NCBI GenBank assembly: GCA_018061755.1
Contig: JAGOTP010000001.1
Coordinates: forward strand, 62,001 to 126,000
Reading direction: 5' to 3'
Source of the DNA: Patescibacteria group bacterium
GTDB taxonomy: Bacteria > Patescibacteriota > Patescibacteriia > 2-12-FULL-60-25
Length of the DNA: 64,000 nt
Under the pieces are notes generated by a model. That model was not told where the DNA came from. It was given only the letters and a program-made list of their open reading frames with translations, and searched no databases. The translations under genes and the position numbers were made by a program. Positions 1-64,000 of the stretch are shown here, piece after piece. Every line of letters begins with the position of its first letter. The first letter of the stretch is position 1.

Positions 1-2
1 TA

Positions 3-194
3 CCGATCGAAGGCATGAGCTGCGTTCGATGGATCTTTGGGATGCTTCGTGCCGATTCTCCATCCTGGAATCAATTCAGTTGGTGCTGCATACGGACAAG
101 AATAGTCGTTACGGCGAAGATTTTTACTCCCGCAGGCATTGATTGGAAGATTGTTCTGCAAGTAGTGGAACGCTTGATGAAAGGCCACGTCTGA
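3..194 (+). CDS. C-terminal end of an unidentified gene (partial)
   Basis: An open frame runs in from the window edge and stops with TGA at 192-194, giving about 63 C-terminal residues with no motif I recognise. A second frame (from base 2 to the TGA at 140-142) is also open but shorter, so the frame choice is uncertain. A GC-rich hairpin follows the stop, which fits the end of a transcription unit. Confidence 0.3.
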   Translation, partial: PIEGMSCVRWIFGMLRADSPSWNQFSWCCIRTRIVVTAKIFTPAGIDWKIVLQVVERLMKGHV

Positions 195-211
195 ATGTGC
201 AAAAGAGGCTA

Positions 212-241
212 GGCGGCGGATGTACCGACCCGTTCGCCGCC
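212..241 (+). terminator. GC-rich hairpin after the partial gene
   Basis: GGCGGCG (212-218) pairs perfectly with CGCCGCC (235-241) across a 16-nt loop. The sequence after it is pyrimidine-rich but lacks a pure T run, so this is a probable but not typical terminator. Confidence 0.4.
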
Positions 242-361
242 CTTCCTCTTCGGTCACGCCATCGTTCTTTGGGGTATTTCTGTGCACCTTACTGCATCCG
301 TAACGCGTAGCGGATGCACCTGGGATGTCCAGCAACAGACGCGAGAAGGTCAAGGTCGGTC

Positions 362-2479
362 ATGGGTCTCAAGCGTGAAAAACTGTCTCTCAATTATCTC
401 GAACTGCTCTTCAGCTGCTTCGTCCAGTTCGTCCTCATCTTCGGCCTCATGCATTTCTCGGGCTGCAAGGAAGGATACGTGGAGGGTATACCGGGCGGCG
501 ACACGGTGACCCAGTCGATTGTCGACTGCACCGTATCGACCGTGCGCTATCCGACGACGGAAAGCGAGTTCCTGCGCCTCTACGGCGGTCGTACGTTCCT
601 GGTCGACGACGTACACATCGGTCGCGATATCGATCTGCGCGAAGGAACACCCATCTATCCGATCGCCTGCGGCACGCTGCGCTTCTATCGCGCAGCCAAT
701 GGGTACGGAACGCTGGTCGCCGTGGTCGAACACCATCTGCCGGCGCCGATCAGGCTCAGAAACGGTCTGGGTGAGGAGGTGTCGGTTCAGGACTTCCTGT
801 CGATCTACGGCCATCTGCGTGCAACGTCTCTGCGCACGGGCGGAACGAGTCTGTCCTGGCGGGATGGTGATACGGTGCAGACCAATCAGATCATCGGTTA
901 CGTGCAGCACGCGGCCGACAACGGTGACGGGGAAGAGCACCTGCATCTCGGCATCAGGCTGCAGACCGCTACTGAAGCAGCGCGTAGCCATCCCACAACC
1001 TGGTTTGCTGGCTACGATCGAGATCGAACTCAACGACGATGGTATGCGGATCCGGCGCTTTTCATGAATGCGCTTCTGCGTCGTTCGGTCATGACATCGA
1101 CGTCTACCTGGCACCCGACGGGTACGGTGCTCTCGATCATGGGGCAAACCTGGTATGTCGCTTCCGAGCAGATCGTGACGCGTCTGCCGGATGATCTCCT
1201 GCAAAGCGAACGGCTCACAAGTCGTATCGTGCAGAGCGTGCCGGCTGAACTGGCTTGCTTTACCGAAGTGGGTTTTTCCCTCGAGCGAACCGGTGGTCAT
1301 CGTCTGGTGCGTTTCGACGGAATGTCAACGGTCTATGAGTATACAGATGCTCCTTCGCTGCGGCGTTTCACCTTCCTCGCGCAACATGCCTTCGACAGCT
1401 GGGGCTGGACTGCCTCGCAGGTGGCTCAGCGTCCAGCGAGTGAACGAATGGCCTTTCTCGAGCGCTATCGTGACGTCGGTTCACGCCGACTGCGCGATGG
1501 GTCGCTCGTGAAGGTCATCGGACGCAGCGATGTCTATGTCGTTTCAGAAGGTCGACGGCGTCCGATCTTCGACTGGCCGACGTTTCTCGCTCTCGGGTAT
1601 GACGAAGCTTGGATCATCGAGGTAGATTCCTCCGTTCTCGATGTCCTGGCTGGTCCGCTCGGTGAGGTGATTCGACCGGAAGATCTGCGTCGTTGCCGCG
1701 GCATGATGTCGACCGTTCCTCCGCCTCCGGCCACGAGTATGGATGCGAGCGTTCCGCCGGTCGATGCAGTGATCGTTCCCGACGTGGTGGTCATGGATAT
1801 CGGCAGGGATGCCGTACTCGATCTATCTGCGATCATCGATGTGGGATCTGATCACACCCCTTCTGCGGATGTGTCCAGTGTCATGGATGTTACGTCTCTC
1901 GTGGATAATGCAGTCATTCCTCCAACGGATGCTGCCTGCATGGATCCGCCGCGTGATGCGACAGGCCCTTCGCTGGATGTGAGTATGGTGGCGGATGTTG
2001 CCTCGGTAACCGATACGGGCCCCAGCATTCCGCCCGATGCAGGCGCTCCTGAAGCTGGGATGCCGATCCCGACCGGCGCGGTCATGCGGTATGAATTTCG
2101 TTTGGCCTCCGATAGCGAAAGCTGGGCTCCAACCGAACCCTACCAGCTGCGTGATCACTACTGGGTGCCGCTCCGCTGCCTGAATGCGACTGGTCCCGAT
2201 GATTTTCGCATGGTTTCTCAAGGTGGTGGCTGGTTCCGTTGTGATACGGCAGAAGTCCACCCTATCTTCGTCGGAACATTCTTTTCACCGTCTCATCTGA
2301 TGCTCGGTGATCGTGGCCACATCGCAACCATCGACAACTGGCCTCGACCCTGCAATCCGCGTATCGGTATCGAGTGGCGTCTGACGGAACTGCCGACGGG
2401 CAGGATGATCTACCAAGGTCCGTCGAGCGGTCTGCCCTGCGCAAACGTCGGAACCCAAAGCCGACACCGGCTTCCCTGA
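362..2479 (+). CDS. Lipoprotein with M23-type peptidase domain and Asp/Ala/Pro-rich linker
   Basis: Predicted surface lipoprotein of 705 aa. The start at 362 puts a hydrophobic segment (about residues 12-33) before a lipobox Cys35 (F-S-G-C). Residues about 85-200 match an M23/LytM peptidase: H85-x3-D89, YGH at 149-151 and HLH at 193-195 are the expected zinc and catalytic positions, so activity on peptidoglycan cross-links is plausible. A second segment (about residues 385-445, around VYVV-x-EGRRRP) resembles a repeat of CPR secreted proteins and recurs in the gene at 16583. It is followed by a long linker full of Asp, Ala, Val and Pro (D-A-x-V-P-P style), a type often seen in myxobacterial lipoproteins, and a Cys-containing C-terminal domain I do not recognise. 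High GC sets it apart from recA downstream. An upstream ATG at 314 is in frame but would bury the signal sequence. Confidence 0.7.
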   Translation: MGLKREKLSLNYLELLFSCFVQFVLIFGLMHFSGCKEGYVEGIPGGDTVTQSIVDCTVSTVRYPTTESEFLRLYGGRTFLVDDVHIGRDIDLREGTPIYPIACGTLRFYRAANGYGTLVAVVEHHLPAPIRLRNGLGEEVSVQDFLSIYGHLRATSLRTGGTSLSWRDGDTVQTNQIIGYVQHAADNGDGEEHLHLGIRLQTATEAARSHPTTWFAGYDRDRTQRRWYADPALFMNALLRRSVMTSTSTWHPTGTVLSIMGQTWYVASEQIVTRLPDDLLQSERLTSRIVQSVPAELACFTEVGFSLERTGGHRLVRFDGMSTVYEYTDAPSLRRFTFLAQHAFDSWGWTASQVAQRPASERMAFLERYRDVGSRRLRDGSLVKVIGRSDVYVVSEGRRRPIFDWPTFLALGYDEAWIIEVDSSVLDVLAGPLGEVIRPEDLRRCRGMMSTVPPPPATSMDASVPPVDAVIVPDVVVMDIGRDAVLDLSAIIDVGSDHTPSADVSSVMDVTSLVDNAVIPPTDAACMDPPRDATGPSLDVSMVADVASVTDTGPSIPPDAGAPEAGMPIPTGAVMRYEFRLASDSESWAPTEPYQLRDHYWVPLRCLNATGPDDFRMVSQGGGWFRCDTAEVHPIFVGTFFSPSHLMLGDRGHIATIDNWPRPCNPRIGIEWRLTELPTGRMIYQGPSSGLPCANVGTQSRHRLP

Positions 2480-2591
2480 ACGAGTGCAGTCATTCCTCAT
2501 CTTTCTTCTCTTCGCGCCCTCTTGAATGAGTTCTTCGTTCGAGAGGTCAACGCGTTTGCGAAAGACAATGTGGATAAAGACGCTTGCAATA

Positions 2592-2629
2592 TTGAGTAAA
2601 CCAGGTACGATTAGAACATAAATAGAACA
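2592..2629 (+). promoter_or_regulatory. recA promoter region with direct-repeat SOS-like operator
   Basis: GAACA at 2614-2618 and GAACA at 2625-2629 form a direct repeat with an 11-bp period (GAAC-N7-GAAC). This is the geometry of the LexA box known from Alphaproteobacteria (GTTC-N7-GTTC). A TACGAT -10 candidate (2606-2611) lies just upstream, with TTGCAA at 2584-2589 as a possible -35 (16-bp spacer), so a bound repressor would cover the start of transcription. The same element precedes ruvB (34382-34397). Confidence 0.6.
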
Positions 2630-2651
2630 TCATTTTTTTCTTTTGAACTTT

Positions 2652-3752
2652 ATGCCACGCAAATCTTCTGAGGATCGACAGGATGGACGCTCACTCGCTG
2701 TTCAAGGCGCGATTGATCAAATTAAAGAGAAGTTTGGAGAAGGTTCCATCATGCGCTTGGGTGAAGCGCATAAGATGCAGATTGAATCTATCCCTACCGG
2801 TTGTTTGTCACTCGACCTTGCTTTGGGGGTATTTGGTGTCCCACGTGGAAGAATCATCGAGATCTTCGGTCCAGAATCATCTGGAAAGACAACGCTCGCT
2901 ATGCACATCGTGGCTGAAGCGCAAAAAATTGGTGGTGTAGCAGCCTTTGTGGACGCCGAACACGCCCTTGATCCAGATTATGCTCGCAAGGTAGGTGTAA
3001 AAGTCGATCAACTCCTCATTTCTCAGCCTGATACAGGAGAGCAGGCATTAGATATCGTCGAAACTCTCGTTCGTTCAAATGCTGTGGATGTGATCGTGAT
3101 CGACTCGGTTGCGGCCTTAACCCCTCGAGCGGAAATTGAGGGCGAAATGGGTGACTCTCACATGGGCCTACAAGCTCGTCTCATGAGCCAGGCTTTGCGA
3201 AAGCTCACAGCTATTATTTCTCGTTCCAACACGGTCGTCATTTTCCTGAACCAAATTCGCCAAAAGATCGGTATCGTGTTTGGCAACCCAGAAACAACGA
3301 CCGGAGGAAATGCGCTCAAATTCTATTCCTCCATGCGTATTGAGATTCGTCGAGCCGCCCAAATCAAGCTGGGTGAGCGTGTTATCGGAAACCGCGTGAA
3401 GATTAAAGTTGTCAAAAACAAGGTTGCAGCCCCTTTCCGTACCTGTGAATTCGACATTATGTATAACGAAGGCATTTCGATTCCTGGCGATATGCTTGAT
3501 GCGGGTGTCGACTTGGGTCCAGTCAAAAAATCAGGAAACACTTATACATTCGAGTCTGAAAAGCTCGGAGTAGGACGCGAAAATGCCAAGCAAATGCTCA
3601 AAGAGCGACCAGAGCTGTTGGCCCAGATTCGCCAAAAGTGTTTGGAGGCTTGGCAGTCCAAAGAAGATGATCAGCCTGGTAGCGTGACTGGACGTAGTCG
3701 AGACGATGAAGATGAGGCGGGCGAAGAACCCGAAGAAAAGTCCGAAGCCTGA
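2652..3752 (+). CDS. recA: Recombinase RecA
   Basis: RecA, 366 aa, forms ATP-dependent filaments on single-stranded DNA for strand exchange and triggers LexA self-cleavage in the SOS response. The Walker A motif GPESSGKTT, the VDAEHALDP segment, the loop regions and an acidic C-terminal tail are present, and length is normal. The ATG at 2652 is preferred over an in-frame TTG at 2643 because the family usually starts just before the helical N-terminus. There is no Shine-Dalgarno sequence, as for most core genes here. A GAACA direct repeat lies upstream. ftsK follows after 40 nt and is probably co-transcribed. Confidence 0.97.
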
Positions 3753-3792
3753 TCTCGTCAGATAAGGGACGGACGGGTACACTCTTCCTATC

Positions 3793-6078
3793 ATGGCCAG
3801 ACGAAAACGCTCCTCCTTTGAATTTAAGCTTGATCCAGAAACGAAGCGAAGCGTTGCCGTAGTTTTTCTATGCGCGTTTTCGCTTCTTCTGTTCTTCGGG
3901 ATGTTCGATTTGGGAGGATCCCTGGGTGTGCGTTTAGACGGAGGCTTAACTTGGGTTTTTGGCTGGGATCGCTTCTTTTTGCCCTTCATCTCTCTCGCGA
4001 TCGCCTATCATCTGGCTGCCCCTGACCGCTTTCAGCTGCACGTAAAGAACATCATTGGAATCTGTTTGTTGTTTCTTTCCTTAAATCCGTTCATGCACGT
4101 GATTGCTATTCCGGAAGTTGGATCTGTGCCGGATCAGGTGGTGCGTGCGGTTGGAGGAAAGCTCGGTCACCTCCTGTCTGCTCCTTTGGTCGCGGTACTT
4201 GGTCTGTGGGGAGTCCGTATTCTGTTTGGGGCTTTGTTTGTCATCTCAGTCCTTTTGATTTTCAATCTAACCATTGAGCATATTAGATCGCTCTTTGATT
4301 GGATCAAGAAATTAGCCCTTGTATTGGTGCATGGAGTGTCTTGGCCAATGAAACAATTGATTCAATGGCGTGAACAAAGTCCAAAAGCCTTTTCAACCGC
4401 TCCAACTTCGACCAATGAACTCCTTCAGTCTTATCAATCCAATGCTGGCGAGGAAGAAGCGGTTGAGGATCTAGAAACGGTTTCGACTGAGGAGACGGAT
4501 GAAGAAGATGGCGCTGATGAGCCCGATGAGGAGGAAGAGTCTTCAGAAGAGGAAGGAGCGGGGGATGAGTCTGTTAAGCGAAATGTCCCAGCACCTAAGC
4601 CAAAGAAGCATTATCCTAAGATTGAAATTCCTCTTGATTTACTCGATCGCCGAGATCAGAAGCCAACGTCCGGTGACATCACTCACAATCGTGAAGTAGT
4701 TCGTCGAACTTTGGATAAGTTCGGGATCCCGGTTGATATGGGTGAGGTTTCGGTTGGCCCAACGGTTACCCAATTTACGCTCAAACCTTCTGATGGCGTG
4801 AAGCTATCGCGGATTACGGCTTTGCACAACGATCTAGCTTTGGCGTTGGCAGCTCATCCGATTCGTATCGAGGCGCCAATTCCTGGAAAGTCGTTGGTTG
4901 GAATCGAAGTTCCGAACCAATCTGTGGCAACCGTCGGTCTACGTGAGATCCTTGAATCGAAAGAATTCCGTGAACGGAAAGTTGGAGCGTTGAACTTTGT
5001 CCTAGGAAAAGACGTGGCTGGCAAGCCTTGGACGGCCGATCTCGGTCGTATGCCGCACTTACTGGTGGCTGGTGCGACCGGATCCGGAAAATCTGTCTGT
5101 TTGAACGTCATTATCATGACGCTGCTCTATACCTTTGGTCCGGATGAATTAAAGTTCTTGATGGTTGACCCGAAGCGCGTAGAACTGCAGGTCTACAATG
5201 GTTTGCCTCACTTGGTTACACCTGTCATTACAAAAACCAACGAAACGGTTAACGCGCTCAAATGGGGACTACGCGAAATGGATCATCGCTACGATCTTCT
5301 CTCGAAGGTGGGTGCGCGTGACTTAGCGAGCTACAACTCTCGAGTCGAAGATAAGATCCCTTATCTTGTCATCATTGTTGATGAGTTAGCGGACCTCATG
5401 GCGACTTCTTCGTCTGAGATCGAGGGACCGATCGTCCGTTTGGCCCAAATGGCTCGTGCGGTCGGTATTCATTTGGTTCTTGCCACCCAACGTCCGTCGG
5501 TTGATGTCATCACAGGCTTGATCAAGGCCAACGTTCCAGCACGTATCGCTTTTGCGGTTGCCTCATCGACCGATTCGCGCACCATTCTCGATCAACAAGG
5601 GGCAGATAAATTGATCGGCCGTGGTGATATGTTGCTTTCGACGGCTGAGCTTGCAACCCCAAAACGTATTCAAGGAGCCTTTGTGTCCGATGGCGAAATT
5701 TCTCGTGTCGTTGATTTCATCAAATCAAAGTGTGATCCAGCTGACTATGACTTCAGCGTCACTCAGCGTAATGGTGGTGGTCCCGGTGGCGCTGGTAGTA
5801 TCGGTGGTGGCGCAGGTGGTGATGGCGAGGATGATGATCCATTGCTGCCAGATGCCAAAGAAGAAATTATCCGAGCCGGCAAAGCCTCAGCTTCCCTTTT
5901 GCAGCGTCGGTTGAAAGTCGGTTATGCCCGCGCCGCTCGTTTGCTCGACTTGCTTGAGCAGGGAGGTTTTATCGGTCCTGCCGATGGTGCCAAGCCACGC
6001 GAGATTTTGAAGGCAGATTTTGGTCGACAGTTAGAATTAGATAGCGAGCCGTCTGAAGCAGAAGTAAACCAAGAATAA
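3793..6078 (+). CDS. ftsK: DNA translocase FtsK/SpoIIIE
   Basis: FtsK-type translocase, 761 aa, pumps chromosome ends through the division septum. Four hydrophobic segments lie in about the first 165 residues, followed by an acidic linker rich in Glu and Asp (about 215-260) and the RecA-like motor with Walker A GATGSGKSVCL (about 425-435) and Walker B VIIVDELADL. After a Gly-rich linker, the winged-helix gamma domain (SASLLQRRLKVGYARAARL) reads orienting sequences. It sits between recA and a rodZ-like gene, so chromosome maintenance and shape genes are grouped. Confidence 0.96.
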   Translation: MARRKRSSFEFKLDPETKRSVAVVFLCAFSLLLFFGMFDLGGSLGVRLDGGLTWVFGWDRFFLPFISLAIAYHLAAPDRFQLHVKNIIGICLLFLSLNPFMHVIAIPEVGSVPDQVVRAVGGKLGHLLSAPLVAVLGLWGVRILFGALFVISVLLIFNLTIEHIRSLFDWIKKLALVLVHGVSWPMKQLIQWREQSPKAFSTAPTSTNELLQSYQSNAGEEEAVEDLETVSTEETDEEDGADEPDEEEESSEEEGAGDESVKRNVPAPKPKKHYPKIEIPLDLLDRRDQKPTSGDITHNREVVRRTLDKFGIPVDMGEVSVGPTVTQFTLKPSDGVKLSRITALHNDLALALAAHPIRIEAPIPGKSLVGIEVPNQSVATVGLREILESKEFRERKVGALNFVLGKDVAGKPWTADLGRMPHLLVAGATGSGKSVCLNVIIMTLLYTFGPDELKFLMVDPKRVELQVYNGLPHLVTPVITKTNETVNALKWGLREMDHRYDLLSKVGARDLASYNSRVEDKIPYLVIIVDELADLMATSSSEIEGPIVRLAQMARAVGIHLVLATQRPSVDVITGLIKANVPARIAFAVASSTDSRTILDQQGADKLIGRGDMLLSTAELATPKRIQGAFVSDGEISRVVDFIKSKCDPADYDFSVTQRNGGGPGGAGSIGGGAGGDGEDDDPLLPDAKEEIIRAGKASASLLQRRLKVGYARAARLLDLLEQGGFIGPADGAKPREILKADFGRQLELDSEPSEAEVNQE

Positions 6079-6091
6079 TTCCAACGAGTCT

Positions 6092-6778
6092 ATGGGGTTC
6101 ATCCAAAAAAGCATCAACCCCGAAGGTGGTCTTGGTCGTGATCTGCTCGAATTGCGCACCAAAGCTGGACTTTCCTTGGCCGACGCTGCTCGCTTAAGCA
6201 AGGTATCAGAGGGGGCTATCCGTTCATTGGAGGAAGAGCGTTGGGAGGAGATTCCAGACCCGATCTATTTCGAACACGTGTTTCGTGCCTACCTCGCGCT
6301 TTTCCCGATTCAGCAGAACTACTATCTCCAAAAATACCGAGCTAGTTTAAAGATAAAATCTCGCGAGCGAACAACTCAAGAGCTATTGCCTCATCAGCGA
6401 GTGCGTTGGTTCGATCTGACCGTTTGGTCACGAGTGGTCGCGGTTCTGGGACTGTGTTTATTTGCTGGTTTGATCGGAGGCTACGTCTTCTTTCAAGTGC
6501 GTGCTGTGACGGCTCCTCCATTCTTGATGGTCGAAACACCGCGTGAAGGCGAGCGTTTGGCACAGCCGGTCGCAGAAATTCAGGGCAAGACCGAACCAGA
6601 TGCGTCTGTTTCAATTAACGGACGATCGGCCATCGTTGAAAAGGATGGTGTGTTCAAGCTCACGATCGATATTCCGTCTGGTCCAACCGTCATAGTTATT
6701 CAAGCGAAAAAACGTCGTGGAAAAACGGCTGAAGAAACCCGCCATGTCTTTTATCAACGAACGATGGATGCACCGTAG
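6092..6778 (+). CDS. RodZ-like HTH membrane protein
   Basis: Protein of 228 aa with the RodZ plan: an N-terminal helix-turn-helix (about residues 14-80, TKAGLSLADAARLSKVSEGAI), a basic juxtamembrane stretch, one transmembrane helix (about 109-132) and an extracytoplasmic beta domain (about 145-220). The outer domain (P-x-EGE...G-x-TEPDASVSING) resembles the glucodextranase-B-like fold common in CPR surface proteins. RodZ links MreB to the wall machinery; here a role in cell shape or envelope is inferred. Its ATG lies 13 nt after ftsK, so the two are likely one transcript. Confidence 0.75.
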   Translation: MGFIQKSINPEGGLGRDLLELRTKAGLSLADAARLSKVSEGAIRSLEEERWEEIPDPIYFEHVFRAYLALFPIQQNYYLQKYRASLKIKSRERTTQELLPHQRVRWFDLTVWSRVVAVLGLCLFAGLIGGYVFFQVRAVTAPPFLMVETPREGERLAQPVAEIQGKTEPDASVSINGRSAIVEKDGVFKLTIDIPSGPTVIVIQAKKRRGKTAEETRHVFYQRTMDAP

Positions 6779-6794
6779 TGTTAAAAAGCAACAA

Positions 6795-7538
6795 AAAATC
6801 CCCTGGCCAACTGCGAAGCGCTGTCACGCCGAGAAGTTCGGTGTTCGATAGTTGACGCAGGAGGAAAAGCATATTCGGAAGGACTCCAAATAGCCGCATC
6901 AGTCGACCACCAAGCGTGGCGTACAGCGATCCGCAACCGGACAGGGGATAGGTTCTATTGAGACTACGAAATACCGAGCCTTTGGTCAAGCGACAGGCGT
7001 ATCTTTAATGATTATTTCTGAAATACAAAACACGGGTCGATCATCAACACTGTGTTGGCACGAAGCCGCAAGCGTTGCGAACGGTGGCGAACCTGGGTCT
7101 GACGTGTGCCAGAGACAGGTGAAATGCCCTGTTCGGATGGGGTTGCCATCAATGACCAGCCCGTGTTTTGAAAACCGACACGATCGGACGAATGATAAAG
7201 AGGTGAGAGTCCCGAGGCGTCAGAGACGCGTTGGGACGTATGAGCGAGTACTGATGGGGGAGGTAGCCGTAGCCACCGAACCTATCTTCCTCGTTCTGCT
7301 TCGTGAGTTGCCGTGTTCGGTTCCCCAAGAAGGTCGTCCTCTTTATCGTTTGTCCGATCTCGCCAGCGTTTTGGAGGGTGGAGGTGGACACCGATGGTCC
7401 GAAGACCTGGTGTTCCGCAAGGGAGTGCTTGAGACGTTCGAGCCGTGGCCCAAACGAGTCAAACAGCAGCCTTGTTCCAGCGGCGGCTGGGAACCCTCCA
7501 AAACGCTGTAGAGATCGTTCGATCAGTTTGTGAAACAA
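6795..7538 (-). ncRNA. Large four-domain structured RNA, about 740 nt
   Basis: No convincing protein is encoded here on either strand. The minus strand has a near-consensus promoter and a set of long-range helices. Domain 1 (7355-7517) is closed by 7+16 bp and contains a GGUC-UUCG-GACC hairpin. Domain 2 (7194-7347) is closed by 10 perfect bp and contains hairpins with stems GUCCC/GGGAC and GCGUC/GACGC. Domain 3 (7026-7170) is closed by 11 perfect bp. Domain 4 (6802-6947) is closed by 22 bp with two U-C mismatches and runs straight into six U, forming an intrinsic terminator. Four G-U wobbles in the domain 4 helix exist only in the minus-strand RNA, which fixes the direction. Size and build recall the large ornate bacterial RNAs (GOLLD, ROOL, OLE, HEARO), but I cannot assign a family; function unknown. 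Confidence 0.8.
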
Positions 7539-7544
7539 CAGACT

Positions 7545-7573
7545 ATAATAATATAGGATTATTATTCTGTCAA
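7545..7573 (-). promoter_or_regulatory. Promoter of the large structured RNA
   Basis: On the minus strand TTGACA (7568-7573) is followed by a 17-bp AT-rich spacer and TATTAT (7545-7550). The -35 box is perfect and the -10 box differs from consensus at one position. Transcription would start near 7538, a few bases before the first helix of the RNA. Confidence 0.8.
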
Positions 7574-7662
7574 GCGACATGATGCACCTAGCTAAGTTTT
7601 TGGCTTAACCAAGCACAAATACTTGTTTAAGCGAACTTAACACATGAAGAGACTAAGTTGTC

Positions 7663-7785
7663 GTAGGCTGTGGAAGGTCTCCTGATCGAGACCGTCCGGC
7701 GTCGCTCTCAACCTACCTTTCCATAGTACAGGTCATCACTAGAAGCTAGCAATAAAATATTACTTATTTTGGCTAGGTTGAGAGC
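7663..7785. other. Gene-free stretch with long inverted repeats (possible small RNA)
   Basis: The gap 7579-7918 holds no plausible coding frame. It contains a 12-bp perfect inverted repeat (7704-7715 with 7774-7785) around a 58-nt loop, a GGTCTC/GAGACC hairpin (7676-7693), and an overlapping GTAGG/CCTAC pairing that would compete with the first. This could be a second structured RNA or the leader of the next gene; strand is unclear. Confidence 0.35.
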
Positions 7786-7918
7786 AATAAGAGGGCAATT
7801 GATCGATGATTTTACGAAAAATCTGGCCAGATTTTCCTGTGGATAGACTGTAGATAGTCCCAATTTCCCGCATGGTTACGGAATTTTACCGCTGCATCTA
7901 AAAAAAGAGGTAGGATTA

Positions 7919-7947
7919 TTGACCTTACACCAGCGATTCGTTAAGCT
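7919..7947 (+). promoter_or_regulatory. Promoter of the gene at 8056
   Basis: TTGACC (7919-7924), a 17-bp spacer and TAAGCT (7942-7947). The leader that follows is about 100 nt and contains a small TCGCGA hairpin just before the coding region. Confidence 0.5.
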
Positions 7948-8055
7948 GATCCTTCGCATCTTCATAATAAAATACGAAGCAAAGAGGGGTGGTGTTCATC
8001 CCAAACTCGCGAATTTCTCGCGAAGTTCACACTCTTCGAGACGATGAGGTTCCGT

Positions 8056-8583
8056 ATGGCCAAGGGAAGGTCCGACAAGAAGGAAGTATCTGGTAGCCGT
8101 AGGGCGACGGACGGGGATCCTCCCATGCCGTCTGATGAAGCGCCGCAGCCTGTACGGGCTGCGTTCCTGCCGATCGATTTCGGGCCGGACTTCGCGGAGA
8201 ACGTGAAGCTTCTCCAGCGGCGGATGCGGGAATACAACCGTGGTGCCGATGCGATCGAGCCTCTGGAGCTCTTCGCGCGCAACGGCAAGCTCTGTCTGGC
8301 GCCGGGCACCTACCCGGAGTATTTTTTCCAGCTCATGCGCTATTTCCACGCTCTCGGTGTGAGGAGTGGCCCCAGGAGTTCCCTGGGGGATCTCCAGTTC
8401 AACGTCATGTACAGGCTGCCTCCGGGTGGCCTGGAGCACATGCGGGAGTTCTTCGCGGAGCGCTGGGAGGATCCGTGGCACGGCCCCTGGCAGGTGCAGC
8501 ACCGCGACGCCTACATCATCGCTTGGCTCGAGCACCCCAACCGCTCCTCCGACGCGCAGCCGCTCGCCTTCGGACTGCGCTGA
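8056..8583 (+). CDS. High-GC hypothetical protein, 175 aa
   Basis: Unrecognised soluble protein with a basic, polar N-terminus, a central segment (ELFARNGKLCLAPGTYPEYF) and a Trp-rich C-terminal half; no signal peptide or membrane helix. The start at 8056 is chosen because GAGG stands 6 nt upstream; an in-frame ATG at 8044 lacks this. Promoter upstream and GC-rich terminator downstream make it a single-gene unit between the structured RNA and rpoB. GC content and codon choice (CTC, CGC, GCG) differ clearly from rpoB. Function unknown. Confidence 0.65.
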   Translation: MAKGRSDKKEVSGSRRATDGDPPMPSDEAPQPVRAAFLPIDFGPDFAENVKLLQRRMREYNRGADAIEPLELFARNGKLCLAPGTYPEYFFQLMRYFHALGVRSGPRSSLGDLQFNVMYRLPPGGLEHMREFFAERWEDPWHGPWQVQHRDAYIIAWLEHPNRSSDAQPLAFGLR

Positions 8584-8608
8584 TCCGTTCTCGAACGTCC
8601 TGACGGCT

Positions 8609-8642
8609 GCGGCGGGGCGACCAACTGGTTCGCCTCGCCGCC
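8609..8642 (+). terminator. Terminator of the 175-aa protein gene
   Basis: GGCGGGGCGA (8611-8620) pairs with TCGCCTCGCC (8630-8639), one mismatch, short loop, followed by a T-rich tract at about 8648-8664. Confidence 0.6.
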
Positions 8643-8755
8643 CGACGGTTCTGTTGGTTCTTTTGGGACAACTTTTCTCTTCGAACGCCACCCATCTCCT
8701 CTTTGCTTCGTATTTTCTTTCTATCTAGCCAAAAAACGCCTAAACAGGTCCAAAG

Positions 8756-8785
8756 TTGACGCTGATCCTTATATAATGGTATATT
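8756..8785 (+). promoter_or_regulatory. rpoB promoter
   Basis: TTGACG (8756-8761), an 18-bp spacer and TATATT (8780-8785). It opens a leader of about 260 nt before rpoB, long for this genome, where many core genes look leaderless. Confidence 0.6.
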
Positions 8786-8870
8786 CCGCGCGGAAAAACG
8801 TAGCTTACGGATCAAGAAATACCTGATCAAATGCCTGCTTACCCCATGCAGACGTTGCGCTAAAAGCGCC

Positions 8871-9007
8871 AAATCCCTTCCCGACCACCATCTGGGAGGG
8901 GATTTTGCGCTTCAGCGCCGTGAGAACCGTTTTTACATCTCGGCTCCGCTTATCTCTTAGACGGACACGAACTCCCTCTGGCTGCCTGGTCCCTACCGAG
9001 TTCGTCC
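8871..9007 (+). promoter_or_regulatory. Structured rpoB leader with attenuator-like hairpin
   Basis: AAATCCCTTCCC (8871-8882) pairs with GGGAGGGGATTT (8894-8905), 12 bp with one G-U pair, ending in a short T run; small GCGC hairpins flank it. A second hairpin joins GGAC/GAACTC (8963-8974) with GAGTTCGTCC (8998-9007). The first looks like an intrinsic terminator placed before rpoBC, so premature termination could set RNA polymerase levels. That role is inferred. Confidence 0.5.
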
Positions 9008-9049
9008 TGTGCTTTGAGACTGAGCGTGTTAACTCCCCTAGCCGTTTTT

Positions 9050-12000
9050 ATGATCTTCCGTCGCCAGCCTTCCGTGGATGTCGCCCGCCGGTATTTTACC
9101 GCGACGCGCGATGCTATGGCTCTTCCGGACCTGATTGAGGTCCAAAAAGATTCCTATCGTTGGTTTGTCCAAGAAGGTATTCGTGAGCTCGTGAAGGAGA
9201 TTTCGCCGATCAAAGATTTTATTGGTCGCGATCTCGAGCTGCATTTGGATGATTATTTTGTCGATGAGCCGAAATTCGACGAGAAGACGTCGATGGCGAA
9301 AAACGTCAACTACGAAGCCGCTTTGCGTGTCAAAGCTCGTTTGTCGAACCGCCGCACGGGTGCTTCGAAGGATCAGGAAGTCTACTTGGGTGATCTGCCG
9401 CTCATGACTGAACGTGGAACGTTCATCATTAACGGGATCGAGCGTGTGATCGTCTCGCAGCTTGTCCGTTCGGCTGGTGCTTTTTTCAGCGCTGAATTGG
9501 TTCACGGTCGCAAGCACTACGGAGCAAAAATCATCCCAAACCGTGGAGCTTGGCTTGAGTTCGAAACGGATGGCAACAACGTGATCTGGGTCAAAATCGA
9601 TCGCAAGCGCAAAGTGGCGGCAACGTCTCTGTTGCGTGCCTTTGGCGTTGGCAACGATGACGACATTCGTGCCTTGTTCACGGACGTTGATATCCACCCG
9701 TTGAACCGCTACATCGATTCAACGCTCGGGAAAGACGCCGCCAAGGACGAAGAGTCCGGTCACATCGAAGTCTACAAGCGTATTCGTCCAGGGGATTTGG
9801 CGACGCCAGACAACGCTCGTACGCTCGTGCAGTCGATGTTCTTCAACTTCGATCGCTACGACTTGGGTCCCGTTGGTCGTTACAAGTTCAATCATCGCTT
9901 CGGCTTGGTCGCTGAACGTGAGATGGTCGTGAAAGAAGAGAGTCGTATTTTGACCAAAGAAGATCTCATTCTGATTTTGAAAGAGATCATTCGTTTGAAC
10001 ATTTCGCAGGAAGAAGCTGACGACGTCGACCACTTGGGCAACCGCCGTGTGCGTGCCGTGGGTGAATTGGCGCAAGGCCGTTTCCGCATTGGGTTGGCTC
10101 GTATGGAGCGTATCGTGCGTGATCGTATGTCGACGCTCGATATCGACACGCTGACGCCAGCCAAACTCATCAACGCTCGTCCAGTCATCGGTGCTGTCCG
10201 TGAATTCTTCATGAGTTCGCAGTTGTCACAATTCATGGACCAGACGAATCCCTTGTCTGAGCTCGAACACAAGCGCCGTTTGTCGGCCATGGGTCCGGGT
10301 GGATTGTCCCGTGAACGTGCTGGTTTCGATGTACGTGACGTGCACCGCACCCACTACGGCCGTATCTGTCCGATTACATCACCTGAAGGTCCGAACATCG
10401 GTTTGATCGGTCACATGTCGTGTTACGCTCGTATCAACGAATACGGCTTCATCGAGACGCCTTATCGCAAAGTTCGCAACTGGGCCAAGAATGATGGCAA
10501 AGAAGCGATCGACGAAGTCTTGCGTGTCGACGTGAACGATGGAGAAGGCAAATTGGTTGCCAAAGCCGGTGCCGAAGTCGACAAAAAGTTGGCAGAGAAA
10601 TTGCAAAAACTTTCGATCGACAAATTGCCAATTGTTCCAACCGTCACCGACGAAGTCGTCTATTTGAACGCCTTTGCCGAAGAACGCGGAACGACCGCTC
10701 CAGCCACGACGCCAATCGGTCGCGACGGCAAATTCATGGTTGATCGTGCTCCAGCTCGCAAAAACGGAGAACCAACGATCGTTGACGTGTCGGAAATCGA
10801 CTACGTTGACGTCTCGTCCAAACAGATTCTCTCGATCGGTACGTCCCTGATTCCGTTCGTGGAACACGATGATGGTCACCGCGCGCTCATGGGAACGAAC
10901 ATGCAACGCCAAGCCGTGCCATGTATCAAACCAGACGCGCCAATCGTCGGAACGGGTGTCGAACGCCGTGCTGCTATCGACTCTGGTCAGGCTCTGATTG
11001 CTCCAGATGACGGTGTGGTCGTGTCTGTATCTGGTGGTCACGTGGAATTCCAGGCGGCTGATGGCAAAATGCATCGCTATGACTTGATGAAATTCCAGCG
11101 TTCCAACCACTCGACCTGTGTGAACCAGCGTCCAGTCGTTTCGAAAGGACAAAAGGTCTACTCGGGTGAAGTCTTGGTTGATGGAACATCCTGTCAGCGT
11201 GGAGAATTGGCCTTGGGTCAGAACTTGCTCTGTGCTTTCTTGAGCTGGGACGGCTACAACTACGAAGACGCTATCATTTTGAGTGAACGCTTGATTCACA
11301 CCGACCGCTTTACCTCGATCAATATCGAACACCATGTCTTGGATGTGCGTGATACCAAACTCGGTCTCGAAGTTGTGACGTCGGATATTCCAAACGTGTC
11401 CGAAGAACGTCTGCGCAACTTGGATGAAAACGGCATTGTGCGCATCGGTGCAGAAGTGAAATCTGGTGACATTTTGGTTGGAAAGATCACGCCAAAGGGT
11501 GAAACCGATCTGTCCGCCGAAGAAAAACTCTTGCGTGCTATTTTCGGTGAAAAAGCCCGCGATGTCCGTGACTCGTCGCTTCGTTTGGAGCATGGCGAAC
11601 ACGGCAAAGTCGTTGACGTGAAAATCTTCTCACGCGAAGCCGGAGACAAGCTTCAGCCAGGTGTTTTGAAGCAGATCGTTGTCACGGTCGCTGACTTGCG
11701 CAAGATTCAAGCCGGAGACAAGCTCGCCGGTCGTCACGGAAACAAGGGTGTTATTTCGAAGATCGTGCCAGTGGCTGACATGCCATTCCTTGAGGATGGA
11801 ACGCCGGTCGACATTATCTTGTCGCCACTTGGTGTCGTGTCGCGTATGAACTTGGGTCAGATTCTCGAAACGCACATGGGTCTCGCGGCTAACGCCATGG
11901 GCTACCACGTTGCAACGCCGGTGTTCGACGGAGTTCCAGAAGAAACGATTCGTACGGAATTGCAAAAGGCGGGCTTTGCTGAAGACGGTAAGTGCAAGGT

Positions 12001-12505
12001 CTTCGATGGTCGCACCGGTGAGTCCTACGATCACGCGCCAACGGTTGGGTACATCTACATGTTGAAGTTGAACCACATGGTCGAAGACAAGATTCACCAG
12101 CGTTCGATCGGGCCGTACTCGCTCATTACGCAACAGCCATTGGGAGGAAAAGCCCAGTTTGGTGGTCAGCGTTTCGGAGAAATGGAAGTCTGGGCGCTCG
12201 AAGCCTACGGAGCAGCGCACACGCTCCAGGAAATCCTTACGATCAAGTCTGACGACGTTCCAGGACGCTCCAAGGCCTACGAAGCCATCATCAAGGGCGA
12301 GCCGATTCAGAAAGTGAACGTACCAGAATCCTTCAATGTATTGGTCCGCGAATTGAAGGGCTTGGGTCTCGACGTCGAATTGCTCAAAGACGGCAAGCGT
12401 TTGGAAGAAGCGACGCCACGTCCAGAGCACTTCAAAGTCCGTGCCACACTCTCGAATGATGAACCGGCTGACGAAGAGTGGGGACCGATGCCTTCTGACT
12501 TCTAA
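9050..12505 (+). CDS. rpoB: RNA polymerase beta subunit
   Basis: RpoB, 1151 aa, forms with RpoC the catalytic cleft of RNA polymerase. Family motifs run throughout: SSQLSQFMDQ-x-NPLSE, KRRLSAMGPGGL, SPEGPNIGLIG, the KLAGRHGNKG motif and the C-terminal GGKAQFGGQRFGEMEVWALEAYGAA clamp. Rifampicin-pocket residues equivalent to E. coli Asp516, His526 and Ser531 are unchanged. The ATG at 9050 (after CGTTTTT) is preferred over an upstream in-frame TTG at 9014. rpoC follows after 20 nt. Confidence 0.98.
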   Translation: MIFRRQPSVDVARRYFTATRDAMALPDLIEVQKDSYRWFVQEGIRELVKEISPIKDFIGRDLELHLDDYFVDEPKFDEKTSMAKNVNYEAALRVKARLSNRRTGASKDQEVYLGDLPLMTERGTFIINGIERVIVSQLVRSAGAFFSAELVHGRKHYGAKIIPNRGAWLEFETDGNNVIWVKIDRKRKVAATSLLRAFGVGNDDDIRALFTDVDIHPLNRYIDSTLGKDAAKDEESGHIEVYKRIRPGDLATPDNARTLVQSMFFNFDRYDLGPVGRYKFNHRFGLVAEREMVVKEESRILTKEDLILILKEIIRLNISQEEADDVDHLGNRRVRAVGELAQGRFRIGLARMERIVRDRMSTLDIDTLTPAKLINARPVIGAVREFFMSSQLSQFMDQTNPLSELEHKRRLSAMGPGGLSRERAGFDVRDVHRTHYGRICPITSPEGPNIGLIGHMSCYARINEYGFIETPYRKVRNWAKNDGKEAIDEVLRVDVNDGEGKLVAKAGAEVDKKLAEKLQKLSIDKLPIVPTVTDEVVYLNAFAEERGTTAPATTPIGRDGKFMVDRAPARKNGEPTIVDVSEIDYVDVSSKQILSIGTSLIPFVEHDDGHRALMGTNMQRQAVPCIKPDAPIVGTGVERRAAIDSGQALIAPDDGVVVSVSGGHVEFQAADGKMHRYDLMKFQRSNHSTCVNQRPVVSKGQKVYSGEVLVDGTSCQRGELALGQNLLCAFLSWDGYNYEDAIILSERLIHTDRFTSINIEHHVLDVRDTKLGLEVVTSDIPNVSEERLRNLDENGIVRIGAEVKSGDILVGKITPKGETDLSAEEKLLRAIFGEKARDVRDSSLRLEHGEHGKVVDVKIFSREAGDKLQPGVLKQIVVTVADLRKIQAGDKLAGRHGNKGVISKIVPVADMPFLEDGTPVDIILSPLGVVSRMNLGQILETHMGLAANAMGYHVATPVFDGVPEETIRTELQKAGFAEDGKCKVFDGRTGESYDHAPTVGYIYMLKLNHMVEDKIHQRSIGPYSLITQQPLGGKAQFGGQRFGEMEVWALEAYGAAHTLQEILTIKSDDVPGRSKAYEAIIKGEPIQKVNVPESFNVLVRELKGLGLDVELLKDGKRLEEATPRPEHFKVRATLSNDEPADEEWGPMPSDF

Positions 12506-12525
12506 CTCGTAGACCATTGATATCT

Positions 12526-15500
12526 ATGGCGTATTTCCAAACGGAAAACATCAAGTCAACTGACTTCGATGCCATCCGTCTCAAGCTCGCTTCCCCGGAC
12601 GTGATCCGGTCGTGGTCGTACGGAGAAGTGACAAAACCAGAAACCATTAACTATCGCACCCAGAAACCGGAGAAGAGCGGTCTCTTCGCCGAAGAAATTT
12701 TTGGCCCATCGAAAGACTGGGAATGTTATTGCGGCAAGTACAAAAAGATCCGTTACAAGGGCATTATCTGTGACAAGTGTGGAGTTGAAGTCACGCACTC
12801 GCTTGTTCGTCGCGAACGCATGGGTCACATCGAGTTGACCGCTCCGGTTGCTCACATCTGGTTCTTGCGCAACACGCCAACCAAGATCGGTACGGTGCTC
12901 GACATGTCGTTGCCAGCGCTCGAAAAGGTCATCTATTTCACGGCCTTCATCGTGACGAGCGTCGATGATGCTTTGCGCAATCAAACGATTGAGCAGTTGG
13001 GAACGGAATACAAGGGCAAGCGCAAATCGATTGAATCGGAAATCGATCAAGAGATCATGCGCGCTAAAGCGCAGGTGAGTGAAAAGGGAAAGAGTGTGGA
13101 TTTCCTGACAGCTGAACTCGAAAAGATTCAGCAGAAAAAGGAAAGTCGTTTGAAAGAACTGGAAGCTGAATTCATCACGGCCGACAAGGAGCTCAAGGAT
13201 CTCGCGGCGCTCACGATTCTGTCCGAGATGGAGTACCACGATCTGTCGCTGAAATACGGACACTTGTTTGAAGCCAAGATCGGTGCCGATGCCATCCATG
13301 AGTTGTTGCGGTCGATTGATCTTGAAGCAACCATCAAGAGTTTGCAGGAAGAATTGGTCGATGCCTCCGAGAACAAGCGCGATCGTGTCACACGTCGCTT
13401 GAAGTTGCTCAAGGCGCTCTTCGTGAACCACGTCGATCCATCTTGGATGATTCTCCAGGTGTTGCCAGTCATCCCTCCAGACTTGCGTCCGATGGTGGCG
13501 CTCGACGGTGGTCGCTTTGCTACGTCCGACTTGAACGACTTGTATCGTCGCGTCATCAACCGCAACAATCGTTTGAAGCGTTTGCAGGAATTGAACGCGC
13601 CAGAAGTCATCGTGCGCAACGAAAAGCGCATGTTGCAGGAAGCGGTCGACGCCTTCATCGACAACGGCGCTCGTCATTCGAAGACGGTCATCGCTGCGAC
13701 GGGCAAAAAGCGTCAATTGAAATCGTTGGCTGACGTGTTGAAGGGTAAGCAAGGACGTTTCCGCCAGAACTTGCTCGGAAAACGTATCGACTACTCTGGT
13801 CGTTCTGTGATCGTCGTTGGTCCAACGCTTGAACTTCACCAGTGTGGCTTGCCAAAAACGATGGCGCTTGAACTCTTCAAACCGTTCATCATCGCCGAAC
13901 TCATCAAGCGTGAAATCGTGCACAACATTCGTTCCGCCAACCGCTACATCGAAGGGGATCATGCGGAAGTCTGGGACATTCTTGAGCGTATTGCTGAAGA
14001 TGCGGTCGTGCTCTTGAACCGTGCTCCAACCTTGCACCGTCTTGGTATTCAAGGTTTCCAGCCGAAGTTGATCGAAGGAAAAGCCATTCAGGTCCACCCA
14101 CTCGTTTGTCCAGCTTTCAACGCCGACTTCGATGGAGACCAAATGGCCGTTCACGTGCCGCTTACGGAAGAAGCGCGTTGGGAGGCGAAGAACTTGATGC
14201 TGTCCACCAAGAACTTGCTCAAGCCTGCGACGGGTGACCCAGTGGCTAACCCAGGAAAAGACATTTCATGGGGCGCCTTCTACATGACGACTTTGGTTGA
14301 GCCAGTTGATGGCAAGGTCAAAGTGCTGGCCTCACAAGATCAGGTTGTGTACTTGTTCCAGTCTGGCAAAATCTCGATTCGTGAAAAGATTAAGACGCGC
14401 ATCAAGCAGGGTGAGGCTCTCATTGAAACCTCAGCTGGTCGCATCATCTTGAACCGTTTGTTCCCGAAAGAGATCGGTTACATCAACGAAGCCATTGGAA
14501 CCAAGAAATTAGCCGAAATTGTGCGCAAGACGACGGAGCTCCGTGGCTTCGAACGTACCGCTCGTTTCTTGGACGAAGTGAAGGAAATGGGTTTCTACTA
14601 TATTACGAAATCCGGTTTCAGCTACGGCATGGGAGACTTGCCTGTGGTGAACAAGGAAGAAATTATCACGGAAGGTGACAAGAAAGCTGTTGAAATCGAA
14701 GAGCAGTACAAGGAAGGGTTGCTCACGAAGAAAGAGCGCTATCAGCAGATCATCAAGACTTGGTCTGACATGAAAGACAAGATCCAGAAGATCAGCAAAG
14801 AATCGCTGAACAAGACGGGTCCTGTCGCTTCCATGATTGACTCCGGTGCTCGTGGTTCGGTCGGTCAGTTGACCCAGGTGGTCGGTATGAAGGGGTTGGT
14901 GAGTAACCCGAAAGGTGAATTGATCGAATTGCCGATCAAATCGTCCTTCCGCGAAGGTCTCGACGTGTTGGAATACTTCATCTCGACCCACGGTACGCGT
15001 AAAGGTTTGACAGATACGGCTTTGAAAACAGCCAACGCTGGATACCTGACGCGCCGTTTGGTCGACGTGGCACAAGACATCATCATTACGAAGGAAGACT
15101 GTGGCGATACCGAAGGTGCACGCATCACTCGTCAGGAATCTGATGAAATCGGTGAACCGCTCCTCACGCGTTTGCTCGGTCGTTTCCCAATGGTAGATGT
15201 GAAGGATGCCGAAACCGGCAAAGTCTTGGTCAAGAAAGATACGCTCATCACAGAAGAAACGATTCGTTCCTTGGCCAGCGCTAAGATCGACGAAGTGACG
15301 TTGCGTTCCGTGTTGACGTGTAAGCTTCGTCGCGGTTTGTGTCAGAAATGTTACGGCTACGACTTGGCCTTTAACCAGTTGGTCCGTATGGGAACAGCGG
15401 TTGGTATCGTGGCGGCTCAATCGATTGGTGAACCAGGTACTCAGCTCACGATGCGTACCTTCCACATGGGAGGTGCCGCTGGTTCCGACATTACGCAAGG

Positions 15501-16461
15501 TTTGCCACGTGTCGAAGAACTCTTCGAAGCGCGCTCACCAAAACACAAAGCGATCTTGAGTGAAGTCGCTGGAAAAGCGAAGATCGTGGTTGGCGAACGT
15601 CGTACGCTTCAAACCATCACTGGTCAGAAACTGATCGATACGGCTTCCGGTCAGAAAACGGTTGAAATCCGCTATCGCCAAGTTCAAGAACAAGAATTCG
15701 CCTTTACCAAGAAAGACTTGGTCAAAGTCGAAGATGGTAAGAAAGTGAAAGAAGGACAGATGCTGGTCCTGCGTGAAAAAGGCGACGAAATCCTTGCTCC
15801 AGCGCCAGGAACCGTGACTCTCACGAAGAATCGCGTGAAACTGGTCTACGAAGCGGAAGCGGTCGCTGAATACGAGATTCCAGGCGGCTATCACGTCACG
15901 GTCAAAGACGGTCAGGAAATCCAAATCGGTGATCAGCTCACCGACGGTCAATTCGACCTGCAGGACTTGTTCCGCTTGCGCGATCGCGATTCGGTTATGT
16001 CCTACCTCTTGCGTGAAGTCATTTCGGTGTACGCCTCGCAAGGTCAGAAGCTGAACGCCAAGCACGTCGAAGTCATCATTCGTCAGATGTTCTCTCGTGT
16101 GTACGTCCGCGATGCAGGAGATACGGATCTCTTGCCAGGTCAAGTGGTCGAACGTACCCGTGCTGAGGCCGAAAACGAACGCATCGTGAAAGCGAAGGGA
16201 ACGCCGGCCATCATGTCGCCGCTCTTCATGGGTATCACGAAAGTGGCTCTTTCGACGGAATCGTTCTTGTCTGCCGCCTCCTTTATGGAAACGGCTCGCG
16301 TGCTCATCAATGCCGCGATCACAGGCAAGCTCGATCGTTTGGAAGGTCTCAAGGAAAACGTCATTATCGGTCGTCTAACGCCAGCCGGTACGGGCTTCAT
16401 GTCCGAAGGTTCGCTCGCCGGTACCCTTGAAAGTGGGATGGAGGAAGACAAAAATAGCTAA
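12526..16461 (+). CDS. rpoC: RNA polymerase beta' subunit
   Basis: RpoC, 1311 aa. The N-terminal zinc site (C-Y-C-G...C-D-K-C-G), the active-site NADFDGDQM motif that binds catalytic magnesium, the bridge-helix region and the C-terminal zinc site (C-K-L-R-R-G-L-C-x2-C) are present. Between the first zinc site and the NADFDGDQM motif lies a long Lys/Glu-rich coiled insertion (about residues 150-300), as in many bacterial RpoC proteins. The start at 12526 has no Shine-Dalgarno. A strong terminator follows, so rpoB-rpoC form a closed two-gene operon. Confidence 0.98.
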   Translation: MAYFQTENIKSTDFDAIRLKLASPDVIRSWSYGEVTKPETINYRTQKPEKSGLFAEEIFGPSKDWECYCGKYKKIRYKGIICDKCGVEVTHSLVRRERMGHIELTAPVAHIWFLRNTPTKIGTVLDMSLPALEKVIYFTAFIVTSVDDALRNQTIEQLGTEYKGKRKSIESEIDQEIMRAKAQVSEKGKSVDFLTAELEKIQQKKESRLKELEAEFITADKELKDLAALTILSEMEYHDLSLKYGHLFEAKIGADAIHELLRSIDLEATIKSLQEELVDASENKRDRVTRRLKLLKALFVNHVDPSWMILQVLPVIPPDLRPMVALDGGRFATSDLNDLYRRVINRNNRLKRLQELNAPEVIVRNEKRMLQEAVDAFIDNGARHSKTVIAATGKKRQLKSLADVLKGKQGRFRQNLLGKRIDYSGRSVIVVGPTLELHQCGLPKTMALELFKPFIIAELIKREIVHNIRSANRYIEGDHAEVWDILERIAEDAVVLLNRAPTLHRLGIQGFQPKLIEGKAIQVHPLVCPAFNADFDGDQMAVHVPLTEEARWEAKNLMLSTKNLLKPATGDPVANPGKDISWGAFYMTTLVEPVDGKVKVLASQDQVVYLFQSGKISIREKIKTRIKQGEALIETSAGRIILNRLFPKEIGYINEAIGTKKLAEIVRKTTELRGFERTARFLDEVKEMGFYYITKSGFSYGMGDLPVVNKEEIITEGDKKAVEIEEQYKEGLLTKKERYQQIIKTWSDMKDKIQKISKESLNKTGPVASMIDSGARGSVGQLTQVVGMKGLVSNPKGELIELPIKSSFREGLDVLEYFISTHGTRKGLTDTALKTANAGYLTRRLVDVAQDIIITKEDCGDTEGARITRQESDEIGEPLLTRLLGRFPMVDVKDAETGKVLVKKDTLITEETIRSLASAKIDEVTLRSVLTCKLRRGLCQKCYGYDLAFNQLVRMGTAVGIVAAQSIGEPGTQLTMRTFHMGGAAGSDITQGLPRVEELFEARSPKHKAILSEVAGKAKIVVGERRTLQTITGQKLIDTASGQKTVEIRYRQVQEQEFAFTKKDLVKVEDGKKVKEGQMLVLREKGDEILAPAPGTVTLTKNRVKLVYEAEAVAEYEIPGGYHVTVKDGQEIQIGDQLTDGQFDLQDLFRLRDRDSVMSYLLREVISVYASQGQKLNAKHVEVIIRQMFSRVYVRDAGDTDLLPGQVVERTRAEAENERIVKAKGTPAIMSPLFMGITKVALSTESFLSAASFMETARVLINAAITGKLDRLEGLKENVIIGRLTPAGTGFMSEGSLAGTLESGMEEDKNS

Positions 16462-16481
16462 AACGAAGTTCGGAAAAAGAC

Positions 16482-16520
16482 ATCCCCGTCCGGCGTAAGC
16501 CTGGGCGGGGATTTCGTTTT
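16482..16520 (+). terminator. rpoBC terminator
   Basis: ATCCCCGTCC (16482-16491) pairs with GGGCGGGGAT (16503-16512), with one G-U pair, followed by TTCGTTTTG. Confidence 0.85.
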
Positions 16521-16582
16521 GCTTGTCCTTTCTGGACTCATGCACTAGGCTGTACTCATTCAAATTCCCTTTATTTTCCTCT

Positions 16583-17731
16583 ATGTCTTCTCAACTCTCC
16601 CGTCATTGGGCACGAAGTTTGTTCATGGGGCTCCTTATCCTTGGAGGCGCCAGTTTGCTTGGTCCAGCCGCTCAGGCCATGGAAACAACCTCGACTATGG
16701 ACGTGACGACTACTACCTTAATCGGTATCGCTCCAACGGTTTTGACGGCGTTGCCTCTGCCACCAACTTCAACTCTCTCTATTCAGGAGACAGGCTTCAC
16801 GGCCATCATCGGTCAGGGCCTGACCTTCCCGCTCCACGTAGTCGGTGGGGCTGCGCCTTATAGCTGGTCGCTCATTGCGAACGGTTTGCCGGATGGTGTG
16901 TTCTTCGATCGTGAAGCGGGTCGTTTGCTCGGTGCGCCAGACCGCACAGGTCGGTTTTTGTTCACGGTGAACGTGCGTGACAGCCAAGGATTGTCGGTCG
17001 ACAAGCAATTGACGCTTGTGGTCGGTATGGCGGGTGAAGTCCTTGTCACGCCGGAAGCTATGCAACAAGAAGGACAGACTATTGAGCCGCTCGTGATCAA
17101 TTTGGATGAGATTACCGACCAGCAGCTCCAGCTTTTGGTGGATACCTTTGCTGACGATGCTCCTCTGATTTACGTCGGACCAAACGCGCCTGAGTCGATT
17201 CTCAAAGTCAACATCGCACAAATGCGCATTAAGCCGCATGGCTTGTATCGTGTGGAAGGAGGGACCGCTTCGACAGTGAACGAAGCCCATCCTTATTCCG
17301 ACGTTTATTACGTCGATCCAGCTGGCCGCCGTCATGCCTTCCCAACCGAACAAGTTTTCCGTTCTTGGTACAAAGAAGAGCCAAAGATCGAGAGCGTTCC
17401 AGACTGGAAGATCGCCAACATTCCACTCCGCAAGAACGTAAGTTTCCGCCCAGGTTCCGTCGTTCGTCTCGAGAATACTCAGGAATTCTATCGTGTCATG
17501 CCAAACCGAACATTGAAGAAATTCCAGGATGAGAAGACCTATCAGTCGCTTGTCCCAAGCCTACAACCGATGGCCGACCGCAACATGTTGGAACAGCCTT
17601 CCGTCTTGCCGCTGATTCACTTTGCGGAATATCAACTCGACGCAAGCACGATCAATACGGTGAGTGATCTTCCAACCATTGGTTCTTTGCCGATGTATCC
17701 GGTTGATGAGATGCGAGAAGTGGTGAGCTAA
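16583..17731 (+). CDS. Secreted protein with putative Ig (He_PIG) domain
   Basis: Exported protein of 382 aa. Residues 1-32 form a signal peptide (LFMGLLILGG...QA). Residues about 58-150 match the putative Ig-like fold of PF05345 (GGAAPYSWSL...LPDGVFFD...GRLLGAPDRTG). The C-terminal half has the repeat common in CPR secreted proteins (SDVYYVDPAGRRHAFPTEQVFRSWY and a second copy near FRPGSVVRL). Adhesion or surface structure is a reasonable guess. The start at 16583 follows a pyrimidine-rich CCTCT context typical of core genes here. It lies between two strong terminators, so it is its own transcript. Confidence 0.75.
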   Translation: MSSQLSRHWARSLFMGLLILGGASLLGPAAQAMETTSTMDVTTTTLIGIAPTVLTALPLPPTSTLSIQETGFTAIIGQGLTFPLHVVGGAAPYSWSLIANGLPDGVFFDREAGRLLGAPDRTGRFLFTVNVRDSQGLSVDKQLTLVVGMAGEVLVTPEAMQQEGQTIEPLVINLDEITDQQLQLLVDTFADDAPLIYVGPNAPESILKVNIAQMRIKPHGLYRVEGGTASTVNEAHPYSDVYYVDPAGRRHAFPTEQVFRSWYKEEPKIESVPDWKIANIPLRKNVSFRPGSVVRLENTQEFYRVMPNRTLKKFQDEKTYQSLVPSLQPMADRNMLEQPSVLPLIHFAEYQLDASTINTVSDLPTIGSLPMYPVDEMREVVS

Positions 17732-17749
17732 AATCAAGAGTACAAAAAC

Positions 17750-17787
17750 AAAATCTCCCTCAACCAATCGGTTGAGGGAGATTTTGT
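17750..17787 (+). terminator. Perfect hairpin terminator
   Basis: AAAATCTCCCTCAACC and GGTTGAGGGAGATTTT form a 16-bp perfect stem with an AATC loop, ending in a T-rich tract. Confidence 0.92.
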
Positions 17788-17886
17788 TTATCCCGAGCTA
17801 AGAAGACGAGAGTTTCATCTGCTTAGGTGGGGAGCCGGGTCATGGCACACGCGAGGACGTGTGGCTCACCGGCGGGGTGGAGAGGT

Positions 17887-18372
17887 TCAGCGGAAGATGT
17901 ACCAGAGCGGGAAGCCGGGCACGGTCTGGTAGTGGCGCAGGTTCTGGCTGGTTCCGTCTGGCCGACGAACCTCGATCGAGGTGTTTTCTACCGGCAGCGT
18001 TTCGCCCGGCGAGCGATCGGGTTCTTGTCCCATGACTTGGATCACGACCACCTCCTGCACTTCGATGGAGGTCTCGACGCTCTCGCCATTCCGCATCGTA
18101 GCGCGGGCGAAAGTGAGATTGGGGCCATCGTGAGGTCCGTTGCAGACCGTGAGCCTCCAGGCGGAAGGGCTGGAGGTGTGGAGCGTGATCCGGTTCACCC
18201 CCGGCGGAGCGATAGGCAAGTCGTCGGCTGCCGTGTTGCCGGGGATGTAGTGGCGGGTCGGGCCTGCCAGACCGGTGCGGGTGGGAGTGGATGAAGATGC
18301 GGATTGGCTGTTGTCCGCTTGTGGCGTGACACAGCCGAGAACTGCGACCATGAAAAGAACGAGACTGCGCAT
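17887..18372 (-). CDS. High-GC small lipoprotein, 161 aa
   Basis: Short signal sequence (MRSLVLFMVAVLGC) with a lipobox cysteine at position 14, then a Ser/Thr-rich linker and a beta-rich domain (ITLHTSSPSAWRLTVCNGP...) of no recognised family. Upstream stands a Shine-Dalgarno (AAGGCAGG) and a promoter with a perfect -35. Overlapping frames on both strands were judged shadows because only this frame gives signal peptide, lipobox and ribosome site together. It sits alone between the rpoC-side terminator and yebC, transcribed against both neighbours. Confidence 0.65.
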   Translation of the reverse strand: MRSLVLFMVAVLGCVTPQADNSQSASSSTPTRTGLAGPTRHYIPGNTAADDLPIAPPGVNRITLHTSSPSAWRLTVCNGPHDGPNLTFARATMRNGESVETSIEVQEVVVIQVMGQEPDRSPGETLPVENTSIEVRRPDGTSQNLRHYQTVPGFPLWYIFR

Positions 18373-18450
18373 GAGCGCCTGCCTTTCGCTGTCTAACCTT
18401 CCTACTCACGCCATGAAGTTGGCGTGTTATGTGCTTGGTTAGAACGGCTC

Positions 18451-18479
18451 AATATCTCATTTTTCTAGTGTTTTGTCAA
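18451..18479 (-). promoter_or_regulatory. Promoter of the 161-aa lipoprotein gene
   Basis: On the minus strand TTGACA (18474-18479), a 17-bp spacer and GATATT (18451-18456). The leader is about 70 nt. Confidence 0.6.
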
Positions 18480-18547
18480 TCAAATAAGCCAAAAAATGGC
18501 TTAGAATCTCGCCTTTTCTTTGCTCATTCGTTAAGCTTGTCTGCGTT

Positions 18548-19270
18548 ATGGCTCGTCATTCCAAATGGCATAAAGTACGGCAATTTAAAGGAGCGATCGA
18601 TGCCAAGCGATCGGCGTCGTTTACGAAATTGGCGCGTGAGATCACGGTGGCAGCCCGTGAAAAGGGTGCAGATCCGGTTATGAATGCTGGATTAAGAGCG
18701 GCGATTGATCGGGCGCGCGATGCTTCGATGCCGAAAGACAATATTGAACGAGCCATTCAAAAAGGAGTGGGTGGAGCAGGGGAGGGCCAGATCGAGGCGT
18801 TGACCTATGAAGCGTATGCCCCAGGCGGGACAGCACTCATCATTGAATGTCTGACGGATAGCCGTAACCGCACGGCCAATGATGTGAAGCATCTGCTTTC
18901 CAAGAATGGGGGAACGTTGGCGATGGCGGGAGCAGTGACCTATCTTTTTGATCGTGTCGGAGTCGTACGTTTTTCGGGAAAACTGCCGAGCAACCAACAA
19001 GAGGAACAGGAATTGGTGTTGATCGATGCCGGTGCGTCAGACGTGCAGACGTTAGACGAGGAAACGGAAATTCGTTCTGCGCCAACAGAATTGGCGGCGA
19101 TTGCACAGGCGGTAACTAGTCTTGGCTATAAAGCGACGACGGTTGAAATGGAATGGATCCCAAAGACCTTGGTTGAGACCGATGAAGCAATCGGAACGGC
19201 CGTGGCTGAACTGATTGAACTTCTTGAAGCGCATGACGATGTAACACGTGTCTATAGCAATTTAGCCTAA
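18548..19270 (+). CDS. YebC/PmpR-family protein
   Basis: Protein of 240 aa with the family start MARHSKWHKVRQFKGAIDAKR, the GADPVMNAGLRAAIDRARDASMPKDNIERAI block and the YEAYAPGGTALIIECLTDSRNRT block. Members act as transcription regulators or, as shown for YebC and TACO1, help ribosomes through difficult sequences such as proline runs. It lies just upstream of ruvC, the usual partner of yebC, with one frameshifted gene between. Confidence 0.92.
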   Translation: MARHSKWHKVRQFKGAIDAKRSASFTKLAREITVAAREKGADPVMNAGLRAAIDRARDASMPKDNIERAIQKGVGGAGEGQIEALTYEAYAPGGTALIIECLTDSRNRTANDVKHLLSKNGGTLAMAGAVTYLFDRVGVVRFSGKLPSNQQEEQELVLIDAGASDVQTLDEETEIRSAPTELAAIAQAVTSLGYKATTVEMEWIPKTLVETDEAIGTAVAELIELLEAHDDVTRVYSNLA

Positions 19271-19293
19271 CAGACGTGTTAGACTGGCCAAAT

Positions 19294-20428
19294 ATGGAGA
19301 CCGCAGATTTTCATTTGGGACGAACAGAGTCGAATTTTATCGTATCTGAACAAGAGAGAGCGAGATTAGATGAAATGTACGAACAACAAGGGATCACATC
19401 CGAATTCATTCAGGAACGCATGAAGATCCGTCAGCCATCCAAGATTCAAGGAGAGTCTAGTGATCCTTTGTATGAACCGACGTTTGGCCATATCGATGTG
19501 TTGTACGTGAACTCTTCTGATCCACTGAAAATTGCGCGAGAACAGTGTCAGGTACGAGGAAAGCGAGTCCTGACGGTAGCGGGCTCGGGTGAGCAGGTGC
19601 CGCTGTTCAAATTAGCCGGAGCGGAAACCGTGGATACATTTGACGTGTCTTGGGTGGCGGCTGTGTGGGGCGAATTGAAGTTACGCGCCTATCAGATCCT
19701 ATCTTTCGATGAGCTTGTGACCTGTCTTCAAGCCTGGCGGCAAGCGAGTATGGATTCGGCGGAATGGCGATGGCATCCAATGATTGATGTAAAGATTTAC
19801 CATGAGAAGCTACGACCCGTGTTATCGCGCACGGCTCGTGAGACGTTCGATTGTCTCTTGCGAGAAGATCCAGAGCATCAGTTTTCGGTGCGAGGCCAAG
19901 ATGTAAAAGCAAAACATCCTTCCGGAGCGAGTACTAGGTTACGTGGAAAAGGATCTCCTGGGAGACGGTGTTGTTTCGCGAGATACTCTTCCCGTCCTCC
20001 AGCGCGCGCTTGCTTCGGTGGAATATGCGTTTCGTTGGCAGCCTCTGGATGCAATTCAGGACGTTGGGAAGTACGATGTTCTGTATATGAGCAACATTGG
20101 TTATACGGCCAAGGAAATCATGCGAATTGTCTATCAGGTGCTACAAAGAGGTGTGAAAACGGTCTACTGTACTTTGTCTGATCGTGAGTACGTGATTTTT
20201 ATGAATGCCGCTGATCCAAAAGGACGTCATGCACGAACGCATTACGCCGTTTCCAACTTTCAAACCTCCTATATGAACCCACCGGAAACCGTCTACGAGG
20301 GCATGTTAGGCAGTCCAGATGTTTCGCCAGTCAGCGATGTAAGCCAAATGCCGATTCGGGTGCGTTTATGTGGTAATGATCAAGCAGCCGCTTGTGGAAC
20401 GCTGGTTGAAATCACACGCGCTTCCTAG
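19294..20428 (+). pseudogene. DUF3419/BtaA-like transferase gene with a frameshift
   Basis: Two overlapping frames together make one protein of about 377 residues. The first frame (from ATG 19294) has VLTVAGSGEQVPLFKLAGAE and a following ELKLRAYQILSFDEL, similar to the SAM-binding start of DUF3419/BtaA-like transferases. The second frame carries on after about 19910 with LPERVLGYVEKDLL and later DVLYMSNIGYTAKEI. The break is at the A-rich AAAAGCAAAAC (about 19906-19916); removing one A joins the halves without loss. It may be a sequencing indel, a recent mutation or a slippage site. Family assignment is tentative. Confidence 0.5.
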
Positions 20429-20430
20429 GT

Positions 20431-20925
20431 ATGCGCTTGCTTGGCATCGATCCAGGGTTCGACCGCACCGGTATCGGGATTGTTGATCATGCTGGTGGTA
20501 AAATGGCTTGGGTTTGGCATGGTTGTATCCAAACGAGTGCGAAAGATCCTTTTGCCGTGCGTTTGCAGCAGACACGCGATGGGTTGAAACAGGTTCTTGA
20601 GCGAGCCAAGCCCGATGCAGCTGTCATCGAACGATTGTTTTTCCAGAATAATGCTAAAACAGCGATCGATGTGGGGATGGCGCGCGGGGTTGCAGTTTTA
20701 GCCGTCGCAGACGCCGACGTTTTGCTACTTGAACTTACGCCAAATCAAGTGAAGCAGGGGATCGCTGGTTGGGGCGCGGCTGATAAAAAGCAGGTTCAAG
20801 AGATGGTGCAGCGTTTGCTGAAGTTGAAAGAAATACCTAAGCCAGATGATGCGGCTGATGCATTGGCGCTCGCGATTGTGGGCGGTCCTTTGGCGCAGAC
20901 AGCGCGCCTACAAACCCGTGCCTGA
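20431..20925 (+). CDS. ruvC: Holliday junction resolvase RuvC
   Basis: RuvC, 164 aa, cuts Holliday junctions symmetrically together with RuvAB. Catalytic acids Asp7 (GIDPG), Glu67 (VIERLFF) and the C-terminal DDAADALALA pair are present. ruvB is elsewhere in the window (33321-34367) and ruvA is not seen. It starts 2 nt after the frameshifted gene stop, so it is likely co-transcribed with the yebC side. Confidence 0.95.
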   Translation: MRLLGIDPGFDRTGIGIVDHAGGKMAWVWHGCIQTSAKDPFAVRLQQTRDGLKQVLERAKPDAAVIERLFFQNNAKTAIDVGMARGVAVLAVADADVLLLELTPNQVKQGIAGWGAADKKQVQEMVQRLLKLKEIPKPDDAADALALAIVGGPLAQTARLQTRA

Positions 20926-21001
20926 AGCCCACAATTCACGCTTGTCTTTTGCTTACTCGCTTGATACGATTTTTGCGTAATTTTCCTGCTTTTTCTTTCG
21001 T

Positions 21002-21643
21002 ATGCACCTGTATTGGCATGGTCTTACCTCTGTCAGAATCGAGTCGTCTTTGGGCGACACGTCTTGTAGTCTTCTCACGGATCCCTATGGTTCCGAAAGT
21101 GGTTTGCGTTTTCCGCGCACGCTTGAACCAAACGTGTTGGTGTTGTCCCATCAAAAGCACGAGTTGTTTGCGACGGATGCCTTGAAAAATCAACCTTTCC
21201 TGATCGCTGATCCGGGAGAATATGAGGTTCAGGGCGTTTTCGTGTTCGGCACGACTTTGCAAGAAGAGGGCAGTAAACATCCCTTTTCTTTGATCTATCG
21301 CTTCGAAATCGAAGGCTTGTCTGTCGGATTCTTGGGCGGCATCAACAAAGTGCCATCGGAAGAAGTCTTGGGCCGTTTGGAAAATATCGATATTCTGTTA
21401 CTACCGGTCGGTGGTGGCGACTACTTAGATGCCAAGAAGGCGGCTGAAGTTGTGCACACGCTGGAACCACGTATCGTGGTTCCCTTGGCTTTTGCTGTCG
21501 AAGGGATGACCACTTCTTTGGATTCTGTCGATGCCTTCTGCAAAGAAGTCGGTGGCAAACGTCAGGATGGAAACAAGTTGAAAATCTCACGCAAGGATTT
21601 GCCGGCCGAAGAACTGGTTGTTCAGGTGCTCGAACGGGCGTGA
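21002..21643 (+). CDS. MBL-fold metallohydrolase-like protein
   Basis: 213 aa protein with the UlaG/beta-lactamase-like layout common in CPR genomes: an opening strand pair (MHLYWHGLTSVRIES), LVLSHQKHE in place of the usual H-x-H-x-D-H, ADPGEYEVQGVFV, and DILLLPVGGGDYLDAKKAAEVV near the end. The classic metal motif is degraded to SHQKHE, so hydrolase activity is doubtful. Substrate unknown. Confidence 0.65.
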   Translation: MHLYWHGLTSVRIESSLGDTSCSLLTDPYGSESGLRFPRTLEPNVLVLSHQKHELFATDALKNQPFLIADPGEYEVQGVFVFGTTLQEEGSKHPFSLIYRFEIEGLSVGFLGGINKVPSEEVLGRLENIDILLLPVGGGDYLDAKKAAEVVHTLEPRIVVPLAFAVEGMTTSLDSVDAFCKEVGGKRQDGNKLKISRKDLPAEELVVQVLERA

Positions 21644-21685
21644 GTTGGTTGATCGGTCAGTTCGTTCTTTCCCCTCGCTCCTTTT

Positions 21686-22171
21686 ATGCCTCGCCTACGC
21701 TCTACTGCTACGCCGCCTCCCCGCCGCTCTGCGGCTGGGGCGCCACGTTCCCGTTCGGTGCGTCGCCTGACACATCCACTCAAGAAACTGGCGAAACCAA
21801 CGGTTGAGGAGCAGGAAGAGCGACTGGTAGAGCGAGAAGTTCCCAATCTCGAAGCTTTCTCACTTGATCCAAAACAAGCGCTGATCCAACGTCACGCTCA
21901 AGTGCGAGCTGAGCGAGCCTCACCTTTCCTCGGAGCGACAGCGGTTCTGATCGTTCTCATTGTCGGAGTCTGTGCCTTGGGGTTCTGGTGGTTGTTCGCT
22001 GGTTTGTTCCTCAAACAGCCATTGTCTCTTGCAACAGTCTCGCCTCAAGCTTCGTCGACGGTCCGCTTTTTCCCTGTCTCAGTTTCCTCATCTACGCCAG
22101 TTGTCTCAACTTCTACCGAACGTCGTTTGCTCTTGCCACTTAGTCCTACGTCTTCTCCTTCTCTTCGTTAA
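21686..22171 (+). CDS. Single-pass membrane protein, 161 aa, unknown
   Basis: Basic N-terminal half rich in Arg, Pro and Ala, a charged segment (EEQEERLVEREVPNLEAF), one transmembrane helix (about residues 94-114) and a Ser/Thr/Pro-rich outer tail. No family recognised. It starts 42 nt after the MBL-like gene and ends 37 nt before gyrA, so it is probably transcribed with gyrA. Confidence 0.6.
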   Translation: MPRLRSTATPPPRRSAAGAPRSRSVRRLTHPLKKLAKPTVEEQEERLVEREVPNLEAFSLDPKQALIQRHAQVRAERASPFLGATAVLIVLIVGVCALGFWWLFAGLFLKQPLSLATVSPQASSTVRFFPVSVSSSTPVVSTSTERRLLLPLSPTSSPSLR

Positions 22172-22208
22172 CCCCATCCGCTTTGCTGAAGAACTGATCT
22201 GAACCTCT

Positions 22209-24704
22209 ATGCCAGAAGAATCTCCGCTCGCTATTCCGCTCGGACGCGTTGAAGCCTCGCCTTTGGTTGAGGAAATCCAGCAATCGTTCTTGAGCTACGC
22301 CATGTCGGTTATCGTGGACCGTGCTTTGCCCGACGTTCGTGATGGTTTGAAGCCCGTGCACCGCCGCATCTTGTACTCCATGTGGTCAACGGGTTTGCGT
22401 GCGGGTTCACGTTTCAAGAAATGTGCGACCGTAGTTGGAGACGTACTGGCCAAGTATCACCCACACGGCGACTTGTCGGTCTACGACGCTTTGGCTCGTT
22501 TGGTCCAAGATTTTTCGATGCGCTATCCGCTGGTCCATGGCCAAGGAAACTTCGGTTCGATCGACGGCGACAGTCCAGCTGCCTATCGTTACACCGAGGC
22601 AAAATTACGTTCTATCGCAGAAGAATTGTTGGTTGATATTGATAAAGACACCGTTGATTTTCGTGGAAACTACGACGGTTCAACCAAAGAACCGACGGTC
22701 ATGCCGGCTAAGTTGCCAAACCTGCTTTTGAACGGAACGCTTGGCATCGCCGTTGGAATGGCGACGAATATTCCACCACATAACCTAACAGAGTTATGTA
22801 ACGCGGTTGCTGCGCTCTTGGAGAATCCGGAGGCTTCGATCGACGAACTCATGCTTCACCTCACCGGCCCTGATTTCCCAACCGGCGGCATCATTTACGA
22901 TAAGGAAGCGATTCGGATCGCCTACACGACGGGTCGTGGAGGCATCGTCATGCGCGCACGCACTGAGATCGAAGAGATGAAGAATGGTCAGTTCCGCATC
23001 GTCGTTTCCGAGATTCCATATCAAGTGAACAAGGCTACGCTGCTCGAAAAAGTCGCAGACCTGGTCAACGAAAAGAAGATCGAGGGCATCCGAGATTTAC
23101 GTGATGAATCGAACAAAGAGGGTATCCGGATCGTGGTTGAATTGAAGAAAGATGCCTATCCCAAGAAGGTCTTGAATCAACTCTTCAAGCTGACGCAGCT
23201 GCAAGACACCTTCCATGTGAACATGTTGGCGTTAGTTGATGGAATCCAGCCACGCGTGCTGACCGTCAAGAACATTTTGGAAGAGTACGTGAAGCATCGT
23301 CAGGCAGTAGTTCGTCGACGCACGCAGTATGACCTGACCCGTGCCCAGGAACGAGCGCATATTTTGGAAGGGTTGCGCATCGCTTTGCTTCACATTGACG
23401 AGATCATTGCGACGATCAAAAAATCTAAGGACAAGGATGAAGCTCGTGGCAACTTGATGACCAAGTTCAAGCTGTCTGAACTTCAGTCGATCGCAATTTT
23501 GGAAATGCGTTTGCAGGCCTTGGCCAACCTTGAACGGCTAAAGGTTGAACAAGAGTACGAAGAAAAGATGAAGCTGATCGCCGAATTGGAAGCGATTCTG
23601 AAGTCCGAAAAGCGCATGCGTGACATCATCAAAACGGAAGTCCTTGAAATCAAGGAGCGATTCGGCGATGAGCGTCGGACAACGCTTGTTCCGCACGCGC
23701 TTGGTGAGTTCTCGATGGAGGATCTGATTCCTCAGGAAGAGACGATTGTTCTTCTTACGTCTGATGGCTATGTGAAACGTTTGCCACCAGATACCTTCCG
23801 CACCCAGCATCGTGGCGGCAAAGGGGTTGTCGGTTTGGCGACCAAAGAAGACGACATGGTCTCGCAAATGATCACGACCAACACACACACCGAGATCATG
23901 TTCTTCACGAGTCGTGGTCGTGTCTTCCGCTTAAAAGCCTATGAGGTACCAGAAGGTAGCCGCACCTCAAAAGGACAGGCAATTGTGAACTTCTTACAAC
24001 TTGCTCCGAGTGAAACTGTGACGGTGACCTTGCCAATGGATGATATCGAAGGCGAGAAATATCTCGTTATGGTCACAAAAGGCGGAACGATCAAGAAATG
24101 TGCGTTAGAAGAGTTCGCGAACGTACGTCGTAGCGGTCTGATCGCCATCGGTTTGGATGAAGGTGACGATTTGATCTGGGTGAAGCCATCATCAGGTGGC
24201 GACGATATCTCGCTCGTGACGCGCCAAGGTCAGTCGATTCGTTTCTCAGAAAACGATGTACGTGCGATGGGCCGAACAGCGGCTGGTGTACGTGGCATTC
24301 GTTTGCACGATAAGGATCAGGTGGTCGGTATGGATGTCATAAATCCGACCTTGGCTGATAAAGGCAAGCTCGCGCTCTTCGTCGTGACGGCTAATGGGAT
24401 GGGCAAGCGCACGGACGTAGCTGAGTACAAGACGCAGGGTCGTGGTGGCAGCGGTATTCGCACAGCTCGTGTGACCGACAAGACGGGTGGTGTCGTCGGT
24501 GCCTATATCTCAAGCGCGGATGATGAACGCGATATTGTTCTGATTTCAAAGAAGGGGATCGTCGTCCGAACGCCATTCAAGAACACACCGCTCTTGGGTC
24601 GCGACACGCAAGGTGTAAGAATTATGCGCTTCAAGGAAGAAGGGGATACGCTCAGCACCGTGACGTTCGTCTTGCTTGATCCAGGGGTCGGATCTGAGGA
24701 ATGA
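22209..24704 (+). CDS. gyrA: DNA gyrase subunit A
   Basis: GyrA, 831 aa, the DNA-cleaving and wrapping subunit of gyrase. The winged-helix domain with RYTE (catalytic Tyr), the coiled-coil tower and the six-bladed beta-pinwheel of the C-terminal domain are complete. A GyrA-box-like QHRGGKGV supports gyrase rather than topoisomerase IV ParC. In the quinolone region HPHGD is followed by Leu89, at the position of E. coli Ser83. gyrB is not in the window. A bidirectional terminator follows. Confidence 0.93.
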   Translation: MPEESPLAIPLGRVEASPLVEEIQQSFLSYAMSVIVDRALPDVRDGLKPVHRRILYSMWSTGLRAGSRFKKCATVVGDVLAKYHPHGDLSVYDALARLVQDFSMRYPLVHGQGNFGSIDGDSPAAYRYTEAKLRSIAEELLVDIDKDTVDFRGNYDGSTKEPTVMPAKLPNLLLNGTLGIAVGMATNIPPHNLTELCNAVAALLENPEASIDELMLHLTGPDFPTGGIIYDKEAIRIAYTTGRGGIVMRARTEIEEMKNGQFRIVVSEIPYQVNKATLLEKVADLVNEKKIEGIRDLRDESNKEGIRIVVELKKDAYPKKVLNQLFKLTQLQDTFHVNMLALVDGIQPRVLTVKNILEEYVKHRQAVVRRRTQYDLTRAQERAHILEGLRIALLHIDEIIATIKKSKDKDEARGNLMTKFKLSELQSIAILEMRLQALANLERLKVEQEYEEKMKLIAELEAILKSEKRMRDIIKTEVLEIKERFGDERRTTLVPHALGEFSMEDLIPQEETIVLLTSDGYVKRLPPDTFRTQHRGGKGVVGLATKEDDMVSQMITTNTHTEIMFFTSRGRVFRLKAYEVPEGSRTSKGQAIVNFLQLAPSETVTVTLPMDDIEGEKYLVMVTKGGTIKKCALEEFANVRRSGLIAIGLDEGDDLIWVKPSSGGDDISLVTRQGQSIRFSENDVRAMGRTAAGVRGIRLHDKDQVVGMDVINPTLADKGKLALFVVTANGMGKRTDVAEYKTQGRGGSGIRTARVTDKTGGVVGAYISSADDERDIVLISKKGIVVRTPFKNTPLLGRDTQGVRIMRFKEEGDTLSTVTFVLLDPGVGSEE

Positions 24705-24730
24705 GGAGATTGAAACAAATAGAAATCAAC

Positions 24731-24760
24731 AAACGCTCTCGAATAAACGAGAGCGTTTGT
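24731..24760. terminator. Bidirectional terminator between gyrA and the convergent gene
   Basis: AAACGCTCTCG and CGAGAGCGTTT form an 11-bp perfect stem with loop AATAAA. The A and T flanks allow use on both strands. Confidence 0.85.
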
Positions 24761-24784
24761 GTAATTAAGATTCTCCTGTGGAAT

Positions 24785-25555
24785 TCATTGATCCGCCTGA
24801 AGCTGAGAGTGGGTTTTTTGGGTATCCGTTCCGTTGATTGTTCTATGCTCTGGTCGAGAAATGGCTCTCCAGTGTGCTTGTCTAGCCTGTTTCTTGAGTG
24901 ATCTCTGCGACAATCGAGGTTTTGTGGGAATTGGAGTTTCTTCGGTTTGTTTGGCTGTTTCGACTGGTTGGGCGGAAGGAGCGGGTACAGCTATTTTCTT
25001 GGGCGACAACAAAAAGACATAATAATAGCCTTCCGTTCGGTTCTCATGGGCTCTAGGTTTATTCAAACGTTGCACATTTACCGGATGTGTTTTTGTGTAA
25101 GCATTGAAATGTTCCCAAAATGCCTGCATCCCTTTGCTATACGCTTTGATTAACATGCCTAAAACATTCTCCCGGCGCCAATTGTTTAAAAGAAGTTCGT
25201 GTTGTCGCAAGGTTTTTGGAAGATGAAACAAGAATAATACATCTTTAGCGCTGATTTCACTTGGCATCTTATCCAGATTGAGATGGGCCAAGCGATCCCG
25301 TATGGTTTGAGGCGCGTCGTAGATTTCTGTCAGGGGGACGAAGAGTTGTTTTTCTTGTATGGAGCGTTGTAAGGCTGGGGCAAGGTAATGAGTCTGTTTG
25401 AGCAGATCCAGCGTCTGTTTTTCAAAAGCGAACCGTATTTCAAGTGCAAGTTCCTGGAGCGAAGAGATGAATGTCTCATGCGCTGAAAGGGATTCTCGCG
25501 TGGGCTTTTGACGCGCTTCACGCAGCTCGTTTTCCAACGATTGTTCAAATCGCAT
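24785..25555 (-). CDS. Hypothetical protein, 256 aa
   Basis: Charged, largely helical protein (LENELREARQKPTRES...; LRQHELLLNNWRRENVLGMLIKAYSKGMQAFWEHF) with a basic, Gln/Thr-rich C-terminal tail. No known family or signal peptide. The start is supported by a minus-strand promoter whose -10 ends 6 nt before the ATG, so the mRNA appears leaderless. It is divergent from the coiled-coil gene at 25634. Confidence 0.65.
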   Translation of the reverse strand: MRFEQSLENELREARQKPTRESLSAHETFISSLQELALEIRFAFEKQTLDLLKQTHYLAPALQRSIQEKQLFVPLTEIYDAPQTIRDRLAHLNLDKMPSEISAKDVLFLFHLPKTLRQHELLLNNWRRENVLGMLIKAYSKGMQAFWEHFNAYTKTHPVNVQRLNKPRAHENRTEGYYYVFLLSPKKIAVPAPSAQPVETAKQTEETPIPTKPRLSQRSLKKQARQAHWRAISRPEHRTINGTDTQKTHSQLQADQ

Positions 25556-25561
25556 ACAAGA

Positions 25562-25627
25562 AGTATAGACTGAGCGCCTGCTCGGTTAAAGGTTCCTGTT
25601 CGATTTGGATGTCCAGCGTGCTATTAT
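25562..25627. promoter_or_regulatory. Divergent pair of leaderless promoters
   Basis: Minus strand: TTTAAC (25585-25590), 17 bp, TATACT (25562-25567), then 6 nt to the ATG at 25555. Plus strand: TTCGAT (25599-25604), 17 bp, TATTAT (25622-25627), then 6 nt to the ATG at 25634. Both predict transcription starting at or within a base of the start codon. Confidence 0.7.
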
Positions 25628-25633
25628 TTTCTT

Positions 25634-26656
25634 ATGTTCAGTGGTGAAGACATAACAACCCGTAAGCCCGCACCCGTTCGCGAGCGGCCTTCGGCTGCTC
25701 CCGTCGAAGCGCAACCACCGCAACCTAAAAGTCCTGAACGACCTAAAACGCCGGTCGAAGCCATCGAACAAATCAAGCAGGAGCTAACGTTTGCAGAAAC
25801 CGGCTTTTCGGCTTGTGAAGAAAAGTTGGGACAAGTTGCTCAACGCCTGGAAGCGGTCGAGCGACGCTTTCAGAGCCTCAACAAAACCGGTGAGTCAGCC
25901 CAAACGGTTCTTTCCATCTACCAAGACGTCATCGCTGAACGCAGTCGTTTAGCGGAGCAATATGCCTCATTCCACGAGAAGAAAACAAAGTTGCGTAAAG
26001 AGTACGATCCCTTCGAGCGCGCAGCCACTGCTGTGAATCAGATCCAATCTTCGTCAGAAGCGATCACGAGCTTTCAACGACGATCGCATGAATTATGGGA
26101 TGAGCGGACAAGTCTACAAGCTCAGCTCACTTCATATGAAGCCCAAACAGCTGGACGAGAAATGGAATTACGCGCCCAACAAGTGCAGCTTCAGCAAGAA
26201 ATCCAACAACGCCAAGCGGCCTATGCCGCAACCTTAGCCGAGCGAACTACTTGGTGTGAGGCCAACAGGTTCTATTTGCCTTTGGCCTATGATGAAAACC
26301 GCAATGTTCGACCCGGATATGAACAATTTATCGCCACCTTCACGGAATCTCAAAATTGGATTCATCAGGTGAATGCTCATCTCGCTGAACCACAGAACCG
26401 AGCCGCTCAGGTTGCCGCAGAGTTGAACGGTATGGATCAGTATCGAACCGGTCTGAAGTCTGCCCTGGGCGCGACAGAACAAGAATTGAGACAAGCCATG
26501 GCCGGTGTCTCCAGTGAAGACTTGAAATTGAGACAAGCTCAGGCGGTTCAAGAGCAAGCGACGATCGAAGGCCAGGAAGCGATCTATCGGCGCATGAATC
26601 CAGCCGCTCGTTCGTCTCCAACGACAGCGACTCCCCAGGCGGGAGCTATGCATTAG
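25634..26656 (+). CDS. Coiled-coil protein, 340 aa
   Basis: A Pro/Arg/Glu-rich disordered N-terminus (about residues 10-40) is followed by long heptad-type helices rich in Gln, Glu and Ala (about 45-210 and 250-320), with a short globular part between them (WCEANRFYLPLAYDENRNVRPGYEQF). No enzyme motif or membrane helix. A structural or scaffold role is inferred. A 55-aa coiled-coil gene follows after 12 nt. Confidence 0.65.
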   Translation: MFSGEDITTRKPAPVRERPSAAPVEAQPPQPKSPERPKTPVEAIEQIKQELTFAETGFSACEEKLGQVAQRLEAVERRFQSLNKTGESAQTVLSIYQDVIAERSRLAEQYASFHEKKTKLRKEYDPFERAATAVNQIQSSSEAITSFQRRSHELWDERTSLQAQLTSYEAQTAGREMELRAQQVQLQQEIQQRQAAYAATLAERTTWCEANRFYLPLAYDENRNVRPGYEQFIATFTESQNWIHQVNAHLAEPQNRAAQVAAELNGMDQYRTGLKSALGATEQELRQAMAGVSSEDLKLRQAQAVQEQATIEGQEAIYRRMNPAARSSPTTATPQAGAMH

Positions 26657-26668
26657 CCTCTTATTTTT

Positions 26669-26836
26669 ATGATGTCCTTTCCCGAATTTACCACTCAGAT
26701 GGAAGCCCTACTCGCCGGAGTGGCTGATTTGGATGTGCGAGCAGAGCAGTTAGAGCGCCAAGTGGATCGTTTAGATGAGCAGGTAGCAACAGAAGCCAGA
26801 CAACAAGAATTGCGTCAACAAATCCAAAAGAATTAA
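26669..26836 (+). CDS. Small coiled-coil protein, 55 aa
   Basis: Begins MMSFPEFTTQMEALLAGVA and continues as one amphipathic helix with clear heptads (LERQVDRLDEQVATEARQQELRQQ). It starts 12 nt after the 340-aa coiled-coil gene and is followed at once by a terminator, which supports a two-gene operon and possible pairing of the two proteins. The second ATG (26672) is an equally possible start. Confidence 0.6.
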   Translation: MMSFPEFTTQMEALLAGVADLDVRAEQLERQVDRLDEQVATEARQQELRQQIQKN

Positions 26837-26875
26837 AAAGATCAGCGCCCATGCTTGAAGCGCTGATCTTTTTGT
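26836..26875. terminator. Terminator between convergent genes
   Basis: AAAAAGATCAGCGC and GCGCTGATCTTTTT form a 14-bp perfect stem; A and T flanks allow termination from both sides (coiled-coil operon and nrdAB). Confidence 0.88.
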
Positions 26876-26897
26876 TTCTCAACATCCCTTCGGTTGT

Positions 26898-27932
26898 CTA
26901 CCACTCGAGCGCACCACCGACCTTGTATTCCGTCACGCGTGTCTCAAAGAAGTTCTTCTCTTTGCTCAGGTCAATCGTTTCGCTCATCCAAGGGAACGGG
27001 TTCGCGACTTTGAACTGTGCGGGTAACCCAATGCGTTCCAAGCGGCGATCGGCGATATATTCGATGTACTGGCGGAAGCTCTGGGCATTCATGCCGAAGA
27101 TGCCCTTTGGGAAAGCTGTATCAGCGAATGTGTATTCCAGGCACGCTGCTTTCTTCACAAGATCGATGATGTGCGCTTGGAATTCCGGTGTCCAAAGTTC
27201 CGGCTGTTCCGATTTGATGCTGTTGATCATTTCGATGCCGAAGTTCAGATGTTGTGATTCGTCGCGCATGATGTACTCGATCTGTTCAGCTGAACCCACC
27301 AACTTGTTCTGACGCTTGAAGCCCAGGATCACGGCGAAAGAACTATAGAAGAAAATGCCCTCCATGATGAGCGAGAAGACGATCATGTTCTCCAAGAACT
27401 TCTGATCTTGAGCAAACGTGCCGGTCTTGAAGTGTGGATCGAAGATCCCGTCGTTGAAGCTCAAGATGAAACTGTCTTTGTTGTAGATACTTTCGACCTC
27501 GCGATACATGTTGAAGATCTCGCTGCCATCCAGCGCCAACGATTCAACGATGTACTGATAGGCGTGGGTGTGAATGGCTTCTTCGTAGGCTTGGCGAAGC
27601 AAGTACAAACGACATTCTGGTGAGGTGATGTGTTTGTAGGTAGCGAGAACCAGGTTGTTGGCGGCAATTGAGTCGGCGGTTGTGAAGAAGCCGAGCACCG
27701 TTTTGAAGGCGCGGCGTTCATCTTCGGTTAAGACGTCTTTCGAGCGCCACTGCTCGACGTCTTTCTGCATGTTGATCTCAGTCGGTAGCCAGTGGTTGGC
27801 GTTACCGACGTTGTAGGCATCCCAGGCGAACGTGTGACGCATGGGATAGAGCTGCACGACGTCAGCGTCCAAGCCGTTGATCACGCGACGTTGGTTGATG
27901 CTGACACGATTGGAGGTAAGAGTGATGGGCAT
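26898..27932 (-). CDS. nrdB: Ribonucleotide reductase small subunit (class I)
   Basis: 344 aa. NrdB holds the dinuclear metal centre and tyrosyl radical that start ribonucleotide reduction in NrdA. Ligand positions are readable: Asp in TADSIAANN, E-x2-H in EEAIHTHAY, Glu in LIMEGIFFY, and E-x2-H in RDESQHLNF. The Tyr four residues after the first His (H-T-H-A-Y) is the expected radical site. It lies 24 nt after nrdA and is co-transcribed under the NrdR boxes. Confidence 0.95.
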   Translation of the reverse strand: MPITLTSNRVSINQRRVINGLDADVVQLYPMRHTFAWDAYNVGNANHWLPTEINMQKDVEQWRSKDVLTEDERRAFKTVLGFFTTADSIAANNLVLATYKHITSPECRLYLLRQAYEEAIHTHAYQYIVESLALDGSEIFNMYREVESIYNKDSFILSFNDGIFDPHFKTGTFAQDQKFLENMIVFSLIMEGIFFYSSFAVILGFKRQNKLVGSAEQIEYIMRDESQHLNFGIEMINSIKSEQPELWTPEFQAHIIDLVKKAACLEYTFADTAFPKGIFGMNAQSFRQYIEYIADRRLERIGLPAQFKVANPFPWMSETIDLSKEKNFFETRVTEYKVGGALEW

Positions 27933-27956
27933 ATACGAACCAAGGGAACAAGGAAC

Positions 27957-30839
27957 TTATTGGCAGGCCTCGCACGTCGGATCGTTGATCTTGCAGAGTT
28001 TAATCTCTTTGCCATCGATCATGACCGTCGGGGACGTTTTAGATTCGATCGGGACGGTTTTTACAGCCATTGGATTCGCTTCAGCGGCAGCAACAGTTAC
28101 GCGTGGAGTTGGAGCGCCATCGTGAGTATCGGCGTTCACGGCTGGCGTATCGCTGGTCTTGCTTGTCGCACGCTTGTGAGTTGAACCGAATTCAGCTGTA
28201 CTGACGGTTGATTTCTCGACTTGAGAAGCGGCCAAGGTGCGGAGATAGTAGGTGGTCTTCACGCCCAGTTCCCAAGCATACATGTAGATGTCGCTGATTT
28301 CTTTTCCGGATGCACCTTTGTAGAAGATGTTGAGCGCTTGGCTTTGATCCATCCACTTACCGCGAGCGGCGGCGGCGCGGATCAACCACTGTGGTTCGAT
28401 ATCGAAGGTTTCCTTGTATTTTTCGCGGAGTGTCGCTGGGATCTCTTCAATCTGTGCGATATTCCCGTCGAAATATTTCAGCTTCTTCAACATCGAGTCA
28501 TCCCACATATTCAGCTTTTTCAAGTCATCCACCAAGGCCCCGTTGATCACGATAAAGTCGCCGAACTGGTTGGCTTTGACGTACAAGTTCTTGTAGATCG
28601 GTTCGATCGATGGAGTGCAGCCAGAGATGTTCGAGATGGTAGCCGTTGGAGCGATGGCTAAACAGTTCGAGTTGCGCATGCCGTGCTTCTTGATGGCTGC
28701 ACGGACGATTGACCAATCGAGAGTCGTTGAACGGGATACATCGATTCGTTCACCGCGTTCTTGCTCGAGCAAATCAACCGTATCGAGCGGCAAGATGCCA
28801 CGATCCCACTTGGAACCTTCATACGAAGCGTAGACGCCGCGCTCTTTGGCGAGTTCGCTTGAGGCGAGCAGCGCGTAGAACGAAACAGCCTCCATACTTT
28901 CATCGGCGAATTTCACACAAGCCTCAGACGCGAAGTTGATATCCAGTGCGTAGAGAGCATCTTGGAAACCCATAATGCCCAATCCAACCGGGCGATGACG
29001 CATGTTGGCACGTTCAGCTTCGATCGTTGGATAGAAGTTCACGTCGATCACGTTGTCGAGCATGCGCATGGCGATCGTGACCGTTTCTTTCAACATCTCA
29101 AGGTCTAATTTGCCATTCGTAATGTGACGACCGACGTTGACCGATCCTAGGTTACAGACCGCCGTTTCATCAGCTGAGGTGTTCAGCGTAATCTCGGTAC
29201 ACAAGTTCGAGCTATGAATCACGCCAACGTGATCCTGTGGCGAACGCACGTTGCACGGATCCTTCCAGGTAATCCAAGGGTGCCCCGTTTCAAACAACAT
29301 GCCGAGCATCTTCTTCCAGAGGTCGCGTGCTTTGACCTTGCGATGCAAACGAATCTTACCTTCTTCGGCTAAGCGCTCGTAGTTTTCATACTGTTCTTCG
29401 AACTTTTTTCCGAAGATGTGATGCAGGTCAGGGACTTCATCTGGTGAGAACAGCGTCCAATCTTTGTCAGCACGAACACGCTTCATGAACAGGTCAGGAA
29501 TCCAGTTGGCCGTGTCCATGTCATGCGTGCGACGACGTTCGTCACCCGTGTTTTTACGTAGTTCCAAGAAGTCTTCGATGTCGTAGTGCCAGGTTTCAAG
29601 ATAGGCACAGGTTGCGCCGCGGCGACGGCCAGAGCGGTTAATGGCAGCAGTCGTGTCGTTCGCGACCTTGAGGAAGGGGATGATGCCTTGGCTGTCGACA
29701 CCCGTCCCTTTGATGCGCGAACCGGTGCCGCGTAGGTTGGTCCAATCGTTGCCGAGTCCGCCCGACCACTTCGAGAGCTGCGCATTGTCGGCCAAACACT
29801 TGAAAATATGATCCAGCGAATCCATCACCGTCGTGAGATAGCACGACGAGAGCTGTGGATGCGATGTTCCGGCGTGGAACAGGGTTGGAGTCGATGGAAC
29901 AAAACGCAAGGTCGAAATCAATTCGTAGAAACGGATCGCTGTATCATCGCGCAAGCCACGCGTCTCGTTCAACGCCAAACCCATCGCGACACGCATCCAG
30001 AAAGCCTGAGGCGTTTCGAGAACCTGTTTGGTGGTTGGGTGGTTAAGGAAGTAACGGTCAGCGATGGTTTGCATCCCAAGGAACATGAACAAGTCGTCAC
30101 GTTCTGGTTTGAGGACGCTCGCCAAGCGTTCCAAATCGAATTTCACCATCCGCTCGTCGAGTTTTTTGAGTTCAGCCAAGGTTTGAATGTTTTTGATGAA
30201 GGTCGAGCGATAGTATTCGTCGAGTTTGCTGAAATCGAAGGCTCCCGCATGGGCTTCCTTGTAGACCTTATGCGCTAGCAAGCGGCTCGCCATTTTTGAG
30301 TAGGCTGGGTCGCGTTCGATGAAAGCACGAGTCGTTAAAATGAGGGCTTGAGCCAAGTCGGAGGTTTTCATTCCGTCGTAGACATCTTGGGCACATTGCT
30401 GGGCGATCGTCTCGATATCAATTGTCGCTCCTGCGTCTTTCGCAACATGTTCGAGCGTGCGGCGTACTTTTTCAATCGCAAATGGTTCAGTCGCGCCTGA
30501 ACGCTTCACAACCGAAATCTGGAAGGTCTGAGGCTTCTGTTCGCGAATTTTGGCGTGTTCGTAGCGGTACAGGATGTAGTGTTTGGCGATGTCGAAGAAG
30601 CCGTCGCGCATGAGGATCTGCTCGACCACGTTTTGTACTTCTTCAATTGAGCTGACCCCATCAGCGCCCACGCGTGCTTCCAAATCGGCCACGACGTCGC
30701 GCATCAGTCGCTCCAAAATCGTCGGTTCACTGCCGCCACGGACGCTCGTGAAGGCTTTGAACAGGGCTTGTGTGATCTTGCCGGCGTCGAAGGCGACGAC
30801 CCGTCCGTCCCGCTTTTTGATACGTTGCAATGAGCCCAT
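27957..30839 (-). CDS. nrdA: Ribonucleotide reductase large subunit (class I)
   Basis: 960 aa. NrdA reduces ribonucleoside diphosphates. Two ATP-cone-like domains occupy about residues 4-95 and 107-190, so activity control by ATP/dATP is likely. Catalytic cysteines occur at SSCYLTT and AVCNLGS, and the radical-pathway Asn/Cys/Glu loop at NLCTEITLN. The C-terminus ends in a swinging-arm type pair (CKINDPTCEAC) that re-reduces the active site, preceded by a Thr/Ala-rich flexible linker. Two NrdR boxes stand directly upstream. Confidence 0.96.
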   Translation of the reverse strand: MGSLQRIKKRDGRVVAFDAGKITQALFKAFTSVRGGSEPTILERLMRDVVADLEARVGADGVSSIEEVQNVVEQILMRDGFFDIAKHYILYRYEHAKIREQKPQTFQISVVKRSGATEPFAIEKVRRTLEHVAKDAGATIDIETIAQQCAQDVYDGMKTSDLAQALILTTRAFIERDPAYSKMASRLLAHKVYKEAHAGAFDFSKLDEYYRSTFIKNIQTLAELKKLDERMVKFDLERLASVLKPERDDLFMFLGMQTIADRYFLNHPTTKQVLETPQAFWMRVAMGLALNETRGLRDDTAIRFYELISTLRFVPSTPTLFHAGTSHPQLSSCYLTTVMDSLDHIFKCLADNAQLSKWSGGLGNDWTNLRGTGSRIKGTGVDSQGIIPFLKVANDTTAAINRSGRRRGATCAYLETWHYDIEDFLELRKNTGDERRRTHDMDTANWIPDLFMKRVRADKDWTLFSPDEVPDLHHIFGKKFEEQYENYERLAEEGKIRLHRKVKARDLWKKMLGMLFETGHPWITWKDPCNVRSPQDHVGVIHSSNLCTEITLNTSADETAVCNLGSVNVGRHITNGKLDLEMLKETVTIAMRMLDNVIDVNFYPTIEAERANMRHRPVGLGIMGFQDALYALDINFASEACVKFADESMEAVSFYALLASSELAKERGVYASYEGSKWDRGILPLDTVDLLEQERGERIDVSRSTTLDWSIVRAAIKKHGMRNSNCLAIAPTATISNISGCTPSIEPIYKNLYVKANQFGDFIVINGALVDDLKKLNMWDDSMLKKLKYFDGNIAQIEEIPATLREKYKETFDIEPQWLIRAAAARGKWMDQSQALNIFYKGASGKEISDIYMYAWELGVKTTYYLRTLAASQVEKSTVSTAEFGSTHKRATSKTSDTPAVNADTHDGAPTPRVTVAAAEANPMAVKTVPIESKTSPTVMIDGKEIKLCKINDPTCEACQ

Positions 30840-30876
30840 AGATGAAAGAAGTCAGCGAATGATGTGTTTCCTCCCA

Positions 30877-30924
30877 ACACAATATGTTGTGGTAGGAACT
30901 CAATTAAACCACAAGATGTAGTGT
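30877..30924 (-). promoter_or_regulatory. Pair of NrdR boxes upstream of nrdAB
   Basis: ACACAATATGTTGTGG (30877-30892) and CCACAAGATGTAGTGT (30909-30924; read on the minus strand ACACTACATCTTGTGG) match the NrdR box pattern ACAC-N8-GTGK. The 16-bp gap gives a centre distance of 32 bp, three helical turns, the arrangement known for NrdR sites. The repressor would sense dATP/ATP; nrdR itself is not in the window. Confidence 0.85.
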
Positions 30925-30973
30925 TACAGAAGTTTTTCGTGTGGATAACGAGTGGACGATCTGGGGATGAAAG

Positions 30974-31002
30974 TTGACCTTAGAAAACATTCGAAATATC
31001 GT
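30974..31002 (+). promoter_or_regulatory. Promoter of the 124-aa protein gene
   Basis: TTGACC (30974-30979), 17 bp, TATCGT (30997-31002). Leader about 70 nt. Confidence 0.5.
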
Positions 31003-31079
31003 ACAAACGCGGTCAGCGGCAATGAGAATGCGATTGGGCATGTCTCTGTCAAGCTGGTCCGGAAGTGTGAGGACGCGTC

Positions 31080-31454
31080 ATGGGTGATGAACGGGTTGAT
31101 TTGCTCGGCTGGGTGCGAGCAGAGGGGGTCGATGCGGGTTTTCGGTGCATCCTGTATCTCCAGCACATGCCGAGGGGTGTGATGGTCACCTTCGTGCGGA
31201 GCTGGAAGGTGGACGACGAGCTGACGATGGGCACCATCGTTCCAAAAAGTGTAGAGATCACGCCTGAGAGGCTGTTCTTCCGCGTGGACGGTCTGTGCCG
31301 AACGATCTCCTCTGATGGCGAGAAAACGCGTGTCCGGACGGGTCATCACGTGTGCCTGTCCGATCGCACTCTGCTCGAGAGGGTTCGTCCCTTCTTCGAG
31401 AATCCGCTGATCCGGGTGGCTCTCGGCCTCCCCGACACCTCTCTCGCAGCCTGA
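31080..31454 (+). CDS. High-GC hypothetical protein, 124 aa
   Basis: Small soluble protein with a beta-rich look (FRCILYLQHMPRGVMVTFVRSWKVDDELT) and a basic C-terminal half. No family recognised. GAGGA stands 7-8 nt before the ATG, and a promoter lies upstream. A hairpin (ACGATCCC at 31508 with GGGATCGT at 31541) follows in the gap before the next lipoprotein gene. The opposite-strand frame (31349-30924) was rejected because it lacks such signals. Confidence 0.55.
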   Translation: MGDERVDLLGWVRAEGVDAGFRCILYLQHMPRGVMVTFVRSWKVDDELTMGTIVPKSVEITPERLFFRVDGLCRTISSDGEKTRVRTGHHVCLSDRTLLERVRPFFENPLIRVALGLPDTSLAA

Positions 31455-31567
31455 GGTTCCTCCTCAGCTGCCAGGTGGGTTTCCGCGCACGTCTGCGCCG
31501 GATGCCCACGATCCCGAACGAATCTTTTTAAGGTTCTTTTGGGATCGTCAACGAAAACAAGAGGAAT

Positions 31568-31596
31568 TTGCTTTATTGTCAGTTTTTCTGTACATT
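31568..31596 (+). promoter_or_regulatory. Promoter of the 248-aa lipoprotein gene
   Basis: TTGCTT (31568-31573), 17 bp, TACATT (31591-31596). Leader about 50 nt with AAGGAGG before the start. Confidence 0.5.
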
Positions 31597-31652
31597 TTCC
31601 GTTCGTTGCGTGCTGGCGTCCGCAACGATCTCACCTACAAGGAGGCGCCCCA

Positions 31653-32399
31653 ATGCTCAACAACTCGTGTTTTCCCTTCCTGTTGCTCGGTCTGTCTGTC
31701 CTCTCGGGCTGCCAGCCGATCCCCATCGACGTCTCCCCGCGCGGGCTGGATGCGTCCGCTGACGCGCCGCCGGTCGACCGGGTGGTCGAGAACTGCCACG
31801 GGGTGCAGAACCGTGTGCTCTACGCCTGCACCGTGCCTGAGAGCTTCCTCTACCTGGGCTCGCGCCAGGTGCGGCTGGCCCAGTTCAGCCTCCACAGCTG
31901 CGGCGTGCGGATCACCCCGCGTTCCGTTCACATCGTGCTCGGTCGCGACCCGTTCCCCGGGGTCGGCGGCTTCCAGGGTCTGGTCGTTGGGTCGCGCGGG
32001 ACCGATTACTTCCCCAACCTGGCTGTCCTCGACGGCATGCGGAACATGGGCGCGTCGCTCTCCCACCGTGTCGTCCTCGAGTACGACAACGGTCGCTGGC
32101 TGCGGGTCGAGCTTCCGCCGATCGACATCCAGAACGGCCAGGGCCGTACCTTCTTCCTCGTGAGCGACATCTCTCCCCAGGAGGATCGTCCCGGAGAGCT
32201 CGTCGGGCCGCAGTACCGCGCCGGCTTCGGAGCGCCGAACGGCGGTGGCATGAACGCTCTCGAGATCGTGGACGCGCAGACCGGGAGCCGCGTGCCCGAG
32301 GACTGGCTGTTCGAGGCCTCCTGGTCCAACGGGTGCTTCGTGCCACGTGAGCACTTCACGATCGTGCGGTCGATCGTGCACGGCGACGCTGGGCGCTGA
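31653..32399 (+). CDS. High-GC lipoprotein, 248 aa
   Basis: Signal peptide with lipobox LSGC (Cys20), then an Asp/Ala-rich linker (GLDASADAPPVDR) like that in the M23 protein at 362, and a Cys-containing domain (four further Cys, possibly two disulfides). The start follows a perfect AAGGAGG with 8-nt spacing. A GC-rich terminator closes the unit. Very high GC at third codon positions contrasts with the neighbours. Family unknown; anchored at the outer face of the membrane. Confidence 0.72.
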   Translation: MLNNSCFPFLLLGLSVLSGCQPIPIDVSPRGLDASADAPPVDRVVENCHGVQNRVLYACTVPESFLYLGSRQVRLAQFSLHSCGVRITPRSVHIVLGRDPFPGVGGFQGLVVGSRGTDYFPNLAVLDGMRNMGASLSHRVVLEYDNGRWLRVELPPIDIQNGQGRTFFLVSDISPQEDRPGELVGPQYRAGFGAPNGGGMNALEIVDAQTGSRVPEDWLFEASWSNGCFVPREHFTIVRSIVHGDAGR

Positions 32400-32430
32400 A
32401 CTCCAACCCAGCAAGGAAGAACCAAAAAAG

Positions 32431-32469
32431 CGGCCCAGGGCGTGTCTTCGCCCCGGGCCGTGGTTTTTA
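32431..32469 (+). terminator. Terminator of the 248-aa lipoprotein gene
   Basis: CGGCCCAGGGC pairs with GCCCCGGGCCG (one mismatch) followed by TGGTTTTTATTTT. It overlaps the 3' end of the convergent gene at 32467. Confidence 0.8.
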
Positions 32470-33084
32470 TTTTGTCCTCGCGTGTGTCCGTTCCTTCTTT
32501 TCTTTCTTGGGAGCGTCGCCAGCACCGAACTCTTCCAGCTCTTCTTCTTTGAGATGGTCACCACGATCTGTCTCAGAGAGTTCCAGAATCGTCTTAGCGA
32601 CTTCATTTGGCTTAGGAATCTCTTCGAACATGAAGCGTTCACGTTCACCAGCCGTTTGAATCTCGACTTCTCCAAAGTTAAAAACCGTTTTCACGAAGCC
32701 ATTTACCATGGCCGTCACGTCTTGAATACGATATAGCCGTAATTCTGAAACGGTGCGGCCAAACAAACCGTTCTGTTCGATGTTCAAAATACGCCGGGTC
32801 GTCACGATCCAGCTATCGAGATAGTAATCGAGGAAGAGTTGGAACAAGAACAGCCAGGCGAACAAGAAAAAAGCTGAGCCACCGAAGACAAGTAACGCTT
32901 GGAAGCTCTGATTGAGTAATAGGTCTGGTTGGAACGTGTTGAAATACCCAGTAACCAGGAAGGGAGAGGCGATTAAAAGAATATACCCAGTAATGACGCC
33001 GACCAACGTGATGGGGTGACGACGCAAAAAATAGACGAGCTTTTCCTCGGGAATCGGATTTGGCAGCTTTTGCAGGTCGAGCAT
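32467..33084 (-). CDS. Membrane protein with bacterial PH-like (bPH2/YdbS) domain
   Basis: 205 aa. Two transmembrane helices (about residues 24-46 and 65-88) are followed by a beta domain with WIVTTRRILNIEQNGLFGRTVSELRLYRIQDV, characteristic of bPH2 proteins, and an acidic/basic tail. Function in this family is unclear; a membrane-associated role is expected. Last gene of the minus-strand group ruvB - 76-aa protein - bPH2. Confidence 0.8.
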   Translation of the reverse strand: MLDLQKLPNPIPEEKLVYFLRRHPITLVGVITGYILLIASPFLVTGYFNTFQPDLLLNQSFQALLVFGGSAFFLFAWLFLFQLFLDYYLDSWIVTTRRILNIEQNGLFGRTVSELRLYRIQDVTAMVNGFVKTVFNFGEVEIQTAGERERFMFEEIPKPNEVAKTILELSETDRGDHLKEEELEEFGAGDAPKKEKKERTHARTK

Positions 33085-33089
33085 GGTCG

Positions 33090-33320
33090 TTAGAACAAGG
33101 AAATCAGGTCAAAGCTTTGGGTCAGGTCGATACTGGCAGCATAGCCAACGGTCAAAGCGATGACGCCAAACGAACCAAGAGCAAAGACTCCGGCGGCCAC
33201 GTAGGTTGAACTACAGGCTAAGCCGTAGCGAACCGTGGTTGCTAGGGTCAGAAGTGACATGAACCCAAAAACAGCGACCAAAGCGATCCAAGCGAAAAAG
33301 ATCCAGGCGAGAGGAAACAT
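33090..33320 (-). CDS. Small two-helix membrane protein, 76 aa
   Basis: Two hydrophobic helices (about residues 3-26 and 38-62) and short polar ends; no family recognised. Its start abuts the ruvB stop and its stop is 5 nt before the bPH2 gene, so all three are co-transcribed. Confidence 0.7.
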   Translation of the reverse strand: MFPLAWIFFAWIALVAVFGFMSLLTLATTVRYGLACSSTYVAAGVFALGSFGVIALTVGYAASIDLTQSFDLISLF

Positions 33321-34367
33321 CTAGACCAGTATACTCTGTCGATCTGGTGGAGAAAAGCCGAGATGTGCGTAAGCGAGATCCGTCGCGACTCGTCCACGCG
33401 GCGTACGTGTAATAAAGCCTTCTTGTAAAAGGAATGGTTCGATCACTTCTTCAACCGTTTCGATTTCTTCGGCGATGGTGGCGGCAATGGAGGCCAGACC
33501 GACCGGACCGCCTTTGAATTTTTCAATTAAGGCTCGTAACGCTCGACGATCGGCTTCATCTAAGCCACGCGTGTCGATTTCAAGGGCGGCCAGAGCATCT
33601 TGGGCTAAGTCCTCGACCAATGTGCCATCTGCTTTTACTTGCGCGAAGTCACGCACTCGTTTCAATAAACGATTTCCAATACGCGGCGTACGACGTGAAC
33701 GGAGGGCAATGGCTTTCAAGGCGGAATCTTCGTAGGGAATGGTCAGTAGGGAAGCGCTTCGTCGCAAAATCGCCTCCATTTCTTCTGGTTGATAAAAATC
33801 CAAATGGTACGTCACACCAAAACGATCGCGGAGTGGGGCTGACAATAAAGAAAGGCGCGTTGTCGCACCGATAATCGTGAAACGTTTTAGATCGAGCCTG
33901 AGCGTGCGAGCGGTTGGTCCTTTGCCGATCACGATATCAAGCGCAAAATCTTCCATTGCCGGATACAGTACCTCTTCAATCGACCGGTTCATGCGATGGA
34001 TTTCATCGATAAACAGAATGTCACCTTGTTCCAAGTTGGTCAGAATCGCTGCCAAATCGCCCACACGCTCCAATGCAGGGCCGCTGGTAATTTTGATATT
34101 TGCTCCCATTTCTTTGCTAATGACGTGCGCTAACGACGTTTTGCCTAAGCCAGGTGGGCCATAAAACAAGATGTGTTCAGCCGGTTCTTCTCGTTTCTTC
34201 GCTGCTTCTAAAAAGATATGTAAATTTTCCTTCACTTTTGTTTGACCAATAAAATCCTGGAGCGAGGTTGGACGAAGCGCTAAATCAAATCCACGTTCAG
34301 TGTCGCTGACTTCTGGCGCGACTAAGCGCTCAGCAAAAGAAAGATCATCGGGAAGAAACGGTTCCAT
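33321..34367 (-). CDS. ruvB: Holliday junction branch-migration helicase RuvB
   Basis: RuvB, 348 aa, AAA+ motor that with RuvA drives branch migration. The [11 protein letters not shown] start, Walker [13 protein letters not shown], Walker [11 protein letters not shown], sensor [18 protein letters not shown] and the winged helix with [16 protein letters not shown] are all present. The start MEPFLPDD at 34367 matches the family; a longer frame would run into the divergent DedA gene. A GAACA-N6-GAACA element precedes it, as before recA. Confidence 0.96.
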
Positions 34368-34381
34368 ACGACAAGTACACC

Positions 34382-34397
34382 TGTTCGTTTTCTGTTC
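34382..34397 (-). promoter_or_regulatory. Direct-repeat SOS-like operator upstream of ruvB
   Basis: On the minus strand the site reads GAACAGAAAACGAACA, i.e. GAACA-N6-GAACA. It shares 13 of 16 positions with the recA site GAACATAAATAGAACA and lies 15 nt before the ruvB start codon, a suitable position for repression by a LexA-like protein. Confidence 0.6.
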
Positions 34398-34457
34398 GTC
34401 AATGGGTTTTATGCACTCTATCGTCTTCGAGGGTCTTCCGGTACGCTGACTAAGCCT

Positions 34458-35114
34458 ATGACCCCTCTGGTACAAAAATTCGTGGATTGGTTTCTTCATC
34501 TTGATCAGACATTGGGAGTCGTCATCGCGAACCAGGGCCCTTGGACATACGGTCTTTTAGCTCTCATCATTTTCTTGGAGACGGGTCTAGTGATTGCCCC
34601 ATTCTTGCCAGGCGACTCATTGTTATTTGCTGCCGGAACCTTTGCTGGGATTGGGGCTTTGTCTCTTTGGGTTTTATTACCCCTATTGATCGCCTCGGCC
34701 ATTGCTGGCGATACCTTGAACTATTGGATTGGTCGCAAATACGGTCTGAAAGCCTACCAACGTTTTCAAGGCAGGTTCCTGAAACCGGAATACCTAGAAC
34801 GCACGCAGAAATTCTATCGTCGTCATGGCTCACGCATGATCGTGTTGGCTCGTTTTGTACCGATTGTGCGTACCCTTGCGCCGTTTGTAGCCGGAGTGGG
34901 CGAAATGCCATACGGGACGTTCATTAAATATAACGTTTTAGGTGGGACGGCTTGGGTCGGACTTTTGACGATCGCTGGCTATTATCTGGGGACGGTCTCG
35001 GTTGTTCGTCGTCACTTCAGCCTTGTCATCATCGCGATTATCTTGATCTCTCTCTTGCCGATGGTCTACGAAGCAATCCAGCAACATCGACGCGCTGAAA
35101 AAGAAGGGGATTAG
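34458..35114 (+). CDS. DedA-family membrane protein
   Basis: 218 aa with the DedA/SNARE-associated (PF09335) pattern: [17 protein letters not shown], the [13 protein letters not shown] segment, and [36 protein letters not shown]. About five membrane segments. DedA proteins are thought to move lipids (undecaprenyl phosphate or phosphatidylethanolamine) across the membrane and support proton-motive force. A TACGCT -10 candidate lies 10 nt before the ATG. Confidence 0.92.
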
Positions 35115-35169
35115 ATGGCGGTCTATAGCTGGTTGACGAATTGCGTCTGCCGGGTTCAAATGAATATCT

Positions 35170-35295
35170 ATGATCCGCTACGAAGTCACCACCCCTCTCA
35201 CCACGACCTCTCCTACGAACCCACCCGTTCCTCAGGAGCCAGAACTGCCAAGTCCAACGCCACCAATGCCGGCTCCAGTGCCGCCAACGGCTTAA
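35170..35295 (+). CDS. Proline-rich mini-protein, 41 aa
   Basis: Starts MIRYEVTTPLTT, then consists almost wholly of Pro, Thr, Ser, Glu and Ala (P-P-x-P repeats). The ATG stands in the ATCTATG context typical of core genes here and a terminator follows 10 nt after the stop, so the short frame is credible. Function unknown; low complexity makes coding potential hard to prove. Confidence 0.45.
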   Translation: MIRYEVTTPLTTTSPTNPPVPQEPELPSPTPPMPAPVPPTA

Positions 35296-35304
35296 GTTCT
35301 GGTC

Positions 35305-35345
35305 AAAAGTCCCACTTGAGCGAAGGTTCGATCGGTGGGATTTTT
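35305..35345 (+). terminator. Terminator before folC
   Basis: AAAAGTCCCAC and GTGGGATTTTT pair around an 18-20 nt loop, ending in a T run. Confidence 0.75.
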
Positions 35346-35359
35346 GTTTGCTAGCCAGC

Positions 35360-36682
35360 ATGGACGATCTCTTTTCTTGGCCGCTCACAACGCTCGAAGA
35401 CGTTCGACGTTTTTTGGATGCCTATGCCATGCAAATGCATACTCGTCTTGAAGATCGTTCAACGCCAGCAGATCGTCTGGAGCGTGTGCGCCAATTTCTG
35501 AAGCAACTCGACGCTCCACAGAATTCCCTCAAAGTCATCCATGTGGCGGGTACCACCGGTAAAGGATCGACTTGTACCTTCATCGAAGCAATTTTGCGAG
35601 CGCATGGTCAGACGACTGGACTGACTTTGTCTCCGCACGCAATTGATGTGCGAGAGCGCTTTCAAGTGAATGGACAATACATTTCTACTGAACGGTTAGC
35701 CACAGGACTGGATAAAGTGAGGGGCTTGGCGTGCGAAATGGTTGGCAAGCGGCTGGGTCCGCCTTCATACTTCGAATTGCTCATGGCTGTGGCCTATCTC
35801 CTGTTTGCGCAAGAACAGGTAGACTACGCTGTCATTGAAACCGGCTTAGGCGGTCGTTTCGATCCCTCAAATGTTGTCGAGCGTCCTGACAAGCTTTGTG
35901 TGATTACGAAACTGGGTTTGGACCACAAGCAGTTTTTAGGGAATACGCTTGAAGATATTGCGTTTCAGAAGCTCGGCATTGTTCATCCTGGCCAGGAGGT
36001 GATCATTGGTTGCCAAGAAGAGCTGACTCTATCTTTTTTGGAAGAAAAGGCCAGGCAAGAGGGCGCGGAGCGCGTGATTCCGGTACAGATATCTCAAAAC
36101 GAGGAGCAGGCGCTGGTGAATTTAACGCCTTTCGAGCGTGAAAACGCTGCAACGGCTCTTGCTGTCTGTCGTCGCTTGGCTCTGCGTGATGGTTGGTCCT
36201 TTGATCTTTCACTCAGCCTTTCGACCGTAAAGCAATGTCATATTCCTTTGCGTTTTGAGCTGATGGAATGGCAAGGAAAGACCATGATTTTGGATGCCGC
36301 ACACAACCCACAAAAAATGGCAGGTTTCGCTCAAGCTTTGCAGGAGAAATTTCCACAGCAATCATTTATGGGAGTCGTTGCCTTTAACGGGGGAAATGAT
36401 GTGAAGGAAGTGATCGCACCCTTGCTTCCAGTCTTGCATCAACTCGCCTGCGTTCACTTTATCGTTGGTCAGGGTCAATATCGTTTTCAATTTGTCGATT
36501 CACGCGAGGTCGTAGAGCAAATCAAAACTCTCACTGACTCTCCTCTCGAATCATTTGATGATCTTGCCACCTTGTGTGATTGGTTGAAAACAAGACCAGA
36601 GAAAACGATTGTATTTACCGGCTCATTTCATTTCGTGGCAATGGTACGGGCCTATTTATTGGGCCTCCCGAATCCCTGGTGA
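35360..36682 (+). CDS. folC: Folylpolyglutamate/dihydrofolate synthase FolC
   Basis: 440 aa, Mur-ligase fold. The enzyme adds glutamate to folates using ATP. The P-loop is VAGTTGKGSTCTF (family HVAGTNGKGS, Asn to Thr); the Mg/ATP region ETGLGGRFDPSNV and the C-terminal domain DAAHNPQKM are clear. No other folate gene is seen, so scavenged folate is the likely substrate. It ends 23 nt before lemA. Confidence 0.9.
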   Translation: MDDLFSWPLTTLEDVRRFLDAYAMQMHTRLEDRSTPADRLERVRQFLKQLDAPQNSLKVIHVAGTTGKGSTCTFIEAILRAHGQTTGLTLSPHAIDVRERFQVNGQYISTERLATGLDKVRGLACEMVGKRLGPPSYFELLMAVAYLLFAQEQVDYAVIETGLGGRFDPSNVVERPDKLCVITKLGLDHKQFLGNTLEDIAFQKLGIVHPGQEVIIGCQEELTLSFLEEKARQEGAERVIPVQISQNEEQALVNLTPFERENAATALAVCRRLALRDGWSFDLSLSLSTVKQCHIPLRFELMEWQGKTMILDAAHNPQKMAGFAQALQEKFPQQSFMGVVAFNGGNDVKEVIAPLLPVLHQLACVHFIVGQGQYRFQFVDSREVVEQIKTLTDSPLESFDDLATLCDWLKTRPEKTIVFTGSFHFVAMVRAYLLGLPNPW

Positions 36683-36705
36683 TATACTCAATTCAACTTT
36701 TATTT

Positions 36706-37263
36706 ATGCGTTACGCTCTTCTTCTCATTGTCGCCATTTTGCTGCTCGGTCTTGGTGGGTATGGATTTTCTACCTATAACAACCTCGTCTCTTCTCGCGA
36801 AGCGGTGTCCGGCCGTTGGGCTCAGGTTGAGTCACAGTATCAGCGTCGTTTTGACCTGATTCCAAATTTAGTTGAGACAGTCAAAGGAGCCATGAAACAA
36901 GAAACCGCCGTTTTTGGTGCTATTGCCGAGGCTCGTACCCGCTATGCGGGTGCGCAGAACATCGGAGAAAAAGCAGCCGCTGCTGAACAGTTGGATAGTG
37001 CCTTCTCGCGCTTGTTGGTCGTCATGGAGCAGTATCCTCAGTTGAAGTCGTTGGATACGGTCACGACGCTTATGTCACAGCTTGAGGGTACTGAGAATCG
37101 GATTGCCGTTGAACGCCAGCGTTTCAATGAAGAGGTGCAGGGCTACAACATTACGGTCAAGCGCTTTCCTGCCTCGGTTGTCGCTAAAATTGGTGGATTT
37201 GAGACGGTTGAATATACAAAAGCTCAAATTGGAGCAGAAGCCGCTCCTAGCGTGAAGTTTTAA
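36706..37263 (+). CDS. lemA: LemA family protein
   Basis: 185 aa: one N-terminal membrane helix (residues about 4-22) then the LemA helical bundle with YNNLV, QVESQYQRRFDLIPNLVETVKG, and the C-terminal YNITVKRFPASVVAKIGGF. Molecular role unsettled; often paired with TPM-domain proteins, as here with the next gene 8 nt downstream. A TATACT box lies about 28 nt before the ATG. Confidence 0.95.
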   Translation: MRYALLLIVAILLLGLGGYGFSTYNNLVSSREAVSGRWAQVESQYQRRFDLIPNLVETVKGAMKQETAVFGAIAEARTRYAGAQNIGEKAAAAEQLDSAFSRLLVVMEQYPQLKSLDTVTTLMSQLEGTENRIAVERQRFNEEVQGYNITVKRFPASVVAKIGGFETVEYTKAQIGAEAAPSVKF

Positions 37264-37271
37264 CCGTAGGT

Positions 37272-38108
37272 ATGTTCCGAGCTCTGCGGTTAGGCTGGAT
37301 ATCCGCCATCATTTTGCTTGGAACGCTGGGTTTGGTTTGTCCGATCGCCAAAGCTTACACATCCCCTGGGTCTCCCAATGGGTATGTTAACGATTTTGCA
37401 AACATTCTGTCTCCCGAAGAAGAGACTGAATTGTCTCGCAAAGTCCATGAACAAAAGCTTCTGACAAGCAATCAAATTGCGATCGTCACTGTTTCGAGTA
37501 CCGCGCCTGAGTCGATCGAAACCTATGCGGTGGAGCTGTTCGAAGAGTGGGGAATTGGCAGAGAAGCTTATGATAATGGTGCGCTCTTATTGCTCGCCGT
37601 CAACGATCGTAAATTACGGATCGAAGTCGGATACGGTCTTGAAGGATTGCTGACCGATGCCCAAAGCGCGCGTATTATTGCGCGAGCAGTACCACTTTTG
37701 AAAGAACAAAAATATCCCACAGCCATTGAACAGATGACGGATGACATGTTGCTCGCGCTGAAAGGAAGTCCACTTTTGCCAACGGAAGATTCTTCGGAAG
37801 CGGCTATTACCGAGAAAACAGCCTATCAAAAACAAGCCGCGCGTGAAGAATGGATCTTCATGATCGCTTTTCTGCTGTTTATCTTCTCTCTCATCTTGAT
37901 ACCAATGATTTTGGCGGTTCTGTCTGCAAAAAAGCGGGGTACTTGGCAGTCGGGTAGCTGGAACAGCGGTGGATTTTCTGGTGATTCGTCTTCTTCGAAT
38001 TCCTCTAGCTCATCCAGCAGCTCAAGCGGATCATCTTCATCTGGGAGCTCACATGATTCTTTCGGGGGCGGCAGTTCAGGGGGTGGTGGAGCGAGCGGGA
38101 GTTGGTAG
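37272..38108 (+). CDS. TPM-domain membrane protein with Ser/Gly-rich tail
   Basis: 278 aa: signal peptide (about 1-28), TPM domain (PF04536; GYVNDFANILSPEEE, DNGALLLLAVNDRKLRIEVGYGLEGLLTD), one transmembrane helix (about 197-219) and a low-complexity Ser-rich then Gly-rich C-terminus ending GGGASGSW, as usual for this family. The lemA-TPM pair is widespread and probably acts at the envelope. Confidence 0.92.
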   Translation: MFRALRLGWISAIILLGTLGLVCPIAKAYTSPGSPNGYVNDFANILSPEEETELSRKVHEQKLLTSNQIAIVTVSSTAPESIETYAVELFEEWGIGREAYDNGALLLLAVNDRKLRIEVGYGLEGLLTDAQSARIIARAVPLLKEQKYPTAIEQMTDDMLLALKGSPLLPTEDSSEAAITEKTAYQKQAAREEWIFMIAFLLFIFSLILIPMILAVLSAKKRGTWQSGSWNSGGFSGDSSSSNSSSSSSSSSGSSSSGSSHDSFGGGSSGGGGASGSW

Positions 38109-38246
38109 TGGCGGTTCATCCAATAAGAAGATGTAGGATCAAAGAATTCCCTGTATCCGTCTTCTCAATTTGCGTGTTTTATGTCCTAATTGTCACAGTC
38201 TTCAACCAACTCATCGGGGTAGAAGGCGAAAATAGACGAAAACATT

Positions 38247-38332
38247 GGCCGAATGGCGAAATTGGTAGACGCATGACACTTAAAATGTCAAGCCTAACAG
38301 GCGTGTGGGTTCGATTCCCACTTCGGCCACCA
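38247..38332 (+). tRNA. tRNA-Leu (UAA)
   Basis: Acceptor GGCCGAA/TTCGGCC, D arm GCG...CGC, anticodon loop CTTAAAA giving anticodon TAA, a long class II variable arm, T loop TTCGATT, and an encoded CCA end. Confidence 0.96.
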
Positions 38333-38334
38333 CC

Positions 38335-38366
38335 AAAAACACGACCTAAATTCAGGTCGTGTTTTT
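38335..38366 (+). terminator. tRNA-Leu terminator
   Basis: AAAAACACGACCT and AGGTCGTGTTTTT form a 13-bp perfect stem with loop AAATTC. Confidence 0.9.
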
Positions 38367-38453
38367 AATTGTTCCCTTGAGCGAATACGACCCTAGTCTT
38401 CGAGTTGACGTTCTCTGACGGTGAAGCAAAGATAGTCGAGAAATCGCCCCTCT

Positions 38454-38855
38454 ATGTCTTTTTCTCATCCCGCCCTTGAACTTGCCAATGACAAAACTCT
38501 AGTTTTTACCGCGCTTTCCAAAAAGTTCTTCTATTTTCGTTTGCACATCGTAAAGTATGTCTTGGAGCAAAATTGTGTTCCCTTGAATCCCTTCACGTCC
38601 TTCGACTATTTCCTCTTGGATACCGTTCCACGCGATGTTGTCCGTTCGGCGAATAACACACTAGTCGAACGCGTCGACGAGCTTTGGGTGTTTGGAGATA
38701 TCAGCGACGGTGTCTTGGCTGAGATCAAACAAGTCAAAGCTCAGGGCAAGCCCATTCGCTATTTTAGGATCGTACAGAGCCAGATGATCGAGCCCATTTC
38801 CTCGGCGGAAGTTGTTTTTGAAGCAGATGTCCCGGCTATCCACGAAGCGCTCTAG
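38454..38855 (+). CDS. Nucleoside 2-deoxyribosyltransferase-like (DUF4406-like) protein
   Basis: 133 aa, resembling small CPR proteins with FYFRLHIVKYVLEQNCVPLNPFTSFDYFLLDTV, NNTLVERVDELWVFGDISDGVLAEIKQVKAQGKPIRYF. The pattern of an N-terminal substrate loop and a D-E-L-W-V-F-G...G-V-L-A-E-I helix is that of the deoxyribosyltransferase fold. Reaction not established. TTGACG about 50 nt upstream may be its -35. Confidence 0.6.
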   Translation: MSFSHPALELANDKTLVFTALSKKFFYFRLHIVKYVLEQNCVPLNPFTSFDYFLLDTVPRDVVRSANNTLVERVDELWVFGDISDGVLAEIKQVKAQGKPIRYFRIVQSQMIEPISSAEVVFEADVPAIHEAL

Positions 38856-39007
38856 TCTTTAACCATTGTTTCAGTAGGTGTTCTTCTCGTTCCAACAAAA
38901 GGAAAAAGTCGCTCAAATAAAGGCTAATCTATTGAACACCAGCGCTATTCGTTGCTGTCTGCCTTTGCTATACTCCCTTTGTCATTCTTTACTTACGAAC
39001 CGTTTAT

Positions 39008-39577
39008 ATGGATGTGCACGGCGATGAAGAACTTCTTCGACGCGCAAAAGCCGGGCCCGAAGGTGTGGCGGCCGTGTACGACGCCTACGCAGACCGGGTC
39101 TATGGATTTTGCTTGAAGCGTTGCGGACACCGCGAGACGGCGGAGGATTTGGTTTCGAAGACCTTCATGAAATTCTGCCAGCACGTGGCATCCATTAATT
39201 GGCAGGGGGTATCGTTGGGCGCTTGGCTTTTCCGGGTGGCGTCCAACCTCATGATTGATCATTGGCGTAGCATGTCGGTTCGTATGGATGAGTCGCTTGA
39301 TGAAAGTGACGAAGATGGTCCGACGCGTGAACTTCCGTCTCATCTGCCAGCGCCAGACGCGCACGCTGAACTTGCTTTAGAGAAAACGAAATTATTAGAC
39401 GCAATCAAAACCTTGTCCCCCCGCGATCAAGAAGTACTCGACTTACGTTTTTTTGGAGAATTAGAAGCAGCTGAGATTGCCACCATGTTACAGATCAGTC
39501 CGAATCACGCCGCCGTTCTCGTCTATCGTGCGACGGCCCGTTTGAGCCAGAAATACAAGACCTTGTATGGAACATAA
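39008..39577 (+). CDS. ECF-type sigma-70 factor
   Basis: 189 aa. Region 2 (VYDAYADRVYGFCLKRCGHRETAEDLVSKTFMKF...GAWLFRVASNLMIDHWR) and region 4 (LSPRDQEVLDLRFFGELEAAEIATMLQISPNHAAVLVYRA) are clear. It directs RNA polymerase to an unknown regulon, normally held by an anti-sigma factor. Its last 11 nt overlap the start of the alpha-2-macroglobulin gene, so translation is coupled and that membrane protein is the prime candidate for its anti-sigma factor. A TATACT box lies about 40 nt upstream. Confidence 0.9.
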   Translation: MDVHGDEELLRRAKAGPEGVAAVYDAYADRVYGFCLKRCGHRETAEDLVSKTFMKFCQHVASINWQGVSLGAWLFRVASNLMIDHWRSMSVRMDESLDESDEDGPTRELPSHLPAPDAHAELALEKTKLLDAIKTLSPRDQEVLDLRFFGELEAAEIATMLQISPNHAAVLVYRATARLSQKYKTLYGT

Positions 39578-42500
39578 TATCCCTTCTTCCCAAGACCCCA
39601 TCGAACGGACGCTCAAAGACATCGGTCGAGAACCGACCGAGCTTCGAGCTGAGACCAAGCGTCTGCACAAGCAGCAGCTGCTGTCATTGGCTGAGCGTTT
39701 GCAGAAAGAAGCGGAGCATTCCCTGCCTGTAGCGCCTGTGTCGACGGCCAAGCAGGTGAGTTTTTGGAAGCGACTGCGCTTAGCGTTGGTTGGCACGGGC
39801 GCCGGCTTGGCTTTGGCGGCTTGTGCGCTCGTGCTGTTTTTGAATAATGGGCCACAGTCCGGTTCCTTTGGTTCTGTCGATGCCTTGGGTCGTGTGCTCG
39901 TCCCAGCGGCCCAAGCGGCGGATGCCTTTCAGATAGTTGCTGACCCGTCGGCCGCACGCATCGCTGACTCATCATCTCTTTTACTGACTTCAAAAGTCGC
40001 ACTTTCGCCAGATGAAGTGCAGCGAGTATTACGCGTTGACGCTGGTCGGGTGGAAGAGGTCGAGCGTGTGTCGGATCAGCAATTCCGCGTACGTATTGCC
40101 GCTGTTCCGGCCGATCGGATCGTACGTGTTGCCTTACCGGCAGTCGTCCAAAACGGGACAACTACCAATGATGGAACGGAACGTGAATATTCTTGGGCAG
40201 TGCAGACGACGGATGAGCTGGCACTTCTCTCAAGTATCCCAGCTCAGAATGCGACAGATGTCCCACTGGATACGGCGCTCGAATTGGTTTTGAACGCCCA
40301 AGGTTTCAGTAATGTCACGGGCAGCGTTGAGATTACCCCTACCATCGACGGTCGTTTTCAGATCAATGGACGGCGTATCACCTTTGTTCCAAGCAAACCT
40401 TGGAAAGCGAATACCTTGTATCAGATTCAAGTAAAGCAGACCTTGAGCGCAGAAGGATTGATGTTGCCAGAGGTTCTGCAGTTGCAATTCCAAACGACGA
40501 ATGCCTATACAGAAGAGTCGAATCTGCCCTCTCTGCGCATTTACACGGAATTTCAAGAAGCGTACACCGGAGATAGCGTTTCTTTGCAGGTTTCACGCAG
40601 CCCAGGTCTTGCGGCAAATTCCTCCACGGTTGCCGTTACGGGTTATCGTTTGACCGAAGAAGAAGCGGTTCAGTTTTTGCAGACGCGCTTGCCATACAGC
40701 CTGTCCTTCGGCTCGGATCACTTGGAGCACTACAAGCAGGCCGCTAAGACGGAGGCATTCAAAGCCGATCTGCCCCTTTTCCGGCCTTCTGAACGTGATG
40801 ATGAACTGGTGACGTTACCGAAACTGACGGAGTCGGGTTGGTATGTGATCCGAGTGGCTCAGTCTGGCGCGGAAGCTTGGATGTTCTTGCAAGTCACGAA
40901 TGTCGCTTCGTATGTCACGGCGGACAAAGATCAGGTCTTGATCTGGGCGGTGAATGCTGAAACGAAACAGCCGCTCTCGTCTTTGGCTGTTCGTTTGGAT
41001 GGTGGAACGTCGCTTTTGACCGATAGTTCTGGCTTGGCACGCGTTCCGACCCCTCCCTTTTTGACCGCCACAACCAGTTTAGCTGAACCAGGGTTAGCCC
41101 TGATTCGTCTGGGTGATGCAACGGGGCCGCTACGTGCCTTGGCCGTGATTGGTCCGCACTCGGGTTTCAGTTTGTTTGAACGAAACGCCCGCGCGCTTGA
41201 AACGACCTGGGGCTATCTCTATCCTGACCGCCCCCTGTATCGCACGACCGATGAGCTGTTTGTTGCTGGCTTACTTCAGGATCGTGATCGCAAGCAATCA
41301 ATTGGCAACGCTGAAGTTCGTTTGACGAAACCATCCTATGTCGAGGACTTGGTGAATGGTCGGGATCGGATCTACGCTTCAGCGACATTGAAACTGGATG
41401 CAGCTGGTCGTTTTGATACGTACCTCAACTGGAAAAACGTGACTCCTGGTTACTATCAACTCGATCTGCTACGAAATGATGAACTGGTCTTGTCGCGATG
41501 GGTTGAAATTCGTTCCTTCGTGAAGCCTTCGTATTACTTGGATGTGGCACTTGGTGCCAAACAGTTATTTGCTGGTCAAGAAACTCAGGCTCAAATCAAG
41601 GCAACCTTCTTCAATGGGGCGCCTGTACCAAAGGCTCGCTTGCGTCTGCGCTTGAGTCAGGGTGAAACAACCTTGCCTGATCAAGAAGTTGTCTTAAACA
41701 GCCAAGGCGAGGCGAACGTTACGGTCAAAACTTTGCCAGTGGCTTGCAGTACTCGTTTGGCGGATACTTGTCGCAATTCTGAACCGTTGACGATCACCTT
41801 GCGTCCACAAGAGGGTGAAGAGACCGAAATCTTAGGCTCTGCCATGTTGAATGTCTTTGGATCAGAACTTGATCTGCGTGGAGATGTCAAAATGCTGCCT
41901 GATCGTGCAGAGCTGGTGTTCCAAACGTATCATGTTGATCTCGCAAAACCTTGGGACGAGCTCGGACCGATTTGGTCCGGCCGTACACTGCGCGGTCAAT
42001 TGGTCGGAGTGCGTTACGAAAAAATTCAGGATGGTGTTTGGTATGACGCAATCGAAAAGCGAGTCGTTCCGTATTATCGTTATGAACGTCGCCAAGATCC
42101 GCCAGTCGAGTTCACGGTTCAAACGGACGTGAATGGTCGTGCTTCCCACAGCTTTGCCATGCAAGCAGATCGTGACTTCTACGAAGTAACCGTTCAGGGA
42201 GAAGACGCGAACGGACGCTTTACCCGTTTCTCAACGTCGGTGTCACGTGGTTGGTATACGCCAGATGCGACGTCTGAAACCGCTCCACGACTTATCCTAG
42301 AGGGCAAAAATGAATCACAAGATGTGAGTCTAGGCGAAATCTTGAAGCCAGCCTTGTACTTGGGAACGGCTCCCTATGATGCGGCCAAAGGGCCGGGTGT
42401 GCTTTTCTTGAGCTTGTCACGTGGTATCAAGCAGGCAGAGCGTGTGTCTTCGGCGAGTTGGCAGACAACCTTCAATGAATTCCTTTTGCCAAATGCGACG

Positions 42501-44714
42501 CTCCGCGCTGTGACGTTTAGCGGTAATCGCTTCGTCCAAGCCGATACAGTGGTTTTCCAGAAAAAAGATGATCGTGAATTGGATGTTTCGATTACGCCAG
42601 ATCGCACGACCTATCGTCCAAACGAGAAGATGACGGTGCGCTTTGAAGTCAAAGCCAAAGCTGGTCAGGCGACGCTCACCGATACGAAGCTCGCCTTTAC
42701 CGTGGTCGATGAAGCCTTGTTGTCTTTGGCGCAAGGAGCTGATGAGGAGCCAATGACTTGGATCAATAGCTATGTCAGCGACGGGGTGCTGTTCCAACGC
42801 GCTTCGCACCAAGGAAACTGGCTGTATGGTCCGGGTGGAGCGGAAAAGGGCGGTGGTGGCATGGGTGATCGTGGCCAAGGCGTGCGACGGTTGTTCAAGG
42901 ATGTGGCGGCAACGAGCTTTGTTCCATTGGATGCCCAAGGTCGAGGTGTGGCAGAGGTCGTATGGCCTGACAACCTCACTTCTTGGCGCATTACAGCCGT
43001 TGCTTTGTCGAGCGATTTGCGAGCGGGCTCCAGCAAGCAAAACGTTCAGGTGAGCCAACCAGTCTTCGTGGAAGCGGTCTTGCCGGATGGCTTGCTTGTA
43101 ACCGACAAACCCGTGCTCAAGCTTAGAGCTTTTGGTTCAGCGCTTGAAGCGGGGAGAGGCCTGACTTTCACGTTGAATGCGCCGGCCTTTGGTCTCACGA
43201 ATTATCAAGCAACGGGAACAGCCGGTGTCGCGACCTATGTTGCATTGCCAAAGCTTGAAGTCGGATCACATCTGGTACAAATCGGTGTGGTACAAGGAAC
43301 GTTCAATGATCGTGTAGACCGTACGTTGCGAGTTGAATCTTCACGTATTACGCGCGAGGAGGCGGTAACGTTTGATCCAGTTCCTGGGATGGGTTTGCCT
43401 CAGGCGGTGAATGATACGGTCAGCCTGGTTGTGACGAGTCATGGTCGCGCTTCGCTGTATCCGGCTTTGCGAGCACTGGCCTATAACGGTTCGTTGCGTG
43501 CTGATGGGCGAGTAGCCGCTCAAGCTGCCCGTGCTTTGCTGCATACGGTCTATCAGGAAGATTCAAGTGAGTCCGTATCTCTATTGGATCTGCAAGTGCC
43601 TGAAGAAGGCGGCATTCGTCTCTTGCCGTATGGTTCGAGCGAAGTACCTGTATCTGCACAAGTTGCTCTCACAGCCCCAGAAACGGTTGATACTTGGCAG
43701 TTGCGTACCTATCTAGCGGGAAAATTGGTACATGCGGAAACTCGTTTGGAGCGCCTGCAAGCCATGGCGGGTTTAGCTGCCTTGCGTGCGCCAGTCGTCC
43801 TTGATCTACAACAAGCCGCTACTTTGTCTGATCGTTCACCAGAAGAAACATTGATCATTGCAGAGGGTTTGGCGGTGGTAGGAGATACGGAGCGGGCAGG
43901 AAAATTGATTCGTGAACTTTTGCAAACATCGGTCAAACGTGATGGCGAACGCTTTGTGTTGATCGGTACGGAGTCCTCTCCTGAGACATATGAAGCGACG
44001 GCCGAAGCAGCTGCCTTGGCTGAGCGTCTACTCCTGCCGGAAGCGCGTGAATTAGCCGCCTTTGTTCAAGCTCATTGGTCAGCGGAAGCCTTCCCAGTCT
44101 TGGCAAAGGTCCGTTATCTCACCTTCCGTTTACAGCATGTTCCAGTGGAAGAAGGACAATTGAGTTTTACGGATGGTCTCCACTCAGAAACGATCAATCT
44201 CAAAGATACGCCACAACGTACAATTGTCTTGTCGCCTGATCAGGCCGCTCGTTTCCGTGTGACATCTGTTTCAGGTCCTATCTCACTCTCCTATATTCGT
44301 CGTGTGAGTGGATTACCAGCCAAACATCCAACGTTGTCACTTGTCCGTCGCTATGAGGCAGGAAAGCCATTAGATCAATTAGAAGAAGGAGATGAGTTGA
44401 CCGTATCTTTCCAAGCAAGCTTCGCAACGTCATCTCTCGCTGGCTGTGCAGTTATCCGTGATGATGTTCCTGCCAACCTCTTGCCGTTGTCACGTGAAAT
44501 CTCAGAGAAAGAAATTCCATTGTTTGTGGAATCGGGGGCTGTTTCATTTTTGATATGTAAAAATGAACAGTTCTACGATCAAAGTACCAAACTCAGCTAT
44601 CGTGCGAAAGTGATCGCTCGTGGCACCTATCGCGCTGAACCAGCATTGTTACAGCGTCTCGACACGCCTTCGGTCGCGACTTATTCTACGGAACAGGTGT
44701 TAGTCGTGCGTTAG
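39567..44714 (+). CDS. Giant alpha-2-macroglobulin-family protein with cytoplasmic N-terminal domain
   Basis: 1715 aa. Residues about 1-68 are cytoplasmic (charged helices, TELRAETKRLHKQQ), then one transmembrane helix (about 70-92) and a huge outer region of repeated beta (MG-like) domains including Ig-like ones near 220-315 (PAQNATDVPLDTALEL). The A2M signature block is PDNLTSWRITAVALSSDLRAGSS (about 1132-1154). The helical thioester region is present but no C-x-E-Q motif is found, so covalent trapping is lost. Family members trap proteases. Overlap with the ECF sigma gene and the short inner domain suggest a combined sensor/anti-sigma role; this is inference. Confidence 0.85.
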   Translation: MEHNIPSSQDPIERTLKDIGREPTELRAETKRLHKQQLLSLAERLQKEAEHSLPVAPVSTAKQVSFWKRLRLALVGTGAGLALAACALVLFLNNGPQSGSFGSVDALGRVLVPAAQAADAFQIVADPSAARIADSSSLLLTSKVALSPDEVQRVLRVDAGRVEEVERVSDQQFRVRIAAVPADRIVRVALPAVVQNGTTTNDGTEREYSWAVQTTDELALLSSIPAQNATDVPLDTALELVLNAQGFSNVTGSVEITPTIDGRFQINGRRITFVPSKPWKANTLYQIQVKQTLSAEGLMLPEVLQLQFQTTNAYTEESNLPSLRIYTEFQEAYTGDSVSLQVSRSPGLAANSSTVAVTGYRLTEEEAVQFLQTRLPYSLSFGSDHLEHYKQAAKTEAFKADLPLFRPSERDDELVTLPKLTESGWYVIRVAQSGAEAWMFLQVTNVASYVTADKDQVLIWAVNAETKQPLSSLAVRLDGGTSLLTDSSGLARVPTPPFLTATTSLAEPGLALIRLGDATGPLRALAVIGPHSGFSLFERNARALETTWGYLYPDRPLYRTTDELFVAGLLQDRDRKQSIGNAEVRLTKPSYVEDLVNGRDRIYASATLKLDAAGRFDTYLNWKNVTPGYYQLDLLRNDELVLSRWVEIRSFVKPSYYLDVALGAKQLFAGQETQAQIKATFFNGAPVPKARLRLRLSQGETTLPDQEVVLNSQGEANVTVKTLPVACSTRLADTCRNSEPLTITLRPQEGEETEILGSAMLNVFGSELDLRGDVKMLPDRAELVFQTYHVDLAKPWDELGPIWSGRTLRGQLVGVRYEKIQDGVWYDAIEKRVVPYYRYERRQDPPVEFTVQTDVNGRASHSFAMQADRDFYEVTVQGEDANGRFTRFSTSVSRGWYTPDATSETAPRLILEGKNESQDVSLGEILKPALYLGTAPYDAAKGPGVLFLSLSRGIKQAERVSSASWQTTFNEFLLPNATLRAVTFSGNRFVQADTVVFQKKDDRELDVSITPDRTTYRPNEKMTVRFEVKAKAGQATLTDTKLAFTVVDEALLSLAQGADEEPMTWINSYVSDGVLFQRASHQGNWLYGPGGAEKGGGGMGDRGQGVRRLFKDVAATSFVPLDAQGRGVAEVVWPDNLTSWRITAVALSSDLRAGSSKQNVQVSQPVFVEAVLPDGLLVTDKPVLKLRAFGSALEAGRGLTFTLNAPAFGLTNYQATGTAGVATYVALPKLEVGSHLVQIGVVQGTFNDRVDRTLRVESSRITREEAVTFDPVPGMGLPQAVNDTVSLVVTSHGRASLYPALRALAYNGSLRADGRVAAQAARALLHTVYQEDSSESVSLLDLQVPEEGGIRLLPYGSSEVPVSAQVALTAPETVDTWQLRTYLAGKLVHAETRLERLQAMAGLAALRAPVVLDLQQAATLSDRSPEETLIIAEGLAVVGDTERAGKLIRELLQTSVKRDGERFVLIGTESSPETYEATAEAAALAERLLLPEARELAAFVQAHWSAEAFPVLAKVRYLTFRLQHVPVEEGQLSFTDGLHSETINLKDTPQRTIVLSPDQAARFRVTSVSGPISLSYIRRVSGLPAKHPTLSLVRRYEAGKPLDQLEEGDELTVSFQASFATSSLAGCAVIRDDVPANLLPLSREISEKEIPLFVESGAVSFLICKNEQFYDQSTKLSYRAKVIARGTYRAEPALLQRLDTPSVATYSTEQVLVVR

Positions 44715-44726
44715 TTCGTCAATTGT

Positions 44727-45608
44727 ATGCGTTTATTCAAACACGCCATGACATTCGGTGTCATGGCGTGTTTGTGTTTTATATCGGGAATACCAAAGCC
44801 ATCGTTTGCTCTTGAAAAGCCGCTCTTGATTCAGACAGATCGTTTTTTGGATCGAGCTCGTTTTGATGCAGCCGCACGTTCCAGGGCAGTTCAGATGAAG
44901 CGTGAAGACTGCGAAGCGTTGCGTGGGGGACTGGTGAATCATCATGCGCTGGCTTCAGATTTGCTTCAGGAGCTCTTTCAGACGCTGCGAGCCTGCCGAC
45001 CGGATCTCAAACGCATAATTATCCTGTCTCCAGATCATTTTTTTCAAGGAAGAAAGACGATTACGACGGGTTCGGTATCTTACGTTACGGATGGGAATAC
45101 AATGACGACCGATCAGGCATTACTGAATGAACTACTGCGCAAGAAAATTGCTGTGAGCGATCCGAAACTCTTTCGCAAAGAACATGGGATAGGCACGATC
45201 ATGCCATTTTTGAGTGAAAACTATCCAGACATTCAATTTTTACCGATTGTTATTCGTTCAGATGTTAGTTTGTCTGAAGCCAATCGCTTGGCGACATTTC
45301 TTCGTGACTCGTTGGATGATAAGACGTTTCTTTTGGTGTCTTCTGACATGTCGCACTATCTACCCGAGCGAGTAGCTAGACAGAAAGATCGTGAAACATT
45401 ACGAGCTTTTGAAACAAATGATCGAACATTCTTCTGGAAAGCGAAAGATGATCACTTAGATTTTGGAAAGGGAGTGAGAGTGGCTTTGCAAGTACTTGAG
45501 TCGGTGCGCTTTGAACGCATCGGACAGTCCATTTCGACGAGTTATGGTGGACCGACTGCTTATACGACAACGTATTTCACGGGATTTTGGATAGCAGAAA
45601 AGAGATAG
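44727..45608 (+). CDS. Exported MEMO/AmmeMemoRadiSam-B-like protein
   Basis: 293 aa. Signal peptide (about 1-28) then the MEMO fold with metal-ligand-type residues in VNHHALASDLL, ILSPDHFF and VSSDMSHYLP. MEMO proteins are related to class III dioxygenases, though catalysis is unproven. Export is unusual for MEMO but recurs in CPR genomes as I understand it. Codons 5-16 coincide with a perfect 14-bp hairpin that also looks like the terminator of the preceding gene, so the start or the expression mode is open. Confidence 0.75.
   Translation: MRLFKHAMTFGVMACLCFISGIPKPSFALEKPLLIQTDRFLDRARFDAAARSRAVQMKREDCEALRGGLVNHHALASDLLQELFQTLRACRPDLKRIIILSPDHFFQGRKTITTGSVSYVTDGNTMTTDQALLNELLRKKIAVSDPKLFRKEHGIGTIMPFLSENYPDIQFLPIVIRSDVSLSEANRLATFLRDSLDDKTFLLVSSDMSHYLPERVARQKDRETLRAFETNDRTFFWKAKDDHLDFGKGVRVALQVLESVRFERIGQSISTSYGGPTAYTTTYFTGFWIAEKR
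44739..44780 (+). terminator. Perfect 14-bp hairpin inside the MEMO gene start
   Basis: AAACACGCCATGAC (44739-44752) pairs with GTCATGGCGTGTTT (44760-44773), loop ATTCGGT, followed by GTGTTTT. It has the form of an intrinsic terminator for the alpha-2-macroglobulin gene but lies within the next reading frame. Confidence 0.7.
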
Positions 45609-45647
45609 ATGTAAAGCTGCTTAGAGGTGGTGTATACTTTGCTTTGT

Positions 45648-46451
45648 ATGGACAGAAAACGACGCGAACATGACGTATCAGGTGATCTCCCTGAGGTCGA
45701 GTTAGAAGATGCTCCTTGGCGAGTTGATGGGCAGGGTATTGATCGTGCCATGACGGATGCATTTAGAATCGAGCTTCTTGCTTTATCTCGTTCTGAGCAA
45801 TTGAGATGTCTGGCGGCTGCCAGCAAATGGCTGAAGCAACATCCGGATCAGCCGTTAGAATCGTTTGAAGCGATTGGATTTTTACCGCCTATTCGGAAGA
45901 GGGTTTTGCAAAGATTACGGGTTCCATCGGGTGCGGTTGAAGGAGAGCAGCCACCTTCGCAGGTAGTTGACGTTGAATTTTCTGAACCTGACGGCACAGT
46001 CATTGTCATTCATATGACGGAGGCCGCTTTGCGCCAGTTTGATCGGCTCGAAGCGAGTCTTGAGCTCAAGCGTGAAATTTATGCCAAGATGCGTGAAATG
46101 ACGGAGCAGGATTCAGAGCTTGTGATTAGGGTGCTACCCATGATTGGACTTTCAGTTGTTCGTGTTGCAAATGAAAAATCCAAAAAACCAAACCTTTCAA
46201 TTATCCCCAGAATGCCAAGAGAGAGACCGGGTGTGAAAAAGGCAGTAGAAAAGCCAATTGAGGAGCCTAGTACTCCGGTTTCAGCACTTCTTCCTAAAGA
46301 TCCTCTGAGACATAAGAAAGCTCAGGTGGGTGGTTTGAATGTTTCACCCATTGAGGACAGCGATGTGGCTCGGTTTAGTGAAGCCTTGCAGAACTATAAT
46401 AGGCAAGTTGGCAGTGACAAGAGAGACGAGGAAGAGACCGGATCAGTATAG
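45648..46451 (+). CDS. Hypothetical protein, 267 aa
   Basis: Soluble, charged protein: MDRKRREHDVSGDLPEVELEDAPW, a helical segment (LLALSRSEQLRCLAAASKWLKQHP), a beta/helix unit (DGTVIVIHMTEAALRQFDRLEASLELKREIYAKMREM) and a Pro/Lys-rich tail. No family recognised. TATACT at 45633-45638 ends 9 nt before the chosen ATG, favouring this start over the upstream GTG and suggesting a near-leaderless mRNA. Confidence 0.65.
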   Translation: MDRKRREHDVSGDLPEVELEDAPWRVDGQGIDRAMTDAFRIELLALSRSEQLRCLAAASKWLKQHPDQPLESFEAIGFLPPIRKRVLQRLRVPSGAVEGEQPPSQVVDVEFSEPDGTVIVIHMTEAALRQFDRLEASLELKREIYAKMREMTEQDSELVIRVLPMIGLSVVRVANEKSKKPNLSIIPRMPRERPGVKKAVEKPIEEPSTPVSALLPKDPLRHKKAQVGGLNVSPIEDSDVARFSEALQNYNRQVGSDKRDEEETGSV

Positions 46452-46469
46452 GAGCGAACGAATGACAGA

Positions 46470-46628
46470 AGTCCTAGAAACTCGTCTCTAGGACTCTCAA
46501 TGGATTGGCCACGCAACCTCGTAGAACGAGGCGGGCAGTGAACTCGCCAATCCTAACAAGAGGATCTTCAAGATTGTAACTAATTATCAAATACGTAAAA
46601 ACTCGCCTTACGAAGCGAGTTTTTACGT
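46470..46628 (+). ncRNA. Candidate small structured RNA with terminator
   Basis: Three stems in a row: AGTCCTAG/CTAGGACT (46470-46495), a nested element with outer GGATTGGC/GCCAATCC (46502-46553) and inner CCTCGT/ACGAGG, and a perfect 14-bp hairpin ACGTAAAAACTCGC/GCGAGTTTTTACGT (46593-46628) with the shape of a terminator. A TATAAT lies at 46395-46400 within the end of the preceding gene. It may be a small RNA or a structured 3' UTR. Confidence 0.45.
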
Positions 46629-46695
46629 GGTGCGCCACGTGGAAAATTCTTGAAATGAGTATGAAGATAAGGTTAGTTTTTTCAGGGTATTTGGA

Positions 46696-46725
46696 TTGAC
46701 TTTTCCATAATAAAATGCCTAAATC
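46696..46725 (+). promoter_or_regulatory. Promoter of the 188-aa membrane protein gene
   Basis: TTGACT (46696-46701), 18 bp, TAAATC (46720-46725), with an alternative AT-rich -10 (TAAAAT) slightly upstream. Confidence 0.4.
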
Positions 46726-46786
46726 TTGGTGCTTCGCGCTGATGAACTCAGCCAAGTCGCTCACAATCCAAGCCCGAGGTAATGCC

Positions 46787-47353
46787 ATGATGCACAATTT
46801 GAATCCGGAGTTCTTCACCTTCCGCAAGGCCGCTCTACACGCCCTGTTCTGGGCGGCAATGATCGGGCTGTCCAATCACTCTCTGGGCATCACACCCGAG
46901 ATGTTCCTCCACTCACCCCGGATGGTGGCCTGCCTGACGCTCATCGTCCTCCTCTGTCTGTTCGTCTTCGTCGGGTACCCCAATGCTCCCGGTCGCGAGC
47001 GTCACTTCGTCATCGATGAAGCCTATACCAAGGCCAAGCTGGCTCCGGTGGGACTGTACTGGCGCTTCAAGACCTACTGGTATCGAGGGCACGGTGGCAG
47101 GTTCGTAAACGTACCGATGGGAAGCAAAACTCATCGGATCGGACGTGACGATCTCAGTGTCATCATCGATCACGGGTACGGGGATCCGACGCCCGAGTTC
47201 GCAGAGCGCGTGTTCCGCCTCTACCGCGACCTCGAGTCGGTGAAGGGCGGGACCGTCGAGGAAATCGAAGCCGTGGTGAGGCGCTTCCGCGCGGTGGGGT
47301 ATGATTTCCCGAAGGTGGGGCTGGACACTGGAGGAGGATTCGTCGACGGCTGA
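46787..47353 (+). CDS. High-GC membrane protein, 188 aa
   Basis: Two transmembrane helices (about residues 15-35 and 47-66) followed by a cytoplasmic or outer domain rich in Arg, Tyr and Gly (YWRFKTYWYRGHGGRFVNVP). No family recognised. The ATG at 46787 has GAGG 8 nt upstream; the frame is open further upstream to 46715 but without signals. It lies alone between the structured RNA candidate and tRNA-Arg. Confidence 0.6.
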   Translation: MMHNLNPEFFTFRKAALHALFWAAMIGLSNHSLGITPEMFLHSPRMVACLTLIVLLCLFVFVGYPNAPGRERHFVIDEAYTKAKLAPVGLYWRFKTYWYRGHGGRFVNVPMGSKTHRIGRDDLSVIIDHGYGDPTPEFAERVFRLYRDLESVKGGTVEEIEAVVRRFRAVGYDFPKVGLDTGGGFVDG

Positions 47354-47471
47354 GGACTGACGGGACAGGAATGAGCGAGCGCACAATCAAACACATCTTC
47401 TCGCGCACCCGCGAGGACAGCAATGCAACCGCTCGCGAACCTGTCCCGGGTGCGTTGTCTGTTTTAATAAA

Positions 47472-47503
47472 CGAAAACACTCGCATGGTTGCGAGTGTTT
47501 TCG
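47472..47503 (-). terminator. tRNA-Arg terminator
   Basis: CGAAAACACTCGC and GCGAGTGTTTTCG form a 13-bp perfect stem directly 3' of the tRNA on the minus strand. Confidence 0.75.
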
Positions 47504-47504
47504 A

Positions 47505-47579
47505 TGGTGCGCCCTGGAGGAATCGAACCCCCATAAGCGGCTTCGAAGGCCGCTGTTCTATCCGTTAAACTAAGGGCGC
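47505..47579 (-). tRNA. tRNA-Arg (UCG)
   Basis: Minus-strand cloverleaf: acceptor GCGCCCT/AGGGCGC, anticodon stem GCGGC/GCCGC with loop CTTCGAA (anticodon TCG), T loop TTCGATT, discriminator A and encoded CCA. Confidence 0.95.
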
Positions 47580-47661
47580 CGAAATGTTGCCCCACGATAT
47601 CGCGTAGCTAGCCTTTGTGCAATATTCCGTGCTTTCGATAGAAGCGCTCCACTTGTTTTTG

Positions 47662-48402
47662 TTAGACATCTGCCACGGTCTTCGGTCCTCCTGACGTTGG
47701 TCGTGTCCGCCAGCCTTTTGCCTCTAAGCCTGCTTCTGCTGCAGCTACCTGAGCCTCTTGCTTCGATGTCCCGCGTCCCACCGCAACCAATTCGTGACCG
47801 ATAAACACGCCTACCGTGAATTCTTTTAGGTGGTCGGGGCCCTTTTCTTCGAGAACTTTGTAGGTCGGCGTAGCCCCGAGAAGTTCCTGAGCTGTTTCTT
47901 GGAACTTGCTCTTGGCGTCTTTGTAAAGCTCAAGCGCCAGAATCATTGGCAAATGACTTAGAACTTTGGCATGTAAAAACTTAGCAGCCGCTTCCATTTT
48001 GCCATCGAGATAGATCGCGCCGATGATGGCTTCGATCCCGTTCGCGAGGATGTACATGCGCGCCTTGCTGTCTTTGTCGCGAGCTTCACCTTTCGACATC
48101 AGCAGGTATTCTTCGAATTTTAGATCTTGCGAAATCCCTGCCAACGTTTTGGCGTTCACAAGAGCGGCGCGCCAGTTGGTCAGATCACCTTCGGGGTTGG
48201 CGTAGGTGAGATACAGATGTTCTGTAACGACAAGTTCGAGCACGGCGTCGCCTAAGAACTCCAAACGTTCATTGTGAGGGTAGGGGAAGTCGGTGTGTTC
48301 GTTCAAGTACGAGCGATGAGTCAGAGCCTGCAGGAGGAGCGACCGGTCACGAAAGGTGTGGCCCAGGCGTTCCTCCAGCGGGCCAAAGTCTGGGAGGTCC
48401 AT
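47662..48402 (-). CDS. rnc: Ribonuclease III
   Basis: 246 aa. The catalytic block NERLEFLGDAVLELVVTEHL and the downstream E-A-I-I-G-A-I-Y-L-D-G motif are present, followed by a double-stranded RNA-binding domain (YKDAKSKFQETAQELLG...TSKQEAQVAAAEAGL). It processes rRNA precursors and other duplex RNA. ATG 48402 is chosen over an in-frame TTG at 48417. It lies 23 nt after nusB in the rpmF-nusB-rnc operon. Confidence 0.95.
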   Translation of the reverse strand: MDLPDFGPLEERLGHTFRDRSLLLQALTHRSYLNEHTDFPYPHNERLEFLGDAVLELVVTEHLYLTYANPEGDLTNWRAALVNAKTLAGISQDLKFEEYLLMSKGEARDKDSKARMYILANGIEAIIGAIYLDGKMEAAAKFLHAKVLSHLPMILALELYKDAKSKFQETAQELLGATPTYKVLEEKGPDHLKEFTVGVFIGHELVAVGRGTSKQEAQVAAAEAGLEAKGWRTRPTSGGPKTVADV

Positions 48403-48425
48403 AGGAGGGGTAAACAAGAGAGATA

Positions 48426-48989
48426 TTAAGGGAGTGGGGGAGGCGGTGATGGCAAGAATTCGTCATCATCGTCTTTCAAATTCAGGGGTTCGGTGGCGTC
48501 GGCTTTGATGACGACAGGATGAGATGGCGTGTCGGCATCGTTGGCTTTTGGTTGATCTGCGCCTTTGACGATACCTTGAGCGACTTGATTGCGATAGATC
48601 GCGCCTAATACGCCGTTTACGAAGCGGCCACTGGATTCTCCACCAAAAGTTTTGGCCAGCTCAATCGCTTCGTTGATGGCGACTTTACTGGGAATTTCTT
48701 CGCTGAACAAGAGTTCAAAAGTCGCAATACGCAAAATATTACGGTCAACGGTCGTAATTTTCTCGAGTGGCCAGTCGGGAGCGAACTTTTTAATAGTTTG
48801 ATCGATTTCGGCGTGATGCACCAAAACACCGTTAGTGATATTCAAACTGAAGTCTTTTTCATCAAGTTCGGACGCAAAATCTTCTAAATTGCGCTGGGCA
48901 ACCTCGACAGGATTACGTTCGCCGCGATAAAAATCCCACTCATACAGCGACTGCAGTGCAACGGCACGCGCAAGGTGGCGATTGGACAT
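48426..48989 (-). CDS. nusB: Transcription antitermination factor NusB
   Basis: 187 aa. NusB fold with N-terminal RHLARAVALQSLYEWDF and C-terminal VDRNILRIATFELLFSEEIPSKVAINEAIELAKTFGGESSGRFVNGVLGAI. It binds boxA RNA with S10 in rRNA antitermination. A Pro/Asp-rich tail of about 45 residues (DDDDEFLPSPPPPLP) extends beyond the usual length. Confidence 0.95.
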   Translation of the reverse strand: MSNRHLARAVALQSLYEWDFYRGERNPVEVAQRNLEDFASELDEKDFSLNITNGVLVHHAEIDQTIKKFAPDWPLEKITTVDRNILRIATFELLFSEEIPSKVAINEAIELAKTFGGESSGRFVNGVLGAIYRNQVAQGIVKGADQPKANDADTPSHPVVIKADATEPLNLKDDDDEFLPSPPPPLP

Positions 48990-49073
48990 ACGAAAGAAGG
49001 TGCAAGACGTGAAATGTCTGGAAAAAAGAGCAAAGGAACGAATGTACCCACCTATTGTACCACACTCCGTTTT

Positions 49074-49343
49074 TTAGGCGTGGTTGTGACCTGCGTGATC
49101 ATGATCGTGGGCTTCAGCCTTCTCAGTCTTCATGCGAGTTTTGTCCATCAATTTCTGGAGTTTGCGTTCGCGACCTTTGACGTGGATCGTGATGCCGTTG
49201 TATTCGGTGGCATTTGGAGCAACGCGATGACCAAGATGGGCGGCGCCAGACTTAGCGATCACAATGTTTGGCTTAACCAACGCAAAATGTGAAGCGCGGC
49301 GGCGTTTGTGGGAGGATGTGCGGCGATGGCCGGGAAGACTCAT
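49074..49343 (-). CDS. rpmF: Ribosomal protein bL32, zinc-free type with His-rich tail
   Basis: 89 aa. MSLPGHRRTSSHKRRRASH and HRVAPNATEYNG align with bL32 (P-x-x-R-T-S-x-x-R-R...HRVCPNCGYY-x-G). The four zinc Cys are replaced (AKSGAAH in place of the first C-x2-C, APNATEY for C-P-N-C-G-Y), so this is a Cys-minus form. The C-terminal extension ends HDHDHAGHNHA, a possible metal-binding tail. First gene of the operon with nusB and rnc, with a shared divergent promoter to ndk. Confidence 0.8.
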   Translation of the reverse strand: MSLPGHRRTSSHKRRRASHFALVKPNIVIAKSGAAHLGHRVAPNATEYNGITIHVKGRERKLQKLMDKTRMKTEKAEAHDHDHAGHNHA

Positions 49344-49378
49344 AGGAGGTGGGACTGGGGCAAAATTGAGATGGCGAA

Positions 49379-49431
49379 ATCCTAGCAAGGAGAGTCAATA
49401 TTTGCAAGTTTTAGGCTAAGTTTGCTATAAC
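49379..49431. promoter_or_regulatory. Divergent rpmF/ndk promoters sharing one -35 box
   Basis: The palindromic hexamer TTGCAA (49402-49407) can serve both directions: plus strand 18 bp to TATAAC (49426-49431), then 7 nt to the ndk ATG; minus strand 17 bp to TAGGAT (49379-49384) for rpmF-nusB-rnc. RNA polymerase binding should be mutually exclusive. Confidence 0.6.
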
Positions 49432-49438
49432 CCAAGCC

Positions 49439-50029
49439 ATGGAACAGTCTCTCGTCCTCATCAAACCCGACGGTGTCCAACGCGGACTCGTTGGTCGTAT
49501 CCTCTCTCGTTTTGAAGATGTTGGTCTCAAAATGGTGGCCATGAAAATGGTTCATCCTGTGCGTGAAGATGTTGATAAGCACTATGCATTGACCGAAGAA
49601 TGGATGCGCAGCGTCTATGAAAAGGCCAAGGCTAAGTACGAAGCGAACGGTCAACCTTTCAATTTCCCCGACCATATCGCCTACGGTACCTCTATCAAGA
49701 ATGGGTTGGTCGACTTCTTGGTCTCTGCTCCTATCATCGCCATGGTGCTTGAAGGGGAGAAGGCAGTGTCCTTGATTCGCAAGATTGTCGGAGCGACCGA
49801 GCCAGCCTCATCTGCTCCAGGCACAATCCGTGGGGACTTCTCACACGATACTTACGCGCTCTCGAATGAACACAACCGTCCATTGCGTAACTTGATCCAC
49901 GCCTCCGGTAACACGGACGAAGCAGCCTACGAAATTCCGCTTTGGTTCAGCGATGTCGAACTTCACAAGTACGAACATGTGAACGATCGTGTCCAGTACG
50001 ATCCAAAGTGGTTTTTGCCACAAGAATAG
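49439..50029 (+). CDS. ndk: Nucleoside diphosphate kinase, extended form
   Basis: 196 aa. NDK balances nucleoside triphosphates by phosphate transfer through a His: here NLIHASG. The N-terminus SLVLIKPDGVQRGLVGRIL and the GTIRGDFS block match. An insertion of about 30 residues (around YEKAKAKYEANGQPFNFPDHIAYG) and a longer C-terminus make it larger than the usual 140-150 aa. The -10 box lies 7 nt before the ATG, so the mRNA appears leaderless. Confidence 0.94.
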   Translation: MEQSLVLIKPDGVQRGLVGRILSRFEDVGLKMVAMKMVHPVREDVDKHYALTEEWMRSVYEKAKAKYEANGQPFNFPDHIAYGTSIKNGLVDFLVSAPIIAMVLEGEKAVSLIRKIVGATEPASSAPGTIRGDFSHDTYALSNEHNRPLRNLIHASGNTDEAAYEIPLWFSDVELHKYEHVNDRVQYDPKWFLPQE

Positions 50030-50042
50030 GTCAGCAAACGAT

Positions 50043-50082
50043 AAAAACACACCCCAGAGCCTCGGCTCTGGGGTGTGTTTTT
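50043..50082 (+). terminator. ndk terminator
   Basis: AAAAACACACCCCAGAGC and GCTCTGGGGTGTGTTTTT form an 18-bp perfect stem with loop CTCG. Confidence 0.95.
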
Positions 50083-50101
50083 GCTATCAGAACATGCTAA
50101 G

Positions 50102-51373
50102 ATGGCAGACGACCGATTGTTCTTTCTCATGCTTGATCGCTTACGAAGATTTTTCAAGATCTTAGGCCCTGGACTCATTACAGGTGCCTCTGATGACGAT
50201 CCATCCGGCATCGCTACGTATTCGCAAGCAGGTGCCCGTTTTGGGTTGGTGCCGTTGTGGCTAGCTCTGTGGACGTTGCCGCTGTTGATCGGAGTACAAG
50301 AAATGTGCGGACGAGTTGCGATCGTAACGCGCAAAGGACTCATTCAAAACCTACGAACGGTTATTCCAAGGCCGCTTTTGTGGTTTTTGATCGCTATTCT
50401 GGCGATTGCAAACGGGATCAACGCAGGAGCAGACCTTGGGATGATGGCGGCTTCGGCGAATTTAGTGCTACCGCGCGTTTCAACCTTTGGCTGGCTTTTA
50501 TTGATCACGGCGCTCACGTTGGGGATGCAGATTTTTTTGCCCTATCGAACCTACGCCAAATATTTGAAGTGGCTCACTGTTTCCCTGTTCGCTTACATCT
50601 TTGTCGCCTTCATCGTTCAGGTGCCTTGGAAAGCTGCGCTGGCCATGACGTTTGTTCCTTCTGCCTTCTTGGGGCGTGAGTTTGCGTTGCTTGTCATCGC
50701 GTTTTTGGGAACCACCATTTCCCCCTATCTCTATTTCTGGCAGGCGAATCAAGAAAATGAAGAGCGAAAGACGCTTGAGACTAGGGCACTGCCCATGCCA
50801 CGTCGATTGAAGAACATGTTCTGGGATGTCTTCTCTGGCATGACGCTGTCGAATGGCGTTGCCTGGTTCATTATCGTGACGGGTGCAGTCGTCTTGGGAG
50901 CGAATGGAATGCAATCGATTGAAACGGCTGACCAGGCTGCGCGTTTGCTCGAGCCGTTGGCTGGTCCATTTGCTTCGTCCTTGTTTGCAATTGGTACGAT
51001 TGCGACCGGTCTCTTGGCTGTGCCGATTCTGACGAGTGTGGTTGGCTATGCAGTTTGTGAAGCTCTAGGGCGAACGGAAGGTCTTTCAAAAACCTGGCGC
51101 GAAGCGACCTTGTTCTATGGCGTAGTGGTTGTGCTCACAATCTTAGGGATTTTGATCAACTTTTTGCCGTATGGTCCGGTTCGTTTGTTGATTTTCTCGG
51201 CTGTTGGAAATGCGGTAGTGGCTCCGCCATTGCTCATGGCGATCGTCTGGCTAGGAAATTCAGCAGCTATGCGACAATACAAAAACGGTCTTGTCTCAAA
51301 TGCGATTGGTGGTTTCACGGTAGCTCTGATGACGCTCGCCTCACTCTTAGGTGTTTATCTGTTGTTCTTTTAG
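50102..51373 (+). CDS. NRAMP-related divalent metal transporter
   Basis: 423 aa with about 11 membrane helices. LGPGLITGASDDDPSGIATYSQAGA is the NRAMP TM1 region, but the metal-binding DPGN reads DPSG, and in TM6 the usual M-P-H is S-P-Y (GTTISPYLYFWQ). This substitution pattern is known from NRAMP-related magnesium transporters and other atypical clades, so Mg2+ or another hard ion is more likely than Mn2+/Fe2+. The start could also be the ATG at 50129 (MLDRLRRFFKILGPG). Confidence 0.85.
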   Translation: MADDRLFFLMLDRLRRFFKILGPGLITGASDDDPSGIATYSQAGARFGLVPLWLALWTLPLLIGVQEMCGRVAIVTRKGLIQNLRTVIPRPLLWFLIAILAIANGINAGADLGMMAASANLVLPRVSTFGWLLLITALTLGMQIFLPYRTYAKYLKWLTVSLFAYIFVAFIVQVPWKAALAMTFVPSAFLGREFALLVIAFLGTTISPYLYFWQANQENEERKTLETRALPMPRRLKNMFWDVFSGMTLSNGVAWFIIVTGAVVLGANGMQSIETADQAARLLEPLAGPFASSLFAIGTIATGLLAVPILTSVVGYAVCEALGRTEGLSKTWREATLFYGVVVVLTILGILINFLPYGPVRLLIFSAVGNAVVAPPLLMAIVWLGNSAAMRQYKNGLVSNAIGGFTVALMTLASLLGVYLLFF

Positions 51374-51487
51374 TCTGAAAATATTGAGTAAAAGTCCTGC
51401 TGGATCTCTCAGACATTCTGTGTCATGCTTTTAGAGACCGGTTGTGAGGTTTCGGGCTAAAACTCGGTTTTGGGATTCGAATGGTGG

Positions 51488-51637
51488 ATGGCACTGTGGG
51501 TGCCGCACATGGATAATCCCGCGCAGCGATATCACTTTCCGTCTGACGCATATACTGGTCTTCTCTGGTATAGCCGTGAGACGGACGGCGTGGCTCATCT
51601 GACAGAGCTAAAACCGATTCCTCACTCCGGTCTTTAA
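51488..51637 (+). CDS. Possible small protein, 49 aa
   Basis: Starts MALWVPHMDNPAQRYHFPSDAY and ends LTELKPIPHSGL; soluble, no family. No clear Shine-Dalgarno, but a strong GC-rich hairpin follows 30 nt after the stop and codon use resembles the high-GC genes. The rest of 51374-51487 shows nothing definite. Confidence 0.35.
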   Translation: MALWVPHMDNPAQRYHFPSDAYTGLLWYSRETDGVAHLTELKPIPHSGL

Positions 51638-51666
51638 ATTTACAAAATATCTCTTAAACGACACAC

Positions 51667-51709
51667 GCACCCCGGACAAGGGTCCCGAGTTGCGGGTGTC
51701 CTGGGGTGC
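51667..51709 (+). terminator. GC-rich terminator
   Basis: GCACCCCGGACA (51667-51678) pairs with TGTCCTGGGGTGC (51697-51709), one bulged base, then GGTTCTATT. It separates the small frame at 51488 from the convergent gene at 51717. Confidence 0.65.
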
Positions 51710-51716
51710 GGTTCTA

Positions 51717-52013
51717 TTAAAAGGAGTCAGTTTTTTTAACGAGGGTGTAGTGGTCCGTCCTGCGCTTATTGTCTGATTTGTGGACGACGCTGAGATTGCG
51801 TCCCAGGAGCATCAGGGTAATTGCGTTGCTCGGGCACCCCAAACCGGGGAAGAGCAGCTTGTTGTCCGGCTTTTTACCCGTTTTTTGGATGTAGAGCGAG
51901 ATACCTCTTCGAGAGAGGGCGAAGCATTGCTCGTCCCTGTTCCAGATCAGTACGTCGCCCGCCTGAAACCTCGTCGCACGACCTTCTGAAGTGACCAATC
52001 GTCCGATATACAT
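51717..52013 (-). CDS. Hypothetical protein, 98 aa
   Basis: Starts MYIGRLVTSEGRATRFQAGDVLIWNRDEQCFALSRRG; basic, beta-rich, no family known. Supported by AGGAAGGA about 14 nt before the ATG and a minus-strand promoter TTGATT (52098-52103), 17 bp, TAAGCT (52075-52080). It belongs with the other leadered, Shine-Dalgarno-type genes. Confidence 0.55.
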   Translation of the reverse strand: MYIGRLVTSEGRATRFQAGDVLIWNRDEQCFALSRRGISLYIQKTGKKPDNKLLFPGLGCPSNAITLMLLGRNLSVVHKSDNKRRTDHYTLVKKTDSF

Positions 52014-52074
52014 GGAGAGCCCGTTCCTTCCTGGTCAATGTAGACCCTAGCGTCCAAAATGGACTGCTATTTTC

Positions 52075-52103
52075 AGCTTAGCCTTCCCTTGTATTTCAAT
52101 CAA
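52075..52103 (-). promoter_or_regulatory. Promoter of the 98-aa protein gene
   Basis: TTGATT, 17 bp, TAAGCT on the minus strand; the same -10 hexamer as the promoter of the gene at 8056. Confidence 0.5.
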
Positions 52104-52167
52104 TCCCAAAGTATTTCTTGTCTAGTTTTGTGTGATCTGATACCTTCTCTCCGTCCAGAGCAGCCTT

Positions 52168-52242
52168 GCCGGGGTAGCTCAGTGGTAGAGCGAAGGCCTG
52201 AAGAGCCTTGCGTCGTCGGTTCGATCCCGACTCCCGGCACCA
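52168..52242 (+). tRNA. tRNA-Phe (GAA)
   Basis: Acceptor GCCGGGG/TCCCGGC, D arm GCTC...GAGC, anticodon stem AAGGC/GCCTT with loop CTGAAGA (anticodon GAA), T loop TTCGATC, encoded CCA. Confidence 0.95.
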
Positions 52243-52244
52243 TC

Positions 52245-52270
52245 AAAAAAGACCCAAACGGGTCTTTTTT
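52245..52270 (+). terminator. tRNA-Phe terminator
   Basis: AAAAAAGACCC and GGGTCTTTTTT pair around an AAAC loop. Confidence 0.92.
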
Positions 52271-52350
52271 GCTTATCTAATGACTTACTTATGTTGGCTG
52301 GTTCGACCTGTGTTTGTTCGGCCTCCACCTTTGGTATACGCTGGAGGCAT

Positions 52351-52698
52351 ATGTACACCGACGCCCGCCAATTTCTTGGTCAGACGGTTGCAGTCTTGAT
52401 GGATCGCCCACTCGGCTCGAAACATCCGAAGTATGGTTATATCTACCCGGTGAATTATGGCTTCATCGAAGGGACGTTGGCGCCGGATAATCAAGAGCTG
52501 GATGCCTATGTTCTGGGAGTGAATGAAGCCGTTGAAGAATATTCAGGTCGCTGTATTGCGCTGATCCATCGTCAGAAAGATGATGACGACAAGTTGGTGG
52601 TTGTTCCGGAAGGAGTCACGATGACGGACGAAGAAATCCGCCAAGCTACGCATTTCCAAGAGCAATATTTCACATCAGATATTATTCGTAGCGCATAA
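52351..52698 (+). CDS. ppa: Inorganic pyrophosphatase-like protein (short form)
   Basis: 115 aa. YGYIYPVNYGFIEGTLAPDNQELDAYVLG corresponds to the family I PPase core, where D-G-x-P-L-D-x-x-V provides metal ligands; here it reads D-N-Q-E-L-D-A-Y-V, so one acidic ligand position may differ. It is far shorter than E. coli Ppa (175 aa), as in a subfamily of short PPase-like proteins. TATACG with an extended TG lies 10 nt before the ATG. A zinc-ribbon-like gene follows after 6 nt. Confidence 0.75.
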   Translation: MYTDARQFLGQTVAVLMDRPLGSKHPKYGYIYPVNYGFIEGTLAPDNQELDAYVLGVNEAVEEYSGRCIALIHRQKDDDDKLVVVPEGVTMTDEEIRQATHFQEQYFTSDIIRSA

Positions 52699-52704
52699 CC
52701 TGTT

Positions 52705-53019
52705 ATGAACGCGTGTATTACTTGTGGAATGCCCTTTGAAGGCAATCATGTAAATGACATTGGATTACACACGACAGATGGACCAGTTTGTGTGTTTGAT
52801 TCGAAAGATGGGGCGGTAAAGTCGGGTGACGAGATCTTTGAAGGCGGGATCGAATTCTTCAGCGGAGCCGCTGCTCAGGGAGATCATGCCTTGGCGGAGC
52901 GACTGACTCGCAAAAACATGAAGTCATTGCCGTATTGGCAAGCGCATCCGTTTGAAAGATTGATGAATGGACCAGAAGCCACAGACGCTGAGTTTGGTGA
53001 GGCGATGGCGAAACTCTAA
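52705..53019 (+). CDS. Putative zinc-ribbon protein, 104 aa
   Basis: Begins MNACITCGMPFEGNH, with C-x2-C-G-M-P as in putative zinc-ribbon proteins (PF12674-like), and a later Cys in GPVCVF, so a full ribbon is uncertain. The remainder is an acidic helical domain (GGIEFFSGAAAQGDHALAERLTRKNMKSLPYW). Six nt after the PPase gene; likely co-transcribed. Confidence 0.55.
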   Translation: MNACITCGMPFEGNHVNDIGLHTTDGPVCVFDSKDGAVKSGDEIFEGGIEFFSGAAAQGDHALAERLTRKNMKSLPYWQAHPFERLMNGPEATDAEFGEAMAKL

Positions 53020-53038
53020 GTCTATATTGGACAGCGGT

Positions 53039-53815
53039 TTAACGTTCCTTTGAAGCTTGCCACAATCCAAAGAACATCGCTCGTAACATTGCGACAATGT
53101 ATTGATCCTCGATGAGGACGGCTAAAGGTGCTTTTGGTTGCCAAAGAATGATTTTATTGGCGAATAAAAAGAATGAGGTGATGAATGTTGGAAAATCCTT
53201 CAAGAAGCGTGTTTCACGGAGTGGATCGTTGTCGGCCTCAATGGCTTGGGCTGTCTTGTGTGGAAGAAACAGGGCTTTTACACGAATACCTCGTCTTTTA
53301 CGTATCTCCATCCAGTTTGCGTGTTTTTCTCGTGAGACATGTTGGATGAAGTCGTCGGCAGAACCGAAAAACTGAAACTCTTTGCCCGCTTCGTCGAGGG
53401 TTTGGAAGAACAGCTTTTGAAATTGATCTGCGCCTTCGAAGATGCGAATGGAGGTTGGGAGTTCGCCTTGTTGATAGAGGGCGAGCAGGTCGGGCATGGT
53501 TTCCATCATTTCAACATCGAAGGTTTGAATGGTTTGTTTTTTCTCACGCAGCCGTTCGACGATTTTGGTCGGGGATTCTACCATGAAGTTTTTGTTGATG
53601 CCTTTTTTCTGGGAGAAAGCGGCTAGACCATGTTTTTCAAGACCAGCGATGACTTTGTAGATGTTGGGGCGAGTGATTTTTAACTCGGCCGCAAGCTTTG
53701 TGGCAGGGGCTGGGCCAAGACGAAGCGATAGGAGGTACAGCTCAGTCTCGTGCTGAGTGAGCCCAAGTTCTTCCAAAGAATGCTGGACTAATTTTTGTGC
53801 GTGTTTCGTGGCCAT
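53039..53815 (-). CDS. TrmB-family transcriptional regulator
   Basis: 258 aa. N-terminal winged helix (LEELGLTQHETELYLLSLRLGPAPATKLAAELKITRPNIYKVIAGLEKHGL) typical of TrmB, a coiled linker, and a C-terminal effector domain (phospholipase D-like fold in relatives; FQFFGSADDFIQHVSREKHANWMEIRKRRGIRVKALF). ATG 53815 is preferred over an upstream in-frame start that would run into the promoter. A perfect palindrome overlaps its own -10, so autoregulation is likely. Confidence 0.85.
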   Translation of the reverse strand: MATKHAQKLVQHSLEELGLTQHETELYLLSLRLGPAPATKLAAELKITRPNIYKVIAGLEKHGLAAFSQKKGINKNFMVESPTKIVERLREKKQTIQTFDVEMMETMPDLLALYQQGELPTSIRIFEGADQFQKLFFQTLDEAGKEFQFFGSADDFIQHVSREKHANWMEIRKRRGIRVKALFLPHKTAQAIEADNDPLRETRFLKDFPTFITSFFLFANKIILWQPKAPLAVLIEDQYIVAMLRAMFFGLWQASKER

Positions 53816-53837
53816 ATGTTTTATAAGAGTATAAATT

Positions 53838-53889
53838 GTATATACACTATATACCAAATATTGACTAATTAGTCAAGTTATTGTATATT
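53838..53889. promoter_or_regulatory. Divergent promoter with palindromic -35 and TrmB-type operator
   Basis: TTGACTAATTAGTCAA (53861-53876) is a 16-bp perfect palindrome giving TTGACT on both strands. Plus: 17 bp to TATATT (53884-53889). Minus: 17 bp to TATATA (53848-53853). GTATATA-CAC-TATATAC (53838-53854), a second perfect palindrome, covers the minus -10 and is a likely operator for the TrmB-family regulator. Confidence 0.65.
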
Positions 53890-54009
53890 GATATGTTGGT
53901 TGAAGTTGAAGGCAGCACATTCACAAACGAATCGATCTTGGTCCCGCCCATGCCCTGTTGCAACTGAGCCTGAGCGGGATCGAGGATCCCAGAAAGAAGA
54001 ATAGAAGTC

Positions 54010-54735
54010 ATGACCACGAACATGCTCCAGAAGCTCGCCGCTCTCTCCTCCCTGGATCAGGAGATGACCGCCAAGATGTTGCAGGCTCGCGACGACATGC
54101 GAAAGGCGCTGAAAGAGGCGCAAGAGGCGGTCGGCAGGCTGACTCTGGGGGAGGTGTTCGCCCTTCTCCATCCTGAAGGGGAGCGTCCCCAGGTCGCGCG
54201 CTTCGATTTCGAACCTAGCCAGGATGACTGGTACAGGAACGGCAAGGTTTTCAAATTCGAATTGGTTCGTGATGCACGCGTACCTGGATTTGCTGTTCCG
54301 ATTGTCCGCGCCATTCCGTCTAGCTCTGCCTGCTACACCCACCTCCTGATCCGGGTATTTTTCCATCGCTACGGCATCCCGGTGTCGGAGGGGAATACGA
54401 GTCATCCGTTTGATCAGGTTCAGTACTGCTTGAATGTGGCGACCGTGCCGTTTTGGATTGAGCGGACGAATAACCTGTTGGCCTATCTCGAATACTATCG
54501 ATGTCTGCTCGAGGCTGTGCGTCGCGCAGGTGTTAGCCAGTTGTATATGCCTCCCAAGGGCTTGTCTGACGACTGGAAGCATCGCATGACTCGCTTCGCC
54601 TTCGAACAGGTTCGTGCGGAACTGGGTATCGATTGTGTTTTGGTCGAGAAGTACGACCCGAGGTTTTGCGAATACGCTGAAGATGGCCTCGTGACTCGCG
54701 CCGACGCGCCGATCCTTCTCCAGTACCTTTCCTGA
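54010..54735 (+). CDS. High-GC hypothetical protein, 241 aa
   Basis: N-terminal helical segment (LSSLDQEMTAKMLQARDDMRKALKEAQEAV) then a mixed domain with no known motif (DWYRNGKVFKFELVRDARVPGF; YLEYYRCLLEAVRRAGVSQLYMPPKGL). Cytoplasmic by appearance. A purine-rich AGAAAGAAGAA lies upstream and the leader is about 115 nt from the divergent promoter. The opposite-strand frame over the same bases is judged a shadow. Could be under the neighbouring TrmB-type control. Confidence 0.65.
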   Translation: MTTNMLQKLAALSSLDQEMTAKMLQARDDMRKALKEAQEAVGRLTLGEVFALLHPEGERPQVARFDFEPSQDDWYRNGKVFKFELVRDARVPGFAVPIVRAIPSSSACYTHLLIRVFFHRYGIPVSEGNTSHPFDQVQYCLNVATVPFWIERTNNLLAYLEYYRCLLEAVRRAGVSQLYMPPKGLSDDWKHRMTRFAFEQVRAELGIDCVLVEKYDPRFCEYAEDGLVTRADAPILLQYLS

Positions 54736-54902
54736 GTCTCCCCACGACTCACCGCCTTGCCCGTCAGGTGTCCTAAGATCTTGCACAGATCAGGACGGGC
54801 TTACCACTGAGCGTATCTGATGTCAGGTGCTCTGAATGATAAGTAGCCAGTTTGTCCTTTTGCAGATCTTGGGTTATGAACTTGGTATGATGTTGTTTTG
54901 CT

Positions 54903-55214
54903 ATGCGACCTAATGCCCTCATCCGTTTAGCGGAACTGGATGAGTCCGTTTGTTATATTCTCGATTTGCACGAGTCGTATCTGCAACTTGATCCAGTCCG
55001 GCATGTGAACCAGGCGATTATTGATGGTCGAAAAATGGGAAAAGAGGTTATCAAAATCATTCACGGTCGCGGCGCCGGTATTTTACAAGACAAAGTCCGA
55101 CGCTTTTTAGACCAAGAGCAACGAAAGGGGAGAATTGGCTATTTTCGGGCGTCCGATCGTTTGGATGAACTGGGTGCGGTCATCTATGTTGCTTGTTCGT
55201 TGAGTGACGATTAG
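54903..55214 (+). CDS. Smr-domain protein
   Basis: 103 aa consisting of a stand-alone Smr domain: LDLHESYLQLDPVRHVNQAI, VIKIIHGRGAGILQDKVRRFL. Smr domains act as endonucleases on RNA or branched DNA, including mRNA cleavage at stalled ribosomes (SmrB/MutS2). TGGTATGAT, an extended -10, stands 11 nt before the ATG. Its end overlaps the convergent cfa gene by 4 nt. Confidence 0.88.
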   Translation: MRPNALIRLAELDESVCYILDLHESYLQLDPVRHVNQAIIDGRKMGKEVIKIIHGRGAGILQDKVRRFLDQEQRKGRIGYFRASDRLDELGAVIYVACSLSDD

Positions 55215-56335
55215 CTCACACGTTGCCAACCACCACGTACTCCTCGTTTGCTCAGCACGACCTGCCAGAGTTGATTGTGGCGTCCTCGGAAGCCCCCCGC
55301 GCAAAGCAAAAGATAATAGCGCCACGTGCGATGGAAGCGCTCATTATATTTTTCGGCCAATTCAGACCAGTGGCCTTCCACATTTTCATACCAAGCCATA
55401 ATCGTTTTGTCGTAGTCAGTGCTGAAGTTGTGCCAATCTTCCATCACGAACAAACCTTCGATCGCTGCGCCGATTTGGGCGACGGACGGCAGCATGGAAT
55501 TTGTGAAAATGTATTTCTCGATCCAAGGATCAGCGCTCGTGACCGATTTTAAGCCGCCGATTGTGTGGAGCAAGAACAAGCCATCATCTTTGAGACAGCG
55601 TTCAGCGACTTCAAAGTAGGTACGATAGTTTTTGTAGCCAACGTGTTCGAACATGCCGAGCGAAATAATATGATCGAACTTTTCGTTCACATCGCGGTAG
55701 TCTTGGAGACGGAATTCGACGTCTAGCCCTTTGCAGCGTTCGCGGGCGAGCTCTACTTGCTCTTTGGAAACGGTAATTCCAACAACTTTTGCTTGATATT
55801 TTTCGGCAGCGAATTGTGCGAAACTACCCCAACCACAGCCGATGTCGAGTACGCGCTGTCCGGCTTTGAGACCGATCTTGCGACAAACGAGATCGAGCTT
55901 AGCTTCTTGTGCTTCGTCCAGCGTTTTAGCGTTTGGCCAGTAGCCGCAGGTGTAGACCAGGCGTTTGTCGAGCATGGCCTGATACAGGTCGTTCCCAAGA
56001 TCATAATGGGCTTCGCCAATTTTGAAGGCGCGATCTTTGCTCTGGCGGTTAATGACCCGTGAGGCCAGGATATTGAATATAAGCTGAGGTGACGGGCGCA
56101 ATTTATCCTTAATTCGATGTTGGACGACCCGGTCGATGAATTGATCAATCGCCTCACAATCCCACCAGCCATCCATATAACTTTCGCCGAGCCCCATCGT
56201 CCCTTCGGCTAGAACACGCGCATAGAAGCGTGGATCATGGACTTGAATATCCCAGGGGCGGTCGCCGTTGAGGCGAATGTCGCTTCCTTCAAGTAGGCAT
56301 TCTACTTGTTGCTGGAACCGGTCAGAGATGGCCAT
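55211..56335 (-). CDS. cfa: Cyclopropane-fatty-acyl-phospholipid synthase
   Basis: 374 aa. The SAM site is VLDIGCGWGSFAQFAAEKY; substrate-side motifs GEAHYDLGNDLYQAMLDKRLVYTCGYW and LGMFEHVGYKNYRTYF are typical, and the N-terminal domain (LGESYMDGWWDCEAIDQF) is present. It transfers a methylene group to unsaturated acyl chains of membrane phospholipids. A CPR cell with little lipid synthesis would use it to modify acquired lipids. Start at 56335 in context CTCCTATG. Confidence 0.93.
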   Translation of the reverse strand: MAISDRFQQQVECLLEGSDIRLNGDRPWDIQVHDPRFYARVLAEGTMGLGESYMDGWWDCEAIDQFIDRVVQHRIKDKLRPSPQLIFNILASRVINRQSKDRAFKIGEAHYDLGNDLYQAMLDKRLVYTCGYWPNAKTLDEAQEAKLDLVCRKIGLKAGQRVLDIGCGWGSFAQFAAEKYQAKVVGITVSKEQVELARERCKGLDVEFRLQDYRDVNEKFDHIISLGMFEHVGYKNYRTYFEVAERCLKDDGLFLLHTIGGLKSVTSADPWIEKYIFTNSMLPSVAQIGAAIEGLFVMEDWHNFSTDYDKTIMAWYENVEGHWSELAEKYNERFHRTWRYYLLLCAGGFRGRHNQLWQVVLSKRGVRGGWQRVS

Positions 56336-56428
56336 AGGAGAAAGGGGATGGAGGTATGGTCGGCAGTCTGCCATGGAAGCCTATGTTTTGAAAATGTCGG
56401 TAGATATATGGAAGTAGCTAGGTTAAGC

Positions 56429-56456
56429 AAAAACATCGCTTTGGAGCGATGTTTTT
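56429..56456 (-). terminator. tRNA-Gly terminator
   Basis: AAAAACATCGCT and AGCGATGTTTTT form a 12-bp perfect stem with loop TTGG, directly 3' of the tRNA on the minus strand. Confidence 0.85.
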
Positions 56457-56459
56457 GTA

Positions 56460-56534
56460 TGGAGCGGGTAAGGGGAATCGAACCCCTCTCTCCAACTTGG
56501 AAGGCTGGAGTAATAGCCACTATACGATACCCGC
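56460..56534 (-). tRNA. tRNA-Gly (UCC)
   Basis: Acceptor GCGGGTA/TACCCGC, anticodon stem CCAGC/GTTGG with loop CTTCCAA (anticodon TCC), T loop TTCGATT, discriminator T and encoded CCA, read on the minus strand. Confidence 0.95.
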
Positions 56535-56596
56535 GTATTGATTTGTGGGCCTATATTCGCAGATTCTACGGCGGTGGGCAAGTGTAAGGCCAAAGG

Positions 56597-56625
56597 TTGA
56601 CAAAAATAACGAAATATGGAATACT
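56597..56625 (+). promoter_or_regulatory. Promoter of the Cys/His-rich small protein gene
   Basis: TTGACA (56597-56602), 17 bp, AATACT (56620-56625). The leader is about 115 nt. Confidence 0.6.
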
Positions 56626-56745
56626 GCTATGTTGAATTTCTTCTTTAATCTGGCAAATTTGGTTGGTTAAGGAAGGAATTCACCGAAAAAAGTGGCGTAA
56701 TAACCACTTCACGACGCAAGAACCCATCCTGAGGAGAAGTGTTCC

Positions 56746-57024
56746 ATGTCCCACGCGACCAAGCCCCATCACGTCCGTTCCATCGTGCCTCACCCCAAGC
56801 GCAAGTACGCCTCCGAGCTCTTGCCGGGCGAGGAGGGCTACGGCAGCAACGGCACCGCCCGTAGCTCCAACGTTGGTACCACCGGCGAGTCCACGTGCTT
56901 CGGTGACCCCGAGTGCCCCCACGGCAAGCGTGAGGGCAAGATGTGCTGGCACAGGAGCGACAGCGGTGCCCGCAAGAACTGCCAGTACAACCCCTGGGCG
57001 AGGAGGAACATCAACAAGAAGTAG
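56746..57024 (+). CDS. Small Cys/His-rich basic protein, 92 aa
   Basis: Highly basic protein with Cys51, Cys57, His59, Cys67, His69 and Cys79 (C-x5-C-x-H-x7-C-x-H-x9-C), a spacing that could bind zinc. The N-terminus is rich in His, Pro, Lys and Arg, the middle in Gly and Ser. GAGGAG lies 8 nt before the ATG. High GC; own promoter and strong terminator. No family recognised; nucleic-acid binding is a guess from charge and possible zinc site. Confidence 0.7.
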   Translation: MSHATKPHHVRSIVPHPKRKYASELLPGEEGYGSNGTARSSNVGTTGESTCFGDPECPHGKREGKMCWHRSDSGARKNCQYNPWARRNINKK

Positions 57025-57038
57025 ACCCGCCTCTCACG

Positions 57039-57095
57039 GCGCGTCGGAAGCGAGCTCGCTCTGAGCCGTCGCTCCGGCGCGCTCGTTTCTTTTTA
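57039..57095 (+). terminator. Strong terminator after the Cys/His-rich gene
   Basis: GCGCGTCGGAAGCGA (57039-57053) pairs with TCGCTCCGGCGCGC (57069-57082), 14 bp with one bulge and one G-U pair, then a T-rich run to 57094. Confidence 0.85.
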
Positions 57096-57111
57096 TACGA
57101 TGTTTGTCGTT

Positions 57112-58338
57112 TTAGACTTCACCGGTAACTTGGATGACAGCGGTTTTGAGGTAGCGACCTTCTGGGAAAGACAGGAGTTCAGCGTGGTCAATGTCGTGCC
57201 CGATCCATTGCAACAAACGAACTTGCTTGCCAGCACGACCAGCGGCGATACGAAGCATCGATCGGAAGTCTTCGGGCGACACGCGTCCAGAACAGGAGCT
57301 CGTGACCAAAATACCACCGACGGGGAGATGACGCAGACAAGAGGTATTCAAGAAGGCGTAGGCCTTGAGCGCTTGTTCGACGTGCGCGTTGTCTTTGCTG
57401 AGCGCTGGAGGGTCGCAGATGATCATTTCATATGGACCGCCTGGCAAGGTTTCGTCTTCGAGGAGCTTGAAGAGATCGGCTTCCATGAAGCTTGTGATTG
57501 AATCATTTTCGGCGTCAAAGCTGTTTAGGGTGGTCGTTTCCTCAGCAATTTCTAAGGCCTGATGTGATGCATCGATTTGTTGTACAAAGCTCGCTCCGCC
57601 GGCAAGTGCGTAGATCCCAAACGCGCCGCTATAGCTGAACAGGTTCAAGACACGTTTGTTTTTGGCGAGTCGTCTCACGGCCGCACGTCCCAAGCGTTGA
57701 TCGAGGAAGAAGCCCGTTTTTTGTCCATTCAAAACGTCGGCCAAGAAACGTAAACCGTTTTCTGAAAAAGCGACCAGGCCGTTCACAGCGCCATGATGGA
57801 CTTGAGCGGGGATAGGGGTCAGACCTTCCATGCGACGAGCATCGACATCAGAACGTTCGACGATCGTGTAGTCGGCGTGTTTGCTGCTGGCGAACCGACG
57901 CAGACCTTCGATGATCTCGGTACGGAAGCGATCCATACCCAGCGTGTGAATCTGGAAGACGTAAGTGGTGTTGTAGCGATCGACGATAAGACCAGGAATT
58001 CCATCAGCTTCAGCGTGGATCAAGCGATAGCCGTCCGTATCTGCTGGAAGATGTGATGCTTTCCAGTCATCAATGGCTTCGAACTGCTTAGCAAAAAAAT
58101 CGGCGTTGATTTGAGCGCTGACGTTGTGGGTCAATACACGAATACGAATCGAGGTTCGAGGATTCCAGGTGCCAAGTCCTAACGCTTTACCTGTGCTATC
58201 TTGAATTTCAACCAACGCGCCCGGTTCAGCGCCAATAGGATGTGTTTCAATGGCTTCAGAAAAGACCCAAGGGTGACCGGCGTTTACGGGGATCTGCTTG
58301 CCGGGTTTGAGTTTGGCAAAGGGATGGAGGGAGGACAT
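57112..58338 (-). CDS. rlmI: RlmI-like 23S rRNA (cytosine-C5) methyltransferase
   Basis: 408 aa. N-terminal PUA domain (KLKPGKQIPVNAGHPWVFSEAIE...GALVEIQDS), the GFFLDQRLGRAAVRRLAKNKRVLNLFSYSGAFG SAM site, CDPPALSKD, and the SSCSGRVSPEDF block with catalytic Cys. It matches the RlmI/RlmK family that methylates 23S rRNA; exact site not provable here. The frame ends close to the terminator of the convergent gene. Confidence 0.88.
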   Translation of the reverse strand: MSSLHPFAKLKPGKQIPVNAGHPWVFSEAIETHPIGAEPGALVEIQDSTGKALGLGTWNPRTSIRIRVLTHNVSAQINADFFAKQFEAIDDWKASHLPADTDGYRLIHAEADGIPGLIVDRYNTTYVFQIHTLGMDRFRTEIIEGLRRFASSKHADYTIVERSDVDARRMEGLTPIPAQVHHGAVNGLVAFSENGLRFLADVLNGQKTGFFLDQRLGRAAVRRLAKNKRVLNLFSYSGAFGIYALAGGASFVQQIDASHQALEIAEETTTLNSFDAENDSITSFMEADLFKLLEDETLPGGPYEMIICDPPALSKDNAHVEQALKAYAFLNTSCLRHLPVGGILVTSSCSGRVSPEDFRSMLRIAAGRAGKQVRLLQWIGHDIDHAELLSFPEGRYLKTAVIQVTGEV

Positions 58339-58420
58339 GCCGGCGAGTATGCCTGGGATTGGCTAAAACGTCTATGTTTATTGACAAAATAGCCGCTTTT
58401 GTTAGGATCGGCTGTTACCC

Positions 58421-58903
58421 ATGAACCCCCTCTCTTCCTGGTCTCTCCAAAGAAAGCTGCTCGCAATTTTATGCGTGGGAGTACTATTTGGGGTGTTTCT
58501 TGGGGGATTGGTGTTTTCTTCCGTTCAGCCACGATCCCTGCTGGCCTGGAGAACCTGTGAACAGGCAAGTTGTTTGCGGACGAATGAACTAACAGGATTG
58601 GTTGCGGCGGTCGGTCTGAAATTCGCGGCTGGAGCCATTCCTTTGGTGGTTCAAGAAACGCCCTATTCCTTAGTTTTGCGACATCCTCTGCCTGAAGCGC
58701 GTGTCCACTACATTATTATCCCTAAAAAAGACATCAAAAATATTGGCGAGTTGAGCGATCAGGATCAGGCGTATTTATTGGATGCGTTTGCCCTCATGCA
58801 GGAGATCATCAAACGTGAACACCTAACGAAATACATCGTCAAAACCAACGGACCAGGCTATCAGGACGTGGCTTATCTCCACTTTCATTTGATGGCGGAA
58901 TAA
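58421..58903 (+). CDS. Membrane-anchored HIT-domain protein
   Basis: 160 aa: one N-terminal transmembrane helix (about 13-34), then a HIT-like domain (YSLVLRHPLPEARVHYIIIPKKDIKNIGEL; VKTNGPGYQDVAYLHFHLMAE). The H-x-H-x-H triad reads Y-L-H-F-H, so the first His is Tyr while the middle and last His remain. HIT enzymes hydrolyse nucleotide conjugates; membrane anchoring is unusual. Promoter TTGACA (58381-58386), 16 bp, TAGGAT (58403-58408), 12 nt before the ATG. Confidence 0.75.
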   Translation: MNPLSSWSLQRKLLAILCVGVLFGVFLGGLVFSSVQPRSLLAWRTCEQASCLRTNELTGLVAAVGLKFAAGAIPLVVQETPYSLVLRHPLPEARVHYIIIPKKDIKNIGELSDQDQAYLLDAFALMQEIIKREHLTKYIVKTNGPGYQDVAYLHFHLMAE

Positions 58904-58909
58904 TTTTTG

Positions 58910-60436
58910 TTATTCGTGGTGTCCGCGATTTTTGATGAGATCTTCAGCGAGAATGAGGGCTTGTTCCTTGGTTTGAATACTTCCTTCATCACGCGCATTC
59001 TCGATCGTGCGTAATATATTTCCAATATAAGGTCCGGGCTCAAGTCCAAAACGCTCAATCAACTCGTGACCAAGAACTAGCGGATGCAGTGCTTCTTTGT
59101 CGAGTTCTTCGCGCTCGATCGTGTCTTGGAAGAGCGTGCCATACGGATAGTCGCGGGTTTCGGCGTCAGGAAAGCCGCGTCCACGGAAGTCGGCTTCGGC
59201 TGAGGCGTGCATAACGCGCCAGTGCAGAGGTTTGATTCGTTTCAAGAGCGTGCGAATCGTGTTGGAGTAGCTGGCATCAGTCAGTTCGCCTTTTTGTTTC
59301 TTGATGTAGTACTCGCTTGGTCGCAAGTGATGGAGGGCGATCATGCGGGCGGCGTGAACGACTGATTCAGAAAAGCGGAGCCGTTCGCACAGCGCGAGCG
59401 TCGGTGCTTCGCCCGCTTCTTGATGGCCAAGTGAGCGCCAACACATGACGCCGTTTTTTTCTTGGCGTCGCGTCGTCGAGGGTTTGCCGAGATCATGGCA
59501 GAGTGCGCCAAAGACAGCTTGCAAGCGCTCTTCGCGGGTGAAATCTGCGTTCTGTGGTCGACGAATAATCTTGGCAGCTTGATCGACAACCATCATCGTG
59601 TGAATCCAGACATCGCCTTCCGGATGCCATTCAGGTTCCTGTGGCGTATTGATCAAGGCTTGTAGCTCAGGGTAGTCAGCCGTGATCACGCCTAACTCTC
59701 GCAACAGTTCAAAACCAAGAGACGGGCGTTTGGCTAATAACAAAAGCTTTGTCAGTTCTTCCGTGATCCGTTCAGCGGACAATTCTTTGAGATGACCTTC
59801 CTTCACCATCTTGATCATGAGTTCTTTCGAAGCTGGATCTAGCGTGAGTTCGAAGCGAGCTAAGAATTGAACGGCACGATAGACACGGAGAGGATCGTCG
59901 ACGAAGGTTTTAGGATCGACGACTCGTAGGACGCGCGCGGCTAGATCTTTCTGTCCGTCAGTTGGATCAAGAATCTCTCCCGTGAGGGGATCGAGCGAAA
60001 TGGCGTTGATTGTAAAATCACGACGTCGGGCGGCTTCGGCAGATGACAAATACGGATTGCTGTTGATGGCAAAGCCTTTGTGGCCGGGTGCCGTTTTTGA
60101 TTCACTGCGAGCGATGGCGACGTCGAACTCAACCCCATGCGACAAATGGACTTTGAGGACACCGAAGCTACGACCAACATCGTGAATTTGTCCGGGGAAG
60201 AGTGCTTCCAAAAGCGCTTGCAAACGTTCCGCTTCTACGCCAAAGACTTCGACGTCGGCATCTTTCGGTTCTTCTTGAATCAGAAGATCACGTACATAGC
60301 CGCCGACCAAAAAAGCCCGTGGGACGGTTTGTTGGACCGGATGCACAGGTTCTTTGGCGATCAGTCGGCACAAATCCGTAACGGCACCGATCAGCAGGGG
60401 ATTTTGTGCGTGCAGTTGGTCAAGAAGAGAGGGCAT
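58910..60436 (-). CDS. cca: CCA-adding tRNA nucleotidyltransferase with HD domain
   Basis: 508 aa. Head domain with AFLVGGYVRDLL and the catalytic DADVEVFG, RRRDFTINAISLD, then the neck/body and an HD hydrolase-like domain (HTMMVVDQAAKII...CHDLGKPS). It repairs or adds 3' CCA of tRNAs; since all four tRNA genes here encode CCA, repair is the main expected job. Start MPSLLDQL at 60436. Confidence 0.9.
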   Translation of the reverse strand: MPSLLDQLHAQNPLLIGAVTDLCRLIAKEPVHPVQQTVPRAFLVGGYVRDLLIQEEPKDADVEVFGVEAERLQALLEALFPGQIHDVGRSFGVLKVHLSHGVEFDVAIARSESKTAPGHKGFAINSNPYLSSAEAARRRDFTINAISLDPLTGEILDPTDGQKDLAARVLRVVDPKTFVDDPLRVYRAVQFLARFELTLDPASKELMIKMVKEGHLKELSAERITEELTKLLLLAKRPSLGFELLRELGVITADYPELQALINTPQEPEWHPEGDVWIHTMMVVDQAAKIIRRPQNADFTREERLQAVFGALCHDLGKPSTTRRQEKNGVMCWRSLGHQEAGEAPTLALCERLRFSESVVHAARMIALHHLRPSEYYIKKQKGELTDASYSNTIRTLLKRIKPLHWRVMHASAEADFRGRGFPDAETRDYPYGTLFQDTIEREELDKEALHPLVLGHELIERFGLEPGPYIGNILRTIENARDEGSIQTKEQALILAEDLIKNRGHHE

Positions 60437-60480
60437 GAGGCTCAGGGTAAAGCCTGGTCTGCTGGTTGGCAAAATGCCTA

Positions 60481-60533
60481 TAAAAAGACAGATGCCCGGA
60501 TGGGGAAAGGATCTGCTTTCATCCCATCCGGGC
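60481..60533 (-). terminator. Terminator of the 31-aa protein gene
   Basis: On the minus strand GCCCGGATGGG pairs with CCCATCCGGGC (11 bp, perfect), followed after a few bases by TTTTTA. Confidence 0.85.
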
Positions 60534-60541
60534 GGGGCCGG

Positions 60542-60637
60542 CTAGCGGCTTATGAGGGCCATGAACGCGCCCGCAAATGCGGCGAGCACGATCAAGCATT
60601 TAGCGTAGAACTTGAAATTGCTTCGATAGTGGACCAT
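60542..60637 (-). CDS. 31-aa membrane mini-protein
   Basis: MVHYRSNFKFYAKCLIVLAAFAGA followed by FMALISR: a short basic N-terminus and one transmembrane helix (about residues 12-29). A perfect AAGGAGG lies 5-6 nt before the ATG and a perfect 11-bp terminator follows the stop, so the frame is very likely real despite its size. A candidate promoter (TTGACG, 17 bp, CAACAT) lies over the end of hflX. Function unknown; the form recalls small membrane modulators or type I toxins, without sequence proof. Confidence 0.65.
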   Translation of the reverse strand: MVHYRSNFKFYAKCLIVLAAFAGAFMALISR

Positions 60638-60685
60638 GAAGTCCTCCTTCATTCGTACGACTTGTACGGAAAATGAATGTTGGAT

Positions 60686-61834
60686 CTATTTTTCGGTTGC
60701 GTCAAGCTGCAATGGCAATTGTTGAATCAGGGAATCCAGTCCTTGTCTGGTAGCTGTTGAGACGAAGACGGGGGAATAATCACGATACATTTTGGACAGC
60801 GTTTTTTCGGGTACGCGTTTTAAGAGATCAATCTTGTTGAAGACGTAGAGCTTGGGAGTGTCATGAACGCCAAGCTCATCGAGAATCATTTCGACTTCTT
60901 GAATCTTGGAGTCGCGGTGTGGATCGCTAACGTCGATGACGTGCAGAATGAGATCGGCGTCGATCGTTTCGTCGAGTGTCGAGCGGAAGGCTTGAATCAG
61001 TTGTGGTGGCAAATCTTGGATAAAGCCGATGGTGTCCGATAGCAGAAGCTCTTCGCCTTGTGGCTTGCCTGTTTTGACATCAGGTTCCGTTGCGATCCAA
61101 AGTTTCCCGACACGAGTGTCTAAGGTCGCGAAGAGTTGGTTTGCGACGTAGGCACCTTTGCGAGTGAGCGCATTCAAGAGCGATGATTTGCCAGCGTTGG
61201 TATAGCCCACGATCGAAACGGTCTTGAGACCAAGTCGATCGCGGCGCACACGATGGCCTTTGCGGCTGATCGCGAGCTTGGCCAGTTCTTTTTTGACGTG
61301 ATCTTCTTGTCCGGCTAGGTGGCGTTTCATGATTTCCGTATTGGTTTCGCCTTGACCGCCACGCCCACCGATCCCACCCGCTTGCTGCATGAGTTCCATG
61401 CCCATGCCGAAAATACGTGGACCCATGTGACGAATGGCTGCGAGCTTGATCTGCAGTTTCGCTTCAGCCGTCTTGGCATGCTTGTCGAAGATCTTCAAAA
61501 TCAAGTCGACGCGATCCCAGACACGCAAGTTGTGTTTACGCAGGATTTCTCCCAATTCGAACATCTGTTTTGGCTTGAGCAAGTTGTTCACAATGAGCAG
61601 CTCGCACTTTTCTTGTTTGGCAAGTTCGGCTAATTCGTCGATTTTTCCGGTGCCGATGTAGGTGCGATAGTTGGGGATGGCTCGCTTTTGGAGAAGTTTT
61701 ACTACGACGATACCGCCATAGGTTTTGGTCAGAGCGTCCAATTCTGTCAGTCGTCGTTCCGCGACATCCTTCGGCATGTCCGTCGGAATGACGTCGATTA
61801 AAATCGCTCGGGGAGTGAGAGTTAGTCGTTGCAT
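60686..61834 (-). CDS. hflX: GTPase HflX
   Basis: 382 aa. N-terminal HflX domain (TYIGTGKIDELAELA), Gly-rich linker (GGIGGRGGQGE), then the G domain with G1 GYTNAGKSSL, G3 DTIGFI and G4 NKID. HflX binds the 50S subunit and splits stalled ribosomes, notably under heat or antibiotic stress. The start at 61834 (MQRLTLTP) lacks a Shine-Dalgarno and stands directly behind a TATATA. Confidence 0.95.
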   Translation of the reverse strand: MQRLTLTPRAILIDVIPTDMPKDVAERRLTELDALTKTYGGIVVVKLLQKRAIPNYRTYIGTGKIDELAELAKQEKCELLIVNNLLKPKQMFELGEILRKHNLRVWDRVDLILKIFDKHAKTAEAKLQIKLAAIRHMGPRIFGMGMELMQQAGGIGGRGGQGETNTEIMKRHLAGQEDHVKKELAKLAISRKGHRVRRDRLGLKTVSIVGYTNAGKSSLLNALTRKGAYVANQLFATLDTRVGKLWIATEPDVKTGKPQGEELLLSDTIGFIQDLPPQLIQAFRSTLDETIDADLILHVIDVSDPHRDSKIQEVEMILDELGVHDTPKLYVFNKIDLLKRVPEKTLSKMYRDYSPVFVSTATRQGLDSLIQQLPLQLDATEK

Positions 61835-61963
61835 ATATAGGAAGTGATTTTTAGGATAAACAAACAATTGTCAGGTTCTGGAAACCATTTTTCAGCAAAT
61901 TTTGCTAGATATAGCGCATAATGAAAGCATACGAAACAATGAAAATTTTGTCTATCTGCGAAC

Positions 61964-61992
61964 TTGACAAAAAGCCGATAATTTGTTATTAT
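61964..61992 (+). promoter_or_regulatory. Strong promoter of the 209-aa protein gene
   Basis: TTGACA (61964-61969), 17 bp, TATTAT (61987-61992): the same -35 and -10 hexamers as the large-RNA promoter. Confidence 0.8.
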
Positions 61993-61998
61993 TATTCG

Positions 61999-62202
61999 TT
62001 ACAAAGTTACATACTGCCCGAGTCGTAGCTGGGTCCGATTGATGTCTAGCGATCTGTGCATCTAGGAAAGGTGACAAGATCGCTGCCCATCAGACTGGTT
62101 TGCTGGGAAGCGAGCACATTTCAATCAAATGCGGACTGAATCCGCCACTTCCTCCGAGAGTGAGTTTCGACCAAGGTCGAAATCGGAGAGGGGAATCAAG
62201 TC
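61999..62202 (+). promoter_or_regulatory. Structured 200-nt leader
   Basis: Untranslated leader with an AGCGATCT/AGATCGCT stem (about 62047-62084), a GCGGA/TCCGC hairpin near 62130-62145 and a TTTCGACC/GGTCGAAA hairpin just before the GGAGAGGGG ribosome site. This could be a regulatory leader; no known riboswitch pattern was recognised. Confidence 0.4.
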
Positions 62203-62832
62203 ATGAAGAGCATCGACATCACTGGCGCCGTTCAGATCGTTCTCGCGGCTTTCACCGTCCTCCTCGACCAGCTTCGCAGGGAGCAGGCGGAGGAGCTCGC
62301 GCTGCTCCAGGTGGCCGCGTGCTATCCGGACTGCACGTTCGTCCCGGTCTACAAGAGCCGGGAGGGGCACTACTTCAGACAGTGGACCTCTGACTTCGTC
62401 ACGTCTCTGCCCAAGGCCCTCGCGGGCGTCACCGTAGACGGTCGGGGGGTCTACCAGTCCGTGCATGATGCCTCCCTCATTCACTTCGGCATGCCGGCTG
62501 AAGGGGAGTGGGAGCTCATCGAAAACCCCGAGGAGTCCAAGTGCTGGGTTCCGACCAAGCGAAGCACCAACTTCCTCAAGCTTCGGGCCAAGCTCCTCGA
62601 CCGGGCCCGGCACATGGCTGACATCGATCTCGCGATGACCGCAGCCTATCCTCTCATCAACGGCTGGCTCGGTCGGGGCGAGTTCTCGGGCGAGAACGAG
62701 AACTGCGCTTACGCCTTCCCGTTCGTGGAGACGCGACTGTGGAGCTACTCCATGCTCAATCCGATCCATGAGGTCCTGGCACGGCTCGTCGAGGAGTCGC
62801 GGGCGACCGAGAAGTCTGCCGTGAAGGACTGA
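62203..62832 (+). CDS. High-GC hypothetical protein, 209 aa
   Basis: Begins MKSIDITGAVQIVLAAFTVLLDQ, a moderately hydrophobic helix, then a mixed soluble domain (CTFVPVYKSREGHYFRQWTSDFVTSLPKAL...; NAYPLINGWLGRGEF-like region near the end). No family recognised. GGAGAGGGG lies 8-16 nt upstream. Strong promoter, long leader and hairpins at the end make it a self-contained unit. Codon use is strongly GC-biased compared with hflX. Confidence 0.7.
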   Translation: MKSIDITGAVQIVLAAFTVLLDQLRREQAEELALLQVAACYPDCTFVPVYKSREGHYFRQWTSDFVTSLPKALAGVTVDGRGVYQSVHDASLIHFGMPAEGEWELIENPEESKCWVPTKRSTNFLKLRAKLLDRARHMADIDLAMTAAYPLINGWLGRGEFSGENENCAYAFPFVETRLWSYSMLNPIHEVLARLVEESRATEKSAVKD

Positions 62833-62966
62833 CGGAGTCCCTCGGCGAAGCTCTCACGGACGCTTAACAGCGTCGTACTGGTCCATGAGCTGAGTTTCGG
62901 AACGGCTCGTGACCCTCCCACATTCCGATAGACGCGCCCGTCCGCTTCCTCCTGAAGCGGGCGAAG

Positions 62967-63040
62967 GCGGCGACCATGGGTTCTCCATTGGTCGCCGCTC
63001 AGAATCAGAAACGATGAAGCCATCGTTTCTGATTCTGAGC
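62967..63040. terminator. Double hairpin including a 20-bp perfect inverted repeat
   Basis: GCGGCGACC/GGTCGCCGC (62967-62998) is followed by a 20-bp perfect inverted repeat (62997-63016 with 63021-63040; loop AAGC). The two overlap by two bases. There is no T tract after the second, so termination is only one possibility. The rest of 62833-63167 shows no gene. Confidence 0.55.
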
Positions 63041-63167
63041 TAGCAACTCAACCTGATAGTAGATAGAGCAGTGGAATACCGCTGAAAGAAGATCTGACTT
63101 AAATCTTTTTCCAGCGTCCTTTCACCCCCCCCAACCAACCCCTCATGTCGAGGGGAGGAGACGCAAC

Positions 63168-63578
63168 ATGAACAGCTACAGTGGTCTGATTTTGGCTCTG
63201 GTCGTGTATCGTCCGGCGGCTCCCTGGCGCGTTCCGCGTACCGAGAAGGACGCGAGCACGGTCTGGGAGACCTGGATTCTGTTTCCTGGGCTGATCAATA
63301 CTGAAACACGTAGGCTCCTGATGAGCTGCGAACAGGCTGATGGAATGCTGCGTGTTAAGTGGTGTGATCGATTTCTTAGAATGCGTGAGCCTGCACGCGA
63401 CAGCGGCCCTCTGAAGCCTGGTCATGAGATGCTGCATCAGGTGTGCGATATCTGGTACGAGCCGGGCGGCTACAGCAAGCCGGTCAACTGCCTCTTCGAT
63501 ATGAAGGTATGTGCGTCTTTCGAAGACGCTTCTGCCTGGATCAAGGCAAGGATTGCCGGGTCTGGCAAGAATAAGTAA
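63168..63578 (+). CDS. High-GC hypothetical protein, 136 aa
   Basis: Soluble protein with several Trp and Cys residues (RTEKDASTVWETWILFPGLINTETRRLLMSCEQADGML; HQVCDIWYEPGGYSKPVNCLF). No family recognised. GGGGAGGAG stands 7-8 nt before the ATG. No clear promoter was found; it may be read from the 209-aa gene side past the hairpins. The gap 63579-63737 after it shows no gene. Confidence 0.6.
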   Translation: MNSYSGLILALVVYRPAAPWRVPRTEKDASTVWETWILFPGLINTETRRLLMSCEQADGMLRVKWCDRFLRMREPARDSGPLKPGHEMLHQVCDIWYEPGGYSKPVNCLFDMKVCASFEDASAWIKARIAGSGKNK

Positions 63579-63737
63579 TTCTTCTGCCCCCTTGTCAGAT
63601 CATCTGATGCCTTGATGATGTAGGGTTTGTGGTCATTTGCTCTCACGGTGATGATGGATAAGCAAAAACAATGGCGTTGAGCGCTCTTGCTCGACGTTTC
63701 CTCCTCTTCGGCGCGCCCTCGGGTGCGTCGTCTGTGT

Positions 63738-63974
63738 TTAAAAGACGTTGACGAGATATTTTAGTAAACCAACAGCGGCGATGAGGCCCCAAATAACATT
63801 CAAAAGCAGCGGAGGGATGTCGTGATGAAGATACGCTTCAACAAAGAGGGCAACCGCGCCAAGCAAGTTTAAAGCAAAATACAAAGGGTGATCACTGCGA
63901 ATGACGCCAAATGTATTTAATCCATAACCGAGAAGCACTGAGCAGACCCCAATCCAGCCAACGACGGCCAGCAT
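63738..63974 (-). CDS. Small CBU_0592-like membrane protein, 78 aa
   Basis: Three hydrophobic helices (about residues 3-22, 31-50, 55-76) with YFALNLLGAVALFVEAYLHHDIPPLLLNVIWGLIA, which fits small CBU_0592-type membrane proteins. Function unknown. AT-richer codon use places it with the core genes. Confidence 0.65.
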   Translation of the reverse strand: MLAVVGWIGVCSVLLGYGLNTFGVIRSDHPLYFALNLLGAVALFVEAYLHHDIPPLLLNVIWGLIAAVGLLKYLVNVF

Positions 63975-64000
63975 CGGTCTTTGGATATCGCGTTTTCTTG

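Follow-up and report, generated by a model that had tools for sequence, protein, structure and literature searches.

Two candidate families of uncatalogued structured RNA between a rodZ-like gene and rpoB in a CPR bacterium

Introduction

What is encoded between a rodZ-like gene and rpoB in a CPR genome of ~1.15 Mb? In the window, that is, the whole stretch of 64,000 nt that was analysed, the gene order around this region is recA, ftsK, the rodZ-like gene (6092-6778), the RNA region, rpoB, and rpoC. Gene names at the window and at the loci of relatives were assigned from translated sequences, and the nearest named relatives of the window genome carry the label Candidatus Uhrbacteria. An earlier note had proposed that the region is a dedicated large non-coding RNA with four consecutive domains, possibly a member of a class such as GOLLD, ROOL, OLE, or HEARO. 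Our comparison indicates that the region very probably holds two separate uncatalogued RNA families, predicted from sequence on the minus strand and designated here RNA A and RNA B. The proposal of a structured, covarying, uncatalogued minus-strand RNA of CPR bacteria was therefore retained, whereas that of one four-domain RNA was not.

Results

Structure of the region in the window

The promoter, the helix closing each of the four domains, the cUUCGg hairpin of domain 1, and the terminator-like tail of domain 4 (CCAGGGGA-TTTTTT), all named in the earlier note, were found in the window (Table 1). The minus strand of 6792-7540 folded with -318.5 kcal/mol and a z-score of -11.4 (20 dinucleotide shuffles), and the plus strand gave a weaker z-score (-7.8, dinucleotide shuffles). 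The z-scores of the single domains were -8.1 (domain 1), -5.9 (domain 3), and -4.2 (domain 4); that of domain 2 (-2.2) refers to most of the domain only, in a fragment that lacks the 5' strand of the closing helix.

Table 1 Predicted features of the RNA region (window coordinates).
Feature	Position	Strand	Description
RNA A promoter	7545..7573	minus	TTGACA (7568-7573), 17-nt spacer, TATTAT (7545-7550); start expected at ~7538
RNA A, predicted transcript	7026..7538	minus	modules 1 and 2 plus domain 3; from fold and homology, 3' end inferred
Module 1	7356..7516	minus	closing helix GTTTTGGAGG...CCTCCAAAAC, three inner hairpins, cUUCGg at 7396-7407
Closing helix, domain 1	7493-7516 with 7356-7379	minus	
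Module 2	7192..7349	minus	P1 (7338-7347/7194-7203), P2, P3, P4; from models R1 and R2 and covariation
Closing helix, domain 2	7338-7347 with 7194-7203	minus	
Module 2, P2 hairpin loop	7311-7320	minus	CCGAACACGG
Module 2, P3	7284-7292/7246-7255; 7262-7277	minus	internal loop GAA/AGUA; tip GGUGGC-UACG-GCUACC
Domain 3	7026..7170	minus	11-bp closing helix CAAAACACGGG/CCCGTGTTTTG, several hairpins
Closing helix, domain 3	7160-7170 with 7026-7036	minus	
RNA B promoter	6961..6989	minus	TTGACC (6984-6989), 17-nt spacer, TAGTCT (6961-6966)
RNA B (former domain 4)	6805..6942	minus	~140-nt rod, unpaired pyrimidine bulge TGCTTTTCCTCC (6860-6871); from model R3 and covariation
Closing helix, domain 4	6918-6938 with 6809-6830	minus	
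RNA B terminator-like end	6793..6806	minus	CCAGGGGATTTTTT; from sequence

RNA A consists of repeated modules

When 57 relatives were searched with the whole region at the nucleotide level, only short chance matches were obtained, and synteny was therefore needed to find homologues. The interval from rodZ to rpoB was fetched from ~30 genomes of the same family. One of these loci (L073) gave a clear same-strand match at the same place (63% identity to window module 1, E = 2e-7, blastn), which was the first homologue, and short motifs then showed the RNA A element in eight genomes. The comparison shows a predicted RNA built from a module of ~155 nt, present in one to four tandem copies per locus behind a conserved, consensus-like promoter. 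This promoter (TTGACA...TGnTATAnT), a feature outside the R2 model described below, was seen ahead of the first module at 41 of the 48 loci. Domains 1 and 2, which the earlier note had read as two of four consecutive domains, turned out to be copies of this one module.

With model R1, nearly all rodZ-rpoB intervals proved to contain modules, frequently as two or three tandem copies; 32 of 41 genomes of the family had them, nearly always at this locus. In a survey of 286 genomes of the class, drawn from draft genomes, R2, a covariance model of module 2 built from 49 modules, gave matches in 31, namely every sampled genome of the window's family (19/19) and 12 of the 267 others; in 380 genomes sampled across the phylum it gave eight matches, all inside this class. 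Module 2 of the window matched R1 with an E-value of 1.6e-25, the window sequence being part of the R1 training, and R2 with 9e-24 (104 bits); such E-values are rough, since the models were short-calibrated. In module 1 of the window, mainly the closing helix was matched by R2 (16.5 bits), and module 1 of several relatives is a full-length R2 match. For domain 3, which may be the 3'-terminal part of RNA A, no homologue was found and R2 gave no match.

Covariation was examined in alignment A1, made with MAFFT from nine copies of domain 2 and not fitted to the model structure, in which 24 of 35 pairs showed two-sided change (55 cells against 17.7 ± 3.4 in shuffled and at most 15 in slid controls). 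The corresponding counts in A5, an alignment of 88 modules, were 33 of 35 pairs and 761 cells (239.8 ± 14 shuffled, at most 167 slid), but the structure of the model had been imposed on A5, as on A2, so that pair counts are inflated there and A1 is the cleaner test. In A5, G-U cells outnumbered A-C cells (289 against 121) and one pair was G.U in 87 of 87 rows, which fixes the minus strand for RNA A. The covariation in CPR homologues for which the earlier note had called was thus observed in the RNA A modules as well as in RNA B (see below).

P1 (ACGUGGAGG.../...CCUCCA..GU) is the closing helix of every module and is followed by P2, P3, and P4. In A5 the core of P1 is nearly fixed (G-C in 84 of 86 rows, A-U in 80 of 85), and the other helices vary. 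CCGAACACGG, or a sequence close to it, forms the P2 loop in 25 of 88 modules. A bulged-G-type internal loop is present in P3 of many modules, and a GAA / GUA loop in ~40%; P3 also has an invariant G.U/G-C pair under a tetraloop-type tip of the form NNGGN-UNCG-N'CUNN.

RNA B is a separate element

Domain 4 of the window corresponds to an element that stands next to rodZ in most of the family. This element reads CUGCGAAGCG ... CUCUCUCCUCC ... CGCUUUGCAG with a U-rich end, and many relatives have a TTGAC box at promoter distance upstream of it. The predicted fold is a rod with a long closing stem, in which a single strand, CUCUCUCCUCC, is conserved and unpaired; the consensus fold shows a one-sided pyrimidine bulge of ~11 nt together with smaller internal loops. 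Alignment A4, which contains 11 RNA B relatives, leaves the window out, and, like A1, was not fitted to a model structure, showed two-sided change in 30 of 46 pairs (68 cells against 26.3 ± 4.3). Model R3, also built without the window, recovered positions 6805-6942 with an E-value of 2.4e-5 in 1.13 Mb and found RNA B in 33 of 286 class genomes. RNA B was inverted at one of its loci (L007), and at two others (L159 and L166) it lay, in other Uhrbacteria, just upstream of rpoB and co-oriented with it, with no RNA A detected there.

These results bear on the view that the region is one RNA of ~740 nt acting as a single particle like OLE, GOLLD, or ROOL. Such a particle would account for the contiguous same-strand domains, with a single strong promoter before and a single terminator after them, and for their very stable joint fold. 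It is nevertheless very unlikely, because domain 4 has a promoter of its own, is inverted or stands without RNA A in other genomes, and is separated from the RNA A modules by orphan genes in relatives; the supposed four-domain particle would accordingly be two genes. Far less probable still, indeed close to negligible, is protein coding with incidental structure. Two ORFs that overlap the region are indeed open (143 aa on the minus strand and 167 aa on the plus strand), and the modules are somewhat richer in open frames than mononucleotide-shuffled sequence (1.49 against 0.85 of six per module), an excess which we take as a compositional effect. The lengths of 88 homologous modules, however, are spread evenly modulo 3 (29, 34, and 25 for remainders 0, 1, and 2), conservation lies in base pairs and not in codons, and no frame-keeping alignment with synonymous bias was found for the RNA region. 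The reading frame is not kept among homologues, in line with the statement of the earlier note that a plausible protein is absent.

Comparison with catalogued RNAs

An Rfam scan of the window region gave no match at the gathering score and none with a meaningful E-value. When the window region and 20 homologous loci were analysed by cmscan with E-values up to 5-10, no GOLLD, ROOL, OLE, HEARO, or raiA was detected; the suggested membership in one of the first four classes was thus not confirmed. RNA A is like GOLLD, ROOL, and OLE in being a large intergenic bacterial RNA with an elaborate covarying structure, but differs from them in its repeated ~155-nt modules and its chromosomal locus beside rpoB, glyS, or holB. 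GOLLD and ROOL are encoded by phages or prophages, often near tRNA islands (PMC12286853). A tRNA search at 39 RNA A loci yielded one tRNA, and no tRNA-like elements were found at the modules. A phage or plasmid origin of RNA A was considered and rejected, as no match was found in phages or plasmids; three pattern matches in IMG/VR were judged to be chance, lying inside coding genes and giving no R2 match. A literature search, mostly without subscription papers, retrieved no publication on structured RNAs of the RNA A or RNA B kind from CPR bacteria. Given this and the lack of an Rfam match, structured RNAs of CPR bacteria seem little explored, and two families that covary strongly and have conserved promoters would be direct candidates for Rfam.

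The RNA A module resembles 5S rRNA (RF00001) in its three-way-type junction, and the P2 loop CCGAACACGG of the window is identical to loop C of 5S genes of the family (L219-L221, L223, and L228). The GAA/AGUA loop, often seen in P3 of RNA A, is a feature of the eukaryotic and archaeal loop E. In searches made both ways, the module loci gave no 5S match, and R1 reached only chance level on 5S loci (7.1 bits, E = 1.3). RNA A was also considered as tmRNA, and this was rejected as no RF00023 match was obtained. True 5S genes were located elsewhere in 27 of 41 family genomes and tmRNA elsewhere in 12 of 12 genomes tested (in the window genome at C30:135961-136385). RNA A is therefore a divergent copy of neither 5S rRNA nor tmRNA.

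C-rich, or anti-Shine-Dalgarno, sRNAs occur in Firmicutes. RNA B is comparable to them in its unpaired CUCUCUCCUCC strand, which is complementary to Shine-Dalgarno (SD) sequences, but it differs in forming one long rod; the motif alone is in common, and the targets are putative.

Genes around RNA A in relatives

In most relatives, SD-led, GC3-rich, and fast-evolving orphan ORFs lie 3' of the module, sometimes alternating with further modules, and often one SD-led ORF is found per module (L075, L082, L089, and L096). As many as 128 of 172 downstream ORFs are singletons, without a relative among the others. A Pfam search with ten of the downstream ORFs gave a Toprim domain in one and one low-complexity match, and nothing else useful. 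The ORF with a Toprim_4 domain occupies positions 4297-5886 of locus L100. Orphan-gene islands in the same genomic place had almost no common content (e.g. L064, L071-L075, and L093-L100). RNA A also marks a locus that combines a stable RNA module with orphan genes that change fast, and would offer a handle on many unexplained genes of the reduced CPR bacteria. No SD-led orphan gene follows RNA A in the window, so that a role as leader cannot apply there; the module accordingly occurs with or without downstream genes.

Outside the window's family the locus of RNA A differs but recurs within a family. In family f40 (L244, L249-L251, L253, and L254), the modules lie between frr and glyS, which we take to encode ribosome recycling factor and glycyl-tRNA synthetase, respectively, and are upstream of and co-oriented with glyS. 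RNA A stands beside holB in family f46 and beside rpoB in several others.

Proposed roles of RNA A and RNA B

Taken as a whole, the account that we favour, and to which we give slightly better than an even chance, comprises two separate RNA genes and a proposed mechanism. The mechanism, in which RNA A would be a translation-linked leader or non-coding RNA module with a masked SD sequence and RNA B an anti-SD sRNA, is put forward tentatively and, as drawn from sequence conservation, would more probably fail than hold. The GGAGG/CCUC core of P1 stays fixed while the other helices change freely, suggesting that the letters of the core are read, and the simplest reading of such a core would be a masked SD sequence. 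Binding of the ribosome, a protein, or an RNA on the P2-P3 side might open P1. The module would then serve, in most relatives, as the leader of SD-led orphan genes, and in the window genome, where these genes are absent, it would persist as a stand-alone non-coding RNA. RNA B would most likely pair through its anti-SD-like strand with targets of the GGAGGAGAG type, possibly including RNA A itself in some genera.

Pairing between the two RNAs was examined in the genomes. In G035 and G061 (L099 and L163), 17 contiguous Watson-Crick pairs can form between GAGUUCUUCUCUCCUCC of RNA B and GGAGGAGAGAAGAACUC of an RNA A module; 10-14 contiguous pairs were found in several other genera, and the pairing was weak in the window. 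Pairing within the same genome was not above that between genera (permutation p = 0.076 by energy and 0.17 at the genus level). A bolder extension, which we consider improbable, is that RNA A is a ribosome-directed modular RNA that RNA B opens or silences by pairing, the two forming a translation switch. Each module would then display an SD/anti-SD helix, to which the Uhrbacteria family would add the look-alike of 5S loop C. If this were true, a two-RNA switch confined to part of the CPR would drive a set of fast-evolving orphan genes.

Two other explanations were weighed against the favoured account. RNA A might be a purely cis-acting leader (riboswitch-like or protein-binding) of an orphan operon, with the window copy as a gene-less remnant, a possibility that we hold to be real but doubtful. 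The SD-led ORFs 3' of the modules in most relatives, often one per module, and the co-oriented modules upstream of glyS in f40 point in this direction. However, the downstream genes, mostly singletons, have no common function, in which ligand-sensing leaders differ, and the copy in the window does not look decayed, since RNA A folds well there (z = -11.1) and scores 104 bits. It is also conceivable, but unlikely, that RNA B is the missing RNA polymerase-binding 6S RNA (RF00013) of these bacteria: it is likewise rod-shaped, single-copy, and of similar size (~140 nt), lies near rpoB in many genomes, and no 6S RNA was detected by the Rfam model in 41 family genomes. This last result is weak evidence, since the same model gave a match in only 5 of 14 control genomes. 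Furthermore, RNA B loci tested against RF00013 gave no match at E-values up to 10, and the open strand of RNA B appears one-sided and pyrimidine-only in the consensus fold, which may set it apart from the large two-sided central bubble that defines 6S RNA.

Other observations at RNA A loci

In one contig labelled Alphaproteobacteria (L200, JAQUHK010000155.1), two RNA A modules accompany an rpoB end that resembles that of Uhrbacteria; the label is probably a binning error. Upstream of the RNA A promoter in the window, the minus strand of 7590-7880 is a well-folded stretch (z = -4.7) containing two hairpins, a long one (GCTCTCAACCTA...TAGGTTGAGAGC) and GGTCTC...GAGACC. Some relatives (L068, L075, and L134) have elements similar to TTAGCCAAAAT upstream of their RNA A.
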